In this document: positions 1 through 33,791 of the stretch, one piece after another
How positions within the stretch are numbered: the first letter of the stretch is position 1
Layout of the letters: each line of letters starts with the position of its first letter
Source: Desulfurellaceae bacterium
GTDB taxonomy: Bacteria > Desulfobacterota > Binatia > Bin18
Reading direction: 5' to 3'
Length of the DNA: 33,791 nt
Assembly: GCA_021296095.1 (NCBI GenBank)
Contig: JAGWBB010000029.1
Location: 1-33,791, forward strand
Notes under the pieces: generated by a model
What the model was told of the DNA's origin: nothing
Seen by the model: only the letters and a program-made list of their open reading frames with translations
The model's database searches: none
Translations under genes and position numbers: made by a program

Positions 1-56
1 CAAACGCGCCGTCAGCTTTCGGGGAGCTATCTATCTCGCTGCCTCGGTGATCCTCC

Positions 57-647
57 TTAACTGATGACAGGCCCTAGCAAATAGGAGTGAAAATTACCTC
101 CAGGTTGCCACCATGAAAAATTCCGCGCAAATGTCCCATGGACAAGGAGGCTGGTCTGAGACGACTCGCCATCTATCCTGACAGGAACACGTCTGGCCAA
201 CTCCGTAAGGCGAGGATCACTGCGCACAGCCCTTGCCAATTCCGTTGCTGCCACATCACGCACAAGGCTGTCCTGATCGTGAGTGCCCCGTTCCAGGATA
301 CTGAGTAAAGTGCCCCAGTCTGAATATATCCTTAGATAGGAAGCCGCGGCCGCGATCTGCACGAGCGAGTCTGGGTGGAACAGGCAGGCTTCCATGAGTT
401 CTGCTGCGGCCAATCCAGTTGGCTCCTTGTTAAGACGACGAACCAAGTCTGGCAAAAATTCGACCAGATTAGAAGAATCTATCCAATTGGACGATTCGTA
501 ACGCCGATGGAGACGAGGTTGTATGTCCCTAGCACCAACACGTATCCTGGCGGAGTGCAAAATCGGAGGAAGGGGAAATTGTGGCCTGTCCTCTTCAAGG
601 ATACTGCCTTGTACCGCTTCGAGACCAGTCTTGGGTCCCCTTCCCAT
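57..647 (-). CDS. HEAT-like protein ending in a truncated hydrolase start (probably a broken gene)
   Basis: The 196-residue product has alpha-helical HEAT-like repeats at about residues 60-150 (FLPDLVRRL, AAAELMEACLFHPDSLVQIA, DSLVRDVAATELARAV). It then has LLVHGTFARNFSWWQPGG and FHSYLL, which resemble the first strand and oxyanion region of an alpha/beta-hydrolase domain. The frame stops 12 residues later, before any catalytic serine, so the hydrolase domain is missing. A different frame stays open from the stop region to the window edge. Directly upstream, an in-frame TAA (648-650) separates this ORF from an open stretch beginning at ATG 758. The start at 647 has no clear ribosome binding site. 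Most likely this is a decayed fragment of a larger HEAT-hydrolase protein; a sequencing indel is the alternative. No function can be assigned. Confidence 0.5.
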   Translation of the reverse strand: MGRGPKTGLEAVQGSILEEDRPQFPLPPILHSARIRVGARDIQPRLHRRYESSNWIDSSNLVEFLPDLVRRLNKEPTGLAAAELMEACLFHPDSLVQIAAAASYLRIYSDWGTLLSILERGTHDQDSLVRDVAATELARAVRSDPRLTELARRVPVRIDGESSQTSLLVHGTFARNFSWWQPGGNFHSYLLGPVIS

Positions 648-834
648 TTACCTACCAAGAAGGAGTAAGAAAGCCGCTTGCGATTGCACCGCAGCACTAT
701 CAGACCGTTCGAAAGCTTGTTGCCAAGGAATAGGTTCAGCGACCTTTTCGTAGGGCATAATTTTCCCCGGTGTCCTTGCCTCGTACGGTTCCTTCGTACC
801 GCGCAATCATGCCGCTTCCCCGTTTTACCGCAAA

Positions 835-1860
835 TCAGGTCTGAAAGCTCGGCATGATTTCCTTGGCGAACAGCTCCAGCGAGCGGGTCGATTTCCTGGG
901 GTCCATACCGGCCAACTGCGTGCTCATGATGAAATGGGTGCACTGAAACTCGTTGGTGAAGCGCTCCATTTTTTGGGCGACCTGATCCGGGGTGCCGATC
1001 ATGACCGCCCGGCCAAAGGCCGAGTCGCGCAGCTCGCTCGGCCTGGTGAAGGTCCACACGTCTTTGTCGCCGGGCGCGTCGTTGGCCTCGGCCAGGATGT
1101 GGCCGTAGAACTCCATCATACTGAACAGGTGATCCTGGCAGTCCGCCCAGGCCTGATCCTCGGTCTCGGCCAGGTAGACCAGGCGGAGCTGGGCGATATG
1201 GAAATCGTCCGGGTTGCGCCCACACTGCTTGAGTTCGTCGATATAGCACGGCGCCGGGTCGGGGCCGATGGTGGCCATCAGGTGACAGCCGAGTCGGGCC
1301 GCGCTGCGGGTCGCCTTCTCCGCCCGCGCGCCAATCCACAGCGGCATGGGCTGCTGGACCGGCTTGGGGCTGAGACGCAGGTCTTTGACCTGGGTGAAGC
1401 GGCCGTCAAAGCTGACCCGGTCCTCGGTCCAGACCTTTTGGAGCAGCTCGACGCCCTCGCGCAAACGGGCCGAGCGCTCCTTACGCGGCATGCACAGGGC
1501 GTCAAACTCCATATACGAGTAGCCCTGGCCGACGCCGAGGTCGAAGCGGCCGTTTGACCAGATGTCCACGCAGGTCGCGTCTTCGGCCACCCGAATCGGG
1601 TGCTGAAACGGCAGCAGCAGGATAAACGTGCCGATACGGATCGTGCTGGTGCAGCTGGCAATCGCCGCTGCGGTCGGCAGCAGCGAGGGATTGTAGCCGT
1701 CGTCCGTAAAGTGGTGCTCGGTCAGCCACACGTGGTCATAACCCAGCTGCTCGGCCCGCAGCGTCTGCTCCAGTACGGCCCGGTACAGCTCGGGGTATGG
1801 CCGGGCCCACGGCTGGGGATTACGGAAATCTTGCATGAAGCCGAATTTCATCGTATGCAC
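835..1860 (-). CDS. LLM-class flavin-dependent oxidoreductase
   Basis: The 341-residue product has the luciferase-like monooxygenase TIM barrel. It begins MKFGFMQDF, continues with a LGYDHVWLTEHHF segment, then the conserved WSNGRFDLGVGQGY segment near residue 105, and LSPKPVQQPMPLWIGA. Family members use FMNH2 or F420H2 to oxygenate or reduce small organic substrates; the substrate cannot be read from sequence. Two starts are possible, 1860 (MHTMKF) and 1851 (MKF). Most family members start at MKFG, and GAGAGG sits 3 nt before the first ATG and 12 nt before the second, so the choice is open. It is divergent from the SDR at 1924, with 63 bp between them that may serve both genes. Confidence 0.9.
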   Translation of the reverse strand: MHTMKFGFMQDFRNPQPWARPYPELYRAVLEQTLRAEQLGYDHVWLTEHHFTDDGYNPSLLPTAAAIASCTSTIRIGTFILLLPFQHPIRVAEDATCVDIWSNGRFDLGVGQGYSYMEFDALCMPRKERSARLREGVELLQKVWTEDRVSFDGRFTQVKDLRLSPKPVQQPMPLWIGARAEKATRSAARLGCHLMATIGPDPAPCYIDELKQCGRNPDDFHIAQLRLVYLAETEDQAWADCQDHLFSMMEFYGHILAEANDAPGDKDVWTFTRPSELRDSAFGRAVMIGTPDQVAQKMERFTNEFQCTHFIMSTQLAGMDPRKSTRSLELFAKEIMPSFQT

Positions 1861-1923
1861 CTCTCAGTTCCGGGCGTTCTTCTCGTAGTGTACATAGCGA
1901 GTTTTCCAAAGGAGGGACAGGCC

Positions 1924-2745
1924 ATGAAACTTTCCGGTCAGGTCGCTATTGTGACGGGTGGCGGTTCTGGACAGGGCCGCGCCAGCTCGCTGCTGTTTGC
2001 CCAGGAGGGGGCCAAGGTCGTGGTGGCGGATGTCAACGCGGACGGCGCGGAGGAGACGGCCCAGCTGATCAACCGCAACGAAGGCGGCCAGGCCACCGCA
2101 CTCAGGGCGGACGTAACGCGGGCCAGCGATGCCCAGAGCATGGTTGACGCTGCGGTCAGCAACTACGGGCGGCTGGACATCCTGATCAACAACGCCGGGA
2201 TGACGCTGTTCAAGGGCATTGACGATACCAGCGAAGAGGACTGGGACCGCATCGTCAACACCAACCTCAAGGGCGTGTTCCTGTGCTGCAAGGCAGCCAT
2301 TCCGGCCATGCGCGAAAGCGGCGGCGGCAGCATTGTCAATATCGCCTCGGTTGCCGGTCTGATCGGCATGCCCCAGCACTTTGCCTACTGCGCGGCCAAG
2401 GCCGGGGTGATTCATTTCACCAAATCGCTGGCCCTGGATCACGGCCCGGAGCATATCCGCATCAACTGCATCTGTCCGGGCGGAGTCCTGACGCCGATGC
2501 TGGGCGAGGTCATTGATGTCAACAACGTAGCCCAGGTCGACCGGGTGGCAAGACAGCACGCCCTGGGCCGTATTGCCGACCCGCAGGAAATCGCGCGAGT
2601 GAGCCTGTTTCTGTGTTCTTCGGACGCCTCGTTCATGACCGGGGCGGCGGTCACGGTGGACGGCGGCATTGCGGCCGGCCGGCTGAGGCGGGCGTCGCCA
2701 TGTCTCGACGATGGCGCGGCCTGGTGTGGGTGTTGCTCGGCCTGA
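1924..2745 (+). CDS. SDR-family NAD(P)-dependent oxidoreductase
   Basis: Classical SDR of 273 residues, with the Rossmann motif TGGGSGQG near residue 11, NNAG, and an intact tetrad: Asn in VNTNLKG, Ser in NIASVAG and YCAAK. The ending PGGVLTPM...TGAAVTVDGG is typical. The start at 1924 follows a strong AAAGGAGGGACAGGCC site; an upstream open extension lacks any SDR similarity. It likely oxidises an alcohol or reduces a ketone with NAD(P)(H). The C-terminus runs about 20 residues past the usual VDGG end and overlaps the next gene by 46 bp. A one-base shift in the GGCCGGCCGG tract (about 2672-2682) would give a TGA at the expected place, so the tail may come from an indel. Confidence 0.92.
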   Translation: MKLSGQVAIVTGGGSGQGRASSLLFAQEGAKVVVADVNADGAEETAQLINRNEGGQATALRADVTRASDAQSMVDAAVSNYGRLDILINNAGMTLFKGIDDTSEEDWDRIVNTNLKGVFLCCKAAIPAMRESGGGSIVNIASVAGLIGMPQHFAYCAAKAGVIHFTKSLALDHGPEHIRINCICPGGVLTPMLGEVIDVNNVAQVDRVARQHALGRIADPQEIARVSLFLCSSDASFMTGAAVTVDGGIAAGRLRRASPCLDDGAAWCGCCSA

Positions 2746-3419
2746 GCTGTCCGGCGCCCGGCCTCGGCTACCAGGAAATCCCGGTTCTCGACGGCGGGAC
2801 CATCCGGGGTCGGATCGTTCTCAGCGGCCCCATCCCCGCGCCGGGCATCCTGCCGGTCCACAAGAACCGGGCGGTGTGCGGCGCGGAGGTGGCCGATCAG
2901 AGTCTGATCGTCAGCCCGAACCGGGGTGTCAAAAATGCGGCGGTCATCGTCGAGGGCATCACGGCCGGCAAGGCGGCCGAGCACGGCTTGGCCGTCCTGG
3001 ACAACAAAGCCTGCGCCTTTGTTCCTCGGGTCCAGACCCTGGTGGTCGGCCAGACGCTGGAGTTGCGCAACAGCGATCCCATTCTGCACGACGCCCACGC
3101 CCACCTGCCGTCTTACGAAACCCTGTTCAACCTGGGCCTGCCCCACTGGCGTCGGGTGCGTCACACCCTGCGGGACACCGGGCGCATCAGCATCGACTGC
3201 AACGTCCTGCATACCTGGATGCGGGCCTATCTCGTTGTGACAGACCATCCGTACGCCACGATCAGCGATGCCGAGGGGCGCTTCAACCTGGAGCAGGTGC
3301 CGGCCGGCACCTACACGCTCCGGGTGTGGCACGAACGCCTGGGGGAGCTGAGCCGCCGGATAGTGGTCGGAGCACGACGCGAGATCGTGCTCGACCTGGC
3401 CTACGGACACGCGGAATGA
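2700..3419 (+). CDS. exported cupredoxin-like / carboxypeptidase-regulatory-like protein
   Basis: The 239-residue product starts with a signal peptide (MSRRWRG, then a hydrophobic LVWVLLGLSC core, probable cleavage near residue 23). Residues about 30-180 form a beta-rich domain with DPILHDAHAH (His130, His133, His135) and a C-terminal Cys167-x3-His171-x2-Met174 cluster, a spacing reminiscent of type-1 copper ligands. Residues about 185-232 (ISDAEGRFNLEQVPAGTYTLRVWHE) match the carboxypeptidase-regulatory-like beta fold. It probably acts in the periplasm or at the outer surface; metal binding is inferred. The start at 2700 lies inside the end of the upstream SDR, so the two are probably co-transcribed. 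A hairpin follows the stop. Confidence 0.75.
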   Translation: MSRRWRGLVWVLLGLSCPAPGLGYQEIPVLDGGTIRGRIVLSGPIPAPGILPVHKNRAVCGAEVADQSLIVSPNRGVKNAAVIVEGITAGKAAEHGLAVLDNKACAFVPRVQTLVVGQTLELRNSDPILHDAHAHLPSYETLFNLGLPHWRRVRHTLRDTGRISIDCNVLHTWMRAYLVVTDHPYATISDAEGRFNLEQVPAGTYTLRVWHERLGELSRRIVVGARREIVLDLAYGHAE

Positions 3420-3420
3420 C

Positions 3421-3452
3421 GGCAGACCGGTTCGGCTCGATTCCGGTCTGCC
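3421..3452. terminator. bidirectional hairpin between convergent genes
   Basis: A perfect 10-bp inverted repeat, GGCAGACCGG (3421-3430) and CCGGTCTGCC (3443-3452), with a 12-nt loop lies between two convergent stop codons. There is no good T-run, so termination is inferred from position and stem strength. Confidence 0.6.
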
Positions 3453-3463
3453 CGAGACGGCGT

Positions 3464-3865
3464 TCAGCTGAACAGCACGTCTTTGGCGTACAGGGTATCC
3501 ACGTATTCCCGGACCGCCTGGATCTTCTGATCCTTCACATCGAAGCGCACGTGGTAGTAGTTCTCGTAGGTTTTGCCCTTGGCGGTTTTACCCCGAGCGA
3601 TCCACTCGACCGCCACGGCGTTGTCTTCGGCGATCGCGCTCTGTACCTGGATCGACACGCTGTTAGGCTCAAAATAGGGCTGCGCCTTGCCAAGGAAACC
3701 TTCGAGTATCTCCTGTTTGCCACTGTAGGTGCCCGAAACGGGCAGCGAGCCGGGCAGCCACCACGTCGCATCGTCGGCAAAGGCGGCGGTCACGCCGTCG
3801 ATATTGCCGTGTGATAAATCTTCGATAAAACCCAACACGATTTTTTTGCTCTCTTCAGCGCCCAT
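3464..3865 (-). CDS. SnoaL/NTF2-like small protein (nuclear transport factor 2 fold)
   Basis: The 133-residue product has the NTF2/SnoaL pattern: an N-terminal helix (SKKIVLGFIEDLSHGNIDGVTAAFADDATWW shape), then GSLPVSGTYSGKQEILEGFL, and beta strands ending in REYVDTLYAKDVLF. Proteins of this fold include small isomerases, hydrolases and ligand-binding accessory proteins; the actual activity is unknown. The start at 3865 follows a near-perfect AAGGAGGTG site seven bases upstream. The open frame continues far upstream of it, but that stretch is antisense to an SDR gene and is not coding. It stands alone on the minus strand, convergent with the exported protein gene. Metabolic SnoaL-like proteins often sit beside SDR and LLM genes, as here. 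Confidence 0.85.
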   Translation of the reverse strand: MGAEESKKIVLGFIEDLSHGNIDGVTAAFADDATWWLPGSLPVSGTYSGKQEILEGFLGKAQPYFEPNSVSIQVQSAIAEDNAVAVEWIARGKTAKGKTYENYYHVRFDVKDQKIQAVREYVDTLYAKDVLFS

Positions 3866-3954
3866 GGGACACCTCCTTATGTCTGTTCCTTGTACCTCAC
3901 TCGCCGCCACGATCACAAGCCGCCGGTCGTGTCTCAGCTTGCCTTTCTCTCTTC

Positions 3955-4050
3955 GAGAAGGACCATGCTGCTCCACAAACCCTCCTGCGCGTTCGCGCCC
4001 TTCGGCGGGGCTCAGGACAGGCTTCCCCCTTTGAAAAGGGGGACTGAGAG
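3955..4050. repeat. intergenic repeat fossil with C/G-run hairpin
   Basis: The 301-bp gap 3866-4166 between divergent genes has no credible gene. It contains CCCTTCGGCGGGGCTCAGGACAG-like text (shown here split at positions about 3998-4020), followed by the hairpin CCCCCTTTGAAAAGGGGG (4025-4042). Both look like the short non-coding repeats that occur in many copies in some bacterial genomes. Only one copy is in this window, so the dispersed nature is recalled, not shown. Confidence 0.4.
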
Positions 4051-4166
4051 GGATTTTTCCGGTGTGGCTGCTGCACTCGGAGCGGGTCGCTGGAAGCGCA
4101 AGCTTGACCGCGCCCGGCTTGTGGGGCATAGCCAAGCCAGGGGATAGGCAAAAAAGGAGGCCGCGT

Positions 4167-4907
4167 ATGGATCTGAGCGGAAAAACAGCCCTGGTGACGG
4201 GGTCGAGTTCGGGCATTGGACGGGGGATCGCCCTGGCCTTTGCCCAACAAGGTGCCAATGTCGTTATCACCGGTCGCAACCAGGAACGCATTGCCCAGGT
4301 TGTGCGCGAGGCCGAGGCCAGCGGCGGCAGAGCCGTGGGGCTCAGCGCCGATGTCGCCAGCTTCGGCGAGGTGCAGGCCATGGTCGAGCAGGCCCGGGCC
4401 GCGCTCGGTCCGATCGACATTCTGGTCAATAACGCCGGGGTGTTTGCCACCCGTCCGCTGCACGACATGACCGAGACCGAGTGGGACGACATGCTGGCCG
4501 TGGACCTCAAAAGCGTCTTCAACTGCACGCGGGCCGTGATCGACGACATGCGCGCCAGCGGCTGGGGACGCATCGTCTGTATTACAGGCCTGGTCGGCAA
4601 TGTGGGCTATGCCAACACTGCCCATGTGGCTGCGGCCAAAGCCGGGGTGCACGGCTTTGTCAGAGCCCTGGCGCGTGAGGCCATTGACGCGGGGATTACG
4701 GTCAACGCGATTACGCCGGGGCTGATCGACACGCCCATCCTGGCCGGCATCAGCGAGGCCCAGATGGCGGTCTTTACCCAGGAAATTCCGGCCGGCCGGA
4801 TTGGCACGGTCGAAGAGATCGCGGCCGCAACTGTGTATTTCAGCTCGGACGCCGCAGCCTATACCACCGGGCAAATCCTGAATATCAGTGGCGGCGGAGT
4901 GGTATAA
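4167..4907 (+). CDS. SDR-family protein with an altered catalytic tetrad
   Basis: This 246-residue SDR has a normal cofactor-binding part: TGSSSGIGRG at residues 11-20, NNAG at 88-91, and TGQILNISGGGVV at the end. The catalytic tetrad is changed. The Asn position is Asp113 (AVDLKS), the Ser position is Gly141 (CITGLVG), the Tyr position is Val154 (AHVAAAK), and only Lys158 remains. I checked the codons (GGC, GTG, AAA) directly. It may therefore be non-catalytic (binding or regulatory) or use different chemistry. The start follows AAAAAGGAGG. It is followed after 29 bp by an LLM oxidoreductase on the same strand, so the pair is probably an operon. Confidence 0.9.
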   Translation: MDLSGKTALVTGSSSGIGRGIALAFAQQGANVVITGRNQERIAQVVREAEASGGRAVGLSADVASFGEVQAMVEQARAALGPIDILVNNAGVFATRPLHDMTETEWDDMLAVDLKSVFNCTRAVIDDMRASGWGRIVCITGLVGNVGYANTAHVAAAKAGVHGFVRALAREAIDAGITVNAITPGLIDTPILAGISEAQMAVFTQEIPAGRIGTVEEIAAATVYFSSDAAAYTTGQILNISGGGVV

Positions 4908-4936
4908 GAAATGACGAATTATGAAAGGAGGCGGCT

Positions 4937-5929
4937 ATGGCTCGTATCGGGGTAGCGTTTGCCGGCGGCATGTCACCAACAGAGATTGTTGAGTGCGTCA
5001 GGCTGGCCGAGGAGCTGGGCTATGAGTCGGCCTGGGTCGCCGAGGGGCACGGCGGGGACCAGTTTGCGATCCTGTCGGCATGTGCCGTACAGACCGAGCG
5101 GATTCTGCTCGGTACCAGCATCAGCAGCATTTTTGTCCGCAGCGTGCCGACGATTGCCATGGCTGCGGCCAGCGTCGATCACCTGTCTGGGGGACGCCTG
5201 ATCCTGGGGCTGGGCTCCAGCCACAAGGTCCAGGTCGAACCGGAGCACGGCGTCGTGTATCGCAAACCCGTCCAGCGCATGCGCGAGAGCGTGGAGATCA
5301 TCCGTACCTTGCTGCGCGACGGACAGGTGTCGTACCAGGGTCAGGAAGTCAACATCGACAGCTTTGACCTGTGGTTTGAGCCGCTGCGGCGCGACATCCC
5401 GATCTATCTGTCGGCCGTTTTTCCGCGCATGCTGGAGACCTGCGGCGAACTCGCGCAGGGCACGATCCTGGTCTGGAGCACCCTGGAATCCGGCCGTCAG
5501 GCTGCCGAACACGTAGCCGTGGGCGCCCGCCGGGCGGGGCGCGATCCGGCCGAGGTCGATATTGTGTCGCTGCTGCCGTGCAGTGTGGCCGAGGACCGGC
5601 GGGAAGCGATGGATCGGCTGCGACCGGCCGCCGCCTTCTACGCCGGGTTTTTCCCGCGCTATAACCGCCTGATGGCCGAGAGCGGTTTTGCCGAAGCGGC
5701 CGCCGCCATCCGCCAGGCCTGGCTCACCGGCGACCGCGAAGGTGCGACACGGCTCGTCCCGGATGACATGGTCCAGGCCCTGAGCCTTGCCGGTCCGGCG
5801 GCAGACAGCCGGGAGCGGCTCGAAGCGTATCGGGAGTCGGGCATTCGGCTGCCGGTCATTTTTCCGGTTGGCGGCGAGCCGGACGGCAAGGCAAGGGTCA
5901 TGGAGGCGATTCGGGCCTGCGCGCCGTGA
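4937..5929 (+). CDS. LLM-class (F420-dependent type) oxidoreductase
   Basis: The 330-residue product is a luciferase-like TIM barrel of the methylene-H4MPT-reductase-like subgroup: MARIGVAFAGGM, LAEELGYESAWVAEGHGGDQFAILSACA (read as successive strand and helix), SGGRLILGLGSSHK near residue 87, and RMRESVEIIRTLL. F420 is the likely cofactor for this subgroup, but no F420 biosynthesis gene is in the window, so FMN cannot be excluded. The start at 4937 follows GAAAGGAGGCGGCT, a strong site. It is probably co-transcribed with the altered SDR 29 bp upstream. Its 3' end converges with the PNPOx-like gene, with 34 bp between the stops. Confidence 0.88.
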   Translation: MARIGVAFAGGMSPTEIVECVRLAEELGYESAWVAEGHGGDQFAILSACAVQTERILLGTSISSIFVRSVPTIAMAAASVDHLSGGRLILGLGSSHKVQVEPEHGVVYRKPVQRMRESVEIIRTLLRDGQVSYQGQEVNIDSFDLWFEPLRRDIPIYLSAVFPRMLETCGELAQGTILVWSTLESGRQAAEHVAVGARRAGRDPAEVDIVSLLPCSVAEDRREAMDRLRPAAAFYAGFFPRYNRLMAESGFAEAAAAIRQAWLTGDREGATRLVPDDMVQALSLAGPAADSRERLEAYRESGIRLPVIFPVGGEPDGKARVMEAIRACAP

Positions 5930-5963
5930 AGCCCCCTCCCCTCGGCAGTAATCGCGACGCCGC

Positions 5964-6428
5964 TCAGTACGTCCCTGTGGGCAGCTTGGTGTGATCCCAG
6001 CTTGAGGTTTTGACCGGGGTGATCTTGAGAATCGCCCGTTTTTTGGCTCGCTCTTTGAGGACCGCATCCTCTGGAGGGGCGGGCGCTTCGCCACCCCGAA
6101 ACTGACGAACCTCACGCATCACGTTCCAGACCTCTTGGGGATCGTCAATGACCTCACAGTCGCCGCGGATCATCAGACCCCTGAGCTGGTCGTAGGCGTC
6201 TCCAGACTCGATCATGACCGTCACCTTGGGGTTGCGGCGGGCGTTGACCACCTTTTGCGCCTTCTTGAAGGAGGTCATGTAGATGCAGCCGTCTTTGACC
6301 ATATACGACATGGCAACGGCGTGGGGATAGCCGTTTTTGTCGATGGTACACAGGGTCATGGTTGTGGCCTCGACCAGGTAGGCCCGCTGCTCTTCCGGGG
6401 TGAGTTGGATCTGGCTCTGTCTGTTCAT
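5964..6428 (-). CDS. pyridoxamine 5'-phosphate oxidase-like flavin/F420 protein
   Basis: The 154-residue product has the split-barrel PNPOx fold: TMTLCTIDKNGYPHAVAMSYMV (two strands), DGCIYMTSFKKAQKVVNARRNPKVTVMIE, and LRGLMIRGDCEVI. Such small proteins bind FMN or F420 and reduce or detoxify small molecules, or act as quenchers. It starts at 6428 with GAGAGGACAGCG in front, a site that overlaps the stop region of the SDR 11 bp upstream, so translation is likely coupled. The C-terminal LKITPVKTSSWDHTKLPTG is a basic tail. The substrate is unknown. Confidence 0.85.
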   Translation of the reverse strand: MNRQSQIQLTPEEQRAYLVEATTMTLCTIDKNGYPHAVAMSYMVKDGCIYMTSFKKAQKVVNARRNPKVTVMIESGDAYDQLRGLMIRGDCEVIDDPQEVWNVMREVRQFRGGEAPAPPEDAVLKERAKKRAILKITPVKTSSWDHTKLPTGTY

Positions 6429-6439
6429 CGCTGTCCTCT

Positions 6440-7189
6440 CTACTGGGCAAACCAGCCGCCGTCGATCACCAGTTCCGTGCCGGTGGTATAGGCCGCCTCG
6501 TCCGAACACAGGTAGAGCGAACCGTAGGCGATCTCCTCCGGCCTGCCCAGGCGTCCCATTGGCGTTGCGGCTTTGATCTGCTCGTTCTGCTCTGGAGTGA
6601 GACCGCTGAGAATCGGCGTATCTATCTGGCCCGGATGAATCGAGTTGACCCGGATGCCTGCTTTGACGTACTCCAGGGCGGCCGACTTGGTCATCAGCCG
6701 AACAGCTCCCTTGGTGGCGTGGTAGGTGATCGAGCCCGGGCTGCCGATCAGGCCGTACAGAGAGGAGATATTGACAATCGCCCCACCGCCCGCCTCGCGC
6801 ATGGCCGGCACCGCCGCCTTCATCCCCAGCCACACGCCGGTCTGGTTGACCGAAATCATGGTATTCCAACCCTCAAGCGTTTCCTCTTCGGTGCCCCGCG
6901 GCCAGTAGATGCCGGCGTTGTTGATCAGCGTGGTCAGCTTGCCGAAGCGTGATACCGCTTCGCCGACGGCACGCTCCCAGTCCGCCTGCCGGGTCACATC
7001 CAGGTTGACGAAGACCGCCTCGCCGCCGTTTGCGTTGACCGCTTCGACCACCGCCCGGCCCTTGTCCTCCTGAAGGTCGCCGGCCACCAGCTTGGCCCCC
7101 TCGGCGGCAAAAATCCGCGCATGAGCCGCTCCGATACCGCTCGCTCCGCCCGACACCAGGGCCACTTTTCCGTCCAGCCGTCCTGCCAT
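6440..7189 (-). CDS. SDR-family NAD(P)-dependent oxidoreductase
   Basis: The 249-residue product is a classical SDR with GGASGIGAAHA at the cofactor site, NNAG, and an intact tetrad: Asn in VNQTG, Ser in NISSLYG and YHATK. The end is TGTELVIDGGWFAQ. Family members of this form reduce or oxidise cyclic alcohols, sterols or 3-oxoacyl groups. The start at 7189 follows AGGAGGCAACT. It heads a two-gene minus-strand unit with the PNPOx-like protein and is divergent from the acyl-CoA dehydrogenase. The 157-bp intergenic region carries a repeated half-site array that may control both units. Confidence 0.92.
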   Translation of the reverse strand: MAGRLDGKVALVSGGASGIGAAHARIFAAEGAKLVAGDLQEDKGRAVVEAVNANGGEAVFVNLDVTRQADWERAVGEAVSRFGKLTTLINNAGIYWPRGTEEETLEGWNTMISVNQTGVWLGMKAAVPAMREAGGGAIVNISSLYGLIGSPGSITYHATKGAVRLMTKSAALEYVKAGIRVNSIHPGQIDTPILSGLTPEQNEQIKAATPMGRLGRPEEIAYGSLYLCSDEAAYTTGTELVIDGGWFAQ

Positions 7190-7257
7190 AGTTGCCTCCT
7201 GCGTTTTCCCGTATCAGTATCCCAGGCGGTCTGGACGCGCAAGGAATTGCGCCGAAT

Positions 7258-7330
7258 AGGAAACGTGATATTTGATGTGACATGGTCATCACGCTTCCTA
7301 TCGATACCAGGTTAGAGGGGAAGGAAGCGT
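7258..7330. promoter_or_regulatory. three-copy AGGAARCGT half-site array (candidate operator)
   Basis: In the divergent region between the SDR and acyl-CoA dehydrogenase genes, AGGAAACGTGAT (7258-7269) faces ATCACGCTTCCT (7288-7299); the arms match at 11 of 12 positions across an 18-nt spacer. A third copy, AGGAAGCGT (7322-7330), lies as a direct repeat 16 nt before the ATG at 7347. The spacer holds an inner TGAC-ATG-GTCA palindrome. The pattern suggests binding sites for a dimeric regulator, perhaps TetR- or GntR-like. No regulator gene lies next to it. Confidence 0.5.
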
Positions 7331-7346
7331 ATACGGAGGAGGCGTC

Positions 7347-8513
7347 ATGGATTTCCAGCTCAGTGAAGAACACGAAGAGATTCGACAACAGGTGCGCGCC
7401 CTGTGCTCCCGCTTTCCGGACGAATACTGGCGCGAGCGGGACGAAACGGGCGAGTTTCCGTGGGACTTTTATCAGGCGATTGCCGACGGAGGATGGCTCG
7501 GGGTGACGATTCCGCCCGAGTACGGGGGCAGCGGTCTGGGCATTACCGAAGCCGCCATCGTCATGCAGACAGTCGCCGAGTGCGGCGGCGGCACGCAGGC
7601 CTGCTCGGCCATTCACCTGGGTATTTTCGGCCTGGAACCGCTCATCAAATACGGCACCGAGGAGGCCAAGCAGAAATACCTGCCGCCCATCCTGAGCGGC
7701 GAGCTGCACGTGTCGTTCGCCGTTACCGAACCGGACGCGGGCACCAACACGACCCAGATCTCGACCTTTGCCAAACGCGAGGGCGACGACTACGTGGTCA
7801 ACGGCCAGAAGGTCTTTATCACCAAGGCGCGTGAATCCAAAAAGATGCTGCTGCTGACGCGTACCACGCCCTACGAAGAAGCCGCCAAAAAAACCCTGGG
7901 CATGAGCCTGTTTTTTGCCGATATCGACCCCCAGGCGGTCGAGGTCAACGAGCTGCACAAGTGCGGCCGTAAAGCCGTCGATACCAACACGCTGTTCATC
8001 GACAACCTGCGCGTGGCCAGGCAAGACCTGATCGGCGAAGAGGGCCGGGGCTTCTACTACATCCTGGACGGCATCAACCCGGAGCGGATTCTGGTCGCCG
8101 CCGAGTGTGTCGGCATGGGCCGCCGGGCGATCCAGAAGAGCGTCCAGTACGCCAAGGAGCGGGTCGTGTTCGGCCGGCCGATCGGCATGAACCAGGGCAT
8201 TCAGTTTCCCCTGGCCGAATCCTTCGCCAAGCTGGAGACCGCCGACCTGATGGTCCAAAAGGCGGCCTGGCTGTACGACCACGGCCAGCCGTGCGGCAAA
8301 GAGTCCAATATCGCCAAATACATGGCGGCCGAGGCCGCGTGTGAGGCGGCCGACCGCGCCATGCAGGCTCACGGCGGCTACGGCTACATCAAGGAGTACG
8401 ATGTCGAGCGCTACTGGCGCGAGGCGCGGCTGTTCCGCATCGCGCCGATCTCCCAGGAAATGGTCCTCAACTATGTTGGCGAGCACGTCCTGGGCCTCCC
8501 CAAGTCGTACTAG
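7347..8513 (+). CDS. acyl-CoA dehydrogenase family protein
   Basis: The 388-residue product carries the usual FAD acyl-CoA dehydrogenase blocks: PPEYGGSGLG (residues 56-65), SFAVTEPDAGTN (123-134), YVVNGQKVFIT, ERVVFGRPIG, and MQAHGGYGYIKEYDVERYWREAR. The usual MCAD catalytic Glu (the Glu of YEGT) is replaced here by Pro in RIAPISQ. Instead Glu246 in GINPERI sits where isovaleryl-CoA and long-chain enzymes keep their base. It therefore probably dehydrogenates a branched or bulky acyl-CoA. The start follows GGAGGAGGCGTC. It is the first gene of a long plus-strand run, with an LLM oxidoreductase 18 bp downstream. Confidence 0.94.
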   Translation: MDFQLSEEHEEIRQQVRALCSRFPDEYWRERDETGEFPWDFYQAIADGGWLGVTIPPEYGGSGLGITEAAIVMQTVAECGGGTQACSAIHLGIFGLEPLIKYGTEEAKQKYLPPILSGELHVSFAVTEPDAGTNTTQISTFAKREGDDYVVNGQKVFITKARESKKMLLLTRTTPYEEAAKKTLGMSLFFADIDPQAVEVNELHKCGRKAVDTNTLFIDNLRVARQDLIGEEGRGFYYILDGINPERILVAAECVGMGRRAIQKSVQYAKERVVFGRPIGMNQGIQFPLAESFAKLETADLMVQKAAWLYDHGQPCGKESNIAKYMAAEAACEAADRAMQAHGGYGYIKEYDVERYWREARLFRIAPISQEMVLNYVGEHVLGLPKSY

Positions 8514-8531
8514 GTTCGGGTCGGAGACGGT

Positions 8532-9563
8532 ATGAAAATCGGTTACATGCCCGACACCCACGGCGGCCCCTACGAACAGCCGGAGCCGTCCCCCGAGGCG
8601 GCCGCAGCCTTCTGCGATCAGCTGTTGCACGAGGGCATTGAGGCCGAACGGGCCGGCTTTGACGGCGTCTTCCTGCCCGAGCGTCACCACCGGACGGAAA
8701 CCATGTTCCCGCCCCCGCTGATCATGCTGGCCGGCTATGCCACCCGCACCGAGCGGGTCGATCTGGGCACCTTCGTGCTCCAGCCGCCGTACTATAATCC
8801 GCTGCACCTGGCCGAGGACGTGGCCATGATCGACCTGATGTCCAAAGGGCGGGTCGTGCTGGGAGTCGGCCTGGGCTATCACCCGGACTATTTTCGCCTG
8901 TTCAACGCTCCCTATCAGCAGCGCTTCTCACGCTTTGAGGAGAGCCTGGACATCCTGCGCCAGGCCTGGACGAGCCACCAGCCGTTCTCCTATCACGGCA
9001 AGCGCTTTCAGTTCGACAACATCATGCTGACCCCCAAACCCTACCAGCCGGGCGGACCGCCGCTGTGGATTGGGGCGGCCTATCCGGAAGCCATCAAGCG
9101 AGCCGGACGGCTGGGCGACGGCTGGGGCATCCTGCCCTTCTGGGAGCCGCTGGCCAAGCTCCGGGAACAGGCCCAGCTGTACCGCGAGAGCGCCGTCACC
9201 CACCAGCGTCAGCCCAAGGTGGTGTTGATGCGCGACGGCTGGGTCGCGCCCAGCCGCCAGGAAGCCGAAACCGTGTTTGGTCCGCTGTGGGTCCAGGAGA
9301 TGCTGTTTTACTATCGCTGGAACCTGCTCTCGCCAAACGACGACTTCCGGTCGGAGGCGGACTTCACGATTGACAAGCTGAGGAAATACCTGGTCATGGG
9401 TTCGCCCCAGGAGTGTATTGAGCAGATTGAGATGTGGACCGAGGTGGTCGGGGCCGATTATCTAATCATGCGTTTTCGTCTGCCCCTGGGACCCAGCCCG
9501 GAGCGGGTACTGGAGTGTATCCGGCAGTTCGGGGCCGAGGTCATCCCGCATTTCAAGTCCTAG
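8532..9563 (+). CDS. LLM-class flavin-dependent oxidoreductase
   Basis: The 343-residue product starts MKIGYMPDTHGGPYEQPEPS and has AERAGFDGVFLPERHH, DLMSKGRVVLGVGLGYH near residue 100, and LTPKPYQPGGPPLWIGA. These match luciferase-like monooxygenases that use FMNH2 or F420H2. A GGAG site lies 5 nt before ATG 8532. It lies 18 bp behind the acyl-CoA dehydrogenase and is likely co-transcribed, suggesting a shared catabolic step on an acyl or terpenoid substrate. The maf gene follows 22 bp later. The substrate is not readable from sequence. Confidence 0.92.
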   Translation: MKIGYMPDTHGGPYEQPEPSPEAAAAFCDQLLHEGIEAERAGFDGVFLPERHHRTETMFPPPLIMLAGYATRTERVDLGTFVLQPPYYNPLHLAEDVAMIDLMSKGRVVLGVGLGYHPDYFRLFNAPYQQRFSRFEESLDILRQAWTSHQPFSYHGKRFQFDNIMLTPKPYQPGGPPLWIGAAYPEAIKRAGRLGDGWGILPFWEPLAKLREQAQLYRESAVTHQRQPKVVLMRDGWVAPSRQEAETVFGPLWVQEMLFYYRWNLLSPNDDFRSEADFTIDKLRKYLVMGSPQECIEQIEMWTEVVGADYLIMRFRLPLGPSPERVLECIRQFGAEVIPHFKS

Positions 9564-9585
9564 GATCCGTATCCGGGGAAGTGCC

Positions 9586-10194
9586 ATGCCCACACCTGAC
9601 GCCCCGTTCATTTTGGCCTCGGCCTCACCGCGCCGGCGGGAGTTGCTGCACAATGCCGGGCTCCGGTTTCGGGTTATTCCCAGCCAGACCGCAGAAGAGG
9701 TCCGGCCGGGAGAAGCCCCGCGCGACTACGTCCTGCGGACGGCCAGGGACAAGGCCCGAGCTGTTGCCCGCAGCGAGCCGGCGGCCTGGATTCTGGCCGC
9801 CGATACCATCGTTGAGATTGACGGCCAGATCCTGGGTAAGCCGCGTGATGAGGCCGACGGCAGGCGGATGCTGGGGCTGCTGTCGGGACGCCAACACCGG
9901 GTGATGACCGCCTTTGTCGTCCTGAGCGTTGAGCACCAGGTAGAGCGTCTGGTGACCAGCACGGTCCGCTTCAAACCCCTGTCCGAGGCCCAGATCGGCG
10001 CTTACCTGGCGAGCGGTGAACCGGCAGACAAAGCCGGGGCGTATGCGATACAGGGCCGAGGACGGGCGCTGGTGGCCGACATTCAGGGTTCGTACACGAA
10101 TGTGGTCGGCCTGCCCATGGACGAGGTCCTGGCCTGCTTCCAGACCCTGGGCATCCATACTCCCCCGGCTGACCCCGTGGGCAAAGCCTCATGA
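9586..10194 (+). CDS. maf: Maf-family nucleoside triphosphate pyrophosphatase
   Basis: The 202-residue product has the Maf signature ILASASPRRRELL (9-21), AADTIVEIDGQILGKPRDEAD (Asp73 and the acidic loop), LSGRQHRV, and GEPADKAGAYAIQGRGRALV. The SPRRREL and DKAGAY/IQG pattern fits the dTTP/UTP-type (YhdE-like) subgroup, which hydrolyses non-canonical or excess pyrimidine triphosphates to monophosphates and links to division-arrest phenotypes. It has normal length. The stop overlaps the yggS start by four bases (ATGA), so the two are translationally coupled. Confidence 0.94.
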   Translation: MPTPDAPFILASASPRRRELLHNAGLRFRVIPSQTAEEVRPGEAPRDYVLRTARDKARAVARSEPAAWILAADTIVEIDGQILGKPRDEADGRRMLGLLSGRQHRVMTAFVVLSVEHQVERLVTSTVRFKPLSEAQIGAYLASGEPADKAGAYAIQGRGRALVADIQGSYTNVVGLPMDEVLACFQTLGIHTPPADPVGKAS

Positions 10195-10889
10195 CGGACG
10201 TGGCTGACATTGATATTGCGGCAAACTATGCCCGGGTGTCTGAGCAGGTCGCCCGCGCCGCGCTGGGCTGTGGACGCCGGCCGGAGGACATCACGATTGT
10301 ATGCGCCGCCAAGACCACAGGACCGCAGGCTGTCCGGGCGGCGCTGGCTGCGGGCGCAACGACTATAGGCGAGAATTATGTCCAGGAGGCGCAGGCCAAG
10401 CGGGCTGCCGTCGCGACCGCCGGCGAGTGGCATCTGATCGGTCACCTGCAGCGCAATAAGGCCAAGGCTGCGGTATCGCTGTTCAGCCTCATCCACTCGC
10501 TCGACAGCATCGGCCTGGCCCGCGAACTGGACCGCCAGGCGAAAAAACAGGGGCGGACCGTGCGCAGCCTGGTCGAGCTCAGGCTGGGCGGCGAAGCCAC
10601 CAAGACGGGCCTGGCCGTGGACGACCTCGGACCCCTCCTGGAGACGGTGCAGACCCTGTCGCACCTGCGGGTTGAGGGCTTGATGACGATTCCGCCGCCG
10701 AGCCAGCCCGCGCGCCACTATTTTCGCCGGCTGGCCCGTTTGCGGCACGAGTACGCGGCCATGCAGGCTGCCAATATCAGCCTGCGTGAACTCTCAATGG
10801 GCATGACCAACGACTATGCGCCGGCTATTGAAGAGGGCGCGACCCTGGTGCGGATAGGCCGGGCGATATTTGGCCAGCGTCGGTCATAG
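10191..10889 (+). CDS. yggS: YggS/YlmE-type PLP homeostasis protein
   Basis: The 232-residue single-domain PLP-binding barrel carries the cofactor Lys41 in CAAKTTG, then TIGENYVQEAQAK, WHLIGHLQRNKAK, a LSMGMTNDYAPAIEEGATLVRIGRAIFG tail, and the phosphate-binding GMTND segment. Family members lack enzyme activity and buffer PLP and amino-keto acid pools. It overlaps maf by 4 bp and is 15 bp before proC, the conserved yggS-proC order. Confidence is high because the motifs and the order agree. Confidence 0.94.
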   Translation: MTDVADIDIAANYARVSEQVARAALGCGRRPEDITIVCAAKTTGPQAVRAALAAGATTIGENYVQEAQAKRAAVATAGEWHLIGHLQRNKAKAAVSLFSLIHSLDSIGLARELDRQAKKQGRTVRSLVELRLGGEATKTGLAVDDLGPLLETVQTLSHLRVEGLMTIPPPSQPARHYFRRLARLRHEYAAMQAANISLRELSMGMTNDYAPAIEEGATLVRIGRAIFGQRRS

Positions 10890-10904
10890 AATGGGGCAAC
10901 AGGC

Positions 10905-11714
10905 ATGAAACACATCGGATTTATCGGGGCGGGCAATATGGCTGGGGCGCTGATTAAGGGCCTGCTGGAGGCAGAACTCTACACCGCCGAGGACATGGCG
11001 GTCAGCGACGCCCTGCCGGCCCAGCTGCGCAAGGTCAAACGTCAATATGGCGTAGAGGGCATGCGGGACAACACCCGGCTGGTGCAAACCGCCCACACCG
11101 TGGTGCTGTCCGTCAAACCCCAGATTCTGGATCAGGTCCTGGCCGAGATCCGGCCCGTGGTCACAAAAAAGCAGCTGTTCATCTCCATTGCCGCCGGAGT
11201 TCCCCTGGCCCGCCTGGAAAGCGGTCTCGGAGACCACGCCCGGGTCATTCGGGTCATGCCCAATACCCCGGCCCTGCTGGCAAAAGGCATGGCGGTGGTG
11301 ACGCGCGGGAAAAAATCCACGGCCAAGGATGAGAAGCTGGCCCTCAGCCTGTTTCGTGGGGTGGGCGAGGCCACCGCCGTCAAAGACGAGGCGCTGCTGG
11401 ACGCCGTGACCGGCCTGAGTGGCAGCGGCCCGGCCTATGTGTATCTGTTTGCCGAGGCGCTGATTGCCGGTGGCAGCCGGGTCGGTCTGACGCCCAAGCT
11501 GGCCACCCAGCTCGCTCTGCAAACCCTGACCGGGGCGGCCGCCATGCTTCAGGAATCGGGCTACAGCCCGCAACAGCTGCGCGAGATGGTGTCCTCTCCG
11601 GGCGGCACGACTCTGGCCGGGCTGGCCCGTCTACACAAGGGTAAATTTACCGACACCGTGGAGGCCGGGATTGAGGCTGCCACCCGTCGCTCGCGGGAGT
11701 TGGGCAAAGCCTGA
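10905..11714 (+). CDS. proC: pyrroline-5-carboxylate reductase
   Basis: The 269-residue product catalyses the last proline step, reducing pyrroline-5-carboxylate with NAD(P)H. It has the Rossmann start [51 protein letters not shown], and [14 protein letters not shown] near the C-terminus. Length and motifs are normal. No strong ribosome binding site precedes ATG 10905, so translation may rely on the adjacent yggS stop 15 bp upstream. YggT follows 37 bp later. Confidence 0.96.
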
Positions 11715-11751
11715 AGCAGCCTAGACGCGCTGGAGAGGAGGAGGTGAAACC

Positions 11752-12057
11752 ATGTTTGTTATTGGCAACCTGCTGTCGTCGGTCGCATCTGTGCTCAACA
11801 TGGTGCTGTCCCTGTATATGTGGATCATCATCATTCGGGCCATCCTGTCGTGGGTCAGCCCGGACCCCTATAATCCGATTGTGCGGTTTCTGCACGCCGC
11901 CACCGACCCGGTCCTGGACAAGGTCCGGCAGCTCCTGCCCTTCCCCACCGTGTATGGCGGGATTGATCTCACGCCCATCGCGGTGTTTGTCATCATCATT
12001 TTTCTCCAGTCCTTTCTGGTCCAGACCCTGTTTGACCTGTCCCGCGGTCTGGGCTGA
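11752..12057 (+). CDS. yggT: YggT-family membrane protein
   Basis: The 101-residue protein has two hydrophobic membrane segments: [20 protein letters not shown] at about residues 5-24 and a second at about 76-98. Between them is [25 protein letters not shown], the family signature. It is a small inner-membrane protein of unknown function, associated with cell division and osmotic stress in other bacteria. The start follows a strong GGAGGAGGTGAAACC site. It is part of the yggS-proC-yggT-yggU-fmdB order. Confidence 0.92.
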
Positions 12058-12065
12058 GGTGCGGC

Positions 12066-12288
12066 GTGTCTCTGCCCTGGCAGCTCAGCCCCGCCGGGCT
12101 CGTGGTCGAGCTACAGGTCCAGCCTCGCGCGTCGCGGAACCGGCTGCTGGGCCGGCACGGTCAGCCTCCGCTCGGGCGTCAAAAGCCGGGCCAAACGGGT
12201 ACACATTCAGACCCCGACACCGGTCCGCATCGGCCGCCGGCTCCAGGCTCTGCTGGCCAGACTTGACAACAAAAAGCGGGATGATTAG
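12066..12288 (+). pseudogene. yggU/DUF167 pseudogene with an internal deletion
   Basis: A GTG at 12066 opens [16 protein letters not shown] then [16 protein letters not shown], the normal DUF167 N-terminus. The same frame then reads unrelated sequence. The +1 frame starting at 12160 reads [17 protein letters not shown] then [20 protein letters not shown], and stops at 12288; this resembles the DUF167 C-terminus. Compared with the E. coli YggU order, about 34 residues between the two blocks are missing, with a frame change. The gene is therefore broken by a roughly 100-bp deletion, or the assembly is. The position after yggT is as expected. Confidence 0.75.
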
Positions 12289-12331
12289 CGTTCCCACAGC
12301 TGCTTGCGCTTCGAGCGGAGGACCACACGCC

Positions 12332-12649
12332 ATGCCGATCTATGAATACGCCTGCAAGAAATGCGGCGACTTTGAAGTCACCCAGCGCATTACCGAAGAC
12401 CCCCTCAAGAAATGCCCGAGCTGCGGCCGCAAGGTCACCAAGCTCATCTCGCAGTCGGCCTTTCACCTCAAGGGCAGCGGCTGGTATGCGACCGACTATG
12501 GTAAGAACGGGAAGACCAAGTCGGATGCGACCGACACCAAAGAGACCAAGGATACCAAGACCAATAAAAAAGACAGCTCGGCTTCGGCTTCCTCGTCGAG
12601 CAGCTCAGACAAATCGAGTAAACCAGCCGCAGCCTCGGCCTCGTCCTGA
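12332..12649 (+). CDS. FmdB-family zinc-ribbon protein
   Basis: The 105-residue product has the FmdB regulatory-type start [20 protein letters not shown], with Cys8/Cys11 and Cys28/Cys31 as the predicted zinc ribbon, then [23 protein letters not shown]. The C-terminal third is low-complexity and charged (Lys/Asp/Thr, then a Ser-Ala tail). Function is unknown beyond possible nucleic-acid or protein binding. The start follows GCGGAGGACC. A TTGACA box (12263-12268) with a weak TAGCGT lies upstream inside the yggU remnant, so it may have its own weak promoter. Confidence 0.9.
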
Positions 12650-12670
12650 CCCCTGCCATCCCCCAACCCT

Positions 12671-12700
12671 CTTACAGTCTTTGCCCGAGCGTGATAGGAA
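12671..12700 (+). promoter_or_regulatory. candidate promoter of the tRNA gene
   Basis: CTTACA (12671-12676) and TAGGAA (12695-12700) are 18 nt apart and end 12 nt before the tRNA 5' end. The -10 box resembles the TAGGAT box of the thiC promoter. The match is moderate. Confidence 0.35.
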
Positions 12701-12712
12701 GATTTCCGATGC

Positions 12713-12786
12713 GGTCGCATAGCTCAGCCGGTTAGAGCGCTTGCCTCACATGCAAGAGGTCCGGTGTTCGAGTCACCGTGCGACCA
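12713..12786 (+). tRNA. tRNA-Val (anticodon CAC)
   Basis: The sequence folds into a full cloverleaf. The acceptor stem is GGTCGCA with TGCGACC and discriminator A. The D-arm follows, then anticodon stem CTTGC/GCAAG with loop CTCACAT, giving anticodon CAC (reads GUG). The T-arm is CGGTG-TTCGAGT-CACCG. The CCA end is not encoded. It follows the fmdB gene and is followed at once by a rho-independent terminator. Confidence 0.96.
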
Positions 12787-12790
12787 TACC

Positions 12791-12816
12791 AAAGCCCGCC
12801 CGCCGGCGGGCTTTTT
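12791..12816 (+). terminator. rho-independent terminator after tRNA-Val
   Basis: GCCCGCC (12794-12800), loop CGCC, GGCGGGC (12805-12811), then TTTTT. The stem is extended by AAA/TTT pairing. It closes the maf-to-tRNA run. Confidence 0.9.
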
Positions 12817-12891
12817 GTGCGACGCGATCCACACATCTAGTGAGGATTTGGCCGGCCGGGGAGTCCCTCTCACAGTGCGAGTCATACAGCC

Positions 12892-12944
12892 GCCGTCACG
12901 CTTTACGCGACGCGCGCAAGTATGCTAGAAGTGACGGCACCGTC
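12892..12944 (+). promoter_or_regulatory. promoter with inverted half-sites before the XRE regulator
   Basis: TTTACG (12902-12907), 18 nt, then an extended -10 (TGC-TAGAAG, with TAGAAG at 12926-12931). It is flanked by a perfect 8-bp inverted pair, GCCGTCAC (12892-12899) and GTGACGGC (12931-12938). A further CCGTC (12940-12944) makes GACGG-CA-CCGTC a second, overlapping palindrome. The layout suits autorepression by the regulator encoded next to it. Confidence 0.5.
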
Positions 12945-12969
12945 TCAGGCTGGAGGAGGGCCTTCGACT

Positions 12970-13392
12970 ATGGCAGAAAAAAGCTTCGGTCGCGTGATTG
13001 AAGACCGACGGCGCGAACTCTCGCTGACCCAGGAAATGGTCGCCAAGAAAGTCGGCGTCAAGGCAAACTATATCGGCTATCTGGAACGCGGTATGCGCCA
13101 CCCGAGCCAGAAAGTCGTCGAGAAGCTCTCGACCGCGCTCAATCTCAACGCCCAGGAGCTGTATCTGCTGGCCAACCCGAAGGTCCGCAGTCTGCTGCGC
13201 AGAGCCAAACCGTCCATCCCGACCATGTCCATGTGGCAACGCTTCATCCGGGACGCCGCCCAGCAAAAGCAGCAGGGCCTGAGCAGGGCCGAACAGCAGG
13301 CCATGGCCCAGCTGGTCGCTGCCGAAAAAGCCACCTCGCTGACAGGCATGATGAAGGCCGTCAGATCCCTGCGCCGGGGCTTCGCCAAATAA
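12970..13392 (+). CDS. XRE-family (HTH_3) transcriptional regulator
   Basis: The 140-residue product has a Cro/C1-type helix-turn-helix at about residues 8-62: IEDRRRELSLTQEMVAKKVG, then VKANYIGYLERGMRHPSQKV and VEKLSTALNL. The recognition helix carries Asn33, Tyr34 and Tyr37. The C-terminal part (ARGRA-rich helix, QQAMAQLVAAEKATSL) may mediate oligomerisation. The start at 12970 follows GGAGGAGGG nine bases away; an upstream extension of the frame to 12922 has no ribosome site. It lies behind a promoter with inverted half-sites, so autoregulation is likely. It converges with the cysteine synthase (13 bp between stops). Targets are unknown. Confidence 0.88.
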   Translation: MAEKSFGRVIEDRRRELSLTQEMVAKKVGVKANYIGYLERGMRHPSQKVVEKLSTALNLNAQELYLLANPKVRSLLRRAKPSIPTMSMWQRFIRDAAQQKQQGLSRAEQQAMAQLVAAEKATSLTGMMKAVRSLRRGFAK

Positions 13393-13405
13393 ACCGGCGA
13401 CCGGG

Positions 13406-14335
13406 TCAGGCCTCCCACAGACTGGTACTGCTGTAGCGCTCACCAATATCCGGGAATAAGGTCACGATGCGCCCCCGCCCCAGCTGCTGAGCGGTTTTCC
13501 AGGCGCCGTACAAATACGCCCCCGAAGACTGACCGATAAAGAACCCTAGACCGGCGACCCGGTTACACATCTCATAGGCGTGCTCGATCTGGACCGGTAT
13601 CCAGGCATCGACCAGCTCAGGATCAAAGATCTCCGGCATGATATAGTCCGGGCCTAAGGGTTTCAGCCCTTCGACCCCGGGGAACTCTTCGGGCGCCACA
13701 CAGCCAATCTTGATGTCCGGGTTGTGGGCCTTGAGGCGGCGGGCCACCCCGGTAATCGTACCGCCGGTACCGACGCCGGCCACAAACCAGTCCAGGCGGC
13801 CGTCGGTCTGAGACAGAATCTCTTCGGCGGTCGTCTCATAATGGGCTCGCCAGTTGCTGTCATTGCTGTACTGATCGGCAAAGAAATAGTGCTCGGGCTG
13901 CGCTTCATAGCGACGGCGCACCTCTCGCAGGGCCTCGTCATAGCCGGCAACGGCGTCGGTCAAGACCAGGTCCGCCCCATGGGCGCGGATGCGTTGCTTG
14001 CGCTCCTGGCTGGCGTTCTCCGGCACGACGAGTTCGACCTTGCGGCCCAGGATCGAGCCGATCATGGCGTACGCAATGCCGGCGTTACCGGACGAGGAAT
14101 CCAGAATCACCCGCTCGGGCGGCAGGCGGCCATCCGCCATGGCCTGGGTCAGCATGCGCAGGACGGGCCGATCTTTGACCGAGCCGCCGGGATTCAGGAA
14201 CTCACACTTGGTCAGGATCTCAACCTCGGGCAGTTCGGACCGAAACAGACTGACCGGAACGAGCGGGGTGTTACCGACCAGGGTCAGTAGCGGGCAGTCC
14301 TGGATAAGGGCTTGCAGGGCTTGGGGATAGGGCAT
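13406..14335 (-). CDS. PLP-dependent cysteine synthase (CysK/CysM family)
   Basis: The 309-residue product has LVGNTPLVPV, the PLP-lysine segment NPGGSVKDRP (Lys54), SSSGNAGIA, and the phosphate-binding GVGTGGTITG. It makes cysteine from O-acetylserine or O-phosphoserine and sulfide, or from a thiocarboxylate donor. The motifs do not separate CysK from CysM. The start at 14335 follows GTGGAGGACGC; the frame runs on upstream without similarity. The stop of the unknown small gene is 20 bp upstream. The pair seems to be driven by a promoter at 14682-14711, so control by the TPP riboswitch is not required. Confidence 0.92.
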   Translation of the reverse strand: MPYPQALQALIQDCPLLTLVGNTPLVPVSLFRSELPEVEILTKCEFLNPGGSVKDRPVLRMLTQAMADGRLPPERVILDSSSGNAGIAYAMIGSILGRKVELVVPENASQERKQRIRAHGADLVLTDAVAGYDEALREVRRRYEAQPEHYFFADQYSNDSNWRAHYETTAEEILSQTDGRLDWFVAGVGTGGTITGVARRLKAHNPDIKIGCVAPEEFPGVEGLKPLGPDYIMPEIFDPELVDAWIPVQIEHAYEMCNRVAGLGFFIGQSSGAYLYGAWKTAQQLGRGRIVTLFPDIGERYSSTSLWEA

Positions 14336-14355
14336 GCGTCCTCCACGAACAGGTC

Positions 14356-14655
14356 TCACTCACCAGCAGGCGGCCTCCTCGGTCTGGCGACGGCGGCTGT
14401 CTCCTCCGCCTCCTCATCAGCATAGATATCGAAGAAAGCGTCCAGGCTGGCTAACAGCTGGGCGCGGATGTGGGCGCGACTGCCCTCTATCAGATGGAGT
14501 GGGACACGGCCATGCCCACCCGCGCCGAACTCGACCTGACCGGCCCGGAGCTGGTCGATCTGCTGGGCCGGGAAGAGACCGACTCCGTATACCAGACAGA
14601 ATGTCTTGTTCTTCCCCTTGCCACCGGAAATCGCGCGTAGCTCTGCCATGCCCAT
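14356..14655 (-). CDS. small protein of unknown function
   Basis: I do not recognise this 99-residue protein. It starts MGMAELRAISGGKGKNKTF and has a hydrophobic LVYGVGLFP. A longer helix, VPLHLIEGSRAHIRAQLLAS, then LDAFFDIYADEE, leads to an acidic and basic tail. GAGAGG lies four bases from ATG 14655. The promoter (TTGACA, 18, TATGCT) ends 27 bp upstream. It lies between thiC and a cysteine synthase, so a role in sulfur supply or thiazole/cysteine metabolism is possible, but no ThiS or CysO-type Gly-Gly tail is present. The alternative is an unrelated small protein. Confidence 0.7.
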   Translation of the reverse strand: MGMAELRAISGGKGKNKTFCLVYGVGLFPAQQIDQLRAGQVEFGAGGHGRVPLHLIEGSRAHIRAQLLASLDAFFDIYADEEAEETAAVARPRRPPAGE

Positions 14656-14681
14656 CGTCCTCTCTTCAACAGCTGTAACGG

Positions 14682-14711
14682 AGCATAGCGAGCGAGCCTG
14701 GGCACTGTCAA
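14682..14711 (-). promoter_or_regulatory. sigma70-type promoter for the unknown gene and cysteine synthase
   Basis: On the minus strand, TTGACA (14706-14711) and TATGCT (14682-14687) are separated by 18 nt. The -35 is a perfect match. It lies just past the thiC stop, so the downstream pair can be expressed independently of the TPP riboswitch. Confidence 0.7.
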
Positions 14712-14726
14712 TTCCGGGACCGACCC

Positions 14727-16843
<2,117 letters not shown>

Positions 16844-16867
16844 CGCGCGGGCGGGGCCAGACCGCCC

Positions 16868-18073
16868 TCACGCCTCCCCCCTCCACTTTTTCTGTTGCAG
16901 AGGCCGCAGCCTGTCCTCTCCTGTCCCCAGCTTGAGTTCACTGTCCTGCTGGAGCCAGTCAATCGTCTGATCGACCTGATCGCGCTCCCGCTCAAGAAAG
17001 CGGTTCACCGCTGCGGCAAAACGCGGCTCGACCATGAAGTGCATGCTGATCGTCGGTTGGGGATCAAAGCCGCGCAGGCGCTTGAAGTCACCGCCCGCGC
17101 CGGGCTCGAAGCGCACGATGCCGTTCTGGATACAGTGGGCAATCGCCGCGTAGTAGCAGACGTTGAAGTGCAGATGGCGCAGCTCGCGAAAACAGCCCCA
17201 ATAGCGGCCGTACAGCACCCCGCTCTTCTGGACGTTGATTGTGCCGGCGATGACTTCGCCCTGGTAACGGGCCACCACAAAGCACAGATTCTGGCGAAAC
17301 CGCTCGGCCAGCAAATCGAAAAACTCCGAGCGCAGGTATTGGCGGCCCCAGTACAGCTTGTCAATATGAGCTTTGTACAGCCGGTACATATAGGGGAACA
17401 ACTCGTCCGTGATCTCCTCGCCGGTGTGAGCCTCAATCGTCACCCCGAGCTGATCCATTTCGCGCATTTCGCGTTTGATCTGATTCCGGCGCTTATTGCG
17501 GAAATGAGCCAGATAATCGTCGAAGGTCTCGTAGGCGTAGTTCAGCCACTGGTACTGCAAGCCCATCCGTTTGAGGTAGCCGATCTCGGCCAGGGCCTCG
17601 GCCTCATCCGGCAGACAAAAATTGACGTGGACCGAAGAGAATTCGTTTTGCTGGCAGATCTCCTGCAGGGTCTTGCCCAGCAGCTGGATGAGGGCTCGCC
17701 GGTCGCTGCCCGCAGCGGTCAGAAAACGGATGCCCGTGGCCGGAGTAAACGGCGCCGCGACCAACATCTTGGGATAGTACTCAATGCCCGCCCGGTGGGC
17801 GGCGTCGGCCCAGCCATGGTCAAAGACAAACTCGCCCATGCTGTGCCCCTTGAGATACAGGGGGCAGGCGGCAACCAGCCGCTGGTCCTCGTAGACGACC
17901 AGATGCTGGGGCTGCCAGCCGGTCTTGGGCACCACACAGCGCGACTCTTCCATGCTCGACAGCCAGCCCCATTCGAGAAAAGGCGACTCAGCACCGACGA
18001 GATCGTCCCACTCGGCCGGGTCGACCTCCTGGAGACTGTCCATCACTTTGACTTGCAGCATAGCGGCGGGCAT
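16868..18073 (-). CDS. GNAT-superfamily FemAB-like protein (DUF482/PF04339 type)
   Basis: The 401-residue product matches the peptidogalycan-biosynthesis type of acetyltransferase-like proteins: ESPFLEWGWLSSMEESRC, PLYLKGHSMGEFVFDHGWADAAHRAG, YYPKMLVAAPFTPATGIRF and KRRNQIKREMREM. The signature GTINVQKSGVLYGRYWG and FEPGAGGDFKRLRGFDP close the C-terminal half. The second GNAT-like half probably transfers an aminoacyl or acyl group; its true substrate is unknown. The start is uncertain. GTG 18082 and ATG 18073 are both in frame, and GAAGGG sits 11 bases before 18073. It is divergent from the RNB gene with 38 bp between them. Confidence 0.88.
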   Translation of the reverse strand: MPAAMLQVKVMDSLQEVDPAEWDDLVGAESPFLEWGWLSSMEESRCVVPKTGWQPQHLVVYEDQRLVAACPLYLKGHSMGEFVFDHGWADAAHRAGIEYYPKMLVAAPFTPATGIRFLTAAGSDRRALIQLLGKTLQEICQQNEFSSVHVNFCLPDEAEALAEIGYLKRMGLQYQWLNYAYETFDDYLAHFRNKRRNQIKREMREMDQLGVTIEAHTGEEITDELFPYMYRLYKAHIDKLYWGRQYLRSEFFDLLAERFRQNLCFVVARYQGEVIAGTINVQKSGVLYGRYWGCFRELRHLHFNVCYYAAIAHCIQNGIVRFEPGAGGDFKRLRGFDPQPTISMHFMVEPRFAAAVNRFLERERDQVDQTIDWLQQDSELKLGTGEDRLRPLQQKKWRGEA

Positions 18074-18111
18074 AGTGTACACAACCCTTCAGCGGTCATT
18101 CGTTACGTACT

Positions 18112-20163
18112 ATGCAGATTGGAACCGTCATTGTCTACCGTGAGCGCGGCCGCTTGGCCCTGGGAGCGATTACCACGCCCCCGTCAAAGACCAGCAAGGG
18201 CAAGACCCAGGTCGAAATTGTGGGCGAGGATGGCAAAAAGTCCGTCCTCATCCCGGACCGCATCGTCCTGGACTGTGCCCAGACGGTGTCGCCCAGCCAG
18301 CCGCCGGCAGCCCTCAAAAAACACTTTCAGGAGCTGCGCCAGCAGGTCGTGCGCTCGGCCCAGCGCCTCGACCTCAGAGAGCTGTGGGAGCTGCTCCAGG
18401 GCGAGGACACCGGCACGTTTTCGTGGCAGGAGCTGGCCGCCTTCGTGGTGTCCGGCGATGATCGGCTGGCCATGGCCGGGGTCTTGGACGCGCTGTGGAA
18501 TGAGGGCGTGTATTTCAAAGAAAAGCAGCTCGGTGAGTTTGTCCTGCGCGATGCCAAGAGCGTGGAGGAGCTGCTGCATCAACAGGCCGTGGAACGCCAG
18601 CGGGTGCGCGCTCAGGCCGAGTTTGTGGCCTGGGTGCAGACCGCCCAGACACAAGCCGGAAGCCTGGAGCGGCCGGACGGCAGCGAGCGCTTTCTCGCCC
18701 TGCTCACCGGGCTGGCCCTGCACGGCGAGAATTATGACAAAAAGTCCCCAGCCCTCAAACTCCTGGCCGAGACCGGCTTTCGGGCCAAGGGTCATCCCTG
18801 GGATGTGGCCTTCCAGCTCCTGGTCGCCCTCGGCGTCTGGGACACCGAGGAAGAACTGAGCCTGCTGCGCTACGACATCCCGACCCGGTTTTCAGACGAG
18901 GTTCTTGCTGCGGCCGAGGCCGTGCCGGCCTTTCCGCCCGGCCAACCGGGCTATCAGGACCTGCGATCCCTGCTGACCTTTACCATCGACGACGCCGAGA
19001 CCAGCGATATTGACGACGCCCTCAGCCTGAGCGAAGAAGACGGCAGACTTCTGATCGGGGTGCATATCACCGACGCCGGCTTTTTTGTCCCGCCCGGCGG
19101 CACAATCGACCGCGCCGCCCTGCAGCGCGGCACCACGGTCTATCTACCCCGCCTGACCCTGCCCATGCTGCCGCCGACCCTCAGCCAGCAGACCGCCAGC
19201 CTGGTTGCCGGACAAGACCGGCCGGTGCTGAGTTTTTTCGCCAGCCTGGACGAGCGTGGCCAGCTGCGCGTCGAGCGTATCTGCCGCAGCGTGATTCGGG
19301 TGGCTCGGCGGCTGACCTATGCCGAGGCCGACGCCCTGCTGGAGACGGCGGGCGACGATCCGTACACCGCCGCCCTCCAGCAACTCAATACCGTGGCAGA
19401 GCGACGCCGTGCCCGACGGGTGGAAAACGGGGCGGTGATTATCGAGGGCAGCGAGGTCAAGGTCCGGGTCAGCGACAGCCCGACGGGCGACCCGCCCGAG
19501 ATCACGGTTGCGATCCTGGCCAACGACTCGCCGACTCGGCGGCTGGTCGGCGAATGCATGATTCTGGCCAACGAGATTGCCGCCCGCTACTGCCAACGCC
19601 ATGACCTGCCGGCCTTGTATATCGGCCAGCCACCGCCCGATGAGGCGGTCCCCAGCCCCGACCAGTGTCCCAGCCAGCAGGTGTACATCCATGCCGCCCG
19701 GCGCTTGATGAAGCCCGCCCAGCGGGGGACGCTGCCCGTCTCGCACAGCGCCCTGGGGCTGGACAGCTACACCCAGGTCACCTCTCCGCTGCGGCGTTAC
19801 CACGACCTGCAGATGCATCACCAGATCAAGCATCACCTCGCCCACGGCAGCGCCCTGTTTGACGAGGAACGCCTCCAGCTCGTCGCCGCCGGAGCCCAGG
19901 AGTCGAGCGTGGCCGCCAAACGCTGTGAGCGGGAGAGCACCCGCTACTGGCTACTGCGCTGCCTGGAAACCCGGACCGGCCAACAGGTCGACGCCCAGGT
20001 CGTGCGGGAATGGCGCGGTCGCTCCTTTGTCGAGTTGGAAGATACGCTGCTGGTCGTGCCGATGAATCTGTCGCCCCGCCCCCGGCTGGGCACCAGGCTG
20101 CGGGTCACCATCGGTCAGGTGGACGCCCGGCGGGATACGCTGAGCGTGCGCCTCACCACATGA
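18112..20163 (+). CDS. RNB-domain exoribonuclease (RNase II/R family)
   Basis: The 683-residue product contains the RNB catalytic core. FTIDDAETSDIDDALS at about residues 290-305 carries the metal-binding Asp cluster, followed by GVHITDAGFFVPPGG and RGTTVYLPRLTLPMLPPTLS. Further on are RRLTYAEAD and TQVTSPLRRYHDL. The C-terminus (REWRGRSFVELEDTLLVVPM, RVTIGQVDARRDTLSVRL) is a short S1-like OB fold. The N-terminus (QIGTVIVYRERGRLALGAI) is a compact beta domain rather than full cold-shock domains, so it is a short-type enzyme like those of cyanobacteria. It degrades RNA 3' to 5'. Its end overlaps the convergent SDR by 11 bp. Confidence 0.93.
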   Translation: MQIGTVIVYRERGRLALGAITTPPSKTSKGKTQVEIVGEDGKKSVLIPDRIVLDCAQTVSPSQPPAALKKHFQELRQQVVRSAQRLDLRELWELLQGEDTGTFSWQELAAFVVSGDDRLAMAGVLDALWNEGVYFKEKQLGEFVLRDAKSVEELLHQQAVERQRVRAQAEFVAWVQTAQTQAGSLERPDGSERFLALLTGLALHGENYDKKSPALKLLAETGFRAKGHPWDVAFQLLVALGVWDTEEELSLLRYDIPTRFSDEVLAAAEAVPAFPPGQPGYQDLRSLLTFTIDDAETSDIDDALSLSEEDGRLLIGVHITDAGFFVPPGGTIDRAALQRGTTVYLPRLTLPMLPPTLSQQTASLVAGQDRPVLSFFASLDERGQLRVERICRSVIRVARRLTYAEADALLETAGDDPYTAALQQLNTVAERRRARRVENGAVIIEGSEVKVRVSDSPTGDPPEITVAILANDSPTRRLVGECMILANEIAARYCQRHDLPALYIGQPPPDEAVPSPDQCPSQQVYIHAARRLMKPAQRGTLPVSHSALGLDSYTQVTSPLRRYHDLQMHHQIKHHLAHGSALFDEERLQLVAAGAQESSVAAKRCERESTRYWLLRCLETRTGQQVDAQVVREWRGRSFVELEDTLLVVPMNLSPRPRLGTRLRVTIGQVDARRDTLSVRLTT

Positions 20164-20965
20164 CCACACCGCCGTCGATGTTCAGCGACTGGCCGGTGAT
20201 GTAAGACGCGTCAGGGGTACACAGATAGGCGATAAATCTGCCGACTTCCTCGTCGGTACCGGCCCGCTTGAGCGGAATCAACTGCTGGATCGTCGCTTCC
20301 CAGCGTTCTTCGCGACCCAGATCGTCCATGCGTGAGGTATCGATCACGCCCGGACACACCGCGTTGACGCGGATCTGGTGCGGGGCCAGCTCCATGGCCA
20401 GGGCCTGGCTGAAGCCCTGGATGCCAGCGTTTGAGGTGCAATAGGCGACCGTATTCGGCATGCCACGCTTGCCCGCAATAGACGAGATATTGACGATGCT
20501 GCCGCCCTGGGCCTGGCTGATCAGGTGCGGGACCACGGCCTGACTCATCAAAAAGCTGCCCGTCAGCTTGATCTCAAGCACCTGACGCCACAGCTGCTCG
20601 GACAGCTCGGTCAGCGCCACCCGGTCCGGTCCCCGGGCGGTGGCGGCATTATTGATCAGGATATCGATCCGACCCAAGGCCGAGAGCGTCTCTTCGACCG
20701 TCCGTTGGACATCGGCGCTGTCGGCAATATTGGCGACCAGCGGCACACAGCGCCGTCCCCGCTCGCGGACCTGATCGGCCACGCTGTCAATATCGCGCCA
20801 GCCAACCGCTTTCTCGTCATCCGGGTAGCGGGACGGATCACGACCGGTGCCGGTCACCACCAGGTCGGCACCCAGGTCGGCCAGGGCCACTGCGGCCGCC
20901 CGGCCAATGCCGCGCAGGCGTCCGGCGCCGGTGACAATTGCGACTTTTCCATCCAGTGCGCCCAT
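20153..20965 (-). CDS. SDR-family protein with swapped Asn/Lys in the catalytic tetrad
   Basis: The 270-residue product has the SDR cofactor start VTGAGRLRGIGR and NNA. The tetrad is unusual. Lys133 (LEIKLTG) stands at the Asn position, Ser162 (NISSIAG) and Tyr175 are normal, and Asn179 (YCTSN) stands at the Lys position. I checked the codons (AAG, AAC). This is a reciprocal swap, so an ordinary proton relay may still work with altered geometry; that is inference. The end is TGQSLNIDGGVVMW. The start at 20965 has GAGG five bases upstream; a TTG at 20980 is also in frame. It overlaps the RNB gene tail. Confidence 0.92.
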   Translation of the reverse strand: MGALDGKVAIVTGAGRLRGIGRAAAVALADLGADLVVTGTGRDPSRYPDDEKAVGWRDIDSVADQVRERGRRCVPLVANIADSADVQRTVEETLSALGRIDILINNAATARGPDRVALTELSEQLWRQVLEIKLTGSFLMSQAVVPHLISQAQGGSIVNISSIAGKRGMPNTVAYCTSNAGIQGFSQALAMELAPHQIRVNAVCPGVIDTSRMDDLGREERWEATIQQLIPLKRAGTDEEVGRFIAYLCTPDASYITGQSLNIDGGVVMW

Positions 20966-21000
20966 ACGCTCCTCGCTCAATCGGGATGATGGCAGCCGTC

Positions 21001-21741
21001 TCAGCCGGCCAGCTCGGCCGCAAACAGGGTCGTGACCCGCTGCCAGGCGTCGTCGGCCGCAGCCTGGTTGTACGATCCACGCTGGTCGCAGAAAAAGCCG
21101 TGCTCGGCGCCTGGATAGACCACGACCTCATGGGCGATGTTGTGCGTGTTCAGTTCGGCTCGAATGGCGTCCACCTGATCCAGTGGAATGGCCGCGTCCT
21201 TTTCGCCAAACAGACACACGATCCTGCCACCGATCTTGCCCGTCCGACTCAGGGTAGACGGCCCACCGCCAAAGCCCTGCGGCCCGGCAATCCCGCCGCC
21301 ATAAAAGCTGGCCGCAGCTTTGACTTCCGTCTCGCACGCCGTCAGATAGGTCATATGGCCGCCGACACAAAAGCCAATCGCCCCGAACCGGTCGCCCCCC
21401 ACATAGTTCTTACGCTTGAGAAACGAGAGGCTGGCCCGGGCGTCAGCGACCATTTCGTCGGCCTGGAGCTGGTTGAGCAGCTTGATACCCTCGGTTATGC
21501 CGGTCTCGTCATAGCCGTACTCCACGCCAGGTCCGGTGCGGTGGAAAAAATCCGGCGCCAGCGCGACATACCCCTCGGCCGCGACGCGCTCGGTGACCTC
21601 ACGAATGTGTGAGTTGACCCCAAAGATTTCCATAAACACCAGAACCGCAGGATACGTCCCCGGCGCGCTGGGCCGGGCCAGATAGGCGCCCATGGTCTGG
21701 GTATCAACGGTAACATTTGCGCGTTCGGTGGTAATCTCCAT
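21001..21741 (-). CDS. dienelactone hydrolase family protein
   Basis: The 246-residue alpha/beta hydrolase has the DLH catalytic set: Cys125 (GFCVGGH), Asp182 (GEKDAAIP), His214 (GAEHGF) and Glu38 (MEIFGVN). Dienelactone hydrolases open lactone rings late in chloroaromatic catabolism; many family members act on other carboxyl esters, so the substrate is open. The start at 21741 follows AGGAGGGACAGC. The 35-bp gap to the SDR start suggests a minus-strand run with it. It is divergent from the alpha/beta hydrolase at 21905. Confidence 0.92.
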   Translation of the reverse strand: MEITTERANVTVDTQTMGAYLARPSAPGTYPAVLVFMEIFGVNSHIREVTERVAAEGYVALAPDFFHRTGPGVEYGYDETGITEGIKLLNQLQADEMVADARASLSFLKRKNYVGGDRFGAIGFCVGGHMTYLTACETEVKAAASFYGGGIAGPQGFGGGPSTLSRTGKIGGRIVCLFGEKDAAIPLDQVDAIRAELNTHNIAHEVVVYPGAEHGFFCDQRGSYNQAAADDAWQRVTTLFAAELAG

Positions 21742-21837
21742 GCTGTCCCTCCTGAGAAAAATGCGGATAAGAATGTCGAACCGGCAGGCCCTTTTCTCAC
21801 ACTCTGCCGTGGCTGTGTCAAGACGTCCGGCGGCCGC

Positions 21838-21865
21838 TTGGCTTTGGCACAGGCGGTGTGATAAA
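21838..21865 (+). promoter_or_regulatory. weak candidate promoter for the alpha/beta hydrolase
   Basis: TTGGCT (21838-21843), 16 nt, GATAAA (21860-21865), 40 nt before the ATG at 21905. The boxes are only partial matches in a 163-bp divergent region. Confidence 0.3.
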
Positions 21866-21904
21866 GGAGGGGCACTTTTTTGGAGCCACAAGGAGGATTG
21901 GCGT

Positions 21905-22702
21905 ATGCCCCATATCCAGCGCAACGGCGTGAACGTGTACTATGAGAGCCACGGTCAGGGAACCCCGATCGTGTTTCTGCACCCCTTCTCGACCAACGGC
22001 AACATCTGGTACTTCCAGACCTATACCTTTGCCCAGGAGTATCAGTGCGTCACCATTGACCACCGCGGCCACGGCCGCTCGGACAAGCCTGAGCAGGGCT
22101 ATGCCATGGGCGAAATGGCGGCCGATGTGGCGGCCGTGCTCGACCAGCTCAAGATCGACACAGCCATCCTGGTCGGCAACTCGATCGGGGGCATGATCGC
22201 CATGCAGTTCAACCTGGACTTTCCCGACCGGGTCCTGGCCAATGTGATTGTCAGCAGCGGAACAAACATGTCGGCCGGCATGCCGCCCGAAGCCGGCCAA
22301 GCCTTTCAGGACGACCTCACCGGCGCCTTCAGCGGCCTGATGGAAGGCGCGGTGGCGGCCAAGACCAAGCGGGACCGGCCCGAGGTACTCGATCTGGTCA
22401 AGGCCAAGTTCATGGTGGACGACAATTTTCCCAAGCACGTCTTCTTTGCCTCGGCCAGCGATCCCAACGGGGTCTTTAACTGGAACATCTCGGAGCGGCT
22501 CAAGACCATCACCAAGCCGACCCAGATTTACGCCGGCAGAGAGGATCAGGCCACTACAGTCGAGGTCAATCAGTTCCTGGCCGATCATATCCCCAACGCC
22601 CAGATCAAGGTGATTGACGACGTGGGGCATTTCTATCAGCTCGAAAAACCGGCCGACTTTAACGCCGACCTGCGCGGTTTTCTGAAGCAGGTCGTGGCCT
22701 GA
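21905..22702 (+). CDS. alpha/beta-fold hydrolase
   Basis: The 265-residue product has the catalytic triad Ser93 (GNSIGGM), Asp214 (AGREDQA) and His242 (DVGHFYQLEKP), with oxyanion residues near HPFSTNG and DHRGHGRSD. It resembles 3-oxoadipate enol-lactonase-like and ester hydrolases, which act on soluble esters or C-C bonds. The substrate is unknown. The start at 21905 follows AAGGAGGATTGGCGT. A strong hairpin terminator lies 26 bp after the stop. Confidence 0.92.
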   Translation: MPHIQRNGVNVYYESHGQGTPIVFLHPFSTNGNIWYFQTYTFAQEYQCVTIDHRGHGRSDKPEQGYAMGEMAADVAAVLDQLKIDTAILVGNSIGGMIAMQFNLDFPDRVLANVIVSSGTNMSAGMPPEAGQAFQDDLTGAFSGLMEGAVAAKTKRDRPEVLDLVKAKFMVDDNFPKHVFFASASDPNGVFNWNISERLKTITKPTQIYAGREDQATTVEVNQFLADHIPNAQIKVIDDVGHFYQLEKPADFNADLRGFLKQVVA

Positions 22703-22728
22703 GCCTGTCGGTCCGGCCCTGTTGAGCC

Positions 22729-22770
22729 GGTGTGGGGAAGCGGGTCGGGGCTTCCCCACACCCCGGCCTT
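22729..22770 (+). terminator. strong hairpin terminator
   Basis: GGTGTGGGGAAGC (22729-22741) and GCTTCCCCACACC (22750-22762) form a perfect 13-bp stem with an 8-nt loop. A CCTTTTCTT tail starts at about 22767. It separates the hydrolase from the acyl-CoA synthetase. Confidence 0.72.
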
Positions 22771-22858
22771 TTCTTCCCCACGATCTTCCACAGCGGCTGG
22801 TCTTTGCCCACCGCTTGGTCTATTGTCCCAGCCAGCACCCCATGGCACAGGAAGCAGC

Positions 22859-24664
22859 ATGACAACCACCTCTCTTGCCACCATGGTCCTGGACCGAGCC
22901 GAGCGCCACCCTTCCCGCCGCGTTTTTCAGTGTAAACGTCGCGAGCAGTGGGAAGACCTCTCGTGGCAGCAGCTGGCCGACCAGATCGTCTCCGCCGCCC
23001 ACGGCCTGGCAGCTCTGGGCTTCAAGACCGGGGATCGTCTGGCCCTGCTGGCCGAGAACCAGCCCGAATGGCCGATCATGGATCTGGCCTGCCTGTACCT
23101 GGGCGGCGTCGATGTACCGCTGTACCTGTCCAGCCCCGGCCAGGACTTGGCCTATATTCTCAAGGATTCCGGCGCCAGCTTCATTGCCGTGTCCGGCCGC
23201 GGCCAGCTCGACAAGATCCGACGCATCGCCCCCGACCTGCCCGACCTGTCGCACGTCGTTGTCCTCGACCCCGAGGACCAGCCGTTCGACCCCGGGCCGC
23301 TCACTGGCTGCCGTTTTGCCGAACTGCTGGCGCTCGGCGAGCAACAGTCCGACAGACGCCAGCCGGTACCCGACCCTGGGCTGGCGACGATCATCTACAC
23401 CTCGGGCACGACCGGTTTCCCCAAGGGCGTCATGCTGAGCCACCGCAACATGCTGAGCAATGTGCACGACGCGCCCCAGGTGCTGCCGCTGACCGCAGAC
23501 GATGTGTCGCTGTCTTTCTTGCCTCTGTCGCACGGGTTTGAGCGCACGACCGGGCTTTACACGCCGCTGTCGGTTGGCGGCAGCATCGCCTACGGCGGCG
23601 GAACGGTCAGCCTGCTCAGGGACTTGGCCGAGGTCAGACCGACGGTCTTGTGCTGTGTGCCGCGCGTGCTGGAGCTGGTCTATCGCCGCGTCCTCGGCGA
23701 GCGGGAAAGCGCCGGCTTTCCCAAGCGGCAGCTGCTGGACTGGGCGCTGGGCCTGGGCAAGTCGGTCGGCACCAGACGGGTGGAGGACCAGGCGATTCCG
23801 CCCCTGCACCAGCTGCAACTCCAGCTCATCGACCGTCTCGTGTTTCAGAAATTACGCCACACGCTGGGCGGACGAATTCGCTTTCTGGTCTCGGGCGGGG
23901 CGCCGCTCAACGCCGAGATCGCCCGCTTCTTTTATGGCATCGGCATCACCGTGTATGAAGGCTACGGCTTGACCGAAGCCGGGCCTGTCATCTCGTGCAA
24001 CAGGCCGGGCCAGACCCGTCTTGGCACGGTCGGCCTCGCCCTGCCGCAGGTCGAGGTCAAAATCGACGCCGATGGCGAGATCTGCGCCCGCGGCCCGAAC
24101 ATCATGGACGGCTATTATCAACGCCCCGAGGACACCGTAGCCGTCCTTGACGCCGACGGATGGTTGCATACGGGTGACGTGGGGACCATTGACGGCGACG
24201 GCTTCATTACCATCACCGACCGCAAAAAGGATCTGATCATCACCGACTCGGGCGAGAATATCGCGCCCCAGCCGATCGAGGGTGCCCTCAAACAGGACCC
24301 GCTGATCGAAGAAGCCTGCCTCATCGGTGATAAACGGCCGTTTGTCACCGCCCTGCTCGTCCCTAACCAGGCCCTGGTCGAGACCCTGGCACGCAAGAAC
24401 GGCGTATCGGGCGACTGGCAGACCGTTCTCAGCCACCAGACCGTCCAGGGCCTGTTCCGCGACCGGGTGAACGCCCTCAATAAAACCCTGCCGACCCCGG
24501 CCCGCATCCGCCAGTTCCGCGTCCTCGACCAGCCCTTTTCTCAGGACCGGGGAGAGCTGACGCCAACCATGAAGATCAGACGCCGTCACGTCCTGGAAAC
24601 CCGCCAGGAGCAGATTGAAGCCATGTACCCCACCCCCGGTCCGTCCGCGTCCGTCTCGTGCTAG
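22859..24664 (+). CDS. long-chain acyl-CoA synthetase (AMP-forming)
   Basis: The 601-residue ANL-superfamily enzyme activates a fatty acid with ATP and CoA. It has the AMP-binding P-loop YTSGTTGFPKGVMLSH, the core RIRFLVSGGAPL, the YEGYGLTEAGPV motif, and the GWLHTGDVG and FITITDRKKDLI motifs. It is the long-chain (FadD15/ACSL-like) form. The start at 22859 follows CAGGAAGCAGC; an in-frame upstream extension has no ribosome site. The R3H ATPase gene follows 15 bp later. Confidence 0.94.
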   Translation: MTTTSLATMVLDRAERHPSRRVFQCKRREQWEDLSWQQLADQIVSAAHGLAALGFKTGDRLALLAENQPEWPIMDLACLYLGGVDVPLYLSSPGQDLAYILKDSGASFIAVSGRGQLDKIRRIAPDLPDLSHVVVLDPEDQPFDPGPLTGCRFAELLALGEQQSDRRQPVPDPGLATIIYTSGTTGFPKGVMLSHRNMLSNVHDAPQVLPLTADDVSLSFLPLSHGFERTTGLYTPLSVGGSIAYGGGTVSLLRDLAEVRPTVLCCVPRVLELVYRRVLGERESAGFPKRQLLDWALGLGKSVGTRRVEDQAIPPLHQLQLQLIDRLVFQKLRHTLGGRIRFLVSGGAPLNAEIARFFYGIGITVYEGYGLTEAGPVISCNRPGQTRLGTVGLALPQVEVKIDADGEICARGPNIMDGYYQRPEDTVAVLDADGWLHTGDVGTIDGDGFITITDRKKDLIITDSGENIAPQPIEGALKQDPLIEEACLIGDKRPFVTALLVPNQALVETLARKNGVSGDWQTVLSHQTVQGLFRDRVNALNKTLPTPARIRQFRVLDQPFSQDRGELTPTMKIRRRHVLETRQEQIEAMYPTPGPSASVSC

Positions 24665-24679
24665 GAGCCAGCCCCAGAC

Positions 24680-26290
<1,611 letters not shown>

Positions 26291-26365
26291 AAAAGAGGAA
26301 TAGTTCCGCCCACCCGGACTCCGATGCAGCCCGGATGAAACGGAGTGGAAGACAGGCGAGACGGG

Positions 26366-27598
26366 CTAGCGACCGATGACCAGCGCCACGCTGGTCGTGC
26401 CCGAGCCGCCGATGTTCAGCGTCGCAATCTTCTGGGCGCCGTCGATCTGGTAGTCGCCGGCCTGTTCTGACACCTGCTTATAGGCGTCGAGCGCCTGACG
26501 GACGCCGGTCGCACCAACTGGATGCCCACAGCCAATCAGGCCGCCGCTGGCGTTGATGGGCAGCTTGCCGCCGAACTCGATCACGCCCTCTTCCACCGCC
26601 TTCCACGACTCTCCGGGCTGGGTCAGGCCAAAGTGGTCAATTGCCATATACTCCGAGGTGGTGAAGCAGTCGTGGGTCTCGATGCCCTGGACACTCCAGG
26701 CATCCGGCAACTCGGCCCGCTGAAAGGCATCGACAATCGCCTGGCGGGTGTGGGGCAAGACGTATGGATTGTCCCGGCTCTCGGCGATCTTGGTGTCGAA
26801 CTTGATCGGCGCGGTGTGATGGCCCCAGCCCAACAGGCGCGGGATACGGTCTACGGACAGGCCGTGGCGGTCGGCATATTTTTCGGCGAAGGCTTCCGAG
26901 GCCAGGAAAATCGAACTGGCTCCATCCGTCACCTGGGAGCAGTCGCGCACCCGCAGCCGTCCGGCGACCGGATTGACATATTTGCCCGAAGACAGATCCT
27001 GGCTTTCGTCCGGAAACCAGCCCCGGGTCTGGGCCTGCGGATTACGGCGGGCGTTGGCGTAGTTAATCTCAGCGATCCGGGTCAGGTGTTCTTCTTTCAG
27101 ACCGTAGCGGCCCTCATACACGTCGCCCAGCTGCCCGAACAGCTTGGGAAAGGCAAACGCCACGCCCTTGGCCTCCTGGTCGTACCAGGCTGCGGTACCC
27201 AGGAAATCGCCGCCCGTGGCAGGATCGACCGTTTTCATCTGTTCCACCCCGACGATCAGCGCCAGGTCGTAGCGACCGGCCTCAATCTCGGCCGAGGCCA
27301 TCAGCATCGACACACTCCCGGAGGCGCAGGCGGCTTCGTGGCGCGAGGTCGGAATGCCGGACAGCGCGGGGTCGATCTCGGCCAGAAAGGCGCCCAGGTG
27401 GCCCTGCTTGCAGTACAGTTCGGCGGCAAAATTCCCGACGTGGGCGACATCCACCTCCTGGGGCTCAAGCCCGGCCGCTTTGAAACCTTCGGAGACCGAC
27501 TCGGTGATCATCTCGACAATCGTCTGGCCTTCTTTCATCCAGTTGCGGGCAAAATCGGTCTGATATCCGCCCAACACGTAAACCGGTGCACTCATCAT
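26366..27598 (-). CDS. thiolase family protein (SCPx-type acetyl-CoA acetyltransferase)
   Basis: The 410-residue product has nucleophile Cys91 (EAACASGS), His309 (GIETHDCFT) and the GCGHPVGATG segment (Cys357, His359). The tail is ATLNIGGSGTTSVALVIGR. The pattern is that of the SCP-x/acetyl-CoA acetyltransferase branch, which cleaves or forms 3-ketoacyl-CoA. No partner DUF35 OB-fold gene is adjacent. AGGAGG lies 3 nt before ATG 27598 and 6 nt before ATG 27595; the second start has better spacing. It is part of a continuous minus-strand block of seven genes. Confidence 0.93.
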   Translation of the reverse strand: MMSAPVYVLGGYQTDFARNWMKEGQTIVEMITESVSEGFKAAGLEPQEVDVAHVGNFAAELYCKQGHLGAFLAEIDPALSGIPTSRHEAACASGSVSMLMASAEIEAGRYDLALIVGVEQMKTVDPATGGDFLGTAAWYDQEAKGVAFAFPKLFGQLGDVYEGRYGLKEEHLTRIAEINYANARRNPQAQTRGWFPDESQDLSSGKYVNPVAGRLRVRDCSQVTDGASSIFLASEAFAEKYADRHGLSVDRIPRLLGWGHHTAPIKFDTKIAESRDNPYVLPHTRQAIVDAFQRAELPDAWSVQGIETHDCFTTSEYMAIDHFGLTQPGESWKAVEEGVIEFGGKLPINASGGLIGCGHPVGATGVRQALDAYKQVSEQAGDYQIDGAQKIATLNIGGSGTTSVALVIGR

Positions 27599-27614
27599 AC
27601 TCCTCCTGTGTGTC

Positions 27615-28094
27615 TCAGGCTGTCCCGCGCCCAGGCACGGGCGTGTCGGCCACCGACCCTACCAGGCGAACCAGACCCTGCGCAACATGCGCAGCCTGGC
27701 CGGGTTCGACCGCCCCGGCCTGCCTGAGCCGCCGAATAATGGCCTGGGACTCGCCCCGGTTGGTTCTCAGCGCCCAGCGCAGGGCCGTATTGCCGTAATT
27801 ATCCGCGACATTGACATCCGCTCCTTTGGCCAGCAGCAGTTCGACCACCGGCAGATGCCCCCGGCGTGAGGCGATAATCAGCGCCGTATGGCCGAAGCTG
27901 TCGTCCCTGACGTTCACGTCCACCCCGCCGTTGAGCATGCTCTCCAGAGTAGCTACATCCCCCGAGCCGGCCGCGTCAAAGAAGGCCGCCTCATGGGCCA
28001 GCGGCGCCGGCTCGCTGCTCGGCTTTCTCACTTCGAGCCACACCAGCACCAGCACTCCGGCACCGACCAACAAGATCCATCGTGTGATATTCAT
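27615..28094 (-). CDS. membrane-anchored ankyrin-repeat protein
   Basis: The 159-residue product has an N-terminal hydrophobic anchor (RWILLVGAGVLVLVWL, residues about 5-20) and three ankyrin-like repeats at about residues 35-130, seen in DVATLESMLNGGVDVNVRD, HTALIIASRRGHLPVVELLL and ADVNVADNYGNTALRWAL. It probably holds a partner at the periplasmic face. GAGAGGG precedes the start. It stands between the thiolase (16-bp gap) and the antitoxin gene. Function is unknown. Confidence 0.88.
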   Translation of the reverse strand: MNITRWILLVGAGVLVLVWLEVRKPSSEPAPLAHEAAFFDAAGSGDVATLESMLNGGVDVNVRDDSFGHTALIIASRRGHLPVVELLLAKGADVNVADNYGNTALRWALRTNRGESQAIIRRLRQAGAVEPGQAAHVAQGLVRLVGSVADTPVPGRGTA

Positions 28095-28175
28095 CGCCGC
28101 CCTCTCTGTGTTCTGGAATTGTCCGCCGCTTTCTCTGGCCGTCAGCAGCTCAGCCCAAAGCTTCTCCAGTCCCCG

Positions 28176-28484
28176 CTATGCCTCTTGTCGAGGGTCTTTC
28201 CCCTTTATGACAAGATCGCGTTTTAACTCGGCAAAGGCGGCTTCTTCCAGATCGAGCCGTTCTTGAATGACTCGTCCCAACCATGCTTCCATGTCAGCTT
28301 CGCGATGCAGGTGGGCGAAGAATCTTGCTCGCGCCACCAGATCACCAGACAGCGAGACCGAAGCATACTTCGTCTTCCGAACCTGTATCGGTTTCTCCCA
28401 GTCCGCTTTCTCATCTGCTTGCGCGACAACAAGATCATCAATCGCTCGCTCGGAGAGTTCGGCCGCTCTTTTTTTTGCACTCAT
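28176..28484 (-). CDS. candidate antitoxin of a BrnT-like pair
   Basis: The 102-residue product starts MSAKKRAAELSERAIDDLV and is charged throughout, with VRKTKYASVSLSGDLVARAR (possible DNA-binding strand and helix) and AWLGRVIQERLDLEEAAFAE. It looks like a CopG- or BrnA-type antitoxin, but the family is not certain. The ATG at 28484 overlaps the stop of the upstream toxin-like frame by four bases (ATGA), the usual coupled arrangement. An in-frame start at 28493 also exists. GC content is lower than in neighbours, consistent with transfer. Confidence 0.72.
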   Translation of the reverse strand: MSAKKRAAELSERAIDDLVVAQADEKADWEKPIQVRKTKYASVSLSGDLVARARFFAHLHREADMEAWLGRVIQERLDLEEAAFAELKRDLVIKGKDPRQEA

Positions 28485-28732
28485 ATCGACCATCCTGTGA
28501 TGATACGGACAACATCGCCCGGCTTGAGTTGGAAAATAACCTTGAGACTCCGTCCTCCGACTGTTCTCCCAACGAGTTGATAGCGATCACGATACGATTT
28601 ATTGCGGCGCACTTCAAAGTCAGAGAAAAAACATTCGACCGCTTCATCGAAAGTCACATGGTGTGCTGCAAGCTTGTCATGCTCAAAGTCGTACTCGAAA
28701 TCTGCTGGCGTGAAACGGTTTCAGTCTACCAT
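28481..28732 (-). pseudogene. BrnT-like toxin frame with a nonsense codon near its start
   Basis: The minus-strand frame DFEYDFEHDKLAAHHVTFDE, then AVECFFSDFEVRRNKSYRDRYQ, LVGRTVGGRSLKVIFQ, LKPGDVVRIITGWSI, has the BrnT/RelE-like pattern. Its stop overlaps the antitoxin start by 4 bp. The only ATG in frame upstream is at 28732, and it is followed by GTA GAC and then a TGA at codon 4 (28721-28723). No ribosome binding site precedes it. A GTG further inside would remove the first strand. The gene is therefore probably disabled, or the start lies on a codon I cannot identify. Confidence 0.65.
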
Positions 28733-28749
28733 AGCAAGAGGAGCGGGTG

Positions 28750-29703
28750 CTACGAATTGCTCAGCAAGACTTTGAGCACGCCCGGCCGGGCCGCATGCTG
28801 CGCTGCCTCAAGCCCACCGCTCAACGGATAGACTTTATCAACCAGCGGCGAGACACGCACCCGTCTCTGTGCCAGTGCGTCCAGGGCCGGACCAAACAGC
28901 CCGCAGCGGGACCCGACAACCGTCACTTCGTTGATCACCAACGGCGCCAGAGACAGGCGGTGGTGTGCGGCCAGCGTGCTCTTCAGCACCAGCGTCCCGC
29001 GTGGCCGAACCGTCTGCATGGCCAGGGCCAGTCCGCCCTCCGAGCCGGTGGCTTCGACAACGATATCGGCCCCGAACATTTTCCAACCGGCCAACAAGCT
29101 CGTCCGCAGCCCGAGGCCGGCGACAAGTCCGAGCTTGTCTGCATGTTTCCCAACGAGCGTCACCCGCGCGCCGGTCTGATGCAGCACCTGGGCGCATAAC
29201 AACCCCAGCTTTCCGTCGCCAAACACAACGACCTCGGCGTTTGTCGGCACGGAAACCTGTTCCAGTATCTCGAACGCGGCGGCCAGGGGCTCGGTGAAAA
29301 CCGCTTCTTCATCGGCAACCGTGTCCGGCACGACATGCAGGTTTGCAACCGGCACGGCCATGTACTCGGCAAAGCTGCCATCAGCGTTCAGAATGCCCAT
29401 GACCTGCCGGGTCGGGCAGTGGCGCGGCATGCCGCCACGGCAGGTATCACACGTTCCGCAGGCAAAATTGATCTCACCCACGACCCGTTTGTCCATCAGC
29501 CCGGACGGCCCTTCGGCCACCTCACCGACAAATTCGTGGCCGGGCACTCCGGCAAAATCCATATAGCCTTTGAAGATCTGGAGGTCGGTCGAGCAAATAC
29601 CGGCCAAGCGCACCCGGACCAGCGCAAATCCGTCGCGGACGGAGGGAGCGGCATAGCGCCCCTCAAGCCGCAGCTGTCGCCCGTCCCAGTGGAGTGCCCG
29701 CAT
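28750..29703 (-). CDS. zinc-dependent alcohol dehydrogenase (MDR superfamily)
   Basis: The 317-residue product has the MDR zinc-enzyme pattern: catalytic Cys37 (GICSTDL), His56-Glu57 (GHEFVG), structural zinc Cys81/84/87/95 (CGTCDTCRGGMPRHC), and a nucleotide-binding FGDGKLGLL at residues 160-168. It oxidises an alcohol or reduces an aldehyde or ketone with NAD(P). The start follows GGGAGGAACG. It lies between the toxin remnant (17 bp) and the defence-like pair (36 bp) on the same strand. The neighbours do not say what the substrate is. Confidence 0.93.
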   Translation of the reverse strand: MRALHWDGRQLRLEGRYAAPSVRDGFALVRVRLAGICSTDLQIFKGYMDFAGVPGHEFVGEVAEGPSGLMDKRVVGEINFACGTCDTCRGGMPRHCPTRQVMGILNADGSFAEYMAVPVANLHVVPDTVADEEAVFTEPLAAAFEILEQVSVPTNAEVVVFGDGKLGLLCAQVLHQTGARVTLVGKHADKLGLVAGLGLRTSLLAGWKMFGADIVVEATGSEGGLALAMQTVRPRGTLVLKSTLAAHHRLSLAPLVINEVTVVGSRCGLFGPALDALAQRRVRVSPLVDKVYPLSGGLEAAQHAARPGVLKVLLSNS

Positions 29704-29739
29704 CGTTCCTCCCGTTTCCCAGCGCAGAGCAGGCCCGCA

Positions 29740-30258
29740 TCAGCCAGCCGCCCCCGCCAGCCCTCGGACTTTTTCCCGAAAATAGCAGAAGCTGGGAGAG
29801 GCGTTATTCTCGACATCCATGTGTGGAGCGATAGTCTTCGACCAGTTTGATTTTTCCCTGCCTACCGCCTGCCCTCCCTCACCTGCGAGCTTCTTTAATC
29901 CGCCACGGCAGACCGCGTCGGCCAGCAGTTCCCACGTCCCGCAAATCGCGTCGTTTTCGTAACGATTCAGTGGATTGTCCCTGGCTCTCGGATACGCTGC
30001 TTTGACCGCAGGAATATCGCCTAACAGCCATGCCTCATAGCCGGCAAATGTCCTTCCATGTCCCCTGAGCAGTCTGGGGAGTTGGTTGAGCAACTGGCGC
30101 TTACGGGCATCATCCGTGCTCTTGAGGTTTTTAGGAATGCGACCAATGCCACGATAGGCTTTGACGTCAAACCTATGTGGCTTGTCGATGATCTTATCCA
30201 GCAAAATGTCGAGCATCGCTTTGCCGGACTGGTCTTCAACGAGTCCCTCGAAGTGCAT
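29740..30258 (-). CDS. DUF4276-like partner of an AAA ATPase, apparently lacking its central region
   Basis: The 172-residue product starts MHFEGLVEDQSGKAMLDILL, with a Toprim-like Glu motif, then AYRGIGRIPKNLKSTDDARK and PRLLRGHGRTFAGY. It then continues EAWLLGDIPAVKAAYPRARD, ICGTWELLAD, and PHMDVENNASPSFCYFREK. DUF4276-type proteins, as I recall them, are about 220 residues and carry an acidic DLD-type core between the FAGY and EAWLLGD blocks. That stretch of about 50 residues is missing here, with the frame kept. The start at 30258 follows AGAGGTAATTGG. It begins 4 bp after the ATPase stop, so the two are co-expressed. The deletion inference rests on memory of the family. Confidence 0.68.
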   Translation of the reverse strand: MHFEGLVEDQSGKAMLDILLDKIIDKPHRFDVKAYRGIGRIPKNLKSTDDARKRQLLNQLPRLLRGHGRTFAGYEAWLLGDIPAVKAAYPRARDNPLNRYENDAICGTWELLADAVCRGGLKKLAGEGGQAVGREKSNWSKTIAPHMDVENNASPSFCYFREKVRGLAGAAG

Positions 30259-30262
30259 CCAA

Positions 30263-31519
30263 TTACCTCTTGTCAAGATAATCGCTGTACCACAGGCCGC
30301 CCAACGGCAATCCTTCCGCGACCATATTATTCACAAGCGGATCGTCGCTGGCCCGCCGAATCGTTGAAAAACCGTCCGCCTCTTTCGGGTCAAGCGCATC
30401 GACGAGGTAGGGTTGATGGGTCGTAATAAAAACCTGTGAGGCATTATTCTGGCGGCTCGCGTGTTCACGAAATTCATGTGCAAGCGTTTCCAGAAGCTTG
30501 TGGTACAGGCCGTTTTCCGGCTCTTCGATGCACAGGAACGGCGGCGGAGTCGGATCATTGAGAAGCAAAAGATACGCGAACACCTTCAGCGTCCTGTCTG
30601 ACATCTGCTGAGCGTAAAAGGGGTCTTGAAAGCCTTTGTCGTTGAACTTGAGCAGCAACCGGCCGTCGGCAGTTTTTTCCGTTGCAATTTTGTCTATACC
30701 CGGAATTCTCTCGGCGATCTCTTTTAGAATAGCCTGGAACTGCTTCGGATGTTCTCGCTCCATGAACTGTACGACATTGCTGAGGTTGTCGCCATGCACG
30801 TTGAGACGCTGTTGTGGACCGGCCAGAGGTAGGCCGCGCGCCGCATCTGGAGTGAAGTAGCTCAGATACCATCCTTCGATGAAGCGGCGAAAAGCGACAA
30901 TTCTCGGGTGTTTCTCTAACTCACCAAGCGTGGCGATGCCAAGCTTGCGTGGGTCTTGCAAGTCAATGGTTTCGACATCTTCGAATCGCGTCTCCCCCTC
31001 TTCGAGCGATTTTTCTAACTTAAAAGAATCGAAACCTTCCGCTTCTTCATCGACCTGATGGCCCGCTTGGCTGCCCCTCCACGCCCAACCACGGCCTTGA
31101 TGGAGTGTGAGGAAACAAAGTAGTCGGTCGTTTTCCCGGTATTCATGCATCAATTCGCGCATCACATAGGGGCGCCCGGATTCGTCTATCTCGATTCCAA
31201 TTTCGTAGGTGATAGGAGGGACATTGGCACATGCTCTATAATACACCTTGAACTCGATTGGACCTGTCTGTCCCTGTGTCCGTAGTCTCTCGAAGCCGCC
31301 GTGTCCGCGTGCATCACAGGCTTCCTCAACGCCGAACTTAAGGGCATCCGCGAGAAACCCGAACGCATCAAACAGGGCGCTTTTTCCCACCCCGTTTTTA
31401 CCAATTACCACAGTCATGGGCGTAAGCGGGTCGTCTTGACGCTGGTACCACAACCGACCCACTGTCACGTCCTTGAGCGACTTGAAATTTACTACTCTGA
31501 AGCCTTCTATTGTGGCCAT
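30263..31519 (-). CDS. AAA-family ATPase (OLD/AAA_21-like), defence-type
   Basis: The 418-residue product has Walker A GKNGVGKS (residues 40-47), Walker B PFLCIEEPENG (327-337) with an H-loop FITTHQPYL (364-372), and an ABC-like signature at about 305-313. That signature reads QQMSDRTLK, where the usual Gly is Arg309 (AGG codon). Such ATPases occur in OLD, PARIS-like and abortive-infection systems. The partner DUF4276-like gene starts 4 bp after the stop. Only GAGACGTGAC precedes ATG 31519, so the ribosome site is weak. The 214-bp divergent gap to the CoA-transferase has a hairpin GGCGGCG/CGCCGCC (31651-31674). Defence function is inferred from pairing. Confidence 0.88.
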   Translation of the reverse strand: MATIEGFRVVNFKSLKDVTVGRLWYQRQDDPLTPMTVVIGKNGVGKSALFDAFGFLADALKFGVEEACDARGHGGFERLRTQGQTGPIEFKVYYRACANVPPITYEIGIEIDESGRPYVMRELMHEYRENDRLLCFLTLHQGRGWAWRGSQAGHQVDEEAEGFDSFKLEKSLEEGETRFEDVETIDLQDPRKLGIATLGELEKHPRIVAFRRFIEGWYLSYFTPDAARGLPLAGPQQRLNVHGDNLSNVVQFMEREHPKQFQAILKEIAERIPGIDKIATEKTADGRLLLKFNDKGFQDPFYAQQMSDRTLKVFAYLLLLNDPTPPPFLCIEEPENGLYHKLLETLAHEFREHASRQNNASQVFITTHQPYLVDALDPKEADGFSTIRRASDDPLVNNMVAEGLPLGGLWYSDYLDKR

Positions 31520-31733
31520 GTCACGTCTCTATGGGAGAGCGTCTGGGTTTCAGCATCCTGGGCTATGCCGCTCAACACTCACCCGAGGTATTCGTCTCTT
31601 TATCTTGTCTCCACGCCTCTCCGTATAAACTGCTCGACCACGACAGACAAGGCGGCGCAGCCTGGCACGCCGCCGCCCCGTGCGCTATACAGGGGCGTCA
31701 TACCCCGCACGAGAATTTCTGAAGGGAGAGCCT

Positions 31734-32960
31734 ATGGCCACGACACCCCAACAGCCGCCCATGCTGGCCGGCGTCACCGTCCTGGATTTCACCCAATATC
31801 TGGCCGGCCCGACGGCCACCCGCCTGATGGCCGAACTCGGGGCCGAGGTCATTAAGGTCGAACAGGCCCAGCAGGGCGACCCGTCGCGCACCATCCCCTT
31901 TCTCAAGGACGGCCGCAGCGTCTACTTCATCCAGCAAAACCGTGGCAAGAAGAGCATCTGTCTGGATTTCAAAAAGCCCGAAGCAATCGAGCTAATCAGA
32001 GCGCTGATTCCGCACGTGGATGTGGTCATTGAGAACTATGGACCGGGCGTCCTGCAACGCCGCGGCCTGGACTACGAGGCGCTCAAGCAGCTCAACCCGG
32101 GCATCATCATGTGCTCAATCTCGGCCTTTGGCCGCCAGGGTCCGCTGTCCCACCTGACCGGCTACGATTACATCGCCCAGGCGTTTTCCGGCATCATGCA
32201 TATGACCGGCGACCCGGACGGTCCGCCCCGCTTTGTCGGCGTGGCGATTGCCGACGGGGTCGCCGGGGTACACGCCTTTGCCGCCCTGGGCTATGCCCTG
32301 CTGCACCGCGACCGGACCGGCCAGGGCCAGTATATCGACCTGTCGATGGTCGATTCCCTGTACCATATGCAATCGGTCGAGGTGCAGCTGTACGCGGCCA
32401 GCAAGGGCGCCTATACCCCGCTGCGGTTCGGCATCCATCACCGGCTGTCGTGTCCCCAGGGCGTTTTCAAGGGGCCTGAGGGCTATATGGTGATTCTGGC
32501 CCTCAACCGCCAGTGGCCGAATGTGGCGCGGGCGCTGGGCAGACCGGAACTGATCGACGACCCGCGCTTCTCGTCGGCCGGCAGACGCGCCAAACACAAG
32601 GAAGAGCTGATCCCCATGATCGAGGCCTGGCTGCGAAGCTTCCCGACTGATGAGGCCGCCCTCAAGGCTCTGGCCGACCATAGGGTGCCGGCCGGCCCGG
32701 TCATGTCAATCGAAGAGACGGTTTCCCACCCGTATTTTGCGGCCCGAAAAATGGTCCGCCAGGTCCCGGACCGGATTCTGGGTGAGGTGACCATCCCCGG
32801 CTTTCCGTTCAAGTTCTCGGCCTTCCCGGACAGCCTCGACCTTGAAGCGCCCTTCCTCGGCGAACACAACGACGAGGTGTTCGGCCAGTATCTGGGACGC
32901 TCCCCGGACAGCCTCGACGCCCTGTACAAGCAGGGCGCCCTGTACCGGGGCGACAGTTAG
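31734..32960 (+). CDS. CaiB/BaiF family CoA-transferase
   Basis: The 408-residue class III CoA-transferase moves CoA between carboxylic acids. It has the family start LAGVTVLDFTQYLAGPTATRLMAELGAEVIKVEQ pattern (split by helices), NRGKKSICLDF, and the catalytic Asp174 in the VAIADGVAG segment. SAFGRQGPL and HYFAARKM-like ends are also typical. The start at 31734 follows GGGAGAGCCT; an upstream 18-residue extension has no ribosome site. The reaction's acyl groups are unknown; in this genome it may feed the same acyl-CoA pool as the dehydrogenase, synthetase and thiolase. Confidence 0.94.
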   Translation: MATTPQQPPMLAGVTVLDFTQYLAGPTATRLMAELGAEVIKVEQAQQGDPSRTIPFLKDGRSVYFIQQNRGKKSICLDFKKPEAIELIRALIPHVDVVIENYGPGVLQRRGLDYEALKQLNPGIIMCSISAFGRQGPLSHLTGYDYIAQAFSGIMHMTGDPDGPPRFVGVAIADGVAGVHAFAALGYALLHRDRTGQGQYIDLSMVDSLYHMQSVEVQLYAASKGAYTPLRFGIHHRLSCPQGVFKGPEGYMVILALNRQWPNVARALGRPELIDDPRFSSAGRRAKHKEELIPMIEAWLRSFPTDEAALKALADHRVPAGPVMSIEETVSHPYFAARKMVRQVPDRILGEVTIPGFPFKFSAFPDSLDLEAPFLGEHNDEVFGQYLGRSPDSLDALYKQGALYRGDS

Positions 32961-32965
32961 GGTTA

Positions 32966-33021
32966 GTGGCGAGTGGTTAGTGGTCAGTTCCCCTAATCAC
33001 TCGCCCCTAATCACTCGCCCC
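32966..33021. repeat. tandem 14-bp repeat plus imperfect hairpin between convergent genes
   Basis: CCCCTAATCACTCG occurs twice in tandem (32990-33003 and 33004-33017). The arm GTGGCGAGTGGTTAGTGG (32966-32983) pairs imperfectly with CCCCTAATCACTCGCCCC (32990-33007), 15 of 18 positions matching, around a 6-nt loop. It may act as a two-way terminator between the CoA-transferase and the amidase genes. Confidence 0.6.
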
Positions 33022-33029
33022 TTCTTCAA

Positions 33030-33791
33030 CTACACCGGCGGCCGATGGGTATGCCACTCGGTGGCCTGCTCATAAACCTGGCCGGCCTGTATGATCGTGC
33101 CCTCCTCGCCGTGGCGGCCGACGAGCTGGAGACTCAGCGGCAGGCCGTCGGCATTAAAGCCGCACGGGACCGAGATGGTCGGGCTGCCCGAAAAATCGAA
33201 CGGCGCGGTATGGCGCAGCAGACCGCCGGCGGCCGCCCGCGACAGGGGAGCGTGGGGAGAAAACTCCGACAGGGGAACCGGCGCGCTGGGCGTTGACGGA
33301 CACAGCAGCAGATCGACCTCTTGCCACAGGTCGTCAATCATGCGGCACACCCCCTGGCGTATGATATGCGCCGCGACATAGTCGGCGCCGCTGACCTTGA
33401 CGCCTTCCGCTAGAAAGGAGCGAAAGGTCGGACCGTAATCGTCGGCCCGCGCCGGATAGGTTGCAGCGTGGGCGGCCGCAGCCTCGGCCGCACAGATCGT
33501 AAACCAGGCGCCCAGCACCTCGTCGGTGATGCCGCTGACCTTGACCTCGCGGATATCAGCGCCCGCATCCTGCAAGACCTTGACCGTGGCCAGCACGGCC
33601 TGACCAACCTCGGTCTCCACGCCGTCGGTACAGTAGGCTTCGTCCACGCCGATCCGCAGCGCCTTGACCCCATTGTCGATCAGGTCCATATAGTCGCGGA
33701 CCGATTCCCGTCGGGTGGTCGGATCGTTGGGGTCAAAGCCCGCAATCGCGCGCAGCATGACCGCCGCATCGGCAACGCTGCGCGTCATCGG
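33030..33791 (-). CDS. amidase family protein (partial, C-terminal part)
   Basis: About 253 residues are inside the window; the N-terminal part, with the catalytic Ser-Ser-Lys set, lies beyond 33791. The fragment starts PMTRSVADAAVMLRAIAG, the classic amidase-signature block (GPMTRSVAD), and continues FDPNDPTTR. Later it has LLLCPSTPSAPVP and the end block GSPTISVPCGFNADGLPLSLQLVGRHGEEG. Amidases hydrolyse amide bonds or serve as aminoacyl-tRNA amidotransferase GatA subunits. The TRRES and GVD blocks look more like a general amidase than GatA, but the missing part leaves this open. It is convergent with the CoA-transferase, with 69 bp between the stops. Confidence 0.88.
   Translation of the reverse strand, partial: PMTRSVADAAVMLRAIAGFDPNDPTTRRESVRDYMDLIDNGVKALRIGVDEAYCTDGVETEVGQAVLATVKVLQDAGADIREVKVSGITDEVLGAWFTICAAEAAAAHAATYPARADDYGPTFRSFLAEGVKVSGADYVAAHIIRQGVCRMIDDLWQEVDLLLCPSTPSAPVPLSEFSPHAPLSRAAAGGLLRHTAPFDFSGSPTISVPCGFNADGLPLSLQLVGRHGEEGTIIQAGQVYEQATEWHTHRPPV

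What the first reader, a model, noticed from the sequence alone, without database searches (positions are those of the whole stretch)
20153..20965. SDR with a reciprocal Asn/Lys swap in its catalytic tetrad
Lys133 occupies the Asn position (LEIKLTG), and Asn179 occupies the Lys position of YxxxK (YCTSN). Ser162 and Tyr175 are intact. The codons AAG and AAC were read directly. In classical SDRs these residues form one proton relay, so a matched exchange suggests a compensated, still active enzyme rather than decay.
Basis: partly seen in the sequence, partly recalled or inferred. Interest (0 to 1): 0.6.

Follow-up and report, generated by a model that had tools for sequence, protein, structure and literature searches.

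The report
Enzyme with two catalytic residues swapped
A bacterial oxidoreductase of a very common type carries two of its catalytic residues in exchanged positions, as polyketide-making enzymes do, and the exchange seems to have arisen more than once in this free-standing family, always keeping one lysine.

Summary
The gene is on the minus strand (20153-20965, 270 aa): Lys133 (AAG), Ser162, Tyr175 and Asn179 (AAC) sit at the canonical Asn, Ser, Tyr and Lys tetrad sites. It is a conserved family trait, not decay. Of 257 distinct homologs, 80 have Lys133 (74 KSYN, 6 KSYC) and none of these has Lys179; the other 177 all have Lys179. It is fixed in 12 of 12 full-length family-level orthologs, median dN/dS 0.08. 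With both trait columns removed, trees need three changes and a single swap clade is rejected (AU p about 0.01). L221/L222 are swapped although their nearest relatives (62-63%) are canonical, and recombination is not supported. The exchange is not unprecedented: KR domains of polyketide synthases have the same arrangement (3 of 3 tested), and YxxxN is the literature motif of complex SDRs. Our protein is nevertheless FabG-like (PF13561 204 bits, KR 47), so I read it as convergence. Likely mechanism: Lys133 serves Tyr175 and the NADP(H) ribose from the neighbouring helix. Activity, substrate and atomic contacts are untested.

The parts
20153..20965 (-). Free-standing classical-type SDR (270 aa, P0001) with tetrad Lys133-Ser162-Tyr175-Asn179
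   Evidence: translation; Pfam PF13561 204 bits; AlphaFold2 model pLDDT 94.4, pTM 0.93; FabG structures Z up to 38.2
20567..20569 (-). Codon AAG, Lys133, at the canonical tetrad Asn position (helix 123-151)
20480..20482 (-). Ser162 codon (canonical)
20441..20443 (-). Tyr175 codon TAT (canonical catalytic Tyr)
20429..20431 (-). Codon AAC, Asn179, at the canonical YxxxK Lys position (helix 173-196)
21001..21924 (-). Dienelactone-hydrolase family gene directly upstream, same strand (start codon uncertain); a homolog sits 39-110 bp upstream of the swapped SDR in 11 of 12 family-level orthologs
   Evidence: PF01738 193.2 bits; conserved neighbour

Best explanation
This is an active NAD(P)(H)-dependent classical-type SDR whose catalytic Lys has moved from helix alphaF (YxxxK) to the adjacent tetrad Asn site on helix alphaE, while Asn has moved to the old Lys site. 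Shown: the residues, their tight coupling across homologs, purifying selection, a confident SDR fold with intact cofactor motifs, and tree evidence for at least two independent origins of the exchange within the family. Inferred: the amine of Lys133 enters the space next to Tyr175 and the nicotinamide ribose that Lys179 normally fills, lowers the Tyr pKa and carries the proton relay; the smaller Asn179 leaves room for it and orients the relay as the tetrad Asn does. This is the arrangement described for KR domains of type I polyketide and animal fatty-acid synthases, reached here by convergence. Inferred and weaker: it reduces or oxidises a carbonyl/alcohol in a catabolic step next to a dienelactone-hydrolase-type enzyme, and prefers NADP(H).
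For: Codons and alignment. Coupling: K133 with K179 in 0 of 257, N133 with N179 in 0 of 257, exactly one Lys in 257 of 257. Independent origins: trees without the two columns need 3 changes, 0% of 200 bootstrap trees have one change, AU p = 0.0115 with all swapped rows and 0.0095 without L216/L240. The 12 best relatives of L221 outside its own lineage are all NSYK at 59-63%, and the stretch between the two sites is also closest to NSYK relatives. Selection: median dN/dS 0.08. Fold: pLDDT 94.4, FabG structures Z 36-38. KR precedent: 3 of 3 KR domains from related genomes have Lys and Asn at the same sites; EryKR1 Lys1776 stays near Tyr1813 in simulation (PMC3422181, passages); KR Lys lowers the Tyr pKa, with a conserved Asn (PMC3962154, passages); YxxxN marks complex SDRs (PMC3144213, passages; PMC7159223, passages). 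Not a KR family member: PF13561 204 bits against KR 46.7. Neighbourhood.
Against: No activity, substrate or cofactor data. Cys replaces Asn179 in 6 of 80, so Asn at that site is dispensable or the role differs there. Two rows at the base of the main clade have Asp133 with Lys179 (DSYK, DGYK), a one-sided change. A third swap lineage (L216/L240) is placed differently by the two trees. One more distant SDR of the same genome has no Lys at either site (NSYQ).
Confidence: 0.74

Rival explanations
1. The swap marks a change of chemistry: the protein binds the dinucleotide but is no longer a normal oxidoreductase (a lyase- or isomerase-like enzyme, or a non-catalytic subunit paired with an active paralog).
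For: Halohydrin dehalogenases show that SDRs can change chemistry when the Lys site changes (recalled, no call). Tandem paralogs occur in L028 (three KSYN copies) and L029 (KSYN plus KSYC), which would suit hetero-oligomers. Another SDR of the same genome, L293, has Lys and Asn at these sites but lacks both Ser and Tyr.
Against: Ser162 and Tyr175 are kept in all 80 Lys133 homologs. Cofactor motifs are intact. No second copy of the family stands beside the gene in the window. PKS KRs with the same arrangement reduce ketones.
Confidence: 0.13
2. One single origin of the swap, followed by reversion to the canonical tetrad, or a wrong tree, or transfer of the swapped segment into the L221/L222 lineage by recombination.
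For: The place of L216/L240 is unstable between trees, and an AU p of about 0.01 is not extreme. Asn and Lys codons differ by one third-position change, so reversions are easy (genetic code).
Against: The stretch between the two sites, and residues 121-190 without them, are closest to canonical relatives in L221 and L222. Well-supported branches force at least 2 changes. L221 matches the canonical group at 46 and the swapped group at 16 of 93 discriminating positions, 31 neither.
Confidence: 0.12
3. Ordinary degenerate SDR: a neutral double substitution in a gene on its way out.
For: SDRs with broken tetrads exist in the same genome; one related genome carries the gene in two pieces (L019/L047/L105).
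Against: dN/dS of 0.03-0.11 in the 15 closest pairs; fixation in 12 of 12 full-length family-level rows; spread over several phyla; no combination with zero or two Lys among 257.
Confidence: 0.02

Closest known systems
Ketoreductase (KR) domains of type I polyketide and animal fatty-acid synthases (complex SDRs, YxxxN)
   Same: Lys at the tetrad Asn site and Asn at the YxxxK Lys site; 3 of 3 KRs from related genomes align so, e.g. VLHPKMTGSWLL and YAAANAF against VLEIKLTGSFLM and YCTSNAG
   Different: Here a free-standing 270-aa FabG-like protein with TGx5GIG and NNAA motifs, matching PF13561 far better than KR PF08659 (204 against 46.7 bits); relatives at 50-57% identity include many with the canonical tetrad
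FabG / glucose 1-dehydrogenase type classical SDRs (PF13561)
   Same: Fold (Z 36-38 to FabG), length, cofactor motifs, Ser and Tyr; 36-39% identity to the FabG rows at the top
   Different: Lys and Asn of the tetrad exchanged; 2-residue insert in the glycine motif and an extra loop with YPDDEKAVGWRD after the second strand
Canonical NSYK sister group (e.g. L036, L041, L123, L017)
   Same: 50-57% identity, same YPDDEK loop and glycine-motif insert
   Different: Normal N-S-Y-K tetrad; mostly NNAG where the swapped lineages have NNAA
Mycofactocin-coupled SDRs (TIGR03971)
   Same: Comparable overall score (204.9 bits) and, in L075 of A1, a loop after the second strand (that L075 is such an SDR was not tested)
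   Different: Below the curated cut-off of 300 bits

Membership tests
Classical SDR (PF13561 adh_short_C2) | Curated Pfam score | tested here: met
   204 bits against cut-off 27
Classical SDR (PF13561 adh_short_C2) | Rossmann fold of FabG type | tested here: met
   AF2 pLDDT 94.4; 2uvd_A Z 38.2, rmsd 1.4 over 246
Classical SDR (PF13561 adh_short_C2) | YxxxK active-site motif with tetrad Asn | tested here: not met
   YCTSN and LEIKLTG; so it belongs to the classical SDRs by fold and sequence group, but is not one with the classical active-site motif
Complex SDR / PKS-FAS KR domain | YxxxN with Lys at the tetrad Asn site | tested here: met
   Same columns in the KR domains L329, L330, L331; motif per PMC3144213 and PMC7159223 (passages)
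Complex SDR / PKS-FAS KR domain | Best match to the KR family PF08659 | tested here: not met
   46.7 bits against 204 for PF13561
Complex SDR / PKS-FAS KR domain | Part of a multidomain synthase | tested here: not met
   Stand-alone 270-aa frame; neighbours are hydrolase and RNase-type genes
Mycofactocin-coupled SDR (TIGR03971) | Curated score | tested here: not met
   204.9 against cut-off 300
Any named NCBIfam family | Score over the curated cut-off | tested here: inconclusive
   None of the 25 best of 228 families reached its cut-off; the nearest, NF005559 glucose 1-dehydrogenase subfamily, missed it by 0.4 bits (214.6 against 215); the other 203 were not shown

The most novel reading that the evidence does not exclude
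Within one free-standing SDR family the catalytic Lys and Asn have exchanged places at least twice, and perhaps three times, independently, reaching the arrangement long fixed in PKS/FAS ketoreductases.
Probability: 0.55. Interest if true: 0.6.

Novelty: new variant of a known kind. Interest (0 to 1): 0.46.

Why it matters
YxxxK is widely used to call SDRs active or inactive; a stand-alone family with YxxxN could be wrongly written off as dead. The repeated, coupled exchange gives a natural test of what the tetrad Asn and Lys do, and of how the KR arrangement could evolve from a FabG-like ancestor. No curated NCBIfam name applied among the best 25 matches.

Tried and rejected
Considered and rejected: (1) misalignment, by the PDB alignments and family alignments; (2) frame or start error, since the frame is open under table 11 from an ATG with a Shine-Dalgarno-like site; (3) a displaced PKS KR domain, by Pfam and by 50-57% identity to canonical stand-alone relatives; (4) decay, by dN/dS; (5) recombination as the source of the L221 swap.

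Led nowhere: paper searches found nothing, 63 and 68 one off-topic paper each. In the ten searches, which cover only open-licence PubMed Central papers, I saw no paper in the listings on a stand-alone bacterial FabG-like SDR with both sites exchanged; I read passages of eleven papers only (ten calls, ten papers). I recall that Reid et al. 2003 and Keatinge-Clay and Stroud 2006 described the KR exchange; I read neither. No KR structure appears among the 50 rows shown, which says nothing about fold differences. The model's coordinates were not in the Python box, so no distances.

Rows dropped before the 257 count: matches with fewer than 236 aligned query residues, matches with a stop, and exact duplicate translations; this leaves out the split gene (L019/L047/L105) and short fragments such as L051. 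One search drew 393 genomes and scored at most 6 candidates per genome; 80 of its matches without loci were fetched, not all. Tree rows were thinned at 88% identity, with distant rows hand-picked (132 rows), then to a hand-picked 75. One search counts rows of 45% identity or more: 78 swapped, 74 not.

Full report
What is there. The SDR is on the minus strand, 20153-20965, 270 aa. Its tetrad sites are Lys133 (AAG), Ser162, Tyr175 and Asn179 (AAC), read from the minus-strand sequence. In alignments to solved FabG-type proteins Lys133 lies over the tetrad Asn and Asn179 over the Lys of YxxxK. The protein matches PF13561 with 204 bits and PF00106 with 166.6, but the KR domain PF08659 with only 46.7. 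None of the 25 best NCBIfam families reached its curated cut-off, though NF005559 missed it by 0.4 bits.

How widespread. The window's genome (G000, 185 contigs, 4.3 Mb) is unnamed; the closest named records with this gene are MAGs called Candidatus Binatia, Binatota, Desulfurellaceae or Proteobacteria. Relatives of the protein were collected from that group, Rokubacteria, Chloroflexota and Gammaproteobacteria. From 266 loci, 257 distinct near-full-length homologs gave these tetrads: NSYK 152, KSYN 74, NSFK 8, CSYK 8, KSYC 6, DSYK 4, NTYK 2, and one each of DGYK, AGVK and ISYK. Thus 80 of 257 have Lys133 and none of these has Lys179, while 177 of 257 lack Lys133 and all have Lys179. At 70% identity or more, 12 of 12 are KSYN. 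Of the genome's own SDR places that I read (63 rows, three of them repeats of window places) only one is KSYN. Two more rows have Lys133 (KHTR and KGGN), again without Lys179, and one row (NSYQ) has no Lys at either site; that last row is an exception to the one-Lys pattern outside the near family.

How often it arose. Trees were built with both trait columns removed; for the careful tree the removal was checked. The quick tree of 132 rows and the careful tree of 75 rows each need 3 changes of the swap label, with at least 2 forced by well-supported branches, and 0% of 200 bootstrap trees have a single change. Holding all swapped rows as one clade costs 54 log units, AU p = 0.0115; without L216/L240 p = 0.0095. 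The clearest second origin is L221/L222, with L326 as a further, partial member: the nearest relatives outside the lineage are all canonical, at 59-63% identity. Segment by segment, including the stretch between the two sites, L221 and L222 stay closest to canonical sequences, so a transplanted segment is not supported. The third lineage (L216, L240, L237, L244) moves between trees and is left open. At the base of the main clade stand two Asp133/Lys179 proteins of one genome (L154, L190). Gly108 of the NNAG motif is Ala in nearly all swapped rows (main group 73 Ala and 1 Ser of 74, Ala in both rows of the second and all four of the third lineage) but Gly in 42 of 72 canonical rows; it may be permissive. 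Lys and Asn codons differ by one third-position change (genetic code), so the exchange is mutationally cheap.

Is it alive? Among 12 orthologs, dN/dS had a median of 0.08 over the 58 of 66 pairs with finite dS; the Lys codon is AAG or AAA and the Asn codon AAC or AAT, so the residues are kept while the codons drift. The model is confident (pLDDT 94.4, pTM 0.93), with Lys133 in helix 123-151 and Asn179 in helix 173-196, and superposes on FabG structures at Z 36-38.

Mechanism. In classical SDRs the Lys binds the cofactor and lowers the Tyr pKa, and the Asn holds, through a water, the Lys and the proton relay (PMC4635001 and PMC10864336, passages seen). In PKS KRs a Lys that precedes the Ser and Tyr in sequence does this (EryKR1 Lys1776, Ser1800, Tyr1813: PMC3422181, passages; metazoan FAS Lys1988, Ser2014, Tyr2027: PMC12856111, passages), with a conserved Asn (PMC3962154, passages). 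YxxxN is named as the complex-SDR motif (PMC3144213, passages, citing Kavanagh 2008) and is said to separate even stand-alone PKS KRs from classical SDRs (PMC7159223, passages). I tested the correspondence: KR domains found in three of 15 related genomes all carry Lys and Asn in these columns (L330; L329 and L331; L329 has His in place of the Tyr). So the exchange works like the KR arrangement, but the protein is not a KR family member; convergence is my inference from the tree and from Pfam.

Role. A dienelactone-hydrolase family gene lies 39-110 bp upstream on the same strand in 11 of 12 family-level orthologs, and another alpha/beta hydrolase lies upstream in 6 further swapped loci, so 17 of 78 swapped rows in all, against 1 of 74 non-swapped rows. 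Families were assigned. This suggests a catabolic carbonyl/alcohol step beside ester or lactone hydrolysis; it is a guess. The lack of an acidic residue at the end of the second strand (VVTGTGR) hints at NADP(H), from general SDR knowledge.

Verdict.

Noticed in passing
window 4173-4901 (+): Another SDR in the window has tetrad D-G-V-K: Ser and Tyr are both lost, next to luciferase-like monooxygenase genes; perhaps a non-catalytic SDR.
   Followed up: no
L293 (G000:C10:10900-12050): An SDR of the same genome with Lys and Asn at the swapped sites but Gly in place of both Ser and Tyr (KGGN).
   Followed up: no
L028:5097-7708 and L029:3315-5948: Tandem copies of the swapped SDR (three KSYN; one KSYN plus one KSYC) in Chloroflexota, possibly hetero-oligomer subunits.
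   Followed up: partly
L019 and L105 (G014:C115), L047: The ortholog of one relative is split in two pieces about 100 bases apart: a broken gene or an assembly fault.
   Followed up: no
L328 (G171:C2:27594-28379): A second, NSYK-side copy carrying an internal TGA stop and a disturbed YxxxK region.
   Followed up: no
L329:1486-2022 (-): A type I PKS KR domain with His where the catalytic Tyr should be (HAAAN).
   Followed up: no
window 24680-26290 (+): One protein matches SpoIIIAA, phosphotyrosine-phosphatase-like and R3H domain models in turn.
   Followed up: no
window 16808-18859 (+) and others: Long antisense open frames opposite real genes, as expected in GC-rich DNA.
   Followed up: no

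What the first reader, a model, noticed from the sequence alone, without database searches (positions are those of the whole stretch)
29740..31519. Two-gene ATPase/DUF4276-like module, candidate anti-phage system with unusual changes
An OLD-like AAA ATPase is followed 4 bp later by a DUF4276-like protein, the order expected for an ATPase sensor with a Toprim-like effector. The effector seems to lack the central acidic segment (junction at 30034-30039), and the ATPase signature Gly is Arg309. Either the system is decaying, or the effector works without the usual nuclease centre.
Basis: partly seen in the sequence, partly recalled or inferred. Interest (0 to 1): 0.6.

Follow-up and report, generated by a model that had tools for sequence, protein, structure and literature searches.

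The report
Disabled two-gene phage-defence system (HEC-01)
This is a damaged copy of a known candidate anti-phage system: the cutting protein has lost the 48-residue core that should hold its catalytic metals, and its ATPase partner carries a change at a glycine found in every homolog examined, so the pair is most likely a recently broken defence system rather than a new one.

Summary
A 418-aa AAA_21/ABC-type ATPase (30263-31519, -) is followed after 4 nt by a 172-aa protein (29740-30258, -). PADLOC models identify the pair as HEC-01A/HEC-01B. Intact HEC-01B homologs match Pfam DUF4276; the shortened window copy matches no Pfam family. It lacks exactly 48 residues (144 nt, in frame) at the 30036/30037 junction. 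The predicted fold of an intact homolog best matches the Toprim-plus-helical region of Class 2 OLD nucleases (Z 9.5). The lost piece is beta3-alpha3-beta4 with the DxD pair; DxD is present in 71 of 71 distinct homologs covering the site. ATPase G309 (signature motif SDGTLK) is Gly in 44 of 44 homolog alignments and Arg here. Retained parts evolve no faster than in relatives, so the damage looks recent. The module is low in G+C and sits between two genes that are close neighbours without it in relatives; relatives of the pair lie in defence islands and on plasmids. A second HEC-01-like pair in this genome has a frame-broken ATPase. Best reading: a recently disabled, horizontally acquired HEC-01 system. 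An ATPase-only function, or an assembly error, remains possible.

The parts
30263..31519 (-). HEC-01A-like ATPase, 418 aa (AAA_21/ABC type), with Walker A, Walker B and H-loop motifs intact
   Evidence: PF13304, 6.1e-38; PDLC04182 HEC-01A, 2.5e-170, profile 1-402 of 406
29740..30258 (-). HEC-01B-like (DUF4276/OLD-type Toprim) protein, 172 aa, with a 48-aa internal deletion
30034..30039 (-). Deletion junction: Tyr74|Glu75, 144 nt missing relative to homologs; lost residues include D87, D89, E120 and E121 of intact relatives
30593..30595 (-). ATPase codon 309 AGG (Arg) in the signature motif MSD-R-TLK; Gly in all homologs
31301..31303 (-). ATPase codon 73 CAC (His) where the close homologs have Arg
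31382..31402 (-). ATPase Walker A (GKNGVGKS region), intact
30259..30262 (-). 4-nt spacer between the two genes; Shine-Dalgarno-like AAGAGG overlaps the end of the ATPase gene
   Evidence: sequence

Best explanation
The module is a horizontally acquired HEC-01 pair that has recently been disabled. In intact relatives, HEC-01A is an ABC/AAA_21-type ATPase and HEC-01B is a separately encoded OLD-type Toprim with a helical C-terminal part, so the pair works like a split OLD nuclease (inferred): the ATPase senses infection and holds or licenses the Toprim, which cuts nucleic acid with two metals held by a strand-1 Glu, the DxD pair after strand 3, and acids at the start of the following helical part. 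Here a 144-nt in-frame deletion removed strand 3, the next helix, strand 4, DxD and an acidic pair (shown by alignment and model), so metal-dependent cleavage should be lost (inferred). The ATPase also carries Gly309Arg in its signature motif (shown), which probably impairs ATP-driven dimer closure (inferred).
For: Family: PADLOC HEC-01A 2.5e-170 and HEC-01B 1e-65 in two pieces. Deletion: 48 aa absent only in the window; DxD in 71 of 71 distinct homologs covering it. Of 52 columns invariant in close homologs, all 11 deviations of the window protein lie in the deleted stretch; the other 41 are intact. Fold: AlphaFold2 model of the intact L003 protein, pLDDT 80, pTM 0.80, strands 2-7, 29-34, 80-87, 113-118; best structural matches are four OLD Class 2 C-terminal structures, Z 8.8-9.5 over 154-161 residues, above all other rows. 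The window model has only strands 2-7 and 29-34, best Z 5.8, rmsd 6.3. OLD catalytic residues: E400, D455, D457 metal A; E404, T506, E508 metal B; K562 (PMC6755086, PMC7049728). ATPase G309 is Gly in 44 of 44. No relaxed evolution of retained parts: dN/dS 0.13-0.16 (ATPase) and 0.14-0.20 (B) against relatives, no consistent rate excess, so the loss is recent. The second HEC-01-like pair of the genome (C74) has a three-frame ATPase although an 86%-identical intact relative exists. The missing piece is not elsewhere in the genome. Acquisition: G+C about 53% against 62-65% in flanks; the ADH and CoA-transferase flanking genes are close divergent neighbours without the pair in G002, G004 and G007.
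Against: Both reading frames are open; the deletion keeps frame; 41 of 41 retained invariant residues of B and the Walker motifs of A are intact. Single metal-ligand changes in OLD are tolerated in vitro, and the ABC signature is degenerate in Class 1 OLD proteins, so G309R alone need not inactivate. No sister strain carrying the same pair was found, so the age of the damage is not measured directly. HEC-01 activity itself was not tested here.
Confidence: 0.78

Rival explanations
1. The ATPase still works and gives protection alone; the shortened partner is a dispensable or structural subunit. This would resemble E. coli YbjD, whose Toprim domain could be deleted without loss of its anti-phage phenotype.
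For: YbjD result (PMC13261556). Window ATPase has intact Walker A, Walker B and H-loop and dN/dS about 0.15.
Against: The signature glycine, invariant in all homologs, is Arg here. In P2 OLD both ATPase and Toprim mutations abolished activity. Homolog loci keep the two genes paired with an intact DxD.
Confidence: 0.09
2. The deletion is an assembly or binning error in a fragmented assembly of 185 contigs, and the organism has an intact gene.
For: No reads available. The length is an exact multiple of three, and all retained invariant residues are intact, as expected if the true gene were intact.
Against: No repeats at the junction that would collapse; no stray copy of the segment in the genome; the independent G309R change is not explained by such an error.
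Confidence: 0.1
3. The shortened protein has gained a new role, as a DNA-binding or inhibitory subunit without catalysis.
For: The retained acids (E8, E123 equivalent) and the conserved Lys are kept; the model retains a helical C-terminal part of moderate to high confidence.
Against: Two of four central strands are gone; single occurrence; strand-1 Ile5 is Gly here; the partner ATPase is also altered.
Confidence: 0.03

Closest known systems
HEC-01 (PADLOC: HEC-01A ATPase + HEC-01B)
   Same: Both genes, order, strand and near-zero spacing; best matching models; relatives lie next to HmaC and Avs2, inside a type III R-M system, or near a type IIG R-M enzyme
   Different: HEC-01B lacks the 48-aa catalytic core; HEC-01A has G309R; the window copy has no strong defence neighbours
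OLD family nucleases, Class 2 (GajA-like; 6NK8, 6NJV)
   Same: Predicted fold of intact HEC-01B matches their Toprim-plus-helical C-terminal region, Z 8.8-9.5; strand-1 Glu, DxD and a Lys in equivalent order
   Different: Separate polypeptide from the ATPase; none of the neighbours scanned was a UvrD-like helicase (partial scan); the window copy has lost DxD
PARIS (AriA ATPase + AriB Toprim)
   Same: Two-gene ATPase plus Toprim-type effector; an AriA model matches the ATPase at 3.9e-36
   Different: No AriB model matches the partner, and HEC-01 models score far better
HEC-04 / IbfA, single-gene ATPase-Toprim
   Same: ATPase plus Toprim logic in a phage-interference gene (PMC12111858)
   Different: Fused in one protein and with a complete Toprim

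Membership tests
HEC-01 | HEC-01A-type ATPase over the full model | tested here: met
   PDLC04182, profile 1-402 of 406, 2.5e-170
HEC-01 | HEC-01B partner directly downstream, full length | tested here: not met
   Partner present, but 48 aa missing; profile matched in two pieces. It is a defective derivative, not an intact member
HEC-01 | Anti-phage activity | not testable with these tools
   Needs a plaque assay
DUF4276 (PF14103) | Pfam match | tested here: not met
   Window protein: no Pfam match; intact homologs match, two of three tested above the curated cut-off and one just below it
OLD-type Toprim nuclease | Toprim glutamate on strand 1 | tested here: met
   E8 retained, invariant in alignment A1
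OLD-type Toprim nuclease | DxD pair after strand 3 | tested here: not met
   Deleted in the window; 71 of 71 covering homologs have it
OLD-type Toprim nuclease | Fold match of the intact family to OLD C-terminal structures | tested here: met
   Z 9.5, rmsd 3.7, 157 aligned with 6NK8 for homolog L003; for the window protein only Z 5.8, rmsd 6.3
OLD-type ABC ATPase | Walker A, Walker B, H-loop | tested here: met
   Motifs intact
OLD-type ABC ATPase | Signature-motif glycine as conserved in HEC-01A | tested here: not met
   Arg309; Gly in 44 of 44 alignments

The most novel reading that the evidence does not exclude
A Toprim partner without its DxD centre is kept as a non-catalytic subunit, and the ATPase, with a changed signature motif, gives protection by another route (for example ATP-dependent DNA binding).
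Probability: 0.06. Interest if true: 0.5.

Novelty: new member of a known kind. Interest (0 to 1): 0.22.

Why it matters
By itself this is a broken copy of a known candidate system. Two points have wider use: the structural link between the DUF4276/HEC-01B family and the Toprim-plus-helical region of Class 2 OLD nucleases, which predicts catalytic residues (E8, D87, D89, E121, E123, K182 in homolog L003 numbering) for a family listed in Pfam as of unknown function; and a natural deletion mutant that removes just the predicted catalytic core while the rest is kept.

Tried and rejected
Direct sequence search of solved structures: no relative of B (best E 0.084, unrelated acyltransferases) and none of A. 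Foldseek alone gave no significant match for intact B; the OLD match comes only from the second look. Repeats at the junction as cause of the deletion: no direct repeat of 14 nt or more in 29400-32000, and no clear microhomology seen when the breakpoints are laid on homolog DNA. Relaxed selection as a sign of old decay: not seen, though dS is near saturation for B. Short natural variants in other genomes: none in 148 genomes of the class or 395 of the phylum; other entries without DxD are fragments (L075, L105). The same-genus genome G001 gives no information: its contig starts inside the upstream gap of the CoA-transferase. Literature on DUF4276 by name: no paper in the library. The plain Foldseek list for the window model (ticket) was not collected.

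Full report
The observation. Two genes lie on the minus strand: an ATPase of 418 aa (30263-31519) and, 4 nt after its stop, a 172-aa protein (ATG 30258, stop at 29740). The ATPase matches Pfam AAA_21 (6.1e-38) and, best of all, the PADLOC model HEC-01A (2.5e-170, profile 1-402 of 406). The second protein matches HEC-01B (1e-65) as two stretches, the better one being residues 74-165 on profile positions 119-210. Intact homologs match DUF4276; the window protein matches no Pfam model.

The deletion. Aligned with homologs from 29 fetched loci and five related genomes, the window protein lacks 48 residues between GRTFAGY and EAWLLGD. The lost stretch reads, in a close relative, PPNYPAAVIVVCDLDDKCLKAFRQELFAVLNACNPKPETRFCIAIEEG. 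A wider survey with a profile of the family found 75 distinct aligned sequences; all 71 that cover the site have D-x-D, and those that do not are the two window pieces and two fragments. The segment is not elsewhere in the same genome. So the loss belongs to this copy alone.

The ATPase. Of about 109 columns invariant in 21 close homologs, the window differs at two: R73H and G309R. G309 is the glycine of the signature motif (MSDGTLK); it is Gly in 44 of 44 homolog alignments, down to about 32% identity (a few loci overlap, so distinct genes are slightly fewer). The Arg codon is AGG, one transition from GGG. Walker A, Walker B and the H-loop are intact. The number of deviations is not unusual (homologs show 0-7, apart from one frame-broken copy); the kind and place of G309R is.

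What the partner is. The AlphaFold2 model of the intact homolog L003 (pLDDT 80, pTM 0.80) has four strands, 2-7, 29-34, 80-87 and 113-118, followed by helices. Foldseek alone gave nothing significant, but VIA-align put four structures of the C-terminal region of Class 2 OLD nucleases at the top, Z 8.8-9.5 over 154-161 residues, with a full-length OLD, small Toprim proteins and retron Eco2 also listed. In OLD nucleases metal A is held by E400, D455 and D457 and metal B by E404, T506 and E508, with K562 aiding catalysis (PMC6755086, PMC7049728). The order in the family, E8 on strand 1, DxD (87, 89) at the end of strand 3, EEGEAW (120-125) after strand 4, K182 in a late helix, is consistent with this; the pairing of E121 and E123 with T506 and E508 is my inference, since no residue-level structural alignment was available. 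The deletion takes strand 3, the following helix and strand 4. The model of the window protein keeps two strands and the helical part (pLDDT 77.7), and its match to OLD falls to Z 5.8 at rmsd 6.3.

Setting. The module has 52-55% G+C at its core against 62-65% in flanking metabolic genes (thiolase, alcohol dehydrogenase, CoA-transferase, amidase). In G004, G002 and G007 the orthologs of the two flanking genes are divergent close neighbours with 0.5 to 1.3 kb between them and no HEC-01 pair there, so the pair was inserted in the window lineage, or lost or moved in the others. Relatives of the pair lie beside HmaC and Avs2 (G068), near a type IIG R-M enzyme (G007), inside a type III R-M system (L011), on a conjugative plasmid and in phage-like regions. 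The window copy has no strong PADLOC neighbour; the ankyrin-repeat protein at 27618-28094 matches one candidate model weakly.

Age of the damage. dN/dS between window and relatives is 0.13-0.16 for the ATPase and 0.14-0.20 for the retained part of B, like the relatives among themselves, with no consistent excess of window-specific replacements. All 41 retained invariant positions of B are intact. Long neutral drift is therefore unlikely; the damage is recent, or there is still some constraint, or the deletion is an assembly error. Other HEC-01 copies are also broken: in this genome the pair on C74 has an ATPase split over three frames although an 86%-identical intact relative exists, L023 has a stop in Walker B, L018 a frame break, and G013 holds a C-terminal piece of B only. 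Loss is thus ordinary in this family.

Conclusion. The most likely reading is a horizontally acquired HEC-01 system, working like a split OLD nuclease when intact, that was recently disabled here. What is shown: membership of both genes by profile, the deletion, its uniqueness, G309R, the fold match of the intact family. What is inferred: nuclease action of HEC-01B, loss of that action here, impaired ATPase, and the defence role. The YbjD case, where the Toprim domain was dispensable for an anti-phage phenotype, keeps an ATPase-only function open.

Noticed in passing
L045 (G000:C74:9418-11290, minus strand): A second, more distant HEC-01-like pair in the same genome: ATPase split over three frames (pieces about 83-87% identical to intact L038 in G015), partner gene open.
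   Followed up: partly
L075 (G013:C39:40938-41126): Orphan C-terminal remnant (profile positions 154-216) of a HEC-01B gene in a genome of the same family.
   Followed up: partly
L043 (G068:C114:3784-13366): An intact HEC-01 pair sits directly between an HmaC-like ATPase and an Avs2-like protein.
   Followed up: no
window 27618-28094: Ankyrin-repeat protein with a weak match to the PDC-M72A model.
   Followed up: no
L023 3707-3711: Stop codon within the Walker B motif (LCI*EPENGL) of a Nostoc HEC-01A-like ATPase.
   Followed up: no
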